Shown here: piece by piece, positions 1 through 53,795 of the stretch
Position numbering within the stretch: position 1 is the stretch's first letter
Layout: every line of letters starts with the position of its first letter
DNA from: an uncultured Actinomycetes bacterium
GTDB taxonomy: Bacteria; Actinomycetota; Actinomycetes; Nanopelagicales; Nanopelagicaceae
Length of the DNA: 53,795 nucleotides
NCBI GenBank assembly: GCA_903863015.1
Contig: CAIPAI010000035.1
Span: 1-53,795 of the forward strand
Direction: 5' to 3'
Translations under genes and position numbers: made by a program
The notes under the pieces: generated by a model
Database searches by the model: none
The model's input: the letters and a program-made list of their open reading frames with translations, nothing else
Told to the model about the DNA's origin: nothing

Positions 1-12
1 ATCTCTGGAATC

Positions 13-69
13 GACCCTTGCTTACACAGGGTCACCCTCTACTTTTAAATCAGCCGAGAGGGGTCTCGG
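13..69 (+). terminator. Two short hairpins left of the first gene
   Basis: Arms GACCCT (13-18) and AGGGTC (28-33) form a 6-bp stem with a 9-nt loop, followed by a pyrimidine-rich stretch with TTTT at 43-46. A second perfect hairpin CCGAGA-GGGG-TCTCGG lies at 54-69. The first could end transcription of a gene left of the window. The second sits in the 5' leader of the secreted protein that starts at 91. Confidence 0.35.
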
Positions 70-90
70 TAGTAGGGAATAGGGGCAGAT

Positions 91-642
91 ATGTCATACC
101 GCTTAGCGAGAACAACGCTCGCTGTCGCACTCTCAAGTTCACTCCTCCTCTTGAGTGTTGGCGCCGGTATGTCAGTTGCAGCGTCACCCACCACCCCGGT
201 TAAGCCGTCGATCCAGGGAGGCGGCCCCGGGGGTGGTGGTGACGATGACAATGAGAATGAAGGCAATGAAGGTGCTGAGCACGCTGCAGGTAGTGCTGAA
301 GGCAAGGGTCATAAAGAAGGTGGCAAGAAAAAAGGTACGCATGTTGAAGGTAATGAAGGCACCGGTACTGGTGGCGGCTTAGTCAATAAAGCTGCGCCCA
401 CTCCATCGGCAAGCAGTACTGCAAACTTGAAACAAGGCGCCACTACTCAAGTCGCTCCTAAAGTTGCCGCGAAAGTTGCCCCTAAGGTTGCCGCGAAAGT
501 TGCCCCCAAGGTTGCCGCGAAAGTTGCCCCCAAGGTTGCCGCGAAAGTCGCCCCCAAGGTGATTGCTAAGAAGCCCGTTGCAAAACCGATTGTGAAACCC
601 ACCGCGAAGGCGAGTGCCAAGCCCAAAGTTGCTTCGGCATAA
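91..642 (+). CDS. Secreted Lys/Ala/Pro repeat protein, function unknown
   Basis: A 183-residue protein with no family I recognise. Residues 1-31 form a signal peptide (SYRLAR basic start, hydrophobic core LSSSLLLLSVGAG, AxA-like end VAA). Residues 45-100 are Gly/Asp/Glu/Asn-rich and mostly acidic. From about residue 120 the chain is built of the 8-residue repeat KVAPKVAA, encoded by near-identical 24-nt DNA repeats, and ends in a Lys/Ala/Pro tail. The mature protein is therefore an exported polyampholyte, acidic then strongly basic. The tail resembles histone-H1-like repeats, but the signal peptide argues against a DNA role; binding of anionic wall polymers is a guess. An AGGGG ribosome site at 81-85 supports the start. 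Confidence 0.75.
   Translation: MSYRLARTTLAVALSSSLLLLSVGAGMSVAASPTTPVKPSIQGGGPGGGGDDDNENEGNEGAEHAAGSAEGKGHKEGGKKKGTHVEGNEGTGTGGGLVNKAAPTPSASSTANLKQGATTQVAPKVAAKVAPKVAAKVAPKVAAKVAPKVAAKVAPKVIAKKPVAKPIVKPTAKASAKPKVASA
466..561 (+). repeat. 24-nt tandem repeat encoding KVAPKVAA
   Basis: About four in-frame copies of a 24-nt unit (gttgccgcgaaagttgccc plus cyaag) lie inside the secreted protein gene. Copies differ by one or two third-position changes, so the array looks recently expanded and may vary in copy number between strains. Confidence 0.8.
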
Positions 643-696
643 TTCTGCGTCTAAGTTTTCCTTCGAAATTCTTGGCTCTGGGTGGAAGGTAATTTC

Positions 697-1122
697 ATGG
701 CGTTCGTAGGTACTTATCTTAATTTTCCGTTGAAGAGCGAAGAAGCATTCAACTGGTATCGCTCTATCTTTAATCCAGAAGCACCCATGACCATCATGCG
801 TTTTTCTGACACGCCTATGGCGGGCAACCTTCCGGAGAACGAGCGCAATGGCGTGATGCATGCAACGTTGGAAATTCTCGATGGACATAAACTCTTTGCC
901 ACCGACATGTTGGAATCAATGGGCCACGAAGTAAAAGTAGGGAATAACACCACCCTTAACTTGAACATCGAATCACGAGAAGAGATCGATCGCATCTATG
1001 CGCAACTCTCACAAGGCGCTACCGAAAAAGCAGATCCGCACGAAGAGCCATGGGGCTACTGGGGTGTCTGCTTAGATAAATACGGCGTGCGTTGGATGTT
1101 TAATCAAATCCCAAGCGCGTAG
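697..1122 (+). CDS. VOC-family (PhnB/glyoxalase-like) protein
   Basis: A 141-residue cytoplasmic protein of the vicinal oxygen chelate fold, PhnB/3-demethylubiquinone methyltransferase-like branch. The sign is the start TYLNFPLKSEEAFNWYRSIF, the mid-protein LEILDGHKLFATDM and the end WGYWGVCLDKYGVRWMFN, the usual order of this subfamily. Substrate cannot be told from sequence. I chose the ATG at 697 rather than an in-frame GTG at 682 because GGAAGG (684-689) sits 7 nt before it. It converges on the VIT-type gene with an 8-nt gap. Confidence 0.8.
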   Translation: MAFVGTYLNFPLKSEEAFNWYRSIFNPEAPMTIMRFSDTPMAGNLPENERNGVMHATLEILDGHKLFATDMLESMGHEVKVGNNTTLNLNIESREEIDRIYAQLSQGATEKADPHEEPWGYWGVCLDKYGVRWMFNQIPSA

Positions 1123-1130
1123 ATCAGTCG

Positions 1131-1841
1131 TTAAATCCCAGCCACGTGTGCCAAGTGGCCGATACCTGCCGTGATGGCCATCGCTAACGTGCCACCGAGC
1201 ATTACTCGCATCGTGGGCTTGAAGTAACTCGTACCCGCAGCACGTGCACCAGCAGCTCCTGCAACCGCAAGACCCAGCATGGTGATTGCAATAATTGTGA
1301 TCACGCGCGTACCGGAATCTTTAGGGAAGATACCGAGCAACGGAATGATTCCACCGAGTGTGAACATGGCGGCCGACGCCATAGCAGCTTGCGCGGGGCG
1401 AGCCTTGGTATGTTCGAATTGGCCGAGTTCATCGCGAAGGTGTGCTTCGAGTGCATCCTTCTCGTGCATATGTACAGCAACTTGCATGGCAAGCTCTTTG
1501 GGAAGTCCACGTTCTTCGTAGATCTCGGCAAGCTCTTCTAGCTCACCCTGCGGATCGTTAAGCAGTTGATTGCGTTCGACTGCCGCGTCGGCCTCTTCAA
1601 TATCTGTTTGCGAACTGACGGAAACGTACTCGCCGGCCGCCATAGCCATCGCGCCTGCGGCGATACCTGCAATACCAGCGGTGAGGATTGCCGAATACCC
1701 ACCCTTTGCTGCTGCTACGCCGATCATGAGGCTTGAAGTAGATACCAATCCATCGTTTGCTCCGAGGACAGCGGCACGAAGCCAACCGGCACGGTGGGCG
1801 CGATGTTGCATATTTCCTTCGGTAATTCCAGGCGTAGGCAT
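1131..1841 (-). CDS. VIT1/CCC1-type metal transporter, membrane protein
   Basis: A 236-residue integral membrane protein of the vacuolar iron transporter (VIT1/CCC1) family, likely moving Fe2+ or Mn2+ out of the cytoplasm. The N-terminal motif RAGWLRAAVLGANDGLVS is diagnostic. A cytoplasmic Glu-rich segment at about residues 65-130 (DIEEADAAVERNQLL to HLRDELGQF) fits the metal-binding domain between helices 2 and 3, followed by three more hydrophobic segments. The start at 1841 is set by the hexamer TATCTT ending 6 nt before the ATG, with no Shine-Dalgarno site. A downstream in-frame ATG at 1811 has GAAGGA only 3 nt before it and is less likely. Confidence 0.85.
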   Translation of the reverse strand: MPTPGITEGNMQHRAHRAGWLRAAVLGANDGLVSTSSLMIGVAAAKGGYSAILTAGIAGIAAGAMAMAAGEYVSVSSQTDIEEADAAVERNQLLNDPQGELEELAEIYEERGLPKELAMQVAVHMHEKDALEAHLRDELGQFEHTKARPAQAAMASAAMFTLGGIIPLLGIFPKDSGTRVITIIAITMLGLAVAGAAGARAAGTSYFKPTMRVMLGGTLAMAITAGIGHLAHVAGI

Positions 1842-1847
1842 GCTCTG

Positions 1848-1853
1848 AAGATA
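1848..1853 (-). promoter_or_regulatory. -10 hexamer TATCTT for leaderless VIT-type gene
   Basis: On the minus strand TATCTT is followed by exactly 6 nt and the ATG at 1841. With no ribosome site, this predicts a transcript that begins at or next to the start codon. Confidence 0.5.
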
Positions 1854-1897
1854 TCGGTTCCCTCCGCATTGTGCATGGAAGGTATACCTAACCTCAC

Positions 1898-1903
1898 TAG
1901 AAT
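1898..1903 (+). promoter_or_regulatory. -10 hexamer TAGAAT for leaderless MFS gene
   Basis: TAGAAT is followed by TCTCCG and the GTG start at 1910, a 6-nt spacing. It is one half of a divergent leaderless promoter pair with the hexamer at 1848-1853. No clear -35 element is visible. Confidence 0.5.
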
Positions 1904-1909
1904 TCTCCG

Positions 1910-3124
1910 GTGAGCACCACCAAAGAAACTCTTGCGATGCCGGGCGTACGGCGGTTACTGCTTGCGCGCCTCGTCTCAAATTTGGGTAATGGCATGGCTC
2001 CTATTGCGCTCGCATTTGCGGTCTTGGAATCCAAAGATGGATCTGCTTCAAAGCTCGGCATTCTGTTGAGTGTGCAGGCAGTGGCGATGGTGCTCTTCTT
2101 GCCACTCGGCGGAATATGGGCAGACCGTCATCGGCGCCCCACCATCATCGCCACCACAGATTTCATTCTTGGTTTAGATTTGCTCGTTACGGCTTATCTC
2201 TTTTGGAGTGAGCAGACCGGAATGCCGCTTCTCATTGCCCTCAGTATTTTCGCGGGATTTCTCAATGCCTTTTGGTCGCCGGCATTCCCAGGGTTAGTAC
2301 CGCTAGTTGTTGAAGAAGAACATCTACAACAGATGAATGGATTTGTCTCCATCGCCAGCAATATCGGTTACATCAGTGGAGCGGCCGTTGCGGGCCTCCT
2401 AGTGAGCGCATTTGGCGGAGCTGCTGGCATCGCTGGTGACGCTCTCTCATTCTTGCTCGCCGCCTCTCTTGTGTGGAAGTTGCGCCATCGACATAAAGTT
2501 GCTGAACCTTCCGGCGAAAGCATGTTTCATGAATTGAAATCTGGATGGAAGATATTTCTCTCCTTCCGCTGGGTAGTAGTGGCCGTCGCTGGTTTCTCTG
2601 TTGTCATGATGGTGATGCGGGGTGCTGAAGGTGTGCTCGGACCCGTTCTGATGAAGGAACATTTTGGCGGCGCAAAAGCGTGGGCGTTTGTGGCCACCGT
2701 GGAATCGATCGGCTTTGTGCTCGGGTCGGCAATTAATACGCGTTACAAACCAAAGCACCCGCTCTATGTCTGCACCCTGCTCTCATTTACAGCGGCCTTC
2801 TATGTCTTCGTTCTTCGCCCGTCCACGCCTCTCTTAGTGATTGCGGGAGCAGCACTTCTCTGGGGTATTACTATTGAGAGTTGGTACATCCACTGGATGA
2901 CCGCTCTGCAATTGCACATTCCACGAGAGTCCCTCTCTCGGGTGAGTTCATACGACATGACTTTTTCATTGATCTTCCAACCCATTGGCCTCGCCATCGC
3001 AGGGCCAGCCATTGCAGGGCTGGGGATCGCGCGGACAAGTTTGATCGGCGCCATTGTTGTTACTGTGGCAATTATCGTGATTCTCTTCGAGCCAACGATC
3101 CGAAAACTCAGCAACGCTCGCTAA
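1910..3124 (+). CDS. MFS transporter, EntS-like efflux family
   Basis: A 404-residue major facilitator protein with about 12 hydrophobic segments, most like the MFS_3/EntS exporters of siderophores or drugs. The motif-A-like loop GGIWADRHRRPTIIATTDF sits at residues 64-82, between helices 2 and 3. The conserved helix 4-5 part SPAFPGLVPLVVEEEHLQQMN and a central basic loop (WKLRHRHK) also fit. The GTG start at 1910 is set by a TAGAAT hexamer 6 nt upstream. The gene is divergent from the VIT-type metal transporter across 68 bp, so the two may share metal-linked control; the substrate is unknown. Confidence 0.85.
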   Translation: MSTTKETLAMPGVRRLLLARLVSNLGNGMAPIALAFAVLESKDGSASKLGILLSVQAVAMVLFLPLGGIWADRHRRPTIIATTDFILGLDLLVTAYLFWSEQTGMPLLIALSIFAGFLNAFWSPAFPGLVPLVVEEEHLQQMNGFVSIASNIGYISGAAVAGLLVSAFGGAAGIAGDALSFLLAASLVWKLRHRHKVAEPSGESMFHELKSGWKIFLSFRWVVVAVAGFSVVMMVMRGAEGVLGPVLMKEHFGGAKAWAFVATVESIGFVLGSAINTRYKPKHPLYVCTLLSFTAAFYVFVLRPSTPLLVIAGAALLWGITIESWYIHWMTALQLHIPRESLSRVSSYDMTFSLIFQPIGLAIAGPAIAGLGIARTSLIGAIVVTVAIIVILFEPTIRKLSNAR

Positions 3125-3183
3125 CCGGGCTTTCTGCAGGAGAGCACGGATTCTTGGCGTCCTGAAGGACCGTTCCGATCAGT

Positions 3184-3189
3184 TAGACT
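3184..3189 (+). promoter_or_regulatory. Possible -10 hexamer of tRNA-Lys
   Basis: TAGACT ends 10 nt before the first base of the tRNA, which would put transcription start a few bases upstream of the mature end. No convincing -35 is seen. Confidence 0.35.
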
Positions 3190-3199
3190 AACCGCCTTG

Positions 3200-3272
3200 G
3201 GGCCTTTAGCTCAGTCGGTAGAGCAACGGACTTTTAATCCGTGGGTCGTCGGTTCGAGCCCGACAGGGCCCA
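3200..3272 (+). tRNA. tRNA-Lys (anticodon UUU)
   Basis: A 73-nt cloverleaf. The acceptor stem GGGCCTT pairs with AGGGCCC (one G-T pair), the D arm reads GCTCAGTCGGTAGAGC, and the anticodon loop CTTTTAA gives UUU. The T arm GTCGG-TTCGAGC-CCGAC is perfect. Discriminator base A is at 3272. CCA is not encoded. A T-rich stretch follows directly (3275-3281). Confidence 0.97.
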
Positions 3273-3327
3273 CTTATTTTTTGCTTGGCTGATGAGTTAG
3301 AAGGACAAATCAGGGAATACTTGCCTC

Positions 3328-3873
3328 ATGATCTGGTGGCCTTCTGAAGTTCCAACGCTTTCCTACGGACTCACTACGCTACGTGCGCTTACTTCAGCAG
3401 ATATCCCAGACGTTTATCGTGAACTGCAAGACCCGGTGATACATCAATTCACGACAATCCTCCCTAACTACACCATGGAGGATGCAAAATCATATGTCAC
3501 TAAGAAATCAACTCAATACTTGGCCGAAAAGAACGAACTCGCCTTTGGAATTGTGCACGATGGAATCTTCTCCGGTGTCGTATCTCTGCACGATATTCAC
3601 TTGGCAGATCACTCCGCCGAAGTTGGCTATTGGATAGCCGCCTCGATGCGTCGCAAAGGTATCGGAAGCACTGCCGTACGTCTCATCACCGATTACGCAT
3701 TTACAACTTTGGGATTTCGCAGAATCGAAGCAAAAGTCGATGTGAAGAACGAAGCATCAAATGCGGTATTCCTTAAGGAGGGTTTCCAATTCGAGGCAAT
3801 CATGCGTTCAGCTAAGACTGCATTAGACGGAACTCAAGAGGATATGAATCTTTACAGCTCAATTTTTGGTTAA
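3328..3873 (+). CDS. GNAT acetyltransferase, RimJ/RimL type
   Basis: A 181-residue cytoplasmic N-acetyltransferase. It begins with the RimJ-like order L-R-ALTSADIPDVYRELQDP. The acetyl-CoA site is EVGYWIAASMRRKGIGSTAVRLI (about residues 102-124), with Arg-Arg-Lys-Gly-Ile-Gly as the pyrophosphate loop. The C-terminal RIEAKVDVKNEASNAVFLKEGF block is typical of the family. The acceptor may be a protein N-terminus or a small amine. AATACT lies 6 nt before the ATG and no ribosome site is present. Confidence 0.85.
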   Translation: MIWWPSEVPTLSYGLTTLRALTSADIPDVYRELQDPVIHQFTTILPNYTMEDAKSYVTKKSTQYLAEKNELAFGIVHDGIFSGVVSLHDIHLADHSAEVGYWIAASMRRKGIGSTAVRLITDYAFTTLGFRRIEAKVDVKNEASNAVFLKEGFQFEAIMRSAKTALDGTQEDMNLYSSIFG

Positions 3874-3900
3874 CAAAGATTCACTTCCCGTGTCACCGAT

Positions 3901-3990
3901 GCGACATGCGCATGAAAACTATCTTGGTAGAGAAGCGGACTGTAAATCCCCCGGCTCAGCGTCCGAAGGACGCATGGCGCGATTCTCTAC
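3901..3990 (+). pseudogene. tRNA-Tyr-like structured relic
   Basis: The stretch 3923-3960 resembles a bacterial tRNA-Tyr from the D loop through the variable arm: TTGGTAGAG, then GCGGA-CTGTAAA-TCCCC (GUA anticodon, one stem mismatch), then CCGGCTCAGC. It lacks a TTCGA T loop, so it is not a working tRNA. The region has a perfect hairpin GCGTCC-GAA-GGACGC (3959-3973), a long pair GTAGAGAA (3927-3934)/TTCTCTAC (3983-3990) followed by TTTTTT, and a 9-of-10 pair 3901-3910/3971-3980. The latter two helices interleave. It lies between two convergent genes and may act as a terminator. Its end overlaps the stop codon of the minus-strand gene. Confidence 0.4.
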
Positions 3991-6011
3991 TTTTTTATGG
4001 CGTAGCCCGTGGGGCACTTTGGGTTCGTTCCCGTTATCTTCTTCACGGTCTTGCCCTTGACACATGAGATTGTCTTGGCAGGGCTCTTCGTTGCAGAAGT
4101 GGTCGCGCTGGGAGTCTTCGTCGTGGCTGACGTAGAAGTTGATGCAGAAGTTGATGCAGAAGTCGATGCGGAGGTAGCAGTTGGCTGGCTTAGCTTCACT
4201 CGGATTGTGGGGCTAGAGAATGTGAAGCCCGTTGCCGATAGTCGGAGGAAGCCATCAGAAGCACGGATTGAGGTGGTTGCGACCTTTGACGTGCCATCGA
4301 CTGCTACCACTGAGACGGTCGCGGATACCGGTGCGTCTGTAAATCCGTAGAGACAGCGAGCAAGAGTGTCACTGATTTGTAAGTTGTAAGTTCCTTGGAA
4401 TTCATTTCCATTTGCCAAGTAGTGAGGTGCGGCAACTTTGTAATCAAGACTTTGATTAGTGACGTCGAAAGTTGGCGGGCCAGAGACGTATTGCGTCGCA
4501 TTTGTGGAGACCACACCGCTAAATTCTCCGCCACTCTTGATGTAGCACTCCGTCGATTTATCGAGCGTAGGAGGGGTTGATCCACCTTGTGGTCCGCCCT
4601 GTGGCATACCGGAAGGTCCGCCCTGTGGCATACCGGAAGGTCCGCCCTGTGGCATACCGGAAGGTCCGCCCTGTGGCATACCGGAAGGTCCGCCCTGTGG
4701 CATACCTTGTTGTGGTTGTTGGGTGCTTGTAGTTTGCCCGCCGGTACCAAGTATTGGGCTATTAATTACCGAACTGTCCATGCTCTGGTAAATCCATCGC
4801 GTGGGACTAGCGGCAGCCTTATCTCCAAAACTTGAAATCCAAGTATTGAGCTGATCAATGGAGATCTGGTCGTATTCTTTTGCTCGCGTCTGAATAGACA
4901 TCGCATCTTCAAAGGTAATTCCGCCAGCGAATTCACTGCCAGGTGTGGTGGCTGTGGCTGATTTATTCTTACTTCCGTAAATCAGACCGCCAGAGACACG
5001 CTTTGGATTCTTGGCATTAAAAGCAGCGATCGCAGCGGGAAGATCAGCGCTCTTTGCCCACGCGGAATATGTAGGAACTACAACGGGGTTTCCTCCGAAG
5101 GAGATCGTGGAGACTCTAGCTGTGCCACTTTGATCAAGATTAAATGAAGTACTTGCATTGGAGATACGCCCATGGAACCAACCCATGATGTAAATCGAAG
5201 TCTTGATATTAATTTTAAAAGTAACGTCGAGCGGCATCGCGTAGGCAAGTGCACATGATTTATCGGCAGCGGAAAAAATTACGCAAGCTGAATTAACAAT
5301 GTCGCCGCCTTTTGGCATATCACCAAGCTTCTGACCTGGAAACACGGCGGTTGTTTGATACGCCTTGTCGGCTCCAGCGGGGGCTGGTCCGAGTTTGATT
5401 CCGAAAATCTGCGCATTAAAACTTTTTGAGAGTGATTTATCGGAGCCATTCATAAAGGCGCCATCGTTGTGAACATCGATCAAGTACTGAGTTCCGCCAG
5501 AGTGCGGTGCGCCGGGAATATCAACGATTTCTGCTGCGCCGCCGTTGGGAATTCCCTTTTCCGGATATCCAGTAAAGGGAAGATATTTAGTTCCTGAGAG
5601 CGACTTAACTTTGTTTACTGCTAGTGCTTTACCCGAGGCGTCAACTGCCTCAACACTTGTGATGCAATCAGTCGTTACAGTCGATGAACAAAACCCTAAG
5701 GTTGCCGAATATTGAAAGTACTTTACTTTTGCACACTCAGGATCTGAGACTGCTTTGCACCAGTGATTTGCTAAGACATTGCTGGTACCCACGGTGGTGC
5801 CGTCTGCATCTTGTCCTAAAAGATAAGTGTCTCCGGAGTTTGGAGCGGCTCCAATGCCGTCGGCGAGAAAGCCTAAGTAGGCAGTGGTGAGCAGATCGGC
5901 CGGTTGCGCGGCAATCCATTGCTCGTCGGGAGTCCCATCAGCATATGCCGGGGAGATCATGGCAGAGACCAGAGCGATGATCGAGAGGAGAAGTAACCCG
6001 GTGCGCTTCAT
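3987..6011 (-). CDS. Large secreted protein with MPQGGPSG repeats
   Basis: A 674-residue exported protein of unknown function. Residues 1-24 are a signal peptide (KRTGLLLLSIIALVSAMISPAYA). Residues 25-410 are a Cys-containing globular region without a family I recognise; it includes WCKAVSDPEC and CVIFSAADKSC. Around residues 425-475 sits a low-complexity segment of the repeat MPQGGPSG. A second domain with DKSTECYIKSGGEFSGVVS follows, then an Ala/Ser/Thr stretch (STSASTSAST). The last 29 residues carry CVKGKTVKKITGTNPKCPTG, a two-Cys basic tail that I recall from many exported proteins of freshwater actinobacteria and that may be a surface-retention signal. No strong ribosome site is seen. 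Confidence 0.8.
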   Translation of the reverse strand: MKRTGLLLLSIIALVSAMISPAYADGTPDEQWIAAQPADLLTTAYLGFLADGIGAAPNSGDTYLLGQDADGTTVGTSNVLANHWCKAVSDPECAKVKYFQYSATLGFCSSTVTTDCITSVEAVDASGKALAVNKVKSLSGTKYLPFTGYPEKGIPNGGAAEIVDIPGAPHSGGTQYLIDVHNDGAFMNGSDKSLSKSFNAQIFGIKLGPAPAGADKAYQTTAVFPGQKLGDMPKGGDIVNSACVIFSAADKSCALAYAMPLDVTFKINIKTSIYIMGWFHGRISNASTSFNLDQSGTARVSTISFGGNPVVVPTYSAWAKSADLPAAIAAFNAKNPKRVSGGLIYGSKNKSATATTPGSEFAGGITFEDAMSIQTRAKEYDQISIDQLNTWISSFGDKAAASPTRWIYQSMDSSVINSPILGTGGQTTSTQQPQQGMPQGGPSGMPQGGPSGMPQGGPSGMPQGGPSGMPQGGPQGGSTPPTLDKSTECYIKSGGEFSGVVSTNATQYVSGPPTFDVTNQSLDYKVAAPHYLANGNEFQGTYNLQISDTLARCLYGFTDAPVSATVSVVAVDGTSKVATTSIRASDGFLRLSATGFTFSSPTIRVKLSQPTATSASTSASTSASTSTSATTKTPSATTSATKSPAKTISCVKGKTVKKITGTNPKCPTGYAIKK
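4596..4706 (-). repeat. 24-nt tandem repeat encoding MPQGGPSG
   Basis: About four and a half near-identical copies of a 24-nt unit (tgtggcataccggaaggtcc plus gccc on the plus strand) lie in frame within the large secreted protein. The near-perfect identity suggests recent expansion and possible length variation between strains. Confidence 0.9.
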
Positions 6012-6087
6012 GAGATACCCGTTCTGGTTGGCTCCGTAACTTTTTTACGAGGCGCCAGAAATCATAGCGGGATCGCTACGCCAGGGA

Positions 6088-8023
<1,936 letters not shown>

Positions 8024-8027
<4 letters not shown>

Positions 8028-8806
8028 GCTACATCCCACCAAATTGTTGCTACTTCACGAATGGTGTCAGCAGGTGCCGACTCCAGAATTCCCTGAATTT
8101 CAGCGTCACTCTCCGGGCTAAGGCAGAGGCGTATGCGCGTGAACTCCACCATCTTTTGCATCGCTACTGAACTTCTTGACGCAATAGTGGAGTGCTCTAT
8201 CTCCGCTGCAAACCCGAGTTCTCTTGCGATAGAGAGCGCAAGTTCCGCACTAGGCTCCGTGGGACGATCAAGATTCCAGAAGTGTTTCCACAATCCACTC
8301 GATGAGGTGAGCGGATGGTGTTCTGGAATCTCTATAACCACACGTTTGCGGGCGTGCTCGTTGAGGGCAATAAGAAACGGAGCCAGATCTTGCACGTTGT
8401 AGAGCACGTGATGGCAAACAACGACATCAGCAGCCGGTACTTTCCCTGCAACGTCTGGCCAATCACCGTGGAAAGTCTCAACCGATATCTCTCGGGATTG
8501 CGCCATCTCTTGGTACTTCTCAAGCATTTCGGGTTGATGGTCAACACCGATGACGTGCGCTGCCGTTGGCAGGAGCTGGGCTGTCGCTTTTCCTCCACCA
8601 GATCCGACATCGAGAATCGATCCACCAAGCGGCAACGCTTCTAATGCTTTCTGTGCAGAAGGTGTAATAGTTACAGCTTCAGATTCCTTGACTTCAAAGA
8701 TCTCGACAGGATGAATCCAAGGCGATGTGGGCGCTTGGGACAGAATCTCTTGCGGGATGTCCCATGCAAGAAGTGCTTGGCGCCATTGATCGGTCAAGGT
8801 GCTCAT
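8024..8806 (-). CDS. Class I SAM-dependent methyltransferase in the sulfur operon
   Basis: A 260-residue cytoplasmic methyltransferase. The SAM motif I is SILDVGSGGGKATAQLLP (about residues 64-81), then VIGVDHQPEMLEKYQ (acidic loop end), DVVVCHHVLYNVQDLAPFL (motif IV region) and VVIEIPEHHP. The substrate is unknown. It overlaps both neighbours by ATGA, between a lipoprotein rhodanese and a persulfide reductase, so a thiol or persulfide-related acceptor is possible, but this rests on context only. Confidence 0.85.
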
Positions 8807-9195
8807 GAGGTAACTAAGGCACCGCCGTTAGCTTGCCAAGCACCGATACCACCGTCGAGATTAAAGAGGCTAGTAAATCCCGTGTCGTTCATCTTGGTTG
8901 TGGCGATAGCTGAGCGGCGACCAGAGTGGCAGTACACCGCGTAAGTTACAGATTTATCGAGTGTGGCGACCTTGCTATCGAAAGATGCATCTTCAACATC
9001 AATGTTGATCGCGTTGGCAAGGTGACCCTGTGAAAACTCACCGGGGGTGCGCACATCGATAACTTGTACGCCGCTCTTTGCGATGGTCTTTGCAAAGTCG
9101 GATGCTCCTTGGGTGGTGACGCCACCTGAAGAACAAGCGGTGACGAGCGCGAGTAGTCCAGCGCCGACCAAGGTTTTCTTAACGAGTAATTTCAT
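8803..9195 (-). CDS. Lipoprotein rhodanese (extracytoplasmic sulfurtransferase)
   Basis: A 130-residue single-domain rhodanese with a lipoprotein signal: MKLLVKK, a hydrophobic core and the lipobox LVTAC with Cys21. The domain has VIDVRTPGEFSQGHLANAIN and the active loop CHSGRRS, with the sulfur-carrying Cys near residue 97. It should act on the outer face of the membrane, taking sulfane sulfur from thiosulfate, polysulfide or persulfides. The ATG at 9195 overlaps the stop of the small Cys-rich gene (ATGA), and its own stop overlaps the methyltransferase start. Confidence 0.9.
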   Translation of the reverse strand: MKLLVKKTLVGAGLLALVTACSSGGVTTQGASDFAKTIAKSGVQVIDVRTPGEFSQGHLANAINIDVEDASFDSKVATLDKSVTYAVYCHSGRRSAIATTKMNDTGFTSLFNLDGGIGAWQANGGALVTS

Positions 9196-9368
9196 CGACC
9201 GAAGATCTTGGAGAACATGCCACCGGACTTCTCTTTCGGAGCAGGTGGGTTGTTGGCGCAATCGCACTGTTGGCTCTTGGGGATGCCAGCCATCACTTGC
9301 TTCACATGTTGACCGCAGCCGGACCAGGTGGTCTTCTTGCAGCGGCGGCAGGTAACTGGGCTACACAT
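9192..9368 (-). CDS. Small Cys-rich zinc-ribbon-like protein, first gene of sulfur operon
   Basis: A 58-residue protein beginning MCSPVTCRRCKKTTWSGCGQ and continuing HVKQVMAGIPKSQQCDC. I recall this as a widespread, uncharacterised small bacterial protein. Six Cys and one His in its first 38 residues look like a metal site, probably zinc. The C-terminus PPAPKEKSGGMFSKIFGR is short and basic. AGGA lies 5 nt before the ATG at 9368. It is the first gene of the operon behind the CsoR-family palindrome, so a role in metal or sulfane-sulfur handling is plausible but not shown. Confidence 0.8.
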   Translation of the reverse strand: MCSPVTCRRCKKTTWSGCGQHVKQVMAGIPKSQQCDCANNPPAPKEKSGGMFSKIFGR

Positions 9369-9400
9369 AAGGATCCTTTCCAATCTTTCTGATGAGGATC

Positions 9401-9430
9401 AGCATACCCCTGGGGGTATAAGAAAAGCAA
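9401..9430 (-). promoter_or_regulatory. Promoter with CsoR/CstR-type operator
   Basis: The plus strand at 9404-9419 reads ATACCCC-TG-GGGGTAT, two perfect 7-bp arms, the form known for CsoR/CstR operators. On the minus strand a -35 TTGCTT (9430-9425) and -10 TATGCT (9406-9401), 18 nt apart, bracket it, so bound repressor would block RNA polymerase. Transcription would start near 9394 and leave a short leader with the ribosome site of the gene at 9368. Confidence 0.8.
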
Positions 9431-9435
9431 GTGGA

Positions 9436-10806
9436 TCAGGAGGTGGCGGTAGCGCTCTCGGAGGGTGCAACCGGCGCAGGGGTAGGTGCAGGGGTGGGCG
9501 CTGGTTTAGGAGCGCAGAACTTGGTGTACTTCGGTGCGATCGCCGGCAAGGAACGCAGCGAACCACTGCCGTCGTAGGCGTTAATGCGTAATTGCGCATC
9601 CTTTGCCGCGCAGGTCATCTGTGACCATTGATAGATACCGCCACCGATAATTCCAGCACCCGCGAGTTGCATGGAATCGACCATCCCTGCAATTTCCTTT
9701 CCGTTACTGCTCAGGCCACCGACAATATTGAAACGTGCCGTCGGTCCAAGATGCACTCGCAAACCGTTAATTGTGTGTGTGGTGTACGCCGCGCCCTTCG
9801 CCAGATCACCTTTGCGTACATTCCAATACGTCATCGGTTGCCACACGGCGAAATCTTTCGCAAGCGCAGCCCACGGAAAGTATGGCCACGTGCTCGGTTG
9901 CACTTCGTCAAGGTTGTATGGCGTATATGTAACAGCGGCCATTGCCATGTTGGGAAGTGCGGCGTGTAGTCGATCAGAAAGTTCTACGAGACGTTTGTTG
10001 CGATCAAATACCTCGCCTACTTTTCTGGATTCGATATCCAGCGCAAAGGCATCGACACCAGGAAGTTTCGCTGAAGCTAAAGCTCTAGTGAAATCTAGAT
10101 TCACGTTAAGTAATTGCGGGTAATACCAAGAAACAACGTACAAGTTGTTCCTCTTTGCACACGCGATCAATTGCGTAAGATATTCAGGATCCAAAATAGT
10201 GGCATCTTCAACAGGCATCGCTGTTTGAATAAATAGTGTGCGTGCTCCATAAGACGCAGCTTCGTCAATACTGTCGCAGGTGAACGGTTGATACGTCGCG
10301 GTAAATTTCTTGCTCTTTACATGCACTTTCCGCCATGAATACATGTCGATCCAAAAACCCAAACCTTGGTAGGGGGCGAGCGCGGCATCAGTCAATGGAA
10401 GTGGTGTGGGATAACTGGCACTTGCATTGACCATCGAAACCGAACTAATTCCTTTCACATTCACCGCACTCACGGCAAAGGTGTAGACCGTATTTGTTTC
10501 GACATTCGTCATTGAAAAAGTGGTTTTGGTGACTCGTTGATCTGAAAGCCAAGTAATGCCCCCGTCACTACTCCACATCACCAGATAGGAATCGAGGGGC
10601 AAACCTTTGCTTGGCGCCTGCCAGCCGAGGGTGATCCGATCTGGTCGCGTATCGACGGCCATCAATCCACGAACCGGTGTGGGGATGACGGTGGCGACCT
10701 TGGTGGTGGCCTTGGTGGGTTTGGAGGCGGCCCACGCCGGGAGGAGTGAGGAGGGAAGGAGTAAGAGCGTGCTCAACAGGGCAGCGAGACGAAGGCGAGA
10801 ACGCAT
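9436..10806 (-). CDS. Secreted FnIII plus glycosidase-like TIM-barrel protein
   Basis: A 456-residue exported protein. Residues 1-27 are a signal peptide ending AWAA. Residues 42-130 form a fibronectin type III domain (PDRITLGWQAPSKGLPLDSYLV, then TVYTFAVSAVN). Residues 145-420 look like a barrel related to putative glycoside hydrolases: ARTLFIQTAM, NLYVVSWYYPQ, VDAFALDIESRKV, MAMAAVTYTPY, FAVWQPMTYWN and GGGIYQWS lie as successive strand ends with acidic residues (DIE). A Pro/Ala/Thr tail ends the chain. A wall or polysaccharide hydrolase is likely, but I cannot name the bond. GGGGGAG precedes the ATG. It is divergent from the nickel transporter. Confidence 0.75.
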   Translation of the reverse strand: MRSRLRLAALLSTLLLLPSSLLPAWAASKPTKATTKVATVIPTPVRGLMAVDTRPDRITLGWQAPSKGLPLDSYLVMWSSDGGITWLSDQRVTKTTFSMTNVETNTVYTFAVSAVNVKGISSVSMVNASASYPTPLPLTDAALAPYQGLGFWIDMYSWRKVHVKSKKFTATYQPFTCDSIDEAASYGARTLFIQTAMPVEDATILDPEYLTQLIACAKRNNLYVVSWYYPQLLNVNLDFTRALASAKLPGVDAFALDIESRKVGEVFDRNKRLVELSDRLHAALPNMAMAAVTYTPYNLDEVQPSTWPYFPWAALAKDFAVWQPMTYWNVRKGDLAKGAAYTTHTINGLRVHLGPTARFNIVGGLSSNGKEIAGMVDSMQLAGAGIIGGGIYQWSQMTCAAKDAQLRINAYDGSGSLRSLPAIAPKYTKFCAPKPAPTPAPTPAPVAPSESATATS

Positions 10807-10835
10807 GAGCTCCCCCTTTCCGCTAAATAATGCAG

Positions 10836-10852
10836 ATGCAAATGACTTGCAT
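10836..10852 (+). promoter_or_regulatory. Nur-type operator before the nickel transporter
   Basis: ATGCAA-ATGAC-TTGCAT is a perfect inverted repeat of 6-bp arms with a 5-nt centre. It fits the Nur box known from Streptomyces (tTGCaa-N5-ttGCAA). It ends directly before the -10 hexamer TAACCT of the transporter, so Nur bound to nickel would block transcription. A Nur-like protein is encoded at 35707-36114. Confidence 0.75.
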
Positions 10853-10858
10853 TAACCT
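10853..10858 (+). promoter_or_regulatory. -10 hexamer TAACCT for leaderless nickel transporter gene
   Basis: TAACCT is followed by 6 nt and the ATG at 10865, with no ribosome site. The Nur-type operator abuts it upstream. Confidence 0.5.
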
Positions 10859-10864
10859 ACTCAC

Positions 10865-12022
10865 ATGACCAGCGTAGCCAGTCCAGCTAAGCCGAGCCTT
10901 CGCCACGCGCTGAAGTTCGAGCGGAGCGAATGGCCGGCGCTCCTTGGAGTCCTGGGCTTTGTCGCGATGCTGCATATCGTGGGCTGGGGTCTTTTCATCT
11001 ACTTTAACTCCAATCCGAAGTATCACGCGATTACAGATAGCAAAGGCGCACTCATTTACGCGAGCGCCGGTGCTCTGGCGTACGGTTTTGGTTTGCGTCA
11101 CGCATTCGATGCCGATCACATCGCCGCAATCGATGACACCACCCGTTTGATGTTGGCAAAAGGTAAGAAGCCACTGGGCGTGGGTCTCTTCTTTTCCCTC
11201 GGCCATTCTTCTGTCGTGATGGCACTTTCAGTTCTTGTGGCGTTCGCCGCTAAGAAGGCAGTGCAATGGCAATCATCGTTTGCCGATATGGGAAGCACCA
11301 TCGGCGCCAGTGTTTCTGGCTTCTTCCTTTACCTCGTGGGCATTCTCAACTTGGTAATTCTTGTAGGCATTATCAAGGTATGGAAAAACGCGAAGAGTGG
11401 AAAGTTTTCACACGAACACTTAGACCAAATGCTCAACGATCGTGGATTGATCAAGCGATTCTTTAAGGGACGCTTCGCTAAGGGGTTCGACCACTCCTGG
11501 CAGCTCTATCCAATCGGTCTGCTCTTTGGATTGGGATTCGATACTGCAACCGAAGTTGCACTCCTTGGTCTTTCCGCCACTGCTGCGGTGGGAACCGTAG
11601 GTGGATTCCTGCCACCGCTTGCGATCATCGCGCTACCAATCATTTTCGCTGCGGGAATGTCGCTCATGGATTCACTCGATGGCATCTTCATGATCAAGGC
11701 GTACTCGTGGGCCTTCACCAGCCCACTTCGCAAGATCTATTACAACCTCACCACGACGACCCTTTCTATCTTCGTTGCCCTCGTGATTGGCACCATAGAA
11801 CTAGTAAGTGTTCTAGCCGGGCATACGTCGATCGGCAATTACGAACCTTTCAAGACCATCGCAAATATCGATCTTGGATCCCTCGGCTACTTTATTGTCG
11901 GATCTTTCGTGGGTGCCTGGCTTCTTTCGGTGATTATCTGGCGGGTACGCAAGTACGAAGCGAAGTATTCATCTGGAATTAGTGAGACAGAACATAGTCA
12001 CCGCGAGCTTCATATCGACTAG
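10865..12022 (+). CDS. NiCoT-family nickel/cobalt transporter (HoxN/NixA type)
   Basis: A 385-residue membrane permease with about eight hydrophobic segments. The signature HAFDADHIAAIDDTTR (about residues 79-94, HX4DH) in helix 2 is the metal-selectivity motif. LGFDTATEVALL and GMSLMDSLDGIFM are the other two conserved family motifs. It imports Ni2+ and/or Co2+ across the cytoplasmic membrane. The Nur-type operator just upstream favours nickel. Start by the ATG at 10865 with a TAACCT hexamer 6 nt before it. No nickel enzyme is encoded in this window, so the user of the metal lies elsewhere. Confidence 0.95.
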   Translation: MTSVASPAKPSLRHALKFERSEWPALLGVLGFVAMLHIVGWGLFIYFNSNPKYHAITDSKGALIYASAGALAYGFGLRHAFDADHIAAIDDTTRLMLAKGKKPLGVGLFFSLGHSSVVMALSVLVAFAAKKAVQWQSSFADMGSTIGASVSGFFLYLVGILNLVILVGIIKVWKNAKSGKFSHEHLDQMLNDRGLIKRFFKGRFAKGFDHSWQLYPIGLLFGLGFDTATEVALLGLSATAAVGTVGGFLPPLAIIALPIIFAAGMSLMDSLDGIFMIKAYSWAFTSPLRKIYYNLTTTTLSIFVALVIGTIELVSVLAGHTSIGNYEPFKTIANIDLGSLGYFIVGSFVGAWLLSVIIWRVRKYEAKYSSGISETEHSHRELHID

Positions 12023-12042
12023 AGTATTTCTGGAGGTTCAAC

Positions 12043-13296
12043 ATGCCTACAGAACCAGTTGCTGAAAGTCCCCTTGCTACCGCCCTCTCACAATTGCGCA
12101 CCGCAGTTGATTATTTAGGGCTCTCTGAAAGCGAGTGGGCCACCCTTTCCACCCCCCGTCGCATCCTCGAAGTAGCGGTACCACTGCGCCGCGACGATGA
12201 GCGAGTGGAGATGTTTAAGGGATATCGAGTCCAGTACTCGACCACCCGCGGACCTTCGAAGGGCGGTGTGCGCTTCCACCCGGATATTGATCTGGACGAG
12301 ACGATTGCGTTGGCAATGCTCATGACATGGAAGTGTGCACTCACTAACTTGCCTTACGGAGGCGCAAAAGGTGGCGTTGCTGTTGATTCCGGAACATTGT
12401 CGCTACGTGAGAACGAGCGGCTCACTCGCCGCTACACCAGCGAGATCCTCCCGATCATCGGACCAGAGCGCGATATTCCTGCACCCGATGTCGGAACAGA
12501 CGAACGCAATATGGCGTGGATGATGGATACCTACTCGGTCAATGCGGGTTATTCAGTTCCTGGTGTTGTTACGGGTAAGCCGATTGTGCTCGGCGGATCT
12601 CTTGGTCGTAACAGTGCGACAGGTGATGGTGTGGCGATTGCTGCGCGCGAAGCGTTGAAGGCACGCAACATTCCAATTGAAGGTGCCCGCGTTGCTATTC
12701 AAGGATTTGGAAAAGTCGGATATTGGGCAGCTAAGGCTGTCGAGAAGATGGGCATGAAAGTTGTGGCTATCACCGACGTTTCCGGTGGTGCGACAGGTTT
12801 TGCGACCATCGATGAGTTGTGGGAGGGCATTAAAGAGCACGGAACACTGGCAAACATTCCAGGGCTAGAGCGCATCACCAACGAAGAACTCTTGCACTTT
12901 GAGTGTGATGTCTTGATTCCTGCTGCCCTTGCTGACTCTCTCACCGGAAAGTCGGCTCTTGGTGTGCGCGCAAAAGTTATTGTCGAGGGTGCCAACGCAC
13001 CTACGACTCCAGCTGGAGATGACATCTTGAACGACAAGGGCATCCTTGTGGTTCCAGATATTTTGGCAAACAGCGGCGGCGTCATCGTTTCCTACTTCGA
13101 GTGGGTCCAAGATAATCAGGATTACTTCTGGACCGCTGATGAAGTTGCTGAACGCCTCAACAAGATGATGATGCGCGCAGTTACCGAAGTTCATGAGTTG
13201 GCAGATGGCAAGGGAATTAGTTGGCGGACCGCGGCACATGCCTTAGGCGTGGGTCGAGTAGCCGAGGCGCATAAACTCCGCGGCCTCTACCCCTGA
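12043..13296 (+). CDS. gdhA: Glutamate dehydrogenase (Glu/Leu/Phe/Val family)
   Basis: A 417-residue cytoplasmic enzyme that interconverts glutamate with 2-oxoglutarate and ammonia. The N-terminal domain has FKGYRVQYSTTRGPSKGG and the substrate motif LPYGGAKGGV, whose Lys is catalytic. The Rossmann domain has VAIQGFGKVGYWAAK and VIVEGANAPTTP. The length matches the hexameric small GDH class (about 410-430). GGAGG lies 7 nt before the ATG. It follows the nickel transporter by 20 nt. NAD versus NADP use cannot be fixed by eye. Confidence 0.93.
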   Translation: MPTEPVAESPLATALSQLRTAVDYLGLSESEWATLSTPRRILEVAVPLRRDDERVEMFKGYRVQYSTTRGPSKGGVRFHPDIDLDETIALAMLMTWKCALTNLPYGGAKGGVAVDSGTLSLRENERLTRRYTSEILPIIGPERDIPAPDVGTDERNMAWMMDTYSVNAGYSVPGVVTGKPIVLGGSLGRNSATGDGVAIAAREALKARNIPIEGARVAIQGFGKVGYWAAKAVEKMGMKVVAITDVSGGATGFATIDELWEGIKEHGTLANIPGLERITNEELLHFECDVLIPAALADSLTGKSALGVRAKVIVEGANAPTTPAGDDILNDKGILVVPDILANSGGVIVSYFEWVQDNQDYFWTADEVAERLNKMMMRAVTEVHELADGKGISWRTAAHALGVGRVAEAHKLRGLYP

Positions 13297-13333
13297 TCCA
13301 CCCCGCGAGTTTCACTCTCTCCTCTAGCCGAAA

Positions 13334-13351
13334 CGTGGTTTTTCAGCCACG
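13334..13351 (+). terminator. Weak hairpin between gdhA and acyl-CoA ligase
   Basis: CGTGG (13334-13338) and CCACG (13347-13351) form a 5-bp stem around TTTTTCAG. The T run is in the loop, not after the stem, so it is not a canonical terminator. Confidence 0.25.
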
Positions 13352-13360
13352 ATAGACGCC

Positions 13361-14890
13361 ATGAGTAGTCGTTGCAGCGTGGCCTCCATCTTGGCCGAAT
13401 CCGCCCGTCGTTTTCCCACCAAAGATGCCCTCGTGTTGGGACCCGTTCGGGTGCCATATGCCGCGGTCTGGGATCAAGCCTTGCGCTACGGCGCGGTGTT
13501 GCAAGCCCGCGGCGTGAAGCCGGGGGATCGAGTCGCACTACTTATTCCAAACATTCCGCAATTCGCTTTTGCTTATTACGGCGCACTTGCGGTCGGTGCC
13601 AGTGTGGTTCCGGTGCACTCGCTTTTGAAGCACGACGAGATGGAGTACATCCTCCGCGATTGCGGCGCCAAGGTCATGGTGGGCGCAGCTCCACTTCTTG
13701 GTGAGGGTGCGGTAGCAGCAAAGGCTGCAGGTGTGGATTTATTAGGTGTGCTCGATGGTTGTCCGGAGGGCATTGATCGCATTGAGGCGTTAGCGGCTGC
13801 CGCCACACCGCTTGAAACGTACCTTCCCCGCAATCCGCAAGATGAAGCCGTTGTTCTCTACACATCGGGCACCACTGGAAAGCCCAAGGGCGCCATGCTT
13901 TCGCATGACAACATTCTTTGGAATGTGAACACGATTGCATTCGACACTATTGAACTGAAATCCACTGACGTGCTCTTAGGTGCACTTCCGCTCTTTCATT
14001 CGTTCGGACAAACCGTTGTTCTTAATGGTGGATTCCGCGTAGGTGCCACCATCGCTTTGGTTCCAAGGTTTGAACCGGCATCCGCGCTTGAATTATTAGT
14101 GAGTGAGAAAGTCACGATTTTGGCGGGTGTTCCCACCATGTTCATTGCACTCTTAGAGGCCGCGAAGACAAACCCAGATCGTCCACCGCTTCGCATGGCG
14201 GTCAGCGGCGGGGCCGCTATCCCAGTGGCCACCATTGAAAAGGTAAAAGAAGTCTTCGACATTGATATTTACGAAGGCTATGGCCTTTCAGAAACTTCAC
14301 CGGTCGCAACTTTTAATCAAGAACGCTACGGCCGCAAGCCAGGAACGGTGGGTTGTGCGATCTGGGGTATTGACGTAGAGATCGCCGATGCAGATGTTGC
14401 AGATCGCATTGTGTTCATGCCTCAAGGCGAGCGCGGAGAAATCGTAATTCGCGGGCACAATATCTTTAACGGTTATCTCAATAAGCCTCAAGCGACGGCC
14501 GAAGCGATTATTGATGGATGGTTCCGCAGTGGCGACGTCGGCATCAAAGACGAAGACGGATTCATCAGCATTGTGGACCGCACGAAGGACATGATTATTC
14601 GCGGTGGTTTCAATGTGTATCCGCGCGAAGTTGAAGAAGTCATCATTCGCTTCCCTGGCGTCAAGCAAGTTGCGGTGATCGGTATTCCGCACGACGTACA
14701 TGGTGAAGAGATTGTGGCCGTCATCGTCGCTGAAGAAGGCGCCGTAACTGCGGTTGAACTTATTGAATGGACCAAAGAGAACATCGGTTCGTACAAATAC
14801 CCGCGACACGTGGAATTTGTGGCCGAAATGCCTCTCGGCCCGAGTGGCAAGGTACTAAAGCGGGTACTTCTGGAGCAGTTTAAGAAGTAA
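13361..14890 (+). CDS. Long-chain fatty-acid/acyl-CoA ligase (AMP-forming)
   Basis: A 509-residue ANL-family enzyme that activates a carboxylic acid to acyl-AMP and then acyl-CoA. Motifs in order: LYTSGTTGKPKGAMLSH (about 166-182, ATP phosphates), YEGYGLSETSP (A5), GEIVIRGHNIFNGY, DGWFRSGDVG (A7), DRTKDMIIRGGFNVYPREVE (A8 hinge) and the C-terminal GPSGKVLKR with the catalytic Lys. Length and motifs fit FadD-type ligases. It stands alone between gdhA and a convergent TM2 gene, so substrate length is unknown. Confidence 0.9.
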   Translation: MSSRCSVASILAESARRFPTKDALVLGPVRVPYAAVWDQALRYGAVLQARGVKPGDRVALLIPNIPQFAFAYYGALAVGASVVPVHSLLKHDEMEYILRDCGAKVMVGAAPLLGEGAVAAKAAGVDLLGVLDGCPEGIDRIEALAAAATPLETYLPRNPQDEAVVLYTSGTTGKPKGAMLSHDNILWNVNTIAFDTIELKSTDVLLGALPLFHSFGQTVVLNGGFRVGATIALVPRFEPASALELLVSEKVTILAGVPTMFIALLEAAKTNPDRPPLRMAVSGGAAIPVATIEKVKEVFDIDIYEGYGLSETSPVATFNQERYGRKPGTVGCAIWGIDVEIADADVADRIVFMPQGERGEIVIRGHNIFNGYLNKPQATAEAIIDGWFRSGDVGIKDEDGFISIVDRTKDMIIRGGFNVYPREVEEVIIRFPGVKQVAVIGIPHDVHGEEIVAVIVAEEGAVTAVELIEWTKENIGSYKYPRHVEFVAEMPLGPSGKVLKRVLLEQFKK

Positions 14891-15811
14891 TTACGCCAGT
14901 GGACGATTGTTGGAATCTGGAATATTGCGCATGGCGATCAAGATGAGATCGATGAGGTGCCAAACTCCGCAGCCGCCGAGCGTGAGTAACTTCGCGATGC
15001 CCAGCCCGGTATAACCGAGGTAGAAGCGATCGATACCGAGGCCGCCAAGGAAGATGCTCAAAAGTAGCGCAGTTAAGAAATCCTTGTCGGAGAAGATCCC
15101 AGGGATCTGCTTGAGTTGGTAGGAAGCACCCGATGCATCATCGCGCACCATGAGATCACCAGAGATGAGTTTTGCTTGCGCCCAACTTTGCAGGGTTAAG
15201 TAATCAACTGATTGTGGTCCTTGGCCCGGTAAGAAGATCGTCCAGGTGGGGTTTTGCATGGTGGTCTCTCCTGTAAAAGTAGCAGCGTATGTAGGTGAAG
15301 TAGGTGAAGTAGGTGAAATAGGTGAAACAGGTGACTCAATTGCTTCGTGAGCTCGTTTCTTCAACCCAATGATGCCGAAAATTACCAGCCAAATTGGAGC
15401 GAGATAATTTGTTGGGAAATAGTGACTGAAGAACTGACTCCTAAATGTCCACTCAAATTCGTCACCAAATTTTATGAATATAAGAATGAAAATCAACGGG
15501 AACATGATTAAGGAGAAGAGGCCAATTATGGCGGAGACGATTCTTAATGCTCTCACCTGAAAGAGTGAACCAAAGACCAAAAGAATGAGGCCAACTACAG
15601 TCAGCATCGCGGCGAGGGAGTTAAGTGCAAAGTAGGAATTTAAGAATGTGAAACTAGAAAATCCGTAAGTAAATTCTTGCTGAAGTGCATTGACGGATTG
15701 CCAGAACCATTGCGGCGAACGCCACAGCTCATTCCATGAGAGTGTGATGATCAGCAGGAGCGCAGCGCCGGCGGCTGCCACAATGGAAATTGGTTGCAGT
15801 TTCTGCTTCAT
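14891..15811 (-). CDS. Membrane protein with GYF_2 and TM2 domains
   Basis: A 306-residue membrane protein of unknown role. Three hydrophobic segments fill the first 160 residues, followed by a Ser/Pro/Thr repeat linker (SPTSPTSPTSPT) encoded by 9-nt DNA repeats. Then comes a GYF_2-like domain (WTIFLPGQGPQSVDYLTLQSWAQA) and a C-terminal TM2 pair: LLSIFLGGLGIDRFYLGY and LLTLGGCGVWHLIDLILI. The conserved GxxGxDRFYLG turn identifies TM2. I chose the ATG at 15811 because it overlaps the stop of the cyclase gene as ATGA. It converges on the acyl-CoA ligase with no gap. Confidence 0.82.
   Translation of the reverse strand: MKQKLQPISIVAAAGAALLLIITLSWNELWRSPQWFWQSVNALQQEFTYGFSSFTFLNSYFALNSLAAMLTVVGLILLVFGSLFQVRALRIVSAIIGLFSLIMFPLIFILIFIKFGDEFEWTFRSQFFSHYFPTNYLAPIWLVIFGIIGLKKRAHEAIESPVSPISPTSPTSPTYAATFTGETTMQNPTWTIFLPGQGPQSVDYLTLQSWAQAKLISGDLMVRDDASGASYQLKQIPGIFSDKDFLTALLLSIFLGGLGIDRFYLGYTGLGIAKLLTLGGCGVWHLIDLILIAMRNIPDSNNRPLA
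15292..15334 (-). repeat. 9-nt tandem repeat encoding SPT linker
   Basis: About five copies of gtaggtgaa-like 9-nt units encode the Ser-Pro-Thr/Val/Ile linker of the TM2 protein. The copies degrade gently to one side (ataggtgaa, acaggtgac). Confidence 0.85.
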
Positions 15812-16503
15812 GGCAGTAGCGCAATCACCCGAGCCGGACTGCCAGAACCATCGACAAGCGGCAGGACTCCCACAATTACCCAAGCACCGAGCGGTGGGAG
15901 TTGGCTGAGGTTGGTGAGATTCTCGAGATGCCAAAGACCCTTGGGGTGGGAGATCGTTGAGTGCACTGGGTAGTCGGTGGCGTATCCCGGATCGATTCCT
16001 AGGGTGTCAGTACCAAGACCGACAGCTTTACGCTCCTCGACCAGGAATCGTGCAGCTTCCGCCCCGAAGCCAGGGAAGCGAGTCTTTCCGGGCTCTCCGG
16101 CATATTTACGCACATCGTTATTGAAGCGCTCCCAACCGGTACGCAGGAGGATCGCGGCTTCGTGAGGCATCTCGCCATGCGCACTTTCAAATGCGTGCAC
16201 ATCCGCAAGTGTGAGTTCGCCATCTGCATCGTCACCGATTCGCTCAGAGATATCGATAACTACTGCTGGTCGTACAAGTTTCTCTGCTGGAAATTTGTCG
16301 ACAGTGTTATGTCCTTCAATGAAGTGTGAAGGTGCATCGAAGTGCGTGCCAGTGTGCTCGAAAAAGGAAACAATACGTGCGAAGTAACCGTCGTTCTTGA
16401 TCGAAGTGAGATTCTCGAACGTGGGTTCTGGAGCACCGGGCCACATGATGGTGTTAGGTCCGAGTGGAATAGTGAGATCTACTACGCGCATACCTTGAAG
16501 CAT
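15808..16503 (-). CDS. Cyclase-family metal hydrolase (kynurenine-formamidase-like)
   Basis: A 231-residue cytoplasmic protein of the cyclase/KynB family (PF04199). The metal-site motif is HTGTHFDAPSHF (about residues 51-62), preceded by RVVDLTIPLGPNT and followed by LGTDTLGIDPG. Members hydrolyse formamides, lactones or similar. It follows the glutamine amidotransferase by 27 nt and is translationally coupled to the TM2 gene downstream. The start at 16503 is the longest ATG; MRVVDL at 16491 is an alternative. Confidence 0.87.
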   Translation of the reverse strand: MLQGMRVVDLTIPLGPNTIMWPGAPEPTFENLTSIKNDGYFARIVSFFEHTGTHFDAPSHFIEGHNTVDKFPAEKLVRPAVVIDISERIGDDADGELTLADVHAFESAHGEMPHEAAILLRTGWERFNNDVRKYAGEPGKTRFPGFGAEAARFLVEERKAVGLGTDTLGIDPGYATDYPVHSTISHPKGLWHLENLTNLSQLPPLGAWVIVGVLPLVDGSGSPARVIALLP

Positions 16504-16530
16504 GGAACCCCGATCTTGTTGTTATTGGCT

Positions 16531-17271
16531 TTACGAAAGTGAGTGCGACGCAATTTCTCCAGTGGCACGATTGATCTCAAGCATCGAGTAGTTCTCAATC
16601 CTGGTGCCCGCCTCTTTCCGAACGTACGAAGACCACGCTGTAAAGATTCCCGCTTCGTCTTTTCGCCAAGCCAGCTCGTAATAGTCTTCTGGTTGCCCGC
16701 TCGGACGGTTCTCTTTGCGGTTTGCGCAGACAATGAAGATACTTTCTGAAGTCAAGATGAAAGCGTTGAGCGATGAGTACTTCAGCTCGTGGACGTCGTG
16801 CAAAAAAGTACGGTACGCCTCTACGAGTGATCCGCCGTTCTTGCGCATGAGCGAAATAATGGCGGCGAAATATTGTTCGGAGTCGCCCTCACCTTCGAGC
16901 GCGGAGTAGAGATCGTTATCAATGAGCGCACGGAGTCTCTCCCCGCGAGGAATGCCTCCATTGTGAATAAAGGCCATTTCGCCATTCGGCCCTGACTTCA
17001 CAAAGGGATGAGTATTCGGAATGCAGACCGGAATGGCTTCGGTGGCCCACCGGAGGTGGAGAATGCCATCGGTACTCGAGGCAACATCGAGTGTGGGTGC
17101 ATCAAACGCTGGATGTTCGTCTCGATAGCTCTTGATCCCATGATCACCCCAAGCCAGACCCCAACCATCTTTATGGAGATGGCTCAGTTCAACGAAGGCG
17201 GCACCATCGGAGGCGAGCGCACCTACCGGTGTGATGGGAACTGGCGAGTGCCAGGCGAAGAGACGACACAT
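16531..17271 (-). CDS. Class II glutamine amidotransferase (Ntn hydrolase)
   Basis: A 246-residue GATase_4 protein. The nucleophile is Cys2 in MCRLFAWHS, exposed after Met removal, which fixes the start at 17271 rather than an upstream in-frame codon at 17283. RWATEAIPVCIPNTHPF and AFIHNGGI are the glutamine-site motifs (RW, THPF, HNG). This stand-alone YafJ-like group has no known synthase partner here. A TATGAT hexamer ends 7 nt before the ATG and there is no ribosome site. Confidence 0.9.
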   Translation of the reverse strand: MCRLFAWHSPVPITPVGALASDGAAFVELSHLHKDGWGLAWGDHGIKSYRDEHPAFDAPTLDVASSTDGILHLRWATEAIPVCIPNTHPFVKSGPNGEMAFIHNGGIPRGERLRALIDNDLYSALEGEGDSEQYFAAIISLMRKNGGSLVEAYRTFLHDVHELKYSSLNAFILTSESIFIVCANRKENRPSGQPEDYYELAWRKDEAGIFTAWSSYVRKEAGTRIENYSMLEINRATGEIASHSLS

Positions 17272-17278
17272 AAGAGAG

Positions 17279-17296
17279 ATCATACGGGGCTACGAT
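17279..17296. promoter_or_regulatory. Divergent leaderless promoter pair
   Basis: On the minus strand TATGAT (17284-17279) lies 7 nt before the amidotransferase ATG. On the plus strand TACGAT (17291-17296) lies 6 nt before the deoD ATG. The whole intergenic region is 31 bp, so the -35 region of each promoter must fall inside the opposite gene's first codons. Confidence 0.55.
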
Positions 17297-17302
17297 CGGT
17301 CT

Positions 17303-18007
17303 ATGAGCATGACGATAGGCGCAGCCCCCGGTGAAATCTCCGAGCGCATCCTCCTTCCAGGCGATCCGATGCGCGCCAAGTGGATTGCAGAGAATTTCCT
17401 CAGCGATGTAAAGCAGTTCAATGCAATTCGCGCGATGTATGGGTTCACTGGTACCTACAACGGCGCTCGAGTCTCAGTGATGGGCAGTGGGATGGGTGCG
17501 CCATCCATGTCGCTCTACCTTCATGAACTTTTTATGGATTACCACGTGCAGGTTGCTATTCGAATCGGAACCTGTGGAGCGATTCAAGATGCTGTGAATA
17601 TTGGCGATCTCATCTTGCCCATGACCGCCTCCACAGACTCTGGAATCAACCGTCGCACTACAAATGGTTTAGATTTTGCACCTCCCGCAGATTTCGCATT
17701 ACTCAAGCACGCACATTCACTTGCCGTGAAAGTTCCTGTTCACGTGGGAAGTGTTGCATCGATGGATATGTTCTACGACACCACAGATTCAACCGACCGT
17801 CTTCGTGAGCATGGCGTTCTTGCTCTTGAAATGGAAACAAGCGCACTCTATTCGTTGGCTGCTCGAAAGAGTCGCCGGGCGCTTTCAATCCTTACAGTCA
17901 CTGATCATCTGAATACCCATGAAGCAATGAGCGCGCAAGCCCGAGAAAGTACCTTGAATGACATGGTGGAGTTGAGTTTGAACACAATAATTTCAGGGCA
18001 GATTTGA
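17303..18007 (+). CDS. deoD: Purine nucleoside phosphorylase, DeoD type
   Basis: A 234-residue cytoplasmic phosphorylase that splits purine (deoxy)nucleosides with phosphate. LLPGDPMRAKWIAENFL near residue 20 and RIGTCGAIQ hold phosphate-binding residues, and ALEMETSALYSLAA holds the ribose/purine Glu-Met-Glu. TVTDHLNTHE carries the catalytic Asp. Length fits the hexameric DeoD class. The start at 17303 is supported by TACGAT 6 nt upstream. Its stop overlaps the start of the next gene. Confidence 0.93.
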   Translation: MSMTIGAAPGEISERILLPGDPMRAKWIAENFLSDVKQFNAIRAMYGFTGTYNGARVSVMGSGMGAPSMSLYLHELFMDYHVQVAIRIGTCGAIQDAVNIGDLILPMTASTDSGINRRTTNGLDFAPPADFALLKHAHSLAVKVPVHVGSVASMDMFYDTTDSTDRLREHGVLALEMETSALYSLAARKSRRALSILTVTDHLNTHEAMSAQARESTLNDMVELSLNTIISGQI

Positions 18008-19284
18008 TGATGAAGAAGTTGCTGGCGGTTATCAGTATTGCACTCGCCTCGTTCTCACTTTCTCTCACATTTGCTCAGGCAGCCACAATCAAGCCTGGCT
18101 CGGCATGTAAAAAGTCGGGCGCTACCTATATACAGAGTGGAATCAAGTACACCTGTGTCTTGGTGAGTAAGAAGTTGACGTGGAAAGTATTGGTACCTAC
18201 CTCGAGTCATACCCACGTTGCGACGCCGACTCCAAAAGCCACTCCATCAACAAGCCCATCCGCGGATGGCGTGGGGGCAGAGCTCAATACTCCGGATTAC
18301 ACACCTAGCCCGCCAGATGGTGGGAGCGATGATTATCGCTGTTTTCTGCTTGATCCTAAATTTACTTCAGATACTTTTCTTAAGGCTGTGACGATAGCTC
18401 CAAATAATTTAGAGGTATCACACCATGGAATCCTCTATAAAGTTGACTCTTCTAATACTGCTGCCACCAAATTGGTTGACTCGCAATCTAAAGAACCCGG
18501 TTGGTCTTGCTTCGGTGACACGGGAATCCCCGGAGCCACTGCTTTTAGCCCTGCAGCCCCCTCGAGTTGGGTCTCCTTCTGGGCCCCAGGTGGCGATTTT
18601 AAGGAGTATCCGGCCAACACGGGTATGAAGATCAAGGCCGGGGATCAATTCATTTTGCAATCACATTTTCACCTTCCAAGCGGCTCGAAGCAGAGCGCAT
18701 CGATGAAAGTAACGCTTTCACTAGCCCCAGCAGGCGCGCAGACTAGTGAACTCAAGACCCTTCTCATTGCTGCTCCGATTGAATTGGCGTGTACTACGTC
18801 GGAGAAAGGTCCATTGTGCGCGCGTGATGCAGCCCTTGCCGATCTCGCAAAGCGCACTTCAGCGAAAGCGGCGCTCCAAGAGAGCGCACTGCTTTACATC
18901 TGTGGCAAGGATCCTAAAAATCCCGTGCCCAGCAATACTTCAGAGTGCACGAATACGTTGCCCTCTCCGACCACGATCTATGGCGCTACTGGTCACATGC
19001 ATCAACTCGGGCGCACGATCAAAATCACCTATATAAATAGGATCACTGGCGCAATTACAAATCTCTCCGTAAGAGATGCGTGGGATTTTGATAATCAGAA
19101 AACGGATTGGCAAGCAAAACCTATACAGGCAAACCAAGGCGACCAGATCAAAGTGACGTGTACCTACGATGTGAGTCTACGTTCGAAACTCCCCGAGTTT
19201 AGGGATTTATCGCCGAATTACGTTGTTTGGGGCGAGGGCACAAGAGATGAGATGTGCCTAGCAATAATTAATTACACCAATTAG
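18004..19284 (+). CDS. Secreted copper type II monooxygenase-like protein
   Basis: A 426-residue exported protein. Residues 1-27 are a signal peptide. Residues 30-60 (GSACKKSGATYIQSGIKYTC) are a two-Cys module I recall from exported proteins of freshwater actinobacteria. A Thr/Pro linker follows. The rest resembles the copper type II ascorbate-dependent monooxygenase fold (PHM/DBH): DDYRCFLLDP, EVSHHGILY (His pair), FILQSHFHLPSG (His-X-His), GHMHQLGRTIKI (third site with Met) and the closing GEGTRDEMCLA. All expected copper ligands seem present. The substrate is unknown. The start overlaps the deoD stop; ATG 18007 is an equal choice. Confidence 0.72.
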   Translation: MMMKKLLAVISIALASFSLSLTFAQAATIKPGSACKKSGATYIQSGIKYTCVLVSKKLTWKVLVPTSSHTHVATPTPKATPSTSPSADGVGAELNTPDYTPSPPDGGSDDYRCFLLDPKFTSDTFLKAVTIAPNNLEVSHHGILYKVDSSNTAATKLVDSQSKEPGWSCFGDTGIPGATAFSPAAPSSWVSFWAPGGDFKEYPANTGMKIKAGDQFILQSHFHLPSGSKQSASMKVTLSLAPAGAQTSELKTLLIAAPIELACTTSEKGPLCARDAALADLAKRTSAKAALQESALLYICGKDPKNPVPSNTSECTNTLPSPTTIYGATGHMHQLGRTIKITYINRITGAITNLSVRDAWDFDNQKTDWQAKPIQANQGDQIKVTCTYDVSLRSKLPEFRDLSPNYVVWGEGTRDEMCLAIINYTN

Positions 19285-19294
19285 TTTTTGTTGG

Positions 19295-19663
19295 TTACTT
19301 TCGACTGCGCCAAATCGATAAGCCCCAGAGGATCAAAGGAATCTGTAACGGGAGACGCACGTACGCAATTGCTTGCTCCCAAAAAGATCGATGGCGCCAG
19401 AGCCAGGCCATGTAGAGATTCCCAGGAAAGACGGCAACAAAGAGAAGAGCGGCGAGTAATCCGCCTCGTGGTGAGGTTTTTGCATTAAGAACGAGAAGCC
19501 CGATTGCAATTTCGAAGATGCCACTTGAAATAGTCCAGAACCGAGCAGAGAGCGGTAGGAAGTGCGGGATGATCGCATCAAAGAACTTTGGATTAACCAA
19601 ATGCGCGATGCCGGCAAAGAGTAGAAAGGCTGCGAGGATGCGTGCACTATTTGAAGTCGTCAT
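19295..19663 (-). CDS. DoxX-like small membrane protein
   Basis: A 122-residue membrane protein with four hydrophobic segments, like DoxX/DoxD-type proteins: ILAAFLLFAGIAHLVNPKFF, then a helix with GIFEIAIGLLVL, AALLFVAVFPGNLYMA and RLPLQIPLILWGLSIW. Its job is unknown. The ATG at 19663 is chosen because TACCTT ends 6 nt before it and it matches the family length. It is divergent from the Bcr/CflA-type gene across only 17 bp. Confidence 0.8.
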   Translation of the reverse strand: MTTSNSARILAAFLLFAGIAHLVNPKFFDAIIPHFLPLSARFWTISSGIFEIAIGLLVLNAKTSPRGGLLAALLFVAVFPGNLYMAWLWRHRSFWEQAIAYVRLPLQIPLILWGLSIWRSRK

Positions 19664-19668
19664 TTGAC

Positions 19669-19675
19669 TAAGGTA
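19669..19675. promoter_or_regulatory. Symmetric bidirectional -10 element TAAGGTA
   Basis: The plus strand TAAGGT (19669-19674) is 6 nt before the GTG at 19681. On the minus strand TACCTT (19675-19670) is 6 nt before the ATG at 19663. The two hexamers share five bases, so one 7-bp element may drive both divergent leaderless genes. Confidence 0.5.
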
Positions 19676-19680
19676 GTCCA

Positions 19681-20880
19681 GTGAAGTCTCGTCAGCACCT
19701 CCCACTCCTCGGCGCGCTCATGTCGCTCGTCCCAGTGACCATCGATGCCTACCTTCCCGCACTGCCAATGCTTGAGCAAGACTTCGGGAGCACCACAACC
19801 TTTATCCAATACTCGGTGATGGCCTGCTTATTGGGCTCTGCAACCGGCCAGCTCTTCGTGGGAAGCATCAGTGACTCGTACGGACGCCGCCCGACGCTCT
19901 TCTGGGGCCTCTCGCTCTTTACCCTCGCCTCCCTAGCCTGCGCCTTGGCACCGTCGATCTCAATTTTCTTAGCACTGCGCTTTCTGCAAGGTGTCACGAG
20001 TTCGGTGGGCACGGTGATGTCGCGAGCGGTCGTGCGCGATTTGTTGGATGGGAATTCTGCAGCGCGGGCTTACTCAGCTTTGATGATAATCATGGGAGTA
20101 GCTCCCATTGTCTCGCCGATCATCGGCTCAACGCTTCTCGGCTTTGCTTCTTGGCGAAGCATCTTCTACTTTCTCGCCTTTTTCGGTTTGATTCTGATCT
20201 CGCTAGTTCTCATCACGCTTCCGGAAACGCTTCCGAAAGAGCGGCGGATTCCAACAAATCGCGCAGCCAAGCGCGAAGCGCGGAATTTGGTCTTTCGTGA
20301 TCCGCTCTTTCGCATGTCGGTGCTGGCTTCTGCATTCGTCAATGGCACTTTGCTGGTGTACCTCTCCACATCTACTTTTGCGTTACAACGGGCCTTTAAT
20401 ATTTCGCCGCAACTCTTCTCCATACTTTTTGCGGCGAACTCCGTGGGCATCATCGCGGCCGGTCAGAGTAATCGACGCCTCCTGCTGAACTACGGTCCGG
20501 CAACGATGTTGCGCTTCGGCTGTGCTTGGGGCGCCTTCTGGGGATTACTGCTTGCTATCTACTCGCACACCAATCAACCACGGCTCTGGATTTCGGTTGC
20601 GCTCTTGCTTCTTACAATGAGCACAATCGGATTTGCGTTCGCAAATTGCATCGCACTTGCCACTCATCATCATGCAGCGCGCGCAGGAACAGCGGCGGGA
20701 TACTTTGGCGCGAGCCAAACGTTTCTCGGCGCACTCTTTGCAGCAGGTGCCAATGCCGTGAGTGCAACTTTTACTGGAATGGCTTACGAACTCTTCATTC
20801 CAATGGCAATCGCAGCCATCGTGATCATTCCGTTCTTACCGCGTTACGCCCCTACCTTTGTAAGAGCCGCTAATTCTTGA
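19681..20880 (+). CDS. MFS drug-efflux transporter, Bcr/CflA family
   Basis: A 399-residue drug:proton antiporter with 12 hydrophobic segments. The N-terminus TIDAYLPALPMLEQDFG is the Bcr/CflA helix 1 motif. Motif A is GSISDSYGRRPTLFWGL (about residues 62-78), and motif C is seen around IIMGVAPIVSPIIGSTL. The GTG start at 19681 follows the symmetric -10. The 3' end overlaps the convergent aldo/keto reductase gene by 37 nt. Confidence 0.9.
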   Translation: MKSRQHLPLLGALMSLVPVTIDAYLPALPMLEQDFGSTTTFIQYSVMACLLGSATGQLFVGSISDSYGRRPTLFWGLSLFTLASLACALAPSISIFLALRFLQGVTSSVGTVMSRAVVRDLLDGNSAARAYSALMIIMGVAPIVSPIIGSTLLGFASWRSIFYFLAFFGLILISLVLITLPETLPKERRIPTNRAAKREARNLVFRDPLFRMSVLASAFVNGTLLVYLSTSTFALQRAFNISPQLFSILFAANSVGIIAAGQSNRRLLLNYGPATMLRFGCAWGAFWGLLLAIYSHTNQPRLWISVALLLLTMSTIGFAFANCIALATHHHAARAGTAAGYFGASQTFLGALFAAGANAVSATFTGMAYELFIPMAIAAIVIIPFLPRYAPTFVRAANS

Positions 20881-21770
20881 GAGGCGAGCTGCGGGGTAGG
20901 TAGCAAGTCATCAAGTTGAGAAGCGATGCGGGCACTGGCAATCGGAGCCACGATAGATTCTTGAGCGCGTAACCACGCAAGAGCAACCGAGGCGATCGGC
21001 GCATGATGCGCTTTACCAATTTCTTCAAGCATCGCCAACGTGTTCCATCCACGATCGTTTGCGTAGCCTTCCACTCCAGATGCTCGAACGCTTTCTACGG
21101 TAACTCCAGGACGATATTTGCCGGTAAGGAATCCGCGCGCGACGCCGTAGAAAGGAAGCACGCCGATATTGTTCTGCGCACAGAAGGAGCGGTATGAGGT
21201 AGGCAACTTATCTTGATCGAGCAAGTTGAACCACGTTTGTAATGCAACATAAGAAGCCAAACCGTTCGCTTTGCTGATGTTTAATGCTTCTTGGAGTCGC
21301 TCCTGGGTGTAATTACTCGCGCCAAGTGCTCGTACCTTGCCACTCTTCACGGCTTCATCAAATGCTCCCAAAGTTTCTAGCAGCGGTGTCTCTTGATCAT
21401 CTTGATGCGCGTAATAGAGATCGATGTAATCGGTACCAAGGCGCGCAAGTGAATCATCGAGGGCCGCCGCGATATTGCCTGCAGAGAGCCCCTTTCGCGT
21501 ATCGAGCATGGCGACCTTCGTAGCAATGATCATCTTTTCGCGATTCTTTCGGGCCTTCATCCAGGCACCGATAATGGTTTCACTCTCGCCACCGACATTA
21601 CCCGGCTTCCATTGGCTATACACATCTGCGGTATCAATAAAGTTCCCACCGGCAGCAACGTATTTATCGAGCACCTCGAATGATTCCTCTTTTGAGGCGC
21701 CCCACCCGAATGGATTTCCACCTAAGCAGAGAGATGAAACTGCAAGATCGCTACTTCCGATGTTCTTCAT
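20844..21770 (-). CDS. Aldo/keto reductase
   Basis: A 308-residue NADP-dependent (beta/alpha)8 oxidoreductase. SSLCLGGNPFGWG starts the barrel, FIDTADVYSQW holds the catalytic Asp and Tyr, IATKVAM holds the Lys, and YIDLYYAHQDD holds the active His. ASNYTQERLQEAL and the C-terminal APIASARIASQLDDLL bind cofactor. The family is close to the AKR11/YhdN-like group. It overlaps the MFS stop upstream by ATGA and overlaps the convergent Bcr gene by 37 nt. Confidence 0.92.
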   Translation of the reverse strand: MKNIGSSDLAVSSLCLGGNPFGWGASKEESFEVLDKYVAAGGNFIDTADVYSQWKPGNVGGESETIIGAWMKARKNREKMIIATKVAMLDTRKGLSAGNIAAALDDSLARLGTDYIDLYYAHQDDQETPLLETLGAFDEAVKSGKVRALGASNYTQERLQEALNISKANGLASYVALQTWFNLLDQDKLPTSYRSFCAQNNIGVLPFYGVARGFLTGKYRPGVTVESVRASGVEGYANDRGWNTLAMLEEIGKAHHAPIASVALAWLRAQESIVAPIASARIASQLDDLLPTPQLASQELAALTKVGA

Positions 21771-23038
21771 GAAGAGTGCCTTTCTAAGAGGTTGTGATAC
21801 TTACGGATTTGAATAAAACCAATAATCCAAATTGGATAGAGTGCTAAGAACGCAACTTTAAAACTTATGAGTGTGTACTCACCGAAGAATTGCAAGACAA
21901 TTCCTACGCCCAGCATGGCGAGCAGAGTCGAGTAGAAACCTGCTGCGTTGATGATGCCATCTGCGGTTCCCATGCTTTCTAATGGAATGTTCTTTCTGGC
22001 ATGCGCGAATCCAATGAGTGATGCAGGACCGCCGATAGAAATAACTGCCATCAACGCATAGAGCAGTAGGTGAGGGGCCCGTCCCGGCCAGAGAAGAACG
22101 AGAGACCATGTTGATGCAATCACAAGGCACACTGAATACGAGAGCCGATCCAGATCGTTTGGGAATCGACCGATCAAGTATCCGAGTGCGACTCCGGCGA
22201 GTGCGCCAGAGATAACAATGGTGCTCAGTGAAGTACTCGCTTGACTCTTGGTAAATCCTTCTGCTTTGACAAGAAAAGGAACTCCCCAGAGCAGTGAAAA
22301 CATGTTTGCCGAGAAGGGACTACTCCAGTGTGACCAGAATCCGATCTTGGTCGCAGGATGCGCCCACGTACGTTTCACTCGATCAACCAAGTCTTGGCGC
22401 GTGGGCCAACTATTGATAAGTAGCTCTGGATTCCGATCGCGGATGATGAGATATGAGAACGTTCCTACGATGACCGAAGTCAGAGTGAGAATTGTGAAAG
22501 AAAATGTCCAGCTTTGGTGGCGAAGAATAAATGCAAACGGAATTGCTGAGAGCAGTTGTCCAATCCACCCCAGCAAACCAATGATCTGAGTCATCATGGC
22601 GTTTCTCGATGGTGGAAACCATGAGGTGGTTACTCGAAGCACTGAAATAAATGTCATGGCATCACCAAGGCCGACGATGGTGCGCCCAATCAGTGCCAGG
22701 GGATACACGTTGGTGAATGCAAGGAGCAGTTGTCCAATACCCATCACGAATGCGCCGGTGGTGATCATTCGACGAGGTCCAAAATGATCGAGTGCCACAC
22801 CCACCGGAATTTGAGCCAACGAGTAAGCGATGATTTGCACCACCGGGAAGAGGCTGAGGAGGGCCGGGCCGACGTGGAAACGATGGGCAGCATCAAGCGA
22901 AGCAACCCCAAAAGATGATCGTTGGTGGACCGCGGTGAGATAGGCGACCGCAGCCACTGCCCAGTAGAGCCACGCTCGAGCGCTGACGCGTTCTACTATG
23001 GGTACTACGGAGCGAACTGGGTTTCGGTTCGGTTCCAT
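21767..23038 (-). CDS. MFS transporter, nitrate/sugar-phosphate-like group
   Basis: A 423-residue membrane permease with about 12 helices. The start AWLYWAVAAVAYLTAVHQRSS and GVASLDAAHRFHVGPALLSLFPVVQ resemble anion/cation symporter-type MFS proteins, with PVGVALDHFGPRRMITTG as motif A (about residues 75-92). The substrate is unknown. A TAAGGT hexamer ends 6 nt before the ATG. It is the first gene of a two-gene unit with the aldo/keto reductase, coupled by ATGA. Confidence 0.87.
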   Translation of the reverse strand: MEPNRNPVRSVVPIVERVSARAWLYWAVAAVAYLTAVHQRSSFGVASLDAAHRFHVGPALLSLFPVVQIIAYSLAQIPVGVALDHFGPRRMITTGAFVMGIGQLLLAFTNVYPLALIGRTIVGLGDAMTFISVLRVTTSWFPPSRNAMMTQIIGLLGWIGQLLSAIPFAFILRHQSWTFSFTILTLTSVIVGTFSYLIIRDRNPELLINSWPTRQDLVDRVKRTWAHPATKIGFWSHWSSPFSANMFSLLWGVPFLVKAEGFTKSQASTSLSTIVISGALAGVALGYLIGRFPNDLDRLSYSVCLVIASTWSLVLLWPGRAPHLLLYALMAVISIGGPASLIGFAHARKNIPLESMGTADGIINAAGFYSTLLAMLGVGIVLQFFGEYTLISFKVAFLALYPIWIIGFIQIRKYHNLLERHSS

Positions 23039-23044
23039 TGGGCA

Positions 23045-23050
23045 ACCTTA
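23045..23050 (-). promoter_or_regulatory. -10 hexamer TAAGGT for leaderless MFS gene
   Basis: On the minus strand TAAGGT is followed by TGCCCA and the ATG at 23038. No ribosome site is visible. Confidence 0.5.
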
Positions 23051-23110
23051 GATCCGCACGGGGCGTAGAGACACATCCCAGGGATCTCACAGGAAAGCCC
23101 GGGAGGCTCT

Positions 23111-23158
23111 GCTTAGTAATGGGCTTAGTAATCGGCTTAGTAATGGGCTTAGTAAAAG
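23111..23158 (+). repeat. Four 12-nt direct repeats before flavoreductase gene
   Basis: Units GCTTAGTAATGG, GCTTAGTAATCG, GCTTAGTAATGG and GCTTAGTAAAAG stand head to tail. They end at the ribosome site AGGAGG. Since 12 is a multiple of 3 they also keep one reading frame open. Confidence 0.9.
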
Positions 23159-23172
23159 GAGGTGGGGAGTGA
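23119..23172 (+). CDS. Possible 17-residue leader peptide
   Basis: An open frame from ATG 23119 reads MGLVIGLVMGLVKGGGE and stops at TGA 23170-23172, overlapping the GTG start of the reductase as GTGA. The three repeats encode the hydrophobic LVxG units. It has no clear ribosome site of its own, so it may be an accident of the 12-nt repeats. If translated, it would couple to the reductase. Confidence 0.3.
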   Translation: MGLVIGLVMGLVKGGGE

Positions 23173-24509
23173 GCCGGAAGTCAGTCAAGCGCTTTAATCG
23201 AGCTGGGGATAGTGCCGCCTTGGTGGTCGGTCTCGGTCTCGGGCTTACCATCGCCCTTGAGGTCATTTCACTGACCGCCGAGGATCTCCACAAGAGTTCA
23301 GGGCTCATCACTATCGCCTCCCGCTTTGCCGCCCTCATCGGCACCTACCTGGTCTTGGTCGGGCTTCTTCTCGTAGCTCGCATTCCTTGGGTGGAGCGTT
23401 CCGTCGGGCACGATCGCATGGTCACCTGGCATCGCAAACTCGGCCCCTGGTCGCTCTATTTGATTTTGCTTCACGTCATTCTCGTTGTTGTTGGCTATTC
23501 AGGAAATGACGGAATTCCGGTCTATAAAGAGTTCTGGAATATGGTCACCACATACTCCTGGATGTTGCCCGCCCTTGTCGGTTTCATTTTGATGATGGCC
23601 GCCGGCGTCACCTCGTATCGCAAAGCGCGCGCAAAGATGTCTTACGAAACGTGGTGGATCATCCACCTCTATACCTACCTTGCTATCGCTCTATCGTTCA
23701 TGCATCAAGTTCTTACCGGCGTCATGTTCATCTCCCATCCACTCGCTAAAACCTGGTGGATTGCGATGTACATATTTGTTGGAGGATCAATGGTGCTCTG
23801 GCGTGTACTTCTTCCACTTGTACGTTCCCTCGTGCACGGTCTAGTAGTTGAAAAAGTTGTGGTGGAAGGACCAGGAGTAGTCAGCGTTCATATTCGCGGT
23901 CGTCGCCTCGATAAAATGGGTGCGCGCGGTGGACATTTCTTTGGTTGGCGCTTCCTGACTAAGAATGATTGGTGGCAATCACATCCGTATTCCCTCTCGG
24001 CAGCGCCACATTCAAAATTACTGCGCATCACCGTAAAGGATTTAGGAGACCATTCGCGCTCACTGGCACATTTAAAGCCCGGAACGCGCGTGCTAGCAGA
24101 AGGTCCTTATGGGATCTTCACTGCAAATCGCGCCGCCGGTAAACATGTCCTGCTAGTAGGGGGCGGAGTGGGTATCACGCCACTTCGTGCGTTGATGGAA
24201 GAGTTCCCCAAGGGGGCCTCGATCGATGTTATTTATCGCGCGTCGCGTGAAGATGATGTCGTGCTCCATAAAGAACTGAATTTCTTAGCTCAACAATTAA
24301 ACGCGCGCATTCACTACATGATTGGTCCGCGCGCACAATTTCCTTTGACACCAGCACATATGGCTTCTGTCGTTCCTCATGTTGCCCTCTGTGATGTGTT
24401 TGTCTGTGGTCCCGAAGCTCTCGTGCATCGAGTCCGTCATACAGTTGAAGCTTTAGGCGTTCCAAGTGATCGTTTCCACGACGAGGCATTTGCCTTCCAT
24501 GGGGAATAA
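23169..24509 (+). CDS. Membrane flavoreductase: ferric-reductase-like domain plus FAD/NAD module
   Basis: A 446-residue membrane oxidoreductase. Six hydrophobic segments (residues 15-215) form a ferric-reductase-like heme domain: MVTWHRKLGPWSLYLILLH and WWIIHLYTYLAIALSFMHQ hold paired His. The FAD domain has HPYSLSAAPHS (RxYS-like motif) and the NAD(P)H domain has LLVGGGVGITPLRALMEEF, then VFVCGPEAL. It should pass electrons from NAD(P)H across the membrane, probably to the FMN-binding protein encoded next. AGGAGG (23157-23162) supports the GTG start. Confidence 0.9.
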   Translation: MSRKSVKRFNRAGDSAALVVGLGLGLTIALEVISLTAEDLHKSSGLITIASRFAALIGTYLVLVGLLLVARIPWVERSVGHDRMVTWHRKLGPWSLYLILLHVILVVVGYSGNDGIPVYKEFWNMVTTYSWMLPALVGFILMMAAGVTSYRKARAKMSYETWWIIHLYTYLAIALSFMHQVLTGVMFISHPLAKTWWIAMYIFVGGSMVLWRVLLPLVRSLVHGLVVEKVVVEGPGVVSVHIRGRRLDKMGARGGHFFGWRFLTKNDWWQSHPYSLSAAPHSKLLRITVKDLGDHSRSLAHLKPGTRVLAEGPYGIFTANRAAGKHVLLVGGGVGITPLRALMEEFPKGASIDVIYRASREDDVVLHKELNFLAQQLNARIHYMIGPRAQFPLTPAHMASVVPHVALCDVFVCGPEALVHRVRHTVEALGVPSDRFHDEAFAFHGE

Positions 24510-24518
24510 GGAGAAGAG

Positions 24519-25208
24519 ATGAAAAAGGCCCTCTTAATCGCCGGCGGTACCGTCGCAGGCGTTGCGGCTGTGCTTTCTTATACGCCTGCACAACTTTCTA
24601 GTGCCTCCGGCGGCGTCTCTCCCGCTGGCGGTGGCGCCACGATCAACTCTGGCGCGCCGGCAACGACTACCACGCAAGCTCCGGCAGAAACGACACCGCC
24701 TACTGATCCGGCAACATCTGCACCTGCTGATGCTGCGACTCCTACTTCAACTCCCACTAGTACTCCTAAGAGCAGTGCAACGAAGAAACCGAAGAGTGGC
24801 GCGACATCATCTACTTCTGGAAGTACGGCAACAACTGCGCCGGCCACAACGCCTACGCAAACGCCCGCTTCCACACCCACCTCCACTCCCACGCCAACTT
24901 CCACTCCCACCAAAGCCGCGCCTTCGAATGTCACGGTTACTGGACGTGGTTATAACGCCGGCGGCTTCGGCACGGTCTCGGTGCAAATCACTGTGACGAA
25001 TGGTGTCGTCACTGCTGCCAAAGCTGTCAGCTACCCCAATCGCGATAACCGTTCGGCATGGATCAGCCAACAAGCTATTCCGTGGTTAGTTGAACAGACT
25101 CTCGCCGCAAAGAATTCTGCAAATATTGCAGGCGTGGGCGGCGCTACTTACACCACTAATGCATGGATCAATTCTCTGCAGTCAGCGCTCACCGCAGCAG
25201 GTCTGTAA
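24519..25208 (+). CDS. Exported FMN-binding-domain protein
   Basis: A 229-residue protein with an N-terminal membrane anchor or signal peptide (KKALLIAGGTVAGVAAVLSY), a long Thr/Pro/Ala/Ser linker (about residues 30-140) and a C-terminal FMN_bind domain. The motif GVGGATYTT holds the Thr to which FMN is probably attached through a phosphoester. ApbE, the enzyme that makes this bond, is encoded next. It starts 9 nt after the flavoreductase stop, with GGAG before it. It likely carries electrons outside the membrane. Confidence 0.9.
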   Translation: MKKALLIAGGTVAGVAAVLSYTPAQLSSASGGVSPAGGGATINSGAPATTTTQAPAETTPPTDPATSAPADAATPTSTPTSTPKSSATKKPKSGATSSTSGSTATTAPATTPTQTPASTPTSTPTPTSTPTKAAPSNVTVTGRGYNAGGFGTVSVQITVTNGVVTAAKAVSYPNRDNRSAWISQQAIPWLVEQTLAAKNSANIAGVGGATYTTNAWINSLQSALTAAGL

Positions 25209-25216
25209 CTCACCGC

Positions 25217-25978
25217 ATGCCGCTCCAAAAGTTCGTTCATAACGAAGAGGTCTGGGGCACGGTGGTGTCCATTGTTTTGCGCTCTCCTTTGCACAATGAA
25301 AATGAGCTGCGCAGCAGCGTCGATGTGATGGTGAAGTACTTTCACGAAATCGATCAACTCTTCTCCACGTACAAGCCCGAGAGCGAAGTAAGTCGCCTTC
25401 GTAGTGGTCGATTGAAGATTGAAGATGCGCATGCGTGGGTTAGAGATGTCTGGCGTCTCTGTGAAGAGGCAAGGGAGATGACTCTCGGGGCTTTTGACCC
25501 GTGGGCAGTCTCAGGTGGCTTTGACCCCAGCGGATACGTCAAAGGCTGGGCGGCAGATCGTGCACTGGATTTGATACCTGAAATTCCACACGTGCAGATA
25601 AATGCCGGTGGAGACATTTCGCTTCGGGGTGGTAACGCTCCAGGAGAACCTTGGCGTATCGGCATTCGCCACCCTGATGATGCGACGCAGGTTGCTGAAT
25701 TAGTCGAAATTTTTGATGGTGCGATCGCCACCAGCGGCACCTATGAGCGCGGCGCGCACATCATTGATCCTTCTAATGGGTTGCCTGCTCTTGAAGCGCG
25801 CTCAGCAACCGTGGTCGCGCCTGACTCTGGTGTGGCTGACGCACTAGCTACCGCTTTGGTAGTTGCAGGTCGCCACGGTGCACATTGGTTTGTAGATCAA
25901 CCAGAGTGGTCTGCATGGGTGGTCGATCGTCATGGTGACCAGACTTGGGCGATCGGTCCACATTTCCCCAAGAGGTAG
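25217..25978 (+). CDS. apbE: FAD:protein FMN transferase (ApbE)
   Basis: A 253-residue flavin transferase that moves FMN from FAD to a Thr of an exported target. The conserved parts are AFDPWAVSGGFDPSGYVKGW (about residues 91-110), INAGGDISLRGG, WRIGIRHPDD and TSGTYERGAHIIDPSNG. No signal peptide is evident from the ATG at 25217, so it may work in the cytoplasm or an upstream start may exist. I took 25217 because it lies just after the stop of the FMN-binding gene and matches the usual start. Its target is very likely the protein encoded just upstream. Confidence 0.9.
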   Translation: MPLQKFVHNEEVWGTVVSIVLRSPLHNENELRSSVDVMVKYFHEIDQLFSTYKPESEVSRLRSGRLKIEDAHAWVRDVWRLCEEAREMTLGAFDPWAVSGGFDPSGYVKGWAADRALDLIPEIPHVQINAGGDISLRGGNAPGEPWRIGIRHPDDATQVAELVEIFDGAIATSGTYERGAHIIDPSNGLPALEARSATVVAPDSGVADALATALVVAGRHGAHWFVDQPEWSAWVVDRHGDQTWAIGPHFPKR

Positions 25979-25981
25979 GCT
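25976..25981 (+). promoter_or_regulatory. -10 hexamer TAGGCT overlapping apbE stop
   Basis: The apbE stop codon TAG is the first half of TAGGCT, which is followed by 6 nt and the ATG at 25988. No ribosome site is visible. Confidence 0.5.
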
Positions 25982-25987
25982 CGCGTC

Positions 25988-27139
25988 ATGACTTGGCGCA
26001 CTCGAAACCTGAAAACGCTCTCTGCGGTTTCCTTTGCGCAAGACGCGGCAAGTGAATTGCTCTATCCAATCCTTCCAATTTTTCTTACAGTAACTCTGGG
26101 TGCTCCTGTAGTTGTCGTTGGCCTGGTCGAAGGATTAGCCGAGGGCGCTGCTGCAATTACCAAATTGATTGCCGGTCGCATCTCCGACGGTCGCGCGCGC
26201 AAACCCATTATCTTTGTAGGCTATCTCCTCGCCGGCATCGGTAAATTGTTGGTCGCCTTGGCATTTATCTGGCCAGTTGCTCTGCTTGGTCGCGTGGTAG
26301 ATCGACTTGGTAAAGGAGTACGCGGCGCTCCTCGCGATGCGCTTTTAGTCATGGATATTCCGGTCGAGAATCGCGGTAAGGCCATTGGTTTTCATCGAGC
26401 AGCCGATACGGCAGGAGCCGTGGTTGGACCACTCCTCGGATTATTAATCATTCACTTTGCAGATGGATCACTTCGTCTAGCTCTTTGGATTGCATTGATT
26501 CCTGCAGGGCTCTCTGTTTTCTTCATCAAGTTTGTGAAAGAGAGTGAACCGCCGAAACGCGGAGGAGATTCCGCTGTATCAGGAGCGTTACCCGCTGAGT
26601 TGAAACGCTTAGTCCTCCTGATGGGTCTCTTCGGTTTAGTGAATTTTCCAGATGCACTTATCTTGCTCCACTTGTATCAAATCGGGTTCTCTACCTTCGC
26701 AGTGGTCGCGCTCTATGCGCTTTTCAATTTCTCCTATGCGCTACTGGCTTACCCGCTAGGTGCGCTCACTGATCGGATTCCTAAGCACAGAATCTTTGCC
26801 GGTGGGCTCATTGCTTTTGCAATCGCCTATATAGGTCTCTCCCTTACTAATTCCCAGGGGATCTCGATATTGCTTCTCCTGGTCTATGGCGGCTTTGCCG
26901 CGTGTAACGATGCAGTCGGCAAGTCATGGGTGGCCAAGATCGCGCCCAATGATCGACAAGGCAGCGCTCAGGGGCTCTTCCAAGGTGTCAGTGGTGGTGC
27001 CATTTTGATCGCCGGGATCTGGGCAGGGCTTTCGTGGGGCGAATTCGGAAATCTCCCGCTCTTCATCTCAGGCGTAGTGGCAATCTTCGTGGCCATCGCA
27101 TTATGGCGAGACATTCTTAAGACTGGTCTGCCTCAGTAA
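25988..27139 (+). CDS. MFS transporter of unknown substrate
   Basis: A 383-residue permease with about 12 helices. The N-terminal AASELLYPILPIFLTVTLGA and the motif GRVVDRLGKGVRGAPRDALL (about residues 98-117) mark a broad bacterial MFS group found beside diverse genes. A basic loop near KESEPPKRGG divides the halves. The start at 25988 lies 6 nt after TAGGCT, which includes the apbE stop codon, so this gene may be read from its own leaderless promoter. Confidence 0.87.
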   Translation: MTWRTRNLKTLSAVSFAQDAASELLYPILPIFLTVTLGAPVVVVGLVEGLAEGAAAITKLIAGRISDGRARKPIIFVGYLLAGIGKLLVALAFIWPVALLGRVVDRLGKGVRGAPRDALLVMDIPVENRGKAIGFHRAADTAGAVVGPLLGLLIIHFADGSLRLALWIALIPAGLSVFFIKFVKESEPPKRGGDSAVSGALPAELKRLVLLMGLFGLVNFPDALILLHLYQIGFSTFAVVALYALFNFSYALLAYPLGALTDRIPKHRIFAGGLIAFAIAYIGLSLTNSQGISILLLLVYGGFAACNDAVGKSWVAKIAPNDRQGSAQGLFQGVSGGAILIAGIWAGLSWGEFGNLPLFISGVVAIFVAIALWRDILKTGLPQ

Positions 27140-27142
27140 GGT
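27137..27142 (+). promoter_or_regulatory. -10 hexamer TAAGGT overlapping MFS stop
   Basis: The MFS stop codon TAA begins TAAGGT, followed by AGTTAC and the ATG at 27149. Confidence 0.5.
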
Positions 27143-27148
27143 AGTTAC

Positions 27149-28501
27149 ATGGAAATCGATCGGGGAAAGCTCGCACTCCTGACAAAGCGCGAGCAACAGC
27201 GCTTCCGTGAATTGCACCCTAAGAGTGGGCAACTCTCTCTTGCGGCTAAAAATTCCATGCCAGGTGGTGTTCCGATGTCGTGGATGACCAAATGGCCCGG
27301 AGACTTTCCGCTCTTTGTGCAAAGTGCGCAAGGTGCACGCTTCACCGACGTTGATGGCCTTGAATACGTTGATTTCTGTTTAGGTGATACGGGTTCGATG
27401 ACGGGGCATTCGCCTAAAGCAACCACCGCGGCAATTAAGTTGCAGCTCGACCGTGGCATGACTGCGATGCTGCCCACTGAAGATGCTCTGATAGTTTCCG
27501 AGGAGCTCTCCCGTCGCTTCGGTTTGCCACTCTGGCAATTCACCGTATCTGCTACGGACGCGAATCGTCACGCTATTCGCTATTCACGTTTAATAACTGG
27601 AAAGAACAAGGTATTAGTTTTCGACCGCTGCTACCACGGAAGTGTTGATGAAACATTTGCAACGCTAGATGATGCGTCAAAGGTGGTAAGTCGCGAGGGA
27701 AATATTGGAGCCCCCGTTGCCTTGGACATGACAACAAGGGTTGTGCAATTCAATGATCTTGAAGGCGTTGAAATCGCTTTAAAGCAAGGTGATGTCGCAT
27801 GTATCTTGACCGAGCCTGCCCTCACAAATGTAGGGATTGTTTTACCAGCGCCTGGATTTCTAGAAGGTTTGCGCGCTCTCGCAACTAAGTACGGAACGAT
27901 TCTCATTATTGACGAAACGCATACGATCTCGGCAGGCCCTGGGGGTATGACAGCGCTCAATAATCTCTCTCCCGACATTCTTACAATTGGCAAATCAATT
28001 GGTGGTGGTATGCCGGTCGGTGCATTTGGCATGAGCGAGGAAGTCGCTGCACGGATTGCGCGTCTGGTCCGTCGAGATTGGATCGACACCGGCGGGATCG
28101 GCGGCACGTTAGCTGGAAACGCCCTCTCGATTGCGGCCATGCGGGCGACACTTCTTGAGGTTTTAACACCTGCGAATTTTGCCAAGATGGTTCCGCTAGC
28201 CAGCCAGTGGGCTGACGGTATTGATCTCGTCATCAAAGCATGCGCCTTGCCTTGGCATTGCAATCGCTTAGGTGCTCGAGCAGAGTACAACTTCTCACCA
28301 CGAGCGCCACGCACTGGCGCAGAGGCAATGGCGGCGGGCGATTTTGCGATCGAGCAGTACCTTCACCTGAAAATGCTCAATGATGGATTCTTATTAACAC
28401 CGTTCCACAACATGGCGCTTATGTGCCCAGAAACCACCAGCGTTGATGTGGCAGCGCATACTCAAGCGATGATGCAAACCTGCAAAGAGTTGGTTGCTTA
28501 A
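27149..28501 (+). CDS. Class III aminotransferase, glutamate-1-semialdehyde-mutase-like
   Basis: A 450-residue PLP enzyme. SMPGGVPMSWMTKWPGDFP and ARFTDVDGLEYVDFCLGDTG are the N-terminal signature of the HemL-like group. ILIIDETHTISAGPGG holds the Asp for the pyridine nitrogen, and TIGKSIGGGMPVGAFG holds the PLP Lys. I do not call it HemL: no other tetrapyrrole gene is near and several paralogues transaminate other amines or amino acids. Start by the ATG at 27149 with TAAGGT 6 nt upstream. It overlaps the convergent mutT1 by 4 nt. Confidence 0.85.
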   Translation: MEIDRGKLALLTKREQQRFRELHPKSGQLSLAAKNSMPGGVPMSWMTKWPGDFPLFVQSAQGARFTDVDGLEYVDFCLGDTGSMTGHSPKATTAAIKLQLDRGMTAMLPTEDALIVSEELSRRFGLPLWQFTVSATDANRHAIRYSRLITGKNKVLVFDRCYHGSVDETFATLDDASKVVSREGNIGAPVALDMTTRVVQFNDLEGVEIALKQGDVACILTEPALTNVGIVLPAPGFLEGLRALATKYGTILIIDETHTISAGPGGMTALNNLSPDILTIGKSIGGGMPVGAFGMSEEVAARIARLVRRDWIDTGGIGGTLAGNALSIAAMRATLLEVLTPANFAKMVPLASQWADGIDLVIKACALPWHCNRLGARAEYNFSPRAPRTGAEAMAAGDFAIEQYLHLKMLNDGFLLTPFHNMALMCPETTSVDVAAHTQAMMQTCKELVA

Positions 28502-29418
28502 TCCGTCTCAAGCGACACGGGAGTGGGCGGAGCTTCTAAGTAGTCCACTTGTGTGACTACGCCTGAACGCGAGTGAATAATCCAGGCAGAGCCAGGCTCT
28601 AAATTCTCTGAAGGCGCCTTAAAACGTGAATCCTCAAGTGCGTATTCGAGAAGCGTTGGTAACACCGGACGATGAGAACAGAGCAGAATTGTTTGATCCC
28701 GAGTGATGAGTTCTAACACTTTTGTGCGCGCTGGCAACTTGTCTCTCTTGAACGCGTATTCGCTCACCGAAGGCTCAGTGATGAGAGCGCTTTGCCGTTC
28801 TTGAACCAAAGGTTGAAGTGATTGTTGTGAACGAGTGGCATCGGAAGAGTGAAGTTCGAGATCAGCAAAAGCGCGATAAACATCAACTAAGCGCGCTGCC
28901 TGTCGGGCACCCTTGGCATCTAGTGGACGGTCATCATCGTCATCACCATCCCAAGCGGAACGTTTGATGGCTTTGCAGTGGCGAAGGAGAATAAAGGCGT
29001 TTGTTCCGGTCCCAATAGTGAGAAATGAGTTGAGGACTCGTTGGTCGAGTTCGTAGGTGAGTAGGGCTCTTGCTTCTGTAGGGGCAAGCCAGCGGACTTC
29101 ATCAACTTCACCATCGTCTATGCGCTGGGTGTACTCATGCGCACGAGCGGACCAGAAACGAACAGTCTTATCGACGCCTTCTGCGTCGTATTCAATTTCA
29201 CCGAGTTCTGGACCGAAAATAGCTTTGACGCCAGTCTCTTCTAGCACCTCTCGGTACGCTGCGGCCAAATCGTGTTCGTTCGGTTCAATCTTTCCTTTAG
29301 GAAGTGTCCAGTCGTCGTAGCGTGGTCGATGGACAAGCGCGATCTCAATCTTCTCTGGTTCCGTTGCGCGCCAAAGTATTGCGCCGGCAGCTCTTACTGT
29401 GGGCAGCTTCTTTGTCAT
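28498..29418 (-). CDS. mutT1: Nudix hydrolase plus histidine-phosphatase domain (MutT1 type)
   Basis: A 306-residue two-domain protein. The Nudix box [20 protein letters not shown] is at about residues 42-61, followed by TGV. The C-terminal part is a SixA-like histidine phosphatase starting [11 protein letters not shown], where the second position is Cys rather than Ala or Gly; the catalytic RH is intact. An acidic [11 protein letters not shown] stretch precedes KGARQA. In mycobacteria MutT1 hydrolyses 8-oxo-GTP/dGTP and diadenosine polyphosphates. It is coupled to ppk by ATGA, as is common in actinobacteria. Confidence 0.9.
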
Positions 29419-31487
29419 TGTGCCGCCTTCGATCGCGCAATCAGGAACTCCTGCAGATTCTGCAAAGATTCACCAGCGGGGCCTTGTGACTGCCGGACCC
29501 ACTCGTTGCTCTCTTGAAGGAACCACGCCCCGAATTTCTCTGACGTCAGTTCATCTAACAACACCATAAGTTTTTGGTGTGAAGCAGGCGCGACTATTCG
29601 TACGAGCGTTTCGACCCGTCGATCTAGATTGCGGTGCATCATGTCAGCGCTGCCGATCCATATCTCGTCATGACCGGCGTTATGAAAGTGGAAAATGCGG
29701 GAATGCTCAAGGAAACGACCAAGGTAAGAGCGTACGGTGATGTTCTCCGAGAGCCCAGGCACTCCCGCACGCAAGGCACAGATACCTCGCACTACGATTT
29801 CTACCTTGATACCAGCCTCGGATGCGTCGTATAACGCATCGATGATGTTCTCGTCTTCGAGAGAGTTGAGCTTCATCCGAATGCCCGCTGGCTTCCCAGC
29901 CTTTGCGTGCGCGATTTCGCGTTTAATTCTCTCGATGAGGCCTGGCCGCAATGTACGAGGGGCTACGAGTAGTCGGCGGAAATCAGTCTGCGGAGCCATG
30001 CCAGAGAGTTGATTGAAGAGACGCGAGAGATCGTCGCAAAGTTCAGGGTCCGCGGTGAGGATGCCTAAATCCTCATACTGGCGGGCAGTCTTGGGATTGT
30101 AATTTCCGGTACCAATATGGCAGTAGCGCATCAGGCGATCACCTTCGTCGCGAACAACCAAAGAAAGTTTGGCGTGCGTCTTAAGGCCGAGCACTCCGTA
30201 AACAACGTGCACGCCAGCTTCTTCAAGTTTTCTTGCCCAACGCACGTTGGCGAGTTCGTCGAACCTAGCTCTCAACTCAACAAGTGCAAGAACCTGCTTG
30301 CCGGCAGACGCGGCGTCGATGAGTGCATCAACGATCGGCGAATCACCTGATGTGCGGTAGAGGGTTTGCTTAATTGCCAACACTTTTGGATCAGCGGCGG
30401 CTTGTTCGAGAAAGGAAACCACGCTTGAAGTAAATGAATCGTAGGGATGGTGGAGAAGAATCTCTTTGCGTTTGATGGCTTCAAAAATTTCCCCGGTGGT
30501 TGAATCAGTATCTACATCAACGAGCGACGGATGCGTGCGGGATGAGAAATTAGGGAACTTCAATTCTGGTCGGTCCAAGCCGGCAATGCTGAAAAGTCCA
30601 GTTAAATCGAGAGGTTCAGGTAAGTGGAAGATCTCGTTAGCCTCGACACCAAGTTCTTCACTGAGCATATCTAGGATGCGCTTATCCATATCCCGCGAAA
30701 CTTCGAGTCGAACAGCAGGCCCAAATCTGCGGCGAAGCAATTCTTGCTCTAAAGAATGCAATAGATTTTCAGAATCATCTTCTTCAACTTCAAGATCTTG
30801 GTTGCGGGTGACTCGAAATGAATGATGCGCAAGGATTTCCATACTTGGGAAAAGTTCTCCGAGATGTTCTGCGATCAATGCTTCTAGCGGAATGAAGCGC
30901 CCAGTGCCTCGGGGAAGCGTTTCAACGAATCGTGGTAGCAACGGTGGAACCTTTACGCGCGCAAAAACGTCTTCGCCATTCTCGGGGTTCTTCACCAAGA
31001 TAGCTAAGTTCAATGAGAGCCCAGAGATATATGGGAAGGGATGAGAAGGGTCGACGGAGAGTGGTGTCAACACTGGAAATACTCGATCAATAAAGAGTTG
31101 GTTGAGATGTTTACGTTCGTCTTCGTTCAGCATGGCCCACTCAACGATTTCAATACCTTCGTCAAGAAGCATCGGCGCGACCACTTCGCGGTAGTAATCA
31201 GCGTGGTCTGTCACCATGCTCTTCACCTGAGCAAGTACTGAGGCAAGAACTTCCTTGGGTTGCTCCCCAGTGGGGCCCTTGATAGCCAAACCAGTTGCGA
31301 TTCGGCGCTTTAATGTAGCCACTCGAACCATGAAAAACTCATCTAGATTGCTGGCAAAAATAGCAAGAAATTTCGCGCGTTCAAGGAGCGGGCTCTCTGA
31401 ACTTTTGGCTAGTTCGAAAACGCGCTCGTTAAATGCGAGCCAGCTGGACTCACGTTCGATGTAACGCATAAGTATTGAGTCTGCCAT
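29415..31487 (-). CDS. ppk: Polyphosphate kinase 1
   Basis: A 690-residue enzyme that makes polyphosphate from ATP. The N domain begins [19 protein letters not shown] and has [15 protein letters not shown]. Core motifs: [33 protein letters not shown] and [11 protein letters not shown], where the His is the one phosphorylated. [22 protein letters not shown] and [29 protein letters not shown] complete the second phospholipase-D-like half. Length matches family (about 690). A PHO-box-like triple repeat lies just upstream, so phosphate control by the RegX3-like regulator is likely. Confidence 0.97.
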
Positions 31488-31492
31488 GTTTG

Positions 31493-31521
31493 GGTGAACG
31501 GGGGGTAACCAGGTGCTGAAC
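31493..31521 (-). promoter_or_regulatory. PHO-box-like triple direct repeat before ppk
   Basis: On the plus strand GGTGAAC (31493), GGTAACC (31504) and GCTGAAC (31515) stand exactly 11 bp apart. On the coding strand this is GTTCAGC-GGTTACC-GTTCACC, the actinobacterial PHO box form, ending 4 nt before the ATG. The same three-part layout occurs between phoU and senX3. Confidence 0.7.
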
Positions 31522-31536
31522 AGCCGAATTCTGAGG

Positions 31537-32433
31537 CTATTTGCGGTACATCACGTCGATAGCCCACTCGGTAAAACCCAGGGCCTGATACATCTGGTTA
31601 GCGGGCGAATTATCGCTCTCCACGTAGAGCATCGCAGTGCGTATTCCGTTGTTTCGAAGGTAAGAGAGTCCAGCCACTGTGAGCTCTCGACCAAGCCCTC
31701 TGCCTTGAGCACTCGGATCCACGCCGATGACGTAGATTTCACCGATGGGAACGTGGCCATGCCCGCTCGTGAGGCCGTGAACTTTGGTCCAGCAAAAAGC
31801 GACCATCTTTTCATCCTCGAATGCCACTAAGAAACCGTTCCGATCAAACCACGGTTCTTTCATGCGGAGATGCACGTCTCGTGCGCTCCAGATGCGTTGT
31901 TCCGGATGGTTTGCAAAAGAGCGCGAATTAACTTGTAACCACTCTTGAATATCTTCGTCCTTGAGCGCCCGTAACGAAACTGAACTCGGAAGTGAATGAG
32001 CTGGCAGGGGAATTTCTAACGATCGACGTAGTTGATGCAAAGTGCGCACTCGGTTAAATCCGAGTGTATTTGCCAGAGAGGCTGCGCCTGCGAGGTCGCC
32101 GTGCGACCAAAGTCGTAGCTTTTCACCGGCGATCAGGGAGAGTTCATTTACTAACATTTTGCCGACGCCGCGCATGCGAGCTGCGGGAGCGACCACAATT
32201 TCTGCGCTTGGACCCTCCACTTGATCTGAAAGATCGAGATGGGCATAACCAAGGATGTGCGAATCAGATACAACTATTAGATGTTGATCGTGGTCATCGC
32301 CGCCTTCGCGCAGGTGCAGCGCGACATGTTCTGAAAGTGGATTAATGCCATCTTCGATTGCCGAGAGATTGGCAAGTTGGAAAATTTCCGCGCTTTGACT
32401 CTCCGAAAGATGCGCGTGGTGCCGTAGTTCCAT
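31537..32433 (-). CDS. mshD: Mycothiol synthase
   Basis: A 298-residue protein with two GNAT domains. It acetylates the Cys amine of Cys-GlcN-Ins in the last step of mycothiol synthesis. The first domain has [20 protein letters not shown], and the active C-terminal domain has [29 protein letters not shown], then [20 protein letters not shown]. The ATG at 32433 overlaps the glnR stop by one base (TGATG); an in-frame TTG at 32436 is less likely. The link to glnR is conserved in actinobacteria. mshA is also in this window. Confidence 0.93.
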
Positions 32434-33152
32434 CAATCAATCAAGACCGGCAGGGCGTCTGCGTCTTGGCTGGATCCGCCGAGAACAAAGCGATATCCCA
32501 CATTTCGCACTGTTCCGATTATTGCTTCGTGCTCTGGACCTAATTTTGCGCGCAGTCGACGGATATGCACGTCGACAGTGCGCGTTCCACCGAAGTAGTC
32601 GTATCCCCAGACTTCTTGTAAAAGTTGTGCACGTGTGAAGACACGTCCTGGATGTTGGGCAAGATATTTCAATAATTCAAATTCTTTAAAAGTGAGATCG
32701 AGTGAGCGGCCTCGAATTTTCGCAGAGTATGCGCCTTCGTCGATCACCATTTCGCCGCTACGGATTTCATTTACTGCTTCATCAAGTTGCGCGAGCGCAC
32801 TCTTGTTTCGGGAGATGCTGAGTCGAATCCGAGCCTCAACCTCTGCAGGTCCTGCGGTATCGAGAATGACGTCATCCATTCCCCACTCCGCACTGATTGC
32901 TGCGAGGCCACCTTCGGTAACGATGAGAATGAGCGGGGCACCTAGGCCAGTGCTCGACAAGAGTTTGGCTAGTGACTTTGCATGAGTAAGTTCGCGCCTG
33001 GCGTCGAGGAAAATTACTTCTCCCGCCGGTGCATCTACCAGGATGCTCGGTTCGGCGGGGAGGATACGAACTTGGTGTGAGAGCAATCCGAGGGCGGGCA
33101 GGACCTCACTTGAGCCGCCGAACGTGTTTGTGAGCAGGAGCAATTTCGCCAT
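32433..33152 (-). CDS. glnR: Nitrogen regulator GlnR-like, OmpR-type winged helix
   Basis: A 239-residue regulator. The N-terminal receiver is atypical: it keeps [20 protein letters not shown], as GlnR proteins do, but lacks the usual acidic pocket near the N-terminus. The C-terminal winged helix is clear ([35 protein letters not shown] and [15 protein letters not shown]). GlnR controls nitrogen assimilation without a partner kinase. Its position before mshD supports the name. GGAGG lies 7 nt before the ATG. The gdhA at 12043 and the asparaginase and amidase in this window are possible targets, but I saw no GlnR box. Confidence 0.85.
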
Positions 33153-33206
33153 CTGCTCACCTCCGCTCGTTACGCATTACGTTCAATTAGGAGCAGAATA
33201 CCGGGC

Positions 33207-33482
33207 ATGAGTTCAGCACTCCCAATCGGAAGCCAGGCGAACGGTGTCCAAGTGCGCTTTTGGGCGGGCGCGAAGAGCGCTGCTGGTCAAGCCGAGATGG
33301 TGGTTTCGCCTGGGAGCGCCCGGCAAATCCTCGACTCCCTCCGCTCAGAGCTCGGGGAGTCCTTCCATACAATCGCCACCTCCTCGAGCTTGTTGGTAGA
33401 TGGTGGCGCCCTCCACGACCTCGATCAACTCTTACTCCCCGGGAGCACCTTGGAAGTCCTTCCGCCTTTTGCGGGGGGTTGA
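33207..33482 (+). CDS. MoaD/ThiS-family sulfur-carrier protein
   Basis: A 91-residue beta-grasp protein ending in Gly-Gly (VLPPFAGG), the tail that is thiocarboxylated in sulfur carriers. VQVRFWAGAKSAAGQAEMVV and LLVDGGALHDLDQLLLPGSTLEVLPP follow the MoaD order. No MoeB-like activating enzyme is nearby, but rhodanese CysA is encoded 1 kb on. The ATG at 33207 is preceded by CAGAAT (7 nt). It is divergent from glnR across 54 bp. Confidence 0.83.
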   Translation: MSSALPIGSQANGVQVRFWAGAKSAAGQAEMVVSPGSARQILDSLRSELGESFHTIATSSSLLVDGGALHDLDQLLLPGSTLEVLPPFAGG

Positions 33483-33483
33483 G

Positions 33484-33906
33484 ATGGGTGCTCTTGGGCT
33501 CGGTCTCCTGCTGGCGGCAACGTTGATCTTTGGCTTTCTATATCGAGCCAAACGTGGCCGAGTTCATCCGGCCAAGCCCCTGACCGGGGAGGCAGTAGTC
33601 AATCCGCTTGATCTCTCGCCACTCACGGTCGAGTTGGGCAGCCGTGGAAGCTTCATTCAATTCTCTTCTGCCTTTTGCACGCCCTGTCGAGCGACTCGCC
33701 TTCTTCTTGAGGGCGTAGCAGCAACCAATCCAGGATTTATTCACCACGATATTGATGCCGAGGCTCATCTCGAATTAGTGAGACGACTTCATATTCTTTC
33801 AACGCCCACCACAATTATTCTTGATCGAAATGGCGTCGAAGTGGGTCGGGCTTCAGGCGCCCCCAAGCGTGACGATATTGAACGCGTAGTTGCTTCACTT
33901 CGGTGA
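33484..33906 (+). CDS. thiX: Membrane-anchored thioredoxin-like protein (ThiX type)
   Basis: A 140-residue protein with one N-terminal helix (residues 3-20) and a thioredoxin fold with the active site FCTPC (Cys65 and Cys68). RRLHILSTPTTIILDRNG holds the cis-Pro loop. It should face outward if the N-terminus is a signal anchor, though the basic stretch RAKRGR after the helix would favour a cytoplasmic domain. The ATG at 33484 lies 1 nt after the MoaD stop, with a G-rich ribosome site. In mycobacteria thiX stands beside sseC and cysA, as here. Confidence 0.87.
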   Translation: MGALGLGLLLAATLIFGFLYRAKRGRVHPAKPLTGEAVVNPLDLSPLTVELGSRGSFIQFSSAFCTPCRATRLLLEGVAATNPGFIHHDIDAEAHLELVRRLHILSTPTTIILDRNGVEVGRASGAPKRDDIERVVASLR

Positions 33907-34126
33907 AAAAGCGCATTTGCTGCGTAGGTCTTGAAAGTGCGAAGGCTTTGCAATTAGCGGATCTCTATAGATGGCTTTACCATTTACTTATGTTTACCAA
34001 CGAGTTGACCAAGAGGCGGACTATTGATTTCTGCCGCCTCACCAGCTCGCTCTGTCGTGCCTAATTAATTCAGCGCAATTACTTGCAATTAATTCTGCCC
34101 ACGTCCGAGATAGAAGGTAACAAATT
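33907..34126 (+). other. 220-bp intergenic region with repeats
   Basis: This is one of the longest gaps in the window. It holds a 7-bp inverted repeat GAGGCGG/CCGCCTC (34013-34040, 14-nt loop, no T run), a direct repeat GCAATTA-CTT-GCAATTA (34075-34091) and two TTAATTC copies (34065, 34089). A GAAGG ribosome site precedes the ATG at 34127. No riboswitch I know is recognised. Confidence 0.5.
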
Positions 34127-34555
34127 ATGGAAATTGATATCCGCGGTCCTCGTTTTGGAGCGGCGCTTACTCTCGCAGTGCTAGCAATCGCGTTCTTCAC
34201 CGGATCCGTCTGGGTGCTTGCACTCCAAACGGTTGTTTTCGCACTCGGCGCATCGCGCGGACCGCACCGGTCGCCATATGGAATCTTCTTTGCAAAAGTT
34301 GTGAAGCCGCGCATCTCCGCTACCAAAGAGACCGAAGATAGCCGAGCGCCACAATTTGCTCAGGCCGTGGGGTTAGTTTTTGGGCTGATCGGTCTTGTTG
34401 GGGGATTTAGCGCTATTGCACCTCTCTTTTATGTGGCCACTGGCTTCGCACTAGCAGCCGCCTTTCTCAATGCAGTTTTTGGGCTTTGCTTGGGTTGCGA
34501 AATGTATTTGATTATCAAGCGCTTCTCGCGCACCAAAGCAACTGTGGAGGCATAA
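34127..34555 (+). CDS. DUF4395 membrane protein
   Basis: A 142-residue membrane protein with about four hydrophobic segments in two pairs. It opens IDIRGPRFGAALTLAVLAIAF and has the conserved RGPHRSPYGIFFAKVVKPR between the pairs, the DUF4395 signature. A Cys sits in GLCLGCEMYLI near the C-terminus. Members stand beside thioredoxins and CysA-type rhodaneses, as here, and may pass sulfur or redox equivalents across the membrane, which is inference. The next gene begins on the base after its TAA. Confidence 0.87.
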   Translation: MEIDIRGPRFGAALTLAVLAIAFFTGSVWVLALQTVVFALGASRGPHRSPYGIFFAKVVKPRISATKETEDSRAPQFAQAVGLVFGLIGLVGGFSAIAPLFYVATGFALAAAFLNAVFGLCLGCEMYLIIKRFSRTKATVEA

Positions 34556-35389
34556 ATGTCAAGAGAAACGTCGTTAGTTACTTCCGAGTGGGTTGCGCTT
34601 AATCTTGCAACCCCAGGAATCGTTCTTGTTGAAGTAGACGAAGATACTGAAGCATACGACAAAGGACACATTGCCGGAGCTATCAAATTCCATTGGCGTG
34701 ATGACCTTCAAGACAAAGTTCGTCGCGACATTATTTCGAAAGCTGACTTCGAGAAGTTGCTCTCTGAAAACGGTATCAAGAATGCCGACACCGTAATTCT
34801 CTACGGAGGCAATAACAACTGGTTCGCCGCGTACGCCTACTGGTACTTCAAACTTTATGGTCATCAAGATGTTCGCCTGCTCGACGGAGGACGCAAGATC
34901 TGGGAACTTGAATCACGCGCACTCACCACGGACGTCTCAGCTCGTCCAGCGACTGAGTATGTGGCAAAGGAACAAGATCACTCTCTGCGCGCCTTCCGCG
35001 ACGAAGTTCTTGCTGCCGTTGGCAAGTTAAATTTAGTGGACGTCCGCTCACCGCAAGAGTTCAGTGGTGAATTAGCGGCTCCGGCACATTTGCCACAAGA
35101 GCAAGGTCAAGTTCGTGGCCATATTCCAACTGCGAAAAATATCCCGTGGGCAAAAAGTGCTAATGAGGATGGAACATTTAAGAGCGATGCAGATCTTGCA
35201 GAGCTTTATAAGGGTGCCGGGGTTAATTTGGCTACCGACACCATTGCGTACTGCCGCATCGGCGAGCGGTCCTCGCATACGTGGTTTGTTCTTCACGAAC
35301 TTCTTGGGATAAAGAACGTGAAGAATTACGACGGTTCGTGGACTGAGTACGGTTCCCTCGTCGGCGTTCCGGTGGAGCTGGGCGCGTGA
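34556..35389 (+). CDS. Thiosulfate sulfurtransferase (two-domain rhodanese, CysA type)
   Basis: A 277-residue protein with two rhodanese domains. The N-terminal inactive domain has VLVEVDEDTEAYDKGHIAGAIKF; the C-terminal active domain has NLVDVRSPQEFSGEL and the active loop YCRIGERSSHTW with the sulfur-carrying Cys. It should move sulfur from thiosulfate to cyanide or a protein acceptor. The arrangement DUF4395-CysA-SseC is that of mycobacteria. The next gene overlaps the stop by 4 nt (GTGA). Confidence 0.93.
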   Translation: MSRETSLVTSEWVALNLATPGIVLVEVDEDTEAYDKGHIAGAIKFHWRDDLQDKVRRDIISKADFEKLLSENGIKNADTVILYGGNNNWFAAYAYWYFKLYGHQDVRLLDGGRKIWELESRALTTDVSARPATEYVAKEQDHSLRAFRDEVLAAVGKLNLVDVRSPQEFSGELAAPAHLPQEQGQVRGHIPTAKNIPWAKSANEDGTFKSDADLAELYKGAGVNLATDTIAYCRIGERSSHTWFVLHELLGIKNVKNYDGSWTEYGSLVGVPVELGA

Positions 35390-35691
35390 CAACATGCGGG
35401 GCACAAGCGGGAGGCCCCTCTCTTGATGGAATAGATGTATCGAAGAGTGCGGTAGTTCAGGGCATCGCGCTCAAAGGTGGTGAACCAGTAAGCCGGGGGT
35501 ATGTGCGTTTACTGGATGCTCAGGGAGATTTCACTGCTGAGGTACCGACATCGTCAGAGGGGCAATTCCGGTTCTTTGCCTCGCCAGGGCAGTGGAGCGT
35601 ACGCCTCCTCACCGCCGGCGCCACCGTTGAGGAGAAGTTCTCGCTTCGATTGGGCGAGCCCGTAGATCTTGTGCTGGAAGTAGCTTCCTAA
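35386..35691 (+). CDS. sseC: SseC-like DUF1416 protein
   Basis: A 101-residue protein of the DUF1416 family. Like its mycobacterial SseC counterpart it has a Cys near the N-terminus (TTCGAQAGG), then VVQGIALKGGEPVSRGYVRLLDAQGDFTAEV and GQFRFFASPGQWSVRLL, a transthyretin/carboxypeptidase-regulatory-like beta fold. It is translated from a GTG overlapping the cysA stop. Function is unknown; the constant pairing with CysA suggests a sulfur-handling partner. Confidence 0.88.
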   Translation: MTTCGAQAGGPSLDGIDVSKSAVVQGIALKGGEPVSRGYVRLLDAQGDFTAEVPTSSEGQFRFFASPGQWSVRLLTAGATVEEKFSLRLGEPVDLVLEVAS

Positions 35692-35694
35692 CCG

Positions 35695-35700
35695 TAGGAT
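35695..35700 (+). promoter_or_regulatory. -10 hexamer TAGGAT for leaderless nur
   Basis: TAGGAT is followed by GCGCGT and the ATG at 35707. There is no ribosome site. Confidence 0.5.
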
Positions 35701-35706
35701 GCGCGT

Positions 35707-36114
35707 ATGCCTCAAGATGAGATCCGCGCTCGTGGCTTACGCCTCACACCTCAACGCCAGCTCGTATTAAACGCGGTACGGGAACTCGGACATGCAACGC
35801 CCGAGGAAATTGCGAACACAGTTCGCCAGATGCATCCTGGCATCAACCTTTCCACGGTGTATCGAAACTTAGAGACCTTAGAAACTGCAGGCTTCATCAT
35901 CCATACTCATCTTGGGCACGGCGGCGCTACGTACCACGCGGCCGACGAGATCACTCATCTGCATTTGGTGTGTGGAAAGTGCGGAAAAGTAGATGAGTCT
36001 GAATTAGCTGACGCTAAAGATTTTGTTGAAATCATTTTAAAGAAGCGTGGGTTTGCAACTGATGTCACTCACTTTGCCATTTACGGAACGTGCGCCGCAT
36101 GCCAAGTGAAGTAG
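35707..36114 (+). CDS. nur: Fur-family nickel regulator, Nur-like
   Basis: A 135-residue Fur-family repressor. The winged helix has RLTPQRQLVLNAVRELGHATPEE and INLSTVYRNLETLE. His66, His68 and His122 align with the nickel site recalled for Streptomyces Nur (His70, His72, His126), and His29, His84 and His86 with part of its second site; one second-site His is Ile82. Cys89/Cys92 and Cys129/Cys132 form a structural zinc site. Adjacent ygfZ also fits the Streptomyces arrangement. The matching operator lies before the NiCoT gene at 10865. Confidence 0.87.
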   Translation: MPQDEIRARGLRLTPQRQLVLNAVRELGHATPEEIANTVRQMHPGINLSTVYRNLETLETAGFIIHTHLGHGGATYHAADEITHLHLVCGKCGKVDESELADAKDFVEIILKKRGFATDVTHFAIYGTCAACQVK

Positions 36115-37016
36115 GCAGTGAAGTAAGCAGTCGCGTCCTCGTCGAGAACGGCCCTGATCAAGGTGCGCTCTGGCACTCCGGTTCTTTTGTTCAAGAACAA
36201 CGTGCGCTCCACGAGGGACGTGGCTGGGCTGATCTCGGACATCGACCAATTATCACGGTGAGCGGTGTTGATCGTCTCTCGTGGTTGCACTCACTCACCA
36301 CTCAAGATCTTGAAAAACTTGCGCCCCATCAATGGACACAGGCATTGATTCTGAGCCCGCATGGACATGTAGAACATCACCTCGTTGTGGTTGATGACGG
36401 CACCACTACATGGATCCATGTTGAACCCAATACTTCAGAAGAATTAGTGAAGTACCTCGACTCCATGAAGTTCATGCTTCGAGTCGATGTTGCTGATGTA
36501 AGTTCCGCTTACAAATGTATTCGAGTCCCAGGGCTGCCTGATTTGATTGGGGGACCATTTCGTATCGTGGCGCGGAACGAAACCCTTGTTTTCGCAGCTG
36601 ACGCCTTCGAAGTGGGTATGTGGGCGATCGAGGCAGAGCGCATCGCCGCCGGGCGCCCGCGTTTGAAGTTTGAAACGGATCACAAGACCATTCCTAACGA
36701 AGTCGGTTGGCTGAATACGGCTGTCCATATGAATAAAGGTTGTTATCGCGGCCAAGAGACGGTGGCACGCACCTTTAACCTGGGCAAACCCCCGAGGCGC
36801 CTTGTGCAATTGCATCTAGATGGAAGTGTGGTCTCACTTCCTCCGCATTGCACACCTGTGATGTATCAAGAGAAGCAGGTGGGCTTTATCGGTTCTTCTG
36901 CCTTGCATTATGAGTTGGGACCAATTGCGCTTGCAGTCATCAAGCGCAATATTCCAGGAGATGCGCTGCTGCTGGCTGGCGATATTCCAGCTGCCCAAGA
37001 ACTGAATCTCTCTTAA
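36099..37016 (+). CDS. ygfZ: Folate-binding YgfZ/GcvT-like protein
   Basis: A 305-residue protein of the YgfZ/IbaG-related aminomethyltransferase fold used in repair or assembly of Fe-S clusters. The diagnostic motif KGCYRGQE (near residue 216) is present, and the N-terminal half has GVDRLSWLHSLTTQDLE. The start is uncertain: ATG 36099 or GTG 36090, both inside the end of nur, with no clear ribosome site. It is followed by the amidase gene after 13 nt. Confidence 0.9.
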   Translation: MPSEVGSEVSSRVLVENGPDQGALWHSGSFVQEQRALHEGRGWADLGHRPIITVSGVDRLSWLHSLTTQDLEKLAPHQWTQALILSPHGHVEHHLVVVDDGTTTWIHVEPNTSEELVKYLDSMKFMLRVDVADVSSAYKCIRVPGLPDLIGGPFRIVARNETLVFAADAFEVGMWAIEAERIAAGRPRLKFETDHKTIPNEVGWLNTAVHMNKGCYRGQETVARTFNLGKPPRRLVQLHLDGSVVSLPPHCTPVMYQEKQVGFIGSSALHYELGPIALAVIKRNIPGDALLLAGDIPAAQELNLS

Positions 37017-37029
37017 AGGAAATCGAATA

Positions 37030-38574
37030 ATGACAAATGAGAATAGAGATGGCGCACGTGAATTTGCCCGCTCCCTTGCGCACGATTTGGAATCAATTCT
37101 TAAAGTAGATCTCGGTGAGACTCTTCCCATCTCGTGGCCCCGAACATCCACGATTAATCAGCAGGGTGGGGATTTTAAATCGTCTCATCCCAGTGGATCA
37201 GTAGTCGAACAAGTAAAACTTCAACTTCGCGGCGAAGTCAGTTCAGTTGAATTAGTAACGGCGGTACTACAAAACATTACTGACATTGATCCAAAGATAA
37301 AAGCTTGGACCCATATTTCGCATGATGGGGCAGTCAAGGCAGCGCAAGAAGCGGATAGCCAGCGATTGACGGGATTGCCACTTGGGCCATTGCATGGAAT
37401 TCCAGTTGGTGTGAAAGATATTGTCGATGTATTCGGCATGCCCACGAGCGCTGGATCTAAACATCAGGATGGATTCTTTCCCCAACAAGATGCCGGTGCT
37501 GTCCGAAAACTTCGTGCAGCAGGTGCGATCATCGTTGGCAAGACAAACACTCACGAATATGCCCTAGGTGGAACGACTCCACCTACAAAGAACCCGTGGT
37601 CTCAAGAGCGCATTCCTGGAGGCTCTTCTGGCGGATCAGCAGCCGCTGTTGCAAGTGGACAGATCCGACTTACGTTGGGTACGGATAGCGTCGGATCGAT
37701 TCGCATTCCTTCGAGTATTTGTGGGGTAACTGGCATCCGCCCCACGATGGGACGCGTCTCAAGGACTGGTGTGCGTCCGCTCACTTGGGCGATGGATACG
37801 GTGGGCCCCATCGGACGCACTGTCAGTGATGTGGCTGCCGGACTCTATGCAATGAGCGGGCATGATGCCTTTGATCCATACACGAGCTCTCTTCCGGTCC
37901 CAAACTTTGGGGAGCTGACGTTAGAAAGTCTGCATGGAACGCGTATTGGGATTCCACGCAGTATGTACGAGCCTGCTGAGCCAGAGATACTCACTGCAGT
38001 GGAGAGCGCAATAGATATTTTTCGTCAGGCCGGAGCAGAAATTATCGAAATTGAAGTTCCTTACGTAGACATCACGACCCCGATCGGCATGGCTATATTC
38101 CTTACAGAATCCGCTGAGTACCATCGAAAGCGAATCGATGCTGCACCACAACTTTTCGATCCCGATACTCTCAATTTTCTCGAGCTTGCTCAGGAAATTC
38201 CCGCAACTCTCTACATCCGCGCTCTGCGCGTGCAACGACTCATCGCTGATGAAATTTCTCGACTCTTTGAACACGTGGATGCGATTGTGGTTCCCACTCT
38301 CCCTTGTTCGCCGGCAAAATTTGGGACCCTCACAAACGAACTGGTACCAGTCGGCCAAGGCCAACTCACACTTGCAGAGGCGCACCTTCGAAACAATCTA
38401 CCTTTTGCTTTAGCAGGCGTTCCGGCGAGCAGCCAGCCTTGCGGGTTCGACCGTTTTGGCTTGCCGATTGGCCTATCGATTGTGTCTGCACCATTTAATG
38501 AGACTCAAATCTTAAAACTTATGCAAGTATTCGAGTCGGCAACGGATTGGCACACCAAAGAACCGAATTTTTGA
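37030..38574 (+). CDS. Amidase-signature-family hydrolase
   Basis: A 514-residue amidase. The catalytic Lys is in GIPVGVKDIVDV, and the Ser-cisSer-Lys core is in RIPGGSSGGSAAAVAS and TLGTDSVGSIRIPSSICGVTG, the amidase signature. A 45-residue N-terminal extension precedes the fold. It is not GatA: no gatB or gatC is near. The substrate is unknown. AAAGGAAA lies before the ATG. The bicupin gene follows 31 nt on with its own GGAG site, so both may be one operon for an amide-bearing compound. Confidence 0.9.
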   Translation: MTNENRDGAREFARSLAHDLESILKVDLGETLPISWPRTSTINQQGGDFKSSHPSGSVVEQVKLQLRGEVSSVELVTAVLQNITDIDPKIKAWTHISHDGAVKAAQEADSQRLTGLPLGPLHGIPVGVKDIVDVFGMPTSAGSKHQDGFFPQQDAGAVRKLRAAGAIIVGKTNTHEYALGGTTPPTKNPWSQERIPGGSSGGSAAAVASGQIRLTLGTDSVGSIRIPSSICGVTGIRPTMGRVSRTGVRPLTWAMDTVGPIGRTVSDVAAGLYAMSGHDAFDPYTSSLPVPNFGELTLESLHGTRIGIPRSMYEPAEPEILTAVESAIDIFRQAGAEIIEIEVPYVDITTPIGMAIFLTESAEYHRKRIDAAPQLFDPDTLNFLELAQEIPATLYIRALRVQRLIADEISRLFEHVDAIVVPTLPCSPAKFGTLTNELVPVGQGQLTLAEAHLRNNLPFALAGVPASSQPCGFDRFGLPIGLSIVSAPFNETQILKLMQVFESATDWHTKEPNF

Positions 38575-38605
38575 TCGTTCCAGGACAAGAAGAATTGGAG
38601 TTCAA

Positions 38606-39442
38606 ATGAAGATTGTGCGCACTCGCGAAATGGAGTGGCAAAACGGCTGGGATGTCATTTCGATGATGCCAGATAACTACAAGGAAAATCTAGGGCCTGC
38701 GGAAAAATTAGAAGAGGCCTACTCCAAGTATCTTCAAAAGAATCTCTCAATCGATCTTGAATCAACATTTCGTGGAGACCTCATAGATTTACAACCAGGA
38801 TTCGCCGACCTTACTGACGCCTACCATGACAGCGTTGAGGAGTGCTTCTTTATCGCTGGAGATTGCACCCTCAGCGGTGAGCAGACTTTTTATGGGTACC
38901 ACTACTTCTGGCGGCCTCCAGGCTTTATCCATGCCGCAACGAGCGTTACCGGTTTTAAGGCGCTGCTCTTTCTGCATGGCGAGGATCCATCAGAAGGAAG
39001 TGGACGCGCATCACGAGTTATTCGTCCCACAGAATTAGCTGGCACGAATGCCCTTACTGCTGATGCTGCCGCCGCGCTTGGCCCGCGCGGATGGGTAAAG
39101 ATCGATACTGAAACACTCCCTTGGCTCAGCGAAGAGCAGTTCAAAGGTATGTATCCAGAACTTAATGCCTTCGGATTAAACGGTATAGAAATAAAGATTC
39201 TCTCCATTAACCCCGAAACGCTGGCCATGAGCGCCCTCATTAAGATTCCTGAGAATTTCCAGATTCAAGAGGATTTTTGGGTCCGAGGCTTCCGGGCATT
39301 TGTTCTTGAGGGATCGCTCAAAATTTCTGAGCAAGATTTAGATGCCGAGTCATGGTTTGAGACCTCGAGTGGAGAAGAGCACCAAGGTTTATCTTCTAAG
39401 ACCGGTTCACTGATCTTTGCAAAAATTTCTGCTAAGAATTAA
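38606..39442 (+). CDS. Bicupin-like protein of unknown function
   Basis: A 278-residue cytoplasmic protein with two cupin-like halves. The first has FADLTDAYHDSVEECFFIAGDC and YFWRPPGFIHAAT, in which His, Glu and His sit as metal ligands should. The second (ALIKIPENFQIQ to GSLIFAKIS) is weaker. It follows the amidase gene, preceded by GGAG 6 nt before the ATG. It may act on the product of the amidase, but no reaction can be named. Its stop overlaps the convergent heliorhodopsin gene by 4 nt. Confidence 0.7.
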   Translation: MKIVRTREMEWQNGWDVISMMPDNYKENLGPAEKLEEAYSKYLQKNLSIDLESTFRGDLIDLQPGFADLTDAYHDSVEECFFIAGDCTLSGEQTFYGYHYFWRPPGFIHAATSVTGFKALLFLHGEDPSEGSGRASRVIRPTELAGTNALTADAAAALGPRGWVKIDTETLPWLSEEQFKGMYPELNAFGLNGIEIKILSINPETLAMSALIKIPENFQIQEDFWVRGFRAFVLEGSLKISEQDLDAESWFETSSGEEHQGLSSKTGSLIFAKISAKN

Positions 39443-40200
39443 GCAGCAAGAGTTCCAGCGAAGATTTGCCAAGCGAGCGCTGATTTAGCGACCAAGCTGA
39501 GCACGATGTAGGTGCGTTCTCCGCGGAGATAATTTCCCCATTTTCCACGACCTCGGTATTGCAGAAGTTGCACGGCTGCAAACGAGTTAAAGAATGCGAA
39601 GAGTGAGATCACTATTCCGTAAACGAATCCAGGAGCCGATACCTCACTTGGCGATCCAGGAGCGAAGACGTAAATGGCCACTGCGAGCCAAGGCACGATT
39701 CCAACGATGCATCCGAAGATAAAGGGAAGCCATTCGCCATTTCCAGGCTGGGCGTACTTCTCTTGCAACCAACCGAAGAGAATCATTGCTGCATTGACTC
39801 CGAATATGGCGAGTAATGCAGTGACATCGGCGACGCCACAAATTTGTGAGATGAGCACGATCATTACTGATGAACTCACTGAATATTCAACCCAACGGAA
39901 ATTATTTCGCTTCGCTTCGAGCCCGGCCGCATAACGAGGGAAGAACTTCGGGCTGGCTACTATGAAATGAGCAAGTGCTGAGATTCCAAGGAAGAGCGCA
40001 ACTGCCGGCCCCACTAATACGCTAAATAAAGTGGTGGGTGGCGCAAAGGTAGATCCTGGTGGGCCCGACATATACGTGGCCTGTACAGGTAACGAGAAAT
40101 CGTTGGCTAGCGCAATGACCGCAATCATCTGGAGAAGATGAAAGCTTCCTGCGATGACATTGAACCGACGTAAACGAGGGGCACTCAACTCTTTAGCCAT
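39439..40200 (-). CDS. Heliorhodopsin
   Basis: A 253-residue seven-helix retinal protein of the heliorhodopsin family. The Schiff-base Lys239 is in SLVAKSALAWQ of helix 7, with Ser235 four residues before. The counterion Glu105 is in FRWVEYSVSSS, and His21 and His78 match the two proton-accepting His of the founding member with a constant two-residue shift. Heliorhodopsins have the N-terminus inside and show no known pumping; a light-sensing or enzymatic-partner role is proposed. It follows a DsrE-like gene by 33 nt on the same strand. No carotenoid or retinal synthesis gene is in the window. Confidence 0.96.
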   Translation of the reverse strand: MAKELSAPRLRRFNVIAGSFHLLQMIAVIALANDFSLPVQATYMSGPPGSTFAPPTTLFSVLVGPAVALFLGISALAHFIVASPKFFPRYAAGLEAKRNNFRWVEYSVSSSVMIVLISQICGVADVTALLAIFGVNAAMILFGWLQEKYAQPGNGEWLPFIFGCIVGIVPWLAVAIYVFAPGSPSEVSAPGFVYGIVISLFAFFNSFAAVQLLQYRGRGKWGNYLRGERTYIVLSLVAKSALAWQIFAGTLAA

Positions 40201-40233
40201 AGCGGAACTCTCTTTTCGAAGTTATTAATCAGA

Positions 40234-40587
40234 TTAATAGACGAGCGCCTGCACCGCAGGTTGAAGTATCTCTTCGACAAAACCACTAGCTCCGCGGATC
40301 TCGACCCCTGGGAGTAAGTCCTCTTGCCCAAGCCCACGGCGGCCCAAGCATTGAGTGCAGGCGGTAAGACGTCCACCGGCGCGCACCGCATCGATGAGTT
40401 GATCGAAAGGTGCGCTCTGGTCGAGTTCGATTCCTGCGGCGAAGCCTGGAGTAGCCAATCGCACTGCATCTCCGGTGAGCCAGAGCGAGACAGCCGCGCC
40501 ACTAGCCAGCGCAGTAGCGCATACATTGAGGGCCTGAGACATCTTCTCCGGCTCGACGGTGGTTAATTTCAAAACAAGTGTTGCCAT
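40234..40587 (-). CDS. DsrE/DsrF-like small protein upstream of heliorhodopsin
   Basis: A 117-residue cytoplasmic protein of the DsrE-like fold: TLVLKLTTVEPEKMSQALNVCATAL, then AVSLWLTGDAVRLATPG and the Cys motif LTACTQCLGRRG (two Cys, CTQC). DsrE proteins carry persulfide sulfur on a Cys; other members of the fold have no known reaction. TAGAGT ends 6 nt before the ATG. It heads a two-gene unit with heliorhodopsin and is divergent from nitrobindin. Confidence 0.85.
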   Translation of the reverse strand: MATLVLKLTTVEPEKMSQALNVCATALASGAAVSLWLTGDAVRLATPGFAAGIELDQSAPFDQLIDAVRAGGRLTACTQCLGRRGLGQEDLLPGVEIRGASGFVEEILQPAVQALVY

Positions 40588-40593
40588 AAGTGC

Positions 40594-40613
40594 ACTCTAC
40601 GACCCTCTAGGCT
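40594..40613. promoter_or_regulatory. Divergent leaderless promoter pair, DsrE and nitrobindin
   Basis: TAGAGT on the minus strand (40599-40594) is 6 nt before the ATG at 40587. TAGGCT on the plus strand (40608-40613) is 6 nt before the GTG at 40620. The intergenic region is 32 bp. Confidence 0.55.
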
Positions 40614-40619
40614 GTACAC

Positions 40620-41114
40620 GTGGCATTCGAGATTCCAGCAGACCTGCATCCAGACCTACTCCCACTCTCTTGGCTCCTAGGAACCTGGCGTGGTCGCGGG
40701 CATGGCGAATATCCCGGCATAGAACCTTTCGAGTTCGCTCAGGAAGTGGTCTTTGGCCATGACACTCGCCCGTTCCTCACGTATTACTCACGATCATGGA
40801 TCGTGGATTCAGCGGGCGAGATCCTGCGTCCTGCAGGTAGTGAGACCGGATTCTGGAGACCGAAGCCGAATAACACTCTTGAAGTAGTGCTTGCCCATGC
40901 AACAGGAATTTCTGAAGGCTGGGTGGGCCGCTACGACGGCGCCAAAATTCAGTTGGCTATGGATCATGCCTACTCAGCGCCAAGTGCAAAGACGGTGACC
41001 GAAGGGCATCGCCTCTACGGACTTGTTGAAGGCGAACTCTTCTTCGCCTATGACATGGGTACTCCAGAACATGAGTTACAGCCTCATCTCTGGGCAACTC
41101 TGCCGCGCGCGTAA
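40620..41114 (+). CDS. Nitrobindin-like heme protein (FABP fold, DUF1794)
   Basis: A 164-residue beta-barrel. LLGTWRGRGHGEYP (about residues 19-32) is the family signature, and the C-terminal LQPHLWATLPR carries the His expected to ligate heme. Bacterial nitrobindins bind ferric heme and may react with NO or peroxynitrite. The GTG start at 40620 is set by TAGGCT 6 nt upstream and no ribosome site. The asparaginase gene follows 2 nt on. Confidence 0.9.
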   Translation: MAFEIPADLHPDLLPLSWLLGTWRGRGHGEYPGIEPFEFAQEVVFGHDTRPFLTYYSRSWIVDSAGEILRPAGSETGFWRPKPNNTLEVVLAHATGISEGWVGRYDGAKIQLAMDHAYSAPSAKTVTEGHRLYGLVEGELFFAYDMGTPEHELQPHLWATLPRA

Positions 41115-41116
41115 TC

Positions 41117-42040
41117 ATGATTGAACTTGCTCATTACATTCGTAATGGTTTCGTGGAGTCGATTCACTATGGATCAATGGCGATTTTCGATGGCGCCACA
41201 TTCACTGCACTTGGCGACATTGACTCAGAGATATTTCCACGGTCTGCAACAAAACCTTTACAGGCAAGTGCAATGGTGCGACTTGGGTTAGACCTTCCTG
41301 AGCGACTACTTGCTTTAACTTGTGCAAGCCATTCTGGTGGTGAGATGCATCGTCTCGCTGCAAAAGAAATCTTGAATTCCGTGGGACTAGATATCGATGC
41401 ACTGCAATGCCCCACCGATCGTCCGTACGGAGATGCCGAACGACGCGCATTTGGCTCCCAAGCACCCGCCCGCGACGTTCATAACTGCAGTGGAAAACAT
41501 GCGTCGATGATTGCCACTTCAGTTATCAATGGATGGGATATCCAGAGCTACCGCGACCCTTTGCATCCGCTACAAGTGGAAATTAAGAAGGAGTACCTGG
41601 ATGCATCAGGTGCTGCTTCTTCGCACGTCGCCGTTGATGGTTGCGGTGCACCTATCTTTTCGATGTCGCTCAAGGGTTTAGCCAAGGCATCCAGTTCGGT
41701 ATCTACCGGAAATACCCCATCGCGTGCTCGCGTATTTGCTGCAATGCGTGCATTTCCCGAGATGGTGGGTGGGGAGAAGCGTTTCACTACCGAGGCTATG
41801 CGCCTTATTCCTGGCCTCATGGTGAAAGAGGGCGCAGAAGGTGTAGAAATTGCGGCGCTCGCCGATGGCCGTTCAGTGGCCTTCAAAGTCATCGATGGAT
41901 CAATGCGCGCTATTCCAGCAGTGCTCGTTGCCGCGCTCTCCCGTATGGGCGTGGATGTCGCTTCGCTCCACGAATTAGCGAAGACACCAGTTCTTGGCGG
42001 CGGGCTCCCGGTTGGCGAGATCGTCGCAGCGATTAGTTAG
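41117..42040 (+). CDS. Asparaginase II family protein
   Basis: A 307-residue cytoplasmic protein of the Rhizobium-type asparaginase II family (PF06089), which splits asparagine to aspartate and ammonia. Seen are RSATKPLQASAMV, LTCASHSGGEMHR, NCSGKHASMIA and VDGCGAPIFSM, the conserved Ser/Lys and Cys parts. It sits 2 nt after nitrobindin, probably in one operon. Its stop codon forms the first half of the next gene's -10 hexamer. Confidence 0.9.
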   Translation: MIELAHYIRNGFVESIHYGSMAIFDGATFTALGDIDSEIFPRSATKPLQASAMVRLGLDLPERLLALTCASHSGGEMHRLAAKEILNSVGLDIDALQCPTDRPYGDAERRAFGSQAPARDVHNCSGKHASMIATSVINGWDIQSYRDPLHPLQVEIKKEYLDASGAASSHVAVDGCGAPIFSMSLKGLAKASSSVSTGNTPSRARVFAAMRAFPEMVGGEKRFTTEAMRLIPGLMVKEGAEGVEIAALADGRSVAFKVIDGSMRAIPAVLVAALSRMGVDVASLHELAKTPVLGGGLPVGEIVAAIS

Positions 42041-42043
42041 AGT
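42038..42043 (+). promoter_or_regulatory. -10 hexamer TAGAGT overlapping asparaginase stop
   Basis: The stop codon TAG begins TAGAGT, which is followed by GGGATC and the ATG at 42050. Confidence 0.5.
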
Positions 42044-42049
42044 GGGATC

Positions 42050-42340
42050 ATGAATCTTCTGAATATTGGTTCGTCTATAACTGGAATCCTTAGCCTCCTT
42101 CTTCTCGTCGGAAACATCATTGCCCTAGTTCACGTGATCAAAACACGAGCCGACGCTTTTACCGCTGCGAGCAAACAGAGTAAGAAGTTTTGGTTATGGC
42201 TCATCATTGGTTCACTTGTTGCCACTCAAGTATTTGGACTCTTTAGCATGCTTGGGATAGTGGGCATCATTGCGGTGATTGTTTACTTGGTCGATGTAAA
42301 GCCTGCCATCAACGAAATTCTTCGGCGCCCACGCTACTAG
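42050..42340 (+). CDS. DUF2516 small membrane protein
   Basis: A 96-residue membrane protein with two or three hydrophobic segments. The loop RADAFTAASKQSKKFWLWL is the DUF2516 signature of actinobacteria, and the last residues (VDVKPAINEILRR) should be cytoplasmic. Function unknown. Start by the ATG at 42050 with TAGAGT 6 nt before it. Confidence 0.87.
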   Translation: MNLLNIGSSITGILSLLLLVGNIIALVHVIKTRADAFTAASKQSKKFWLWLIIGSLVATQVFGLFSMLGIVGIIAVIVYLVDVKPAINEILRRPRY

Positions 42341-42350
42341 GACGCGCGCA

Positions 42351-43121
42351 CTAATCGGGGGCGACCGCACCCCACTCGACAGTGAGCTCACCATCGCGGT
42401 GATTCTTATTAACGATCGGCCACGTCTCTCGCAGCGAATTAACGGTAGCTCGCCATCTCTGGTTTGGTCCGAATACTCGGTAGCTAGAGTGCGAATTCCA
42501 AGCTTTTGAAAGCTCTTGTAGAAAAGTGTGGATGTGATTTCCTGGCGTATTTCGGTGGATAAGAATCTTCGGCAATCTCTCCGCGACCTCTGCTGGATCA
42601 TCCAATCCCTGCAAACGAAATCCGAGCGAGAGGGTCAACGGCGCACGCGTATCTAATTCGATCCAGGTGGCCCGTCGTCCAATTTCGTCACACGTTCCTT
42701 CGATCAAGCGACCATCTGCAGCAAGTCTTCCTTGCATAGTCGCCCAATGCTTGCGTACTTCCGGCTCGTCGTACTGGCGAAGCACGTTAAAAGCCCTTAC
42801 TAATAGCGGTTTTTCGGGCGTGGGAACCTCGAACCCGCCCAGCTGAAAGTTAACTTTCGGCAGGGAAGTGGTCGCTGCCAGCTTTACACGTTCAGGGTCG
42901 ATCTCGAGCCCAGTGAAACGTAGTGATGGGAAAAGTTCGTGGAATCGTGCAGCCATTTCCAAAGTAGTAACTGAGGTGGCGCCGAATCCAAGATCTACTA
43001 CAAGAGCGGTCGGATTGTTTCTTAACAGCTCTTGATATCGCCAGAGCATCCATCTATCGACTCTTCGGAGACGATTGGGATTAGTAGTTCCCCGAGTGAT
43101 GTTGCCGATGGGTTTGGCCAC
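42351..43121 (-). CDS. SAM-dependent methyltransferase, class I
   Basis: A 256-residue protein. NPNRLRRVDRWM precedes the SAM motif ALVVDLGFGATSVTTLEMA (about residues 39-57), then FTGLEIDPERVKLA and LVRAFNVLRQYDEPEV. The substrate is unknown; it looks like a conserved actinobacterial group. It lies 4 nt after the SDR gene on the minus strand, probably one operon. Confidence 0.8.
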   Translation of the reverse strand: MAKPIGNITRGTTNPNRLRRVDRWMLWRYQELLRNNPTALVVDLGFGATSVTTLEMAARFHELFPSLRFTGLEIDPERVKLAATTSLPKVNFQLGGFEVPTPEKPLLVRAFNVLRQYDEPEVRKHWATMQGRLAADGRLIEGTCDEIGRRATWIELDTRAPLTLSLGFRLQGLDDPAEVAERLPKILIHRNTPGNHIHTFLQELSKAWNSHSSYRVFGPNQRWRATVNSLRETWPIVNKNHRDGELTVEWGAVAPD

Positions 43122-43125
43122 GGAT

Positions 43126-43875
43126 TTACGCTTTTCGATGGACCTTGTGTTGTGCGGCTTGGGCTACTGGGCGTACTACAAGTAGATCAATGTTTACATG
43201 CGCCGGAAGTGTGACACTCCACTTCACTATCTCTGCGATGTCTTCGGCAGTGAGGGGTTTCTCTACTCCTTGATACACCTTTGCAGCTTTCTCCTTGTCA
43301 CCTCCAAATCGTGTGACAGCGAATTCATCGGTTTTCACCATCCCTGGTGCAATCTCGCTGACACGAACAGGTTGACCATTCAGTTCTAAACGAAGAGTTC
43401 CTGCCACTGCAGCGAGCGCATGTTTAGCGGCTGCATAGCTTCCACCATTTTCGTACGCCACGCGTCCGGCGGTAGAACCCATAATCACAATGTGCCCATT
43501 GCCGGATGCAATGAGTGCCGGCAGAAAAGCTTTGATGGTGCGCACCGTACCTAAGACGTTAACGTCGTATGTTTTCTCCCAGGACGCGAGATCGGCATTG
43601 CCGACTTCTTCTGCATCAAAGGCGCCACCCGCATTAGCAACTAAAACATCGAGGGTTTCAAATTGCGCGGCTAATGCTTCTACGCTCGAATTATTAGTGA
43701 CATCGAGATGATGACTTGTGACGCCAGTGAGGGTGGCCAGCAGATCTTCACGCCGGGCGGCTCCATGGACTTCAAATCCGGCGGAGACGAGGGCGAGGGC
43801 GGTGGCGGCACCGATTCCACTACTCGCGCCAGTGACCAAGGCGCGCTTTGCTGAAGAAGGTTGGTTTGAACTCAT
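43126..43875 (-). CDS. Short-chain dehydrogenase/reductase, YdfG-like
   Basis: A 249-residue NAD(P)-dependent oxidoreductase. The TGASSGIGAATAL cofactor motif is at about residues 15-27, NAG at 79-81, the Ser of VIMGSTAGR, and the YAAAK catalytic Tyr-Lys at about 147-151. The long form resembles YdfG (3-hydroxy acid or serine dehydrogenase). CAGAAT ends 6 nt before the ATG at 43875. It is divergent from mshA across 59 bp. Confidence 0.9.
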   Translation of the reverse strand: MSSNQPSSAKRALVTGASSGIGAATALALVSAGFEVHGAARREDLLATLTGVTSHHLDVTNNSSVEALAAQFETLDVLVANAGGAFDAEEVGNADLASWEKTYDVNVLGTVRTIKAFLPALIASGNGHIVIMGSTAGRVAYENGGSYAAAKHALAAVAGTLRLELNGQPVRVSEIAPGMVKTDEFAVTRFGGDKEKAAKVYQGVEKPLTAEDIAEIVKWSVTLPAHVNIDLLVVRPVAQAAQHKVHRKA

Positions 43876-43934
43876 AAAGGGGATTCTGCCGTGACCGACT
43901 CGCGTTAGCGAGTTCGATGAGTCATCCTTAGAGG

Positions 43935-45188
43935 GTGTTCTCAGTCGCCATGCTCATGATCCACACCTCGCCGCTCGAACAGCCGGGCACGGGCGATGCT
44001 GGCGGCATGAACGTTTACGTGGTGGAGAGCGCCAAGCGGATCGCGGCTACAGGCGTGAAAGTGGACATTTTCACCCGGGCTACCTCCTCCACCTTGCCGG
44101 CGCGAGTAGAGATCGCTGACGGGGTCGAGGTTCATCACCTAGTCGCCGGTCCTTACCAAGGGTTGGCCAAAGAAGATCTTCCGGGACAGTTCTGTGCGCT
44201 CAGTTCTGCGCTCATGCGTGAAGAAGCGTTGCGCGACCAGGGCCACTACCGATTAATTCACTCGCATTACTGGCTCTCCGGCCAAGTGGGTTGGGTGGCT
44301 GCCGAACGTTGGAACGTGCCCCTCGTGCACACCATGCACACCATGGCGAAAGTAAAGAACGCCTCTCTTGCCGAAGGTGATGTTCCAGAACCTAACGGGC
44401 GTGCGATTGGCGAGGAGCAAGTCGTAGCCGCCTCCGATGCGCTGATCGCAAATACTGAAGCCGAAGCCGCCTCTCTTGTAGGACTCTATGCAGCTGATCC
44501 CCAAAAGGTGCACGTTGTTGCACCGGGCGTTGATCTCGAAATGTTTACTCCTGGAAGTAAGAAGAGTGCTCGAAAGTTATTAGGTGTTCGCGAAGATGCG
44601 ATCTTGCTGAGTTTCGTGGGGCGCATTCAACCTCACAAAGGTCCTGACACACTGATTCGTGCTGCCTCCGAGATCATTAAGATCGCCCCGCATCTTCGTT
44701 CTAAATTAGAGATTGCCATTGTCGGTGGCGCCAGTGGTAGTACTACGGAGCCTTCGCGATTGCGTGAATTGGCGGCTTGGCTCGGTATAAACGACATGAT
44801 TCGTTTCGTAGAACCTACCGATCGCTCACATCTTCCTGAGTGGTATCGCGCCTCTGACATTGTTGTGGTGCCAAGTCATAGTGAATCCTTTGGATTAGTG
44901 GCATTAGAGGCGCAAGCATGTGGCACACCTGTAGTTGCGACTGCGGTGGGAGGTTTGCGTACTGCGATCCGCGACGGTATTTCTGGATTACTTGTAGATG
45001 GCCACGATCCGAAGTCGTGGGCGAGTGTGCTTTATCGCCTAGCTGTTGAAGAGGAGCGACGTACCGAATTAGGTAAAGGCGCACTCGAGCATGCGAGCCA
45101 CTTTGGTTGGCAAGCCACAGCAGAGAAGATGCTCTCTGTGTATGACTCTCTACTCTCCGGTCAGTCGCAATTACGTTCAAGGGCATAA
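43935..45188 (+). CDS. mshA: D-inositol-3-phosphate glycosyltransferase
   Basis: A 417-residue GT4 enzyme that joins GlcNAc to inositol-3-phosphate in the first step of mycothiol synthesis. PLEQPGTGDAGGMNVYV is the mshA start signature, HSHYWLSGQVGW and VHTMHTMAKVKN follow, and SESFGLVALEAQACGTPVVA is the C-terminal sugar-nucleotide motif. The GTG at 43935 has CATCCT 6 nt before it. YbjN, gpmA, senX3 and regX3 follow in the order known from mycobacteria. Confidence 0.95.
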   Translation: MFSVAMLMIHTSPLEQPGTGDAGGMNVYVVESAKRIAATGVKVDIFTRATSSTLPARVEIADGVEVHHLVAGPYQGLAKEDLPGQFCALSSALMREEALRDQGHYRLIHSHYWLSGQVGWVAAERWNVPLVHTMHTMAKVKNASLAEGDVPEPNGRAIGEEQVVAASDALIANTEAEAASLVGLYAADPQKVHVVAPGVDLEMFTPGSKKSARKLLGVREDAILLSFVGRIQPHKGPDTLIRAASEIIKIAPHLRSKLEIAIVGGASGSTTEPSRLRELAAWLGINDMIRFVEPTDRSHLPEWYRASDIVVVPSHSESFGLVALEAQACGTPVVATAVGGLRTAIRDGISGLLVDGHDPKSWASVLYRLAVEEERRTELGKGALEHASHFGWQATAEKMLSVYDSLLSGQSQLRSRA

Positions 45189-45192
45189 CCGA

Positions 45193-45678
45193 ATGAGTAC
45201 CCAGCACATCAATTCATTACTCGAATCGCACTGTACAGATGTGGGAATTGATCACGAGTGGGTCGATGATTCAACTTTTATTGCAACTCTCAAAGGCGAA
45301 CAGAAGCTAGCGATAACGGTCGCCATCAAAGTCGGCACGTATGCGCTCGCCGTGAACATCTTCGTCATGCGCAAGCCAGATGAAAATTCAGAAATCATTC
45401 ATCGGCTCTTGCTCGAGACCAATCTCAAGATATTTGGTTTGTCTTACGCAGTGAATCACTTGGGCGATATCTATCTAACTGGGCGTCTTCCTCTCACGCT
45501 TACAGAAGAAGATCTTGATCGACTCTTTGGAGCAGTTCTTCGCTATGGCGACGAGACCTTCAATAAGTTAGTAGAGATCGGATTTGCCAGCGCGATCCGC
45601 CGCGAATGGGCCTGGAGAGAGTCGCGCGGGGAATCTCTCGAAAATCTTCGTGCCTTTGCTCACATGATTGAAGAGTGA
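45193..45678 (+). CDS. YbjN-domain (type III secretion chaperone-like) protein
   Basis: A 161-residue cytoplasmic protein of the YbjN family, which has a chaperone-like fold. It has HEWVDDSTFIATLKGEQKLAI, then NLKIFGLSYAVNHLGDIYLTGRLPL and a C-terminal DETFNKLVEIGFASAIRREW. The same gene stands between mshA and gpm in mycobacteria. Function unknown. The ATG at 45193 is 4 nt after the mshA stop. Confidence 0.85.
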   Translation: MSTQHINSLLESHCTDVGIDHEWVDDSTFIATLKGEQKLAITVAIKVGTYALAVNIFVMRKPDENSEIIHRLLLETNLKIFGLSYAVNHLGDIYLTGRLPLTLTEEDLDRLFGAVLRYGDETFNKLVEIGFASAIRREWAWRESRGESLENLRAFAHMIEE

Positions 45679-45705
45679 CCTGCTTTTCTCTGGCAGGCTA
45701 GTGCC

Positions 45706-46455
45706 ATGACTTCAACATTGATTCTGCTTCGTCATGGACAGAGCGATTGGAATGCCAAGAATCTCTTCACCGGTTGGGTTGATGTGGCTCTCACCCCACT
45801 TGGTGAACAAGAAGCTAAGCGGGGCGGTGAACTTCTCTTAGAACGGGACCTGCTTCCTGATGTGGTGCATACCTCGCTTCTACGGCGAGCGATTTCTACT
45901 TCGCAGATTGCGTTGAACGCCTGCGATCGACATTGGATTCCGGTCCGTCGCGATTGGCGACTCAATGAACGCCATTACGGTGCGCTGCAAGGAAAAGATA
46001 AGAAGGAAACCTTGGCGGCGTACGGTGAGGAGCAATTTGCCTTATGGCGTAGATCTTTTGATGTGCCGCCGCCACCGATCGACGATGCGGATCCATATAG
46101 TCAAGCTGCTGATCCTCGATATGCAGATATTCCAAAAGATCAATTGCCAAGAACTGAGTGCCTCTCTGATGTAGTTAAGCGCCTCCTTCCTTACTGGAAT
46201 AAAAGCATCACTCCCGACTTAAAGAGTGGAAAAGTTGTGCTGGTTGTCGCACACGGAAATTCACTTCGCGCACTTGTAAAGCATCTCGACGGAATCTCGA
46301 ATGAAGATATTGCAGGCCTCAACATCCCAACAGGGATCCCATTGCTTTACACGCTCAACAAGGACCTTGAGCCAATCAAGCGCGGTGGAGAGTATCTAGA
46401 CGCGGAAGCTGCTAAGGCAGCAATCGAAGCGGTTGCTAACCAAGGCAAGCATTAG
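45706..46455 (+). CDS. gpmA: 2,3-bisphosphoglycerate-dependent phosphoglycerate mutase
   Basis: A 249-residue glycolytic enzyme that moves phosphate between C2 and C3 of glycerate. [12 protein letters not shown] (about 4-15) holds the phosphorylated His, [14 protein letters not shown] holds substrate residues, and [17 protein letters not shown] holds the second active His. Length matches the dPGM family. It converges on phoU with a 3-nt gap. Confidence 0.95.
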
Positions 46456-46458
46456 CAA

Positions 46459-47112
46459 TTAAGACTTTTGTACTGCAAATTCTCCGGTGACTGAGTAGTA
46501 GAGCCGCCTAGCAACAGATACCGCGTGGTCAGCAAAGCGCTCGTAATAGCGACCGATCAGCGTGACATCAATAGCAGTTTCTACTCCATGTGGCCACGAA
46601 GGATCAAGAAGAGTCGTGAAGAGTTGACGATGTAAAAGATCCATTTGGTCGTCATCACGTTCGACCTGGAGCGCACCTTCAATGTCGCGATCCCTGATCA
46701 CCAGCGCAGATTTATTGACCAACGAACTCGCAACCCGGCCCATTTCGAGAATAGTCATTTGAAGTTCCACTGGTACAGCACAACCTGGGAAACGCATACG
46801 GGCGGCTTTTGCAATATGTGCCGCAAGATCACCCATACGTTCAAGATCGGCACTCATCCGAAGCGAAGTGACTAAGGCGCGGAGATCACTCGCCACCGGA
46901 GCTTGGCGCGCCATTAAATCGACAGTGCGGGCATCTAAATCATGCTGCACGGTATCGATCGCCAAATCGGCGGCGATCACTTCTTCTGCCAAAGCACGAT
47001 CAGACTCGAGGAGTGCTTTGGAGGCGCGCACGATCGCGTTATCGACCATGGTAGCCATCGATACAAGGGTGGCGCTTACGGCGTCTAGATCTTCATGATA
47101 GGCATCGCGCAT
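46459..47112 (-). CDS. phoU: Phosphate-transport regulator PhoU
   Basis: A 217-residue helical protein with two PhoU repeats. MRDAYHEDLDAVSATLVSMATMVDNAI opens repeat one, with DLAIDTVQHDLDARTVDLMARQAPVASDLR, and repeat two has SADLERMGDLAAHIAKAARMR and YYERFADHAVSVARRL, the ExxxD metal motifs. PhoU represses phosphate signalling through the sensor kinase. It is divergent from senX3 across a PHO-box-like triple repeat. TAACCT lies 7 nt before the ATG. Confidence 0.93.
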   Translation of the reverse strand: MRDAYHEDLDAVSATLVSMATMVDNAIVRASKALLESDRALAEEVIAADLAIDTVQHDLDARTVDLMARQAPVASDLRALVTSLRMSADLERMGDLAAHIAKAARMRFPGCAVPVELQMTILEMGRVASSLVNKSALVIRDRDIEGALQVERDDDQMDLLHRQLFTTLLDPSWPHGVETAIDVTLIGRYYERFADHAVSVARRLYYSVTGEFAVQKS

Positions 47113-47119
47113 GAGGGCT

Positions 47120-47125
47120 AGGTTA
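47120..47125 (-). promoter_or_regulatory. -10 hexamer TAACCT for leaderless phoU
   Basis: On the minus strand TAACCT is followed by 7 nt and the ATG at 47112. The PHO-box-like repeats lie about 30 bp upstream. Confidence 0.45.
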
Positions 47126-47155
47126 TCCTGCCCGGAGTCGCTTTTCGTTTATTTA

Positions 47156-47184
47156 TCTGAACATTGCGTAACTTTATGATGAAC
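47156..47184. promoter_or_regulatory. PHO-box-like triple repeat between phoU and senX3
   Basis: TCTGAAC (47156), CGTAACT (47167) and GATGAAC (47178) stand exactly 11 bp apart, the same order (TGAAC, GTAAC, TGAAC) as the box before ppk. It is a likely RegX3/PhoP site and could serve both directions. Confidence 0.65.
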
Positions 47185-47231
47185 AGGAGGTGGAAAGCGA
47201 CCTACGGTCGTATTCCCCCCGGTGAGCGATC

Positions 47232-47237
47232 TACCAT
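47232..47237 (+). promoter_or_regulatory. -10 hexamer TACCAT for leaderless senX3
   Basis: TACCAT is followed by GGTCTC and the ATG at 47244. An in-frame stop at 47223-47225 rules out a longer N-terminus. Confidence 0.5.
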
Positions 47238-47243
47238 GGTCTC

Positions 47244-48323
47244 ATGGCGCGATGGTTTGGCAAGGCGGTCGAGCAAGTTCAGGAGACCCCAGATCTTCGA
47301 CTATCCGCTGTGGTGAGCAGAATACTTTCGCTTGTTGCTGAGAGCTCACTGATTGTGGCTCCCGGTGAGAAAGTTCTTCTTGCGAGTACTTCAGCGCGAG
47401 CACTTGGCATCGTGCGAGATGAAAAACTTGTGGGTGAAGAGTTGGTGGCGCTAGTGCGCCATGCTCGTAAGGATTTTGAACTTGTGGAATCTCGTGTGGA
47501 GTTCAAGCGTGGTCGACTGAGCACTGGAACCTTTGAATTATCTGTGCGCGCCCTTCTTATTCCCGAACTCGGTAGCGGAACAGTCTTGGTACTCATCTCC
47601 GACGAGAGCGAATCACGACTCGTAGATGAAGTGCGCCGAGACTTCGTAGCAAATATCTCACACGAGTTAAAAACACCCATTGGTGCGCTTTCTATCCTTG
47701 CAGAGGCTGTCGTTGAAGCGAGCGATGATCCTGATGCAGTTAAGCGCTTTGCTGAACGAATGGGCGCTGAAGCGGTACGACTCGGTGATTTGGTACAAGA
47801 GATTATCGATCTCTCACGGCTTCAAAGCCAAGACCCATTAATCGGCGCTGATCTCGTGTTCTTAGATAACGTAATAAGCGAGGCACTAGATAGAACGAAG
47901 TTATCAGCCCAGAAACGCGACATAACGGTGGTGCGATCACGCTCGGTTAGCTTTGCCGTGATGGGCAATCAGGAGCAACTCACCACGGCTCTTACAAACC
48001 TCATCAACAATGCGATTGCTTACAGTCCAGATCACACCAGCGTAGGAATCGGTGTCGAAGCCCAAGATGACATTGTGGAAATTGCAGTGAGCGACCAAGG
48101 TATTGGCATCTCTGAATCCGAAATAGAACGAATCTTCGAACGTTTCTACCGAGTTGATCCGGCTCGCTCGCGGGCGACCGGTGGCACCGGGCTTGGTTTG
48201 GCCATCGTAAAACACATTGTTACAAATCATGGTGGGGATATTCGCGTCTGGAGCATTGAAGGCTCCGGCAGCACCTTTACTCTTCGCCTCCCACTCGCAA
48301 GCAACAGTCAGGAAGCCGAATGA
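47244..48323 (+). CDS. senX3: SenX3-like histidine kinase lacking membrane helices
   Basis: A 359-residue sensor kinase. A PAS-like region at about residues 20-120 precedes the H box FVANISHELKTPIGAL with His140. The ATPase has the N box TNLINNAIAYSP, G1 SDQGIGIS, F IFERFYRVDP and G2 GGTGLGLAIVKH. Mycobacterial SenX3 is about 410 residues with two N-terminal helices; here no hydrophobic segment of that length exists and an in-frame stop at 47223 blocks extension. So the sensor seems soluble or peripheral. It overlaps regX3 by ATGA. Confidence 0.93.
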   Translation: MARWFGKAVEQVQETPDLRLSAVVSRILSLVAESSLIVAPGEKVLLASTSARALGIVRDEKLVGEELVALVRHARKDFELVESRVEFKRGRLSTGTFELSVRALLIPELGSGTVLVLISDESESRLVDEVRRDFVANISHELKTPIGALSILAEAVVEASDDPDAVKRFAERMGAEAVRLGDLVQEIIDLSRLQSQDPLIGADLVFLDNVISEALDRTKLSAQKRDITVVRSRSVSFAVMGNQEQLTTALTNLINNAIAYSPDHTSVGIGVEAQDDIVEIAVSDQGIGISESEIERIFERFYRVDPARSRATGGTGLGLAIVKHIVTNHGGDIRVWSIEGSGSTFTLRLPLASNSQEAE

Positions 48324-49000
48324 CCCGCATCCTTGTCGTAGAAGACGAAGCATCTTTCTCTGAAGCCCTTGCATACCTACTAACGAAAGAAGGTTTCGAG
48401 GTTGCTGTCGCAGAGAATGGCGCAGATGCAATTACTACTTTTGCCCGCAATGGCGCTGATCTTGTTCTACTTGATCTCATGCTTCCGGGGCTTTCAGGAA
48501 TTGAAGTATGTAAGCAGATTCGCAGTCAGTCGCAAGTACCGATCATTATGCTTACCGCCAAAGATGATGAAGTGGATAAGGTCGTTGGCTTAGAAATCGG
48601 CGCAGATGATTACGTAACCAAGCCTTACAAGTCACGCGAACTAGTCGCCCGAATCCGTGCAGTGCTTCGTCGGCAAGGAAATAGCGAGGATGTTTCTGAA
48701 AATATTCTGGCCGCAGGGGGAGTGAGCATGGATGTGGAGCGTCACTTGGTTTCAGTGCGCGGTAACAACGTCTCGTTTCCACTCAAGGAGTTCGAGCTTC
48801 TTGAAATGTTGCTCCGGAACGCTGGAAGAGTTCTTACGCGTGGCCAGTTGATTGATCGCATTTGGGGTAGCAATTACGTCGGCGACACCAAAACGCTAGA
48901 TGTTCACATCAAACGTATTCGCGCCAAAATCGAAGAGGATCCTGCTGAGCCAACCATTATCACTACGGTGCGTGGGCTGGGCTACAAGTACGAATCCTAG
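48320..49000 (+). CDS. regX3: RegX3-like phosphate response regulator
   Basis: A 226-residue OmpR-family regulator. The receiver has the acidic pair in VVEDEASF, the phospho-Asp52 in VLLDLMLPG, the Thr of MLTAKDDEVDKV and the Lys of YVTKPYKSREL. The winged helix ends with LDVHIKRIRAKIEEDPAEPTIITTVRGLGYKYES. Coupled by ATGA to the SenX3-like kinase. PHO-box-like repeats before ppk and between phoU and senX3 are its probable sites. Confidence 0.95.
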   Translation: MTRILVVEDEASFSEALAYLLTKEGFEVAVAENGADAITTFARNGADLVLLDLMLPGLSGIEVCKQIRSQSQVPIIMLTAKDDEVDKVVGLEIGADDYVTKPYKSRELVARIRAVLRRQGNSEDVSENILAAGGVSMDVERHLVSVRGNNVSFPLKEFELLEMLLRNAGRVLTRGQLIDRIWGSNYVGDTKTLDVHIKRIRAKIEEDPAEPTIITTVRGLGYKYES

Positions 49001-49002
49001 AA

Positions 49003-49491
49003 TTAGGGAGCGGTGACCGCAGCAAACTCTTCGTTATTTTCACGAACGAGTGCGGTAACCGTGAGGTCACCAGCGATTTCGAATGAGAATGTCACAGAGA
49101 CGTTAGAGCCAGGCTTTACTCCCAATGCAGCAACAACAGCAGATGCATTTGACGCGGGGCCAGCGAAAGTGACTGGTGTATTAACTTGAAGTGTGGGTGC
49201 TGCCGGAGTCAACGTTGCAGCTTTTCCGTTGATGATGACTCCCGTGAGTCGATCCGGTGCACCAAAGGTTGTGGTGGTGGCTTCGCTTTGATCAACCAAC
49301 GTCGCAGAGAGGATTCCGTCGCCGGCTGCATTGGCTACTACTACAACGTTTCGTACCTGAATTGAAGAACTCTCACCTTGCACACCATCGGTAGGAGTGT
49401 ATGGCTGCGCGGTTTGTGCGTTCTGTCCGGAACCGCAGGCGGTGAGTAGAACTAACGATGAGGCGAGGACGAGGGCGCGCATGTTTTTCAC
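49003..49491 (-). CDS. Putative lipoprotein, function unknown
   Basis: A 162-residue exported protein. The signal peptide ends in the lipobox LLTAC, with the lipid-bound Cys at residue 19. The rest (IQVRNVVVVANAAGDGILSATLVDQS, then LTGVIINGKAATL and FEIAGDLTVTALVREN) is an all-beta protein that resembles the actinobacterial lipoproteins with a PCuAC/DUF461-like fold; the Met/His copper motif is not seen. AAGGAG lies 6 nt before the GTG at 49491, preferred over the ATG at 49482. It converges on regX3 with a 2-nt gap. Confidence 0.75.
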   Translation of the reverse strand: MKNMRALVLASSLVLLTACGSGQNAQTAQPYTPTDGVQGESSSIQVRNVVVVANAAGDGILSATLVDQSEATTTTFGAPDRLTGVIINGKAATLTPAAPTLQVNTPVTFAGPASNASAVVAALGVKPGSNVSVTFSFEIAGDLTVTALVRENNEEFAAVTAP

Positions 49492-49723
49492 TAACTACTC
49501 CTTTTAAGGGGCCAAGCGGGAGCTTCGCCTTCGGTACAGGAAGCAAGGTTACCGGAGCAGAAGCAATGCTTTATGTCAACCCCGATTTGCGTCGGCAAAA
49601 CCACTCCTGACCTGCAGAAACGCGTCAGTTCTCAATTCGAAACGAGGGCTTTTGGCTGGTAGAATTGGGCTACACCGGAAGATTTTCAGTGGCACCTCAG
49701 TGTTACGTTCGAAAGGCCCATGA
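49492..49723 (+). promoter_or_regulatory. 232-bp upstream region of carD with -10 TAGAAT
   Basis: TAGAAT at 49660-49665 is the best -10 candidate and would give a leader of about 50 nt with GAAAGG before the ATG. No other gene or repeat is recognised in this stretch, apart from the ribosome site of the lipoprotein gene on the minus strand. Confidence 0.35.
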
Positions 49724-50206
49724 ATGACTTTCAAAGTCGGCGAAACCGTTGTTTATCCCCATCACGGAGCAGCTCTAATCGAGGCTATCGAGACCCGCAC
49801 CATCAAGGGCGAGGAGAAGCTTTACCTCGTTCTCAAGGTGGCCCAAGGAGATCTCACCGTACGGGTGCCGGCTGAAAATGTTGATCTAGTAGGCGTTCGC
49901 GATGTCGTTGGCAAAGAAGGTCTCGAAAAGGTCTTCTCCGTACTTCGTCAGCCATACACCGAAGAGCCGACCAACTGGTCACGTCGTTACAAGGCCAATC
50001 TTGAGAAGCTTGCTTCTGGCGATGTCATCAAGGTCGCCGAAGTTGTTCGCGATCTTTTCCGTCGCGATAAGGAGAAGGGACTCTCCGCCGGAGAGAAGCG
50101 CATGCTTGCAAAGGCACGCCAGATCCTGATCAGCGAACTTGCCCTCGCCGAAAAGACAGATGAACTCAAGGCGGAGTCAATTCTCGACGAGGTTCTCGCC
50201 TCTTAA
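49724..50206 (+). CDS. carD: CarD-family RNA-polymerase-binding regulator
   Basis: A 160-residue regulator that binds the RNA polymerase beta subunit and stabilises open complexes, notably at rRNA promoters. [25 protein letters not shown] opens the Tudor-like RID domain, and [18 protein letters not shown] the helical DNA-binding part with the Trp that wedges at the -10. Length matches CarD/CdnL (about 160). GAAAGG precedes the ATG at 49724. ispD follows after 4 nt. Confidence 0.95.
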
Positions 50207-50210
50207 TCCG

Positions 50211-50885
50211 ATGAGAATCGCCGCGATCGTCCCGGCTGCGGGAAGCGGCGAGCGACTTGGAGCTTCGCTTCCTAAAGCATTAGTACCTGTTGCCGGTCAC
50301 TCTCTCATTTGTCGCGCGGTTGAAACCGTCGCGCAATATGCGGACTTGATCGTGGTTGCGGCTCCTCATGGTTATGAAAAACCAATGGCTGTTGCGGTTG
50401 AAAGATGGAGTAAGCAAACCTCAATCATTACTGGCGGTAGCACGAGGCGCGAAAGTGTCGCACTTGCTCTAGCAACGCTGCCAGACGATGTCACCCATGT
50501 CTTGGTGCACGATGCGGCTCGTTGTTTTACACCCGGGTCTGTTTTTCTAGAGGTGATTCACGGGCTAAAAGCCGGAAACGAAGCAGTGGTTCCGCTTCTT
50601 GGCATGGTGGATACGATTAAAAGAATTGATGAGAATAAATTCATCGTGCGCACTGAAGATAGGAATTTTCTAGGGAGAGTACAAACTCCTCAAGGATTTT
50701 CTTTATCAACGTTAAGAGCGGCGCATGCTCGCGAGTGCAGCGTAGAAGCCACGGACGATTCCATGATGGTGGAAGAGATGGGAATACCAGTACTCACAGT
50801 GCTCGGGCATGATCTATCAAGGAAAATCACGACTTCGGCAGATCTTGAATGGGCCGAAGCGTATGTTGCAAGGAGAATTAAATGA
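50211..50885 (+). CDS. ispD: 2-C-methyl-D-erythritol 4-phosphate cytidylyltransferase
   Basis: A 224-residue enzyme of the non-mevalonate isoprenoid pathway that makes CDP-methylerythritol. [20 protein letters not shown] (about residues 4-23) is the CTP loop with Arg and Lys, [13 protein letters not shown] and [10 protein letters not shown] hold the metal Asp, and [10 protein letters not shown] and ATDD the substrate residues. The ATG at 50211 lies 4 nt after the carD stop. It overlaps ispF by ATGA. Confidence 0.95.
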
Positions 50886-51349
50886 GAGTCGGAATCGGTG
50901 TAGATGTTCACCGTTTTTCTAGCCAGGAGGGGCGCGAGCTCTGGCTCGGCGGACTCCCTTGGGAGAACGAAAGAGCGCTCGAGGGGCACTCTGATAGTGA
51001 TGTAGCAGCGCATGCCATCTGCGATGCCTTGCTCTCAGCTGCAGGCGCAGGAGATTTGGGAACACACTTTGGTGTCGATCGTCCAGAGTGGAAAGGGGCG
51101 AGTGGGAGCCTGCTCCTTGCAGAAACGGTAAAAGTCGTGCGCGCTCTGGGATTTTCAGTCGGGAATGTCTCGGTGCAAATTATTGGCAACAGCCCACGGA
51201 TCGCGCCTCGTCGAATTGAGATGGAATCTGCGCTCTCTTTGGCCATTGGAGGCGCCCCAGTAGCTGTCTCAGGGACGACAACCGATGGTTTGGGGCTCAC
51301 CGGTCGCGGCGAGGGCATCGCGGCAATTGCGACCGCTTTAGTTAGTTAG
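50882..51349 (+). CDS. ispF: 2-C-methyl-D-erythritol 2,4-cyclodiphosphate synthase
   Basis: A 155-residue trimeric enzyme of the same pathway. [10 protein letters not shown] holds the zinc Asp-X-His, [30 protein letters not shown] the third ligand and pocket, and [19 protein letters not shown] the C-terminal loop. Start overlaps the ispD stop by ATGA. Its stop codon forms the first half of the -10 hexamer of cysS. Confidence 0.96.
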
Positions 51350-51352
51350 GCT
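51347..51352 (+). promoter_or_regulatory. -10 hexamer TAGGCT overlapping ispF stop
   Basis: The ispF stop codon TAG begins TAGGCT, followed by 6 nt and the GTG of cysS at 51359. Confidence 0.5.
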
Positions 51353-51358
51353 TACCCG

Positions 51359-52765
51359 GTGAGACTTTACGACACTGCCACCCGGCAAGAGAGCGACTTC
51401 CAGCCGCTTATTGCGGGTGAAGTCTCTATCTATCTCTGTGGCGCCACAGTTCAATCGTCTCCACACATTGGCCATATTCGTAGCGCCATCAACTTTGATT
51501 TGCTCCGTCGTTGGTTAGAGCGTGGACACGGATACAAGGTTACGTTCGTGCGCAACGTCACCGATATCGACGACAAGATTTTGCATAATGCAGTGCACGA
51601 AGAAATGCCGTGGTGGGCGCTCGCAATGAAGTACGAGCGTGAATTCAATGCAGCGTATGCCTCCCTCAACTGCATTCCGCCCACATACGAACCACGAGCT
51701 ACGGGTCACATCACTCAAATGATTGAACTGATGTCCCTGCTTATTGAGCGCGGACATGCGTATGCGCCTGGCAACGGAGATGTCTATCTCGAAGTTCGTT
51801 CTCTCTCTGAGTACCTCACGCTCTCTGGACAGAAAATCGACGACCTGCAGTCGGCGGCAGACAGTGATAATGCAGACGAGATTCAGTACAAGAAAGACCC
51901 CCGTGACTTTGCTTTGTGGAAAGCTGCGAAACCAGGAGATCCTTCCTGGCCGACTCCGTGGGGCCCAGGTCGTCCGGGTTGGCATCTTGAGTGCAGTGCG
52001 ATGGCTCATCAGTATCTGGGCGAAACTTTCGACATTCATTGTGGCGGCTTGGATCTTATTTTCCCGCACCACGAAAATGAGATCGCACAATCAAGCGCTG
52101 CCGGGTATGGCTTCGCAAAACGTTGGTTGCATAACGCTTGGGTGACTACCTCTGGCGAAAAAATGAGCAAGTCGTTGGGTAACTCACTCAAGGTTCACGA
52201 GATTCTCACAACGGTGCGCCCCATCGAATTGCGCTGGTACCTCAACTCTGCGCATTACCGTTCAATGCTTGAGTACTCGCCTGATTACCTTGCAGAGTCG
52301 GCAATCGGCTTCCAACGCATTGAGAACTTTATTGCCCGGGCAGAAGAGATTCTGGGTGAGAGCGCGATCTCAGCCGATGTGCCACAAGCGTTTCGGGCTG
52401 CTCTCGATAACGATTTAGCAGCGCCGCAAGCCCTGGCTGTTCTTGCTGACGTTGTTCGCGAAGGTAACACCGCACTTACCGCGGGGGATAAGAACGCGAT
52501 TCGCGCCTCGCTCAGTGACGTGCGCGCGATGCTCGAAGTTTTTGGTTGTGATCCACACACTGGTCCTTGGGCAAATAGTTCAAGTGATCTCACCGGTGTT
52601 GTTGATGAGCTCGTCAAGGTAGTGCTCGAGCAGCGCAACGCTGCCCGGGCCAGAAAAGATTGGGCTGCCGCGGATGCAATTCGCGATGGTCTCGCCGCAG
52701 CGGGAATCGCTGTGGAAGATTCATCCTCCGGTTCGCGGTGGACCATTCAGAAACGAGCGCAGTAA
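51359..52765 (+). CDS. cysS: Cysteinyl-tRNA synthetase
   Basis: A 468-residue class I synthetase. [16 protein letters not shown] holds the first zinc Cys and the HIGH motif, [18 protein letters not shown] holds the second zinc Cys, [18 protein letters not shown] the His pair, and [10 protein letters not shown] the KMSKS loop. The anticodon-binding helices fill the C-terminus. The GTG at 51359 has TAGGCT 6 nt upstream and no ribosome site. The mycothiol paralogue MshC is not in this window; this protein has the full-length CysS form. rlmB starts on its stop (TAATG). Confidence 0.95.
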
Positions 52766-53733
52766 TGGCTGGCAACTCTAAACGCAAAGGCGCTGTAAGT
52801 AGCAGAGCCAAGAAACCAACGGTCGGAACCGGCGGAAATAATAAGCGCCGCCTTGCTGGTAAAGGTCCCACGCCCAAGGCTGAAGAGCGCAGTTATCACG
52901 CGGCAAGTAAGCGCAAGCCGGCAGCAAAGCGTGCACCAGAGCGGGCTAGCGGTGCACGTTCGGGACGTCCCACTCGTCCACGGAAAACTGGCGATGAAAT
53001 CGTGGCTGGTCGTAACAGTGTGCTCGAAGCGTTGCGCGCTGAGATTCCGGCAAAGGAACTCGTAATTGCCCATCGACTTGAAAGCGATGAGCGAACCAAA
53101 GAAATTTTGACGCTGGCCTTAGAACAGAAGATCACGATTCGCGAAGCGACTCGAGAAGATATCGATGCGCTCACCGAATACGGAATTCATCAAGGTGTGG
53201 CGCTCAGGCTTCCTGAGTATGAGTACTACGACGCCAGCGTCCTAGTGAATGCATTGAAGGAACACGGAAAGAAGCCTCTCCTTCTTGCACTTGATGGCAT
53301 CACGGATCCAAGAAACCTTGGCGCAATTCTTCGAAGCGCTGGTGCTTTTGGCGCTCATGGAGTGGTTATTACGGAGCGTCGTTCGGCAGGGCTTACGGCA
53401 TCGGCATGGAAATCTTCGGCAGGAGCCGCGGCTCGCGTGCCTGTTGCTCGCGTCACGAATATGGTGCGCTGGCTCGAAGAGGCTAAAGAAGCTGGATGCT
53501 TCGTCGTTGGACTTGATGCAGATGGGGATGTCTCACTTCCCAAATTCGATAATGGAGGTGATCCGCTTGTGGTTGTGGTGGGAAGCGAAGGAAAGGGCTT
53601 GGGTCGTTTAGTCAGCGAAACCTGTGATTACATCCTCTCTATCCCGATGTCAGGCGCAACCGAATCCCTCAACGCGGGAATTGCGTCTAGCGTCGTGCTC
53701 TATGCCATCAGCCAACAACGCGTGGCTCCTTAA
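52765..53733 (+). CDS. rlmB: 23S rRNA 2'-O-methyltransferase, RlmB/TrmH family
   Basis: A 322-residue SPOUT methyltransferase. Residues 1-75 form a basic, disordered tail (Lys, Arg, Gly, Pro). Residues 76-150 are the substrate-binding part (EIVAGRNSVLEALRAEIPAKEL). The catalytic domain has LLALDGITDPRNLGAILRSA, VVVVGSEGKGLGRLV and ILSIPMSGATESLNAGIASSV, the three knot motifs. It methylates a 23S rRNA ribose, near G2251 in the Escherichia coli counterpart. The ATG overlaps the cysS stop by one base. Confidence 0.94.
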   Translation: MAGNSKRKGAVSSRAKKPTVGTGGNNKRRLAGKGPTPKAEERSYHAASKRKPAAKRAPERASGARSGRPTRPRKTGDEIVAGRNSVLEALRAEIPAKELVIAHRLESDERTKEILTLALEQKITIREATREDIDALTEYGIHQGVALRLPEYEYYDASVLVNALKEHGKKPLLLALDGITDPRNLGAILRSAGAFGAHGVVITERRSAGLTASAWKSSAGAAARVPVARVTNMVRWLEEAKEAGCFVVGLDADGDVSLPKFDNGGDPLVVVVGSEGKGLGRLVSETCDYILSIPMSGATESLNAGIASSVVLYAISQQRVAP

Positions 53734-53795
53734 AAATACTTTTTGAGGAAGCTCGGCACCATCTGTTTTATCCGGCGACGGATTTTCTTTCCCTG
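53730..53795 (-). CDS. C-terminal fragment of a minus-strand gene
   Basis: On the minus strand the last 66 bases read in one open frame as 21 codons ending GKKIRRRIKQMVPSFLKKYF, then TAA. The tail is strongly basic and amphipathic. The frame would overlap the rlmB stop by 4 bp, as several convergent pairs here do. Too short to name. Confidence 0.4.
   Translation of the reverse strand, partial: QGKKIRRRIKQMVPSFLKKYF

Follow-up and report, generated by a model that had tools for sequence, protein, structure and literature searches.

Heliorhodopsins are light-absorbing membrane proteins whose family traits are an inverted topology, a long photocycle and a lack of pumping, and whose function is at present approached mainly through their gene neighbours. 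In the available parts of published descriptions these neighbours are diverse (PMC8612252, PMC11109279), and heliorhodopsin action on the product of an adjacent gene has been reported for glutamine synthetase (PMC9529153), an ABC transporter (PMC11109279) and a photolyase (PMC9769723). The accessible texts of the published neighbour studies, including PMC8612252 and PMC11109279, do not name DsrE among the heliorhodopsin neighbours. As for nitrobindin, the part of PMC4255298 available to us describes the actinobacterial protein of the SCO4179 group as an old signature gene whose synteny with a fur homologue is conserved. Among the papers searched, none names both DsrE and nitrobindin.

Gene content and transcription signals of the locus

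The window (the whole 53,795-nucleotide stretch of DNA that was analysed) comes from an uncultured freshwater actinobacterium of the Nanopelagicaceae. A sequence-only reading of it had described a heliorhodopsin (HeR) gene, a DsrE-like gene and a nitrobindin gene back to back with the latter, and this three-gene layout was borne out by matches to PF18761, PF02635 and PF08768 and by the coordinates (Table 1).

Table 1. Positions in the window of the heliorhodopsin locus features and their supporting evidence
Feature	Position	Strand	Evidence or remark
HeR gene, 253 aa	39439..40200	-	PF18761, 330.8 bits (E 5.8e-99; cut-off 26.7); NCBIfam HeR equivalog NF038020, 339.6 bits (cut-off 100); alignment with PDB 6su3/6uh3; key residues
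Purine-rich ribosome-site-like sequence GAAAAGAGAG ahead of HeR	40208..40217	-	Within the 33 bp DsrE-HeR spacer, 40201-40233
DsrE-family gene, 117 aa, C77-T-Q-C80	40234..40587	-	PF02635, 40.6 bits (cut-off 22.7); AlphaFold; Foldseek
DsrE -10 box TAGAGT, 6 nt ahead of ATG, leaderless type	40594..40599	-	Kept in 4/4 genomes of the genus
Nitrobindin -10 box TAGGCT, 6 nt ahead of GTG, leaderless type	40608..40613	+	Kept in 4/4 genomes of the genus
Nitrobindin gene, 164 aa	40620..41114	+	PF08768, 160.7 bits; PDB 2a13 and Rv2717c homologues
Block of amidase (+), cupin (+) and HeR (-) between YgfZ and DsrE	37017..40233	.	Synteny; at this place only in the genus among the family members examined
Fur-family regulator (35707-36114) and YgfZ-like folate-binding protein (within 36090-37016)	35707..37016	+	Old neighbours of the DsrE/nitrobindin pair

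The heliorhodopsin matched the family profile over its full length, and the solved structure of 48C12 (PDB 6su3) could be aligned with all of it (6uh3 was also aligned). On this alignment all the marks that had been claimed for the protein were found, namely His21, His78, Glu105, Ser235 and Lys239, which correspond to H23, H80, E107, S237 and K241 of 48C12 with a numbering offset of 2 and include the TM7 retinal lysine, the glutamate counterion and the pocket residues. Identity of the protein inside the genus is 90%. Profile searches of the genome returned a single heliorhodopsin gene; a type-1 rhodopsin is present on another contig, and PF15461 (retinal synthesis) gave no match in this genome or in the control genomes.

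The AlphaFold model of DsrE (pLDDT 96.4) was matched by Foldseek to DsrE/DsrF, YchN, DsrEFH and TusBCD structures (3mc3 at E 8e-8; also 1jx7, 2hy5 and 2d1p), and both fold and profile agree with those of the DsrE/TusD sulfur-relay proteins. The CTQC motif claimed for it is indeed present, and C77, Q79, C80, R83 and R84 are invariant across 56 DsrE orthologues, C77 and C80 being candidate carriers of persulfide sulfur. This gene alone matched PF02635 in the profile search of the genome, and no DsrEFH or TusBCD partner genes were found beside it at the locus. Nitrobindin belongs to its family by profile and by alignment of its QPHL segment with At1g79260, the histidine of this segment being presumably the heme ligand, and its score lies under the cut-off for the NCBIfam peroxynitrite isomerase (122.8 vs 225).

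The starts of DsrE and nitrobindin are 32 bp apart, and in both genes a TANNNT box ends exactly 6 nt ahead of the start codon. Of the 133 candidate starts in the window, 11 carry TANNNT at offset 6 and 0-4 at any other offset, a sharp peak which indicates that leaderless starts are normal here. No TANNNT was found 6-7 nt ahead of the heliorhodopsin start, and none in the DsrE-HeR spacer is common to all four genomes of the genus; the other three species carry GGAAAGAG as the counterpart of GAAAAGAGAG, in a similar place before HeR. HeR thus has only a ribosome-site-like stretch and no leaderless box of its own, and it plausibly follows DsrE in one unit, co-transcribed from the DsrE promoter. 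In all four genomes the gene lies on the same strand as DsrE, in fixed order and at a spacing of about 30-34 bp or shorter. Of the short leaderless DsrE-HeR unit that had been proposed, the DsrE box stands, and a shared transcript is a reasonable expectation from the spacing and the boxes.

Distribution of the DsrE-heliorhodopsin and DsrE-nitrobindin pairs

The sequence-only reading had proposed to count DsrE-like genes directly upstream of heliorhodopsin across actinobacteria, and this count went against conservation of the pair outside one genus. DsrE is carried by 78 of 296 family genomes, 74 of them outside the genus, and 38 of these 74 also carry HeR. It lies directly upstream of HeR in 4/4 genomes of the genus and in 0/38 of the other Nanopelagicaceae genomes with both genes; by coordinate comparison, the two genes were never 100 kb or less apart on one contig in these 38 genomes. 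In a phylum sample, HeR was found above cut-off in 108 of 396 genomes, and DsrE was directly upstream in none of the 80 HeR-bearing genomes of other actinobacterial classes tested. We also fetched 80 HeR loci with flanks of up to 6 kb, some of which were ended by contig ends, and the 77 loci outside the genus showed no relatives of DsrE, nitrobindin, amidase or cupin within 6 kb, some flanks being short. Among 33 relatives of the family, both genes occurred in 8, HeR only in 12, DsrE only in 9 and neither in 4, with no positive co-occurrence (odds ratio 0.30, p 0.16).

As a co-transcribed partner pair, DsrE and HeR thus share strand and short spacing across the species of the genus but are not conserved beyond it. 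The suggested lead of a sulfur- or redox-active partner for heliorhodopsin holds only insofar as the pair is kept in 4/4 genomes inside the genus, and DsrE as a general sulfur partner of HeR is rejected outside it, because the pair is absent elsewhere (0/38 and 0/80).

In one genus outside the class (G077, G103), a DsrE of a different subfamily (27 bits) lies about 3 kb upstream of HeR, with a disulphide reductase and MscL in between. This was considered as an independent recurrence and rejected, since the DsrE is unrelated and ~3 kb away and the number of such cases is about at chance level (0.25 expected, by a rough estimate); two further genomes of that genus lacked the arrangement on their HeR contigs. 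At L210:4433-8221 and L209:5793-10060, a DsrE of the other subfamily, a pyridine nucleotide-disulphide oxidoreductase and MscL stand ahead of HeR on the same strand.

The old and widespread neighbour of DsrE is nitrobindin, not HeR. Nitrobindin was found in 56 of 60 relatives. In relatives, DsrE stands back to back with it and in most cases faces YgfZ tail to tail. The typical order in relatives is Fur, YgfZ, DsrE, nitrobindin, asparaginase and MshA, with YgfZ and DsrE convergent and DsrE and nitrobindin divergent, some genomes lacking one gene or having extra genes in between. The order from Fur to nitrobindin occurs free of HeR in 13 Nanopelagicaceae genomes (G006, G008, G009, G010, G012, G014, G017, G022, G023, G028, G032, G034 and G035), YgfZ and DsrE being separated by other genes in a few of them. 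The first 60 relatives include 17 family members that carry DsrE and lie outside the genus; the divergent pair is present in 16 of these, the 17th being split by contig ends. Beyond the family the pair was also found in seven genomes, each of a different family. A DsrE orthologue was detected in 235 of 395 class genomes, and since DsrE occurs with CxQC and with nitrobindin across the class, free of HeR, both the motif and the link to nitrobindin exist in the absence of HeR. With nitrobindin as the old neighbour of DsrE, and HeR joined to it in only one genus, the DsrE-HeR pairing gives little guidance on function.

Family knowledge on DsrE, nitrobindin, Fur and YgfZ points to thiol/persulfide handling, protection against nitric oxide and peroxynitrite, and upkeep of iron and Fe-S clusters. 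The DsrE/nitrobindin pair beside Fur and YgfZ would form an old functional unit. Positions 35707-41114 of the window hold this candidate unit, which recurs across many actinobacterial families; a description of it as a unit was not found in the papers searched. At this locus, conservation of the divergent DsrE/nitrobindin pair with Fur and YgfZ may tell more than the DsrE-HeR pairing does.

Origin of the heliorhodopsin block and divergence of DsrE

The 3.2 kb amidase-cupin-HeR block splits YgfZ from DsrE only in the genus (G000-G003, including the split contigs of G002) and is missing at the YgfZ-DsrE junction in the other family members examined. In G016, of the sister genus, YgfZ and DsrE lie tail to tail with their ends ~20 bp apart and without HeR. 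No tandem repeats and no tRNA were found at the putative insertion site. An anomalous composition of the block was considered and set aside, as the amidase GC3 of 0.435 is low yet inside the range of the window, and HeR and DsrE are unremarkable.

The reading that we prefer, with a probability of about 0.75, is a late insertion or relocation of HeR beside the old DsrE/nitrobindin unit. The gene identities, the gene order with its distribution and the leaderless boxes are observed, and the shared DsrE-HeR unit, the direction of the event and the functions are inferred. An ordinary freshwater-actinobacterial HeR gene would have been inserted or relocated, together with amidase and cupin, between YgfZ and the tail of the old leaderless DsrE, and would now be expressed behind DsrE in a common unit, borrowing the DsrE promoter. 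The protein would most likely work as is thought elsewhere, as a slow light-switched membrane protein that is co-made with an adjoining stress or metabolic gene; HeR might act on DsrE directly, though nothing indicates this. It is parsimony alone that favours insertion or relocation over ancestral presence and loss. In the HeR tree of the family, a near-basal position of the genus has moderate support, and an older presence of HeR at the locus may be compatible with it. An arrangement ancestral to the family, with one loss in the sister genus, another in the ancestor shared by the remaining members and HeR moving later, would agree with the near-basal branches that both HeR and nitrobindin of the genus form in the family trees and with the many different places in which HeR sits in other genera. 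However, it would require at least two separate losses of one block from one junction, and the DsrE of other families likewise has no adjoining HeR, so that we regard it as unlikely.

The DsrE of the genus is 94-97% identical within the genus and 42-62% identical to orthologues outside; against the sister genus, DsrE shows 43% identity and the adjacent nitrobindin 82%. It has changed at 11 positions that are near-invariant elsewhere, including A81 to L, directly after CTQC, and a new cysteine at 23. Relative-rate tests gave an excess of change in DsrE on the genus branch (p 0.004-0.39 by outgroup, and <0.05 with four of eight outgroups). Three causes would fit such divergence: the protein adapted to a new partner, it was replaced from a source outside the sample, or its constraint was relaxed for a time. 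The divergence together with the strong conservation inside the genus, which a new partner could bring about, and a gene order fixed in 4/4 genomes count against the preferred reading. HeR and DsrE might be true partners in the genus, illuminated HeR altering, on the cytoplasmic side, the thiol/persulfide state of DsrE or its binding, and the shared strand, short spacing and fixed order in all four genomes, the shift in DsrE sequence at the base of the genus and the precedents of HeR acting on the product of an adjacent gene (PMC9529153, PMC11109279) all speak for this. Yet the pair is absent outside the genus, CxQC exists without HeR, the rate excess is significant only in part (p 0.004-0.39) and unrelated genes are commonly found at short same-strand spacing upstream of HeR, and we consider partnership improbable. 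That HeR and the diverged DsrE, once adjoining in the genus, became a light-controlled thiol/persulfide switch, HeR acting on a DsrE shifted at the 11 positions, appears quite improbable.

Alternatively, the DsrE of the genus could be a replacement that arrived with HeR from an unsampled donor already holding the pair. The low identity of DsrE to the sister genus next to a well-conserved nitrobindin would be explained by this, as would the fact that the DsrE change and the HeR block fall on one branch; however, a search for a xenologous donor found none, donor-like DsrE being seen in 0/296 family and 0/395 class genomes with a best non-genus match of 62%. DsrE also meets nitrobindin at a compact, intact junction and has an unremarkable GC3, and we regard replacement as very doubtful. 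Under late insertion or relocation, the case shows that the neighbour clue for HeR can mislead, in that a redox-looking neighbour is old with another partner and HeR is the newcomer. The diverged DsrE of the genus is nonetheless one cheap, testable candidate for a HeR partner.

Heliorhodopsin neighbourhoods and comparison with known systems

A same-strand gene lies 100 bp or less upstream of HeR in 37 of 76 other loci. It encodes glutamine synthetase at 13 loci, a zinc-type dehydrogenase at 12, a CopC-domain protein at 3 and other products at the rest. In Nanopelagicaceae HeR swaps neighbours often, and its varied contexts in the family agree with the diversity described in the available parts of PMC8612252 and PMC11109279. 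At L043:3797-5120, L054 and L088, a CopC-domain gene or a gene of the same cluster is directly ahead of HeR at a spacing of ~17 bp. Paired HeR genes ~9 kb apart on a single contig were seen in G010:C14 and G021:C9, the second with a lower family-profile score.

In twelve freshwater actinobacterial loci (L049:4963-7528 and, similarly, L059, L060, L065, L067, L079, L080, L091, L093, L097, L100 and L103), the gene upstream of HeR, at most ~70 bp away, encodes a zinc-binding dehydrogenase. HeR is oriented towards a gene for an S26-type peptidase, and this peptidase gene is in turn divergent from one for a nickel superoxide dismutase (PF09055, 143 bits). In the available main text of PMC8612252 this context was not found. 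As a lead for HeR, such a recurrent, superoxide-related setting is better than DsrE.

Compared with 48C12 and the freshwater actinobacterial heliorhodopsins, the window protein is of the same family and full length, with the same retinal lysine, counterion and pocket residues; it differs at ten genus-specific positions and is otherwise ordinary. The known HeR operons are those with glutamine synthetase (PMC9529153), with an ABC transporter and ten neighbour groups (PMC11109279) and with photolyase (PMC9769723). Unlike these, the window pair is limited to one genus; like them, it has HeR as the downstream gene, at short same-strand spacing, with an enzyme-like gene ahead. The DsrE of the window shares its fold and the Pfam DsrE domain with the small sulfur-relay proteins DsrE, TusD and YchN (DsrEFH, TusBCD), its structural matches being of low sequence identity (12-21%). 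In contrast to DsrEFH and TusBCD, it is a lone gene with no adjoining DsrFH or TusBC, and it carries a CxQC pair where the known sulfur-relay proteins have one demonstrated persulfide cysteine. Finally, nitrobindin adjoins a Fur-family gene in the window as it does in the SCO4179 group (PMC4255298), and to this arrangement the window adds a DsrE gene divergent from nitrobindin, a partner that the available part of that paper does not discuss.
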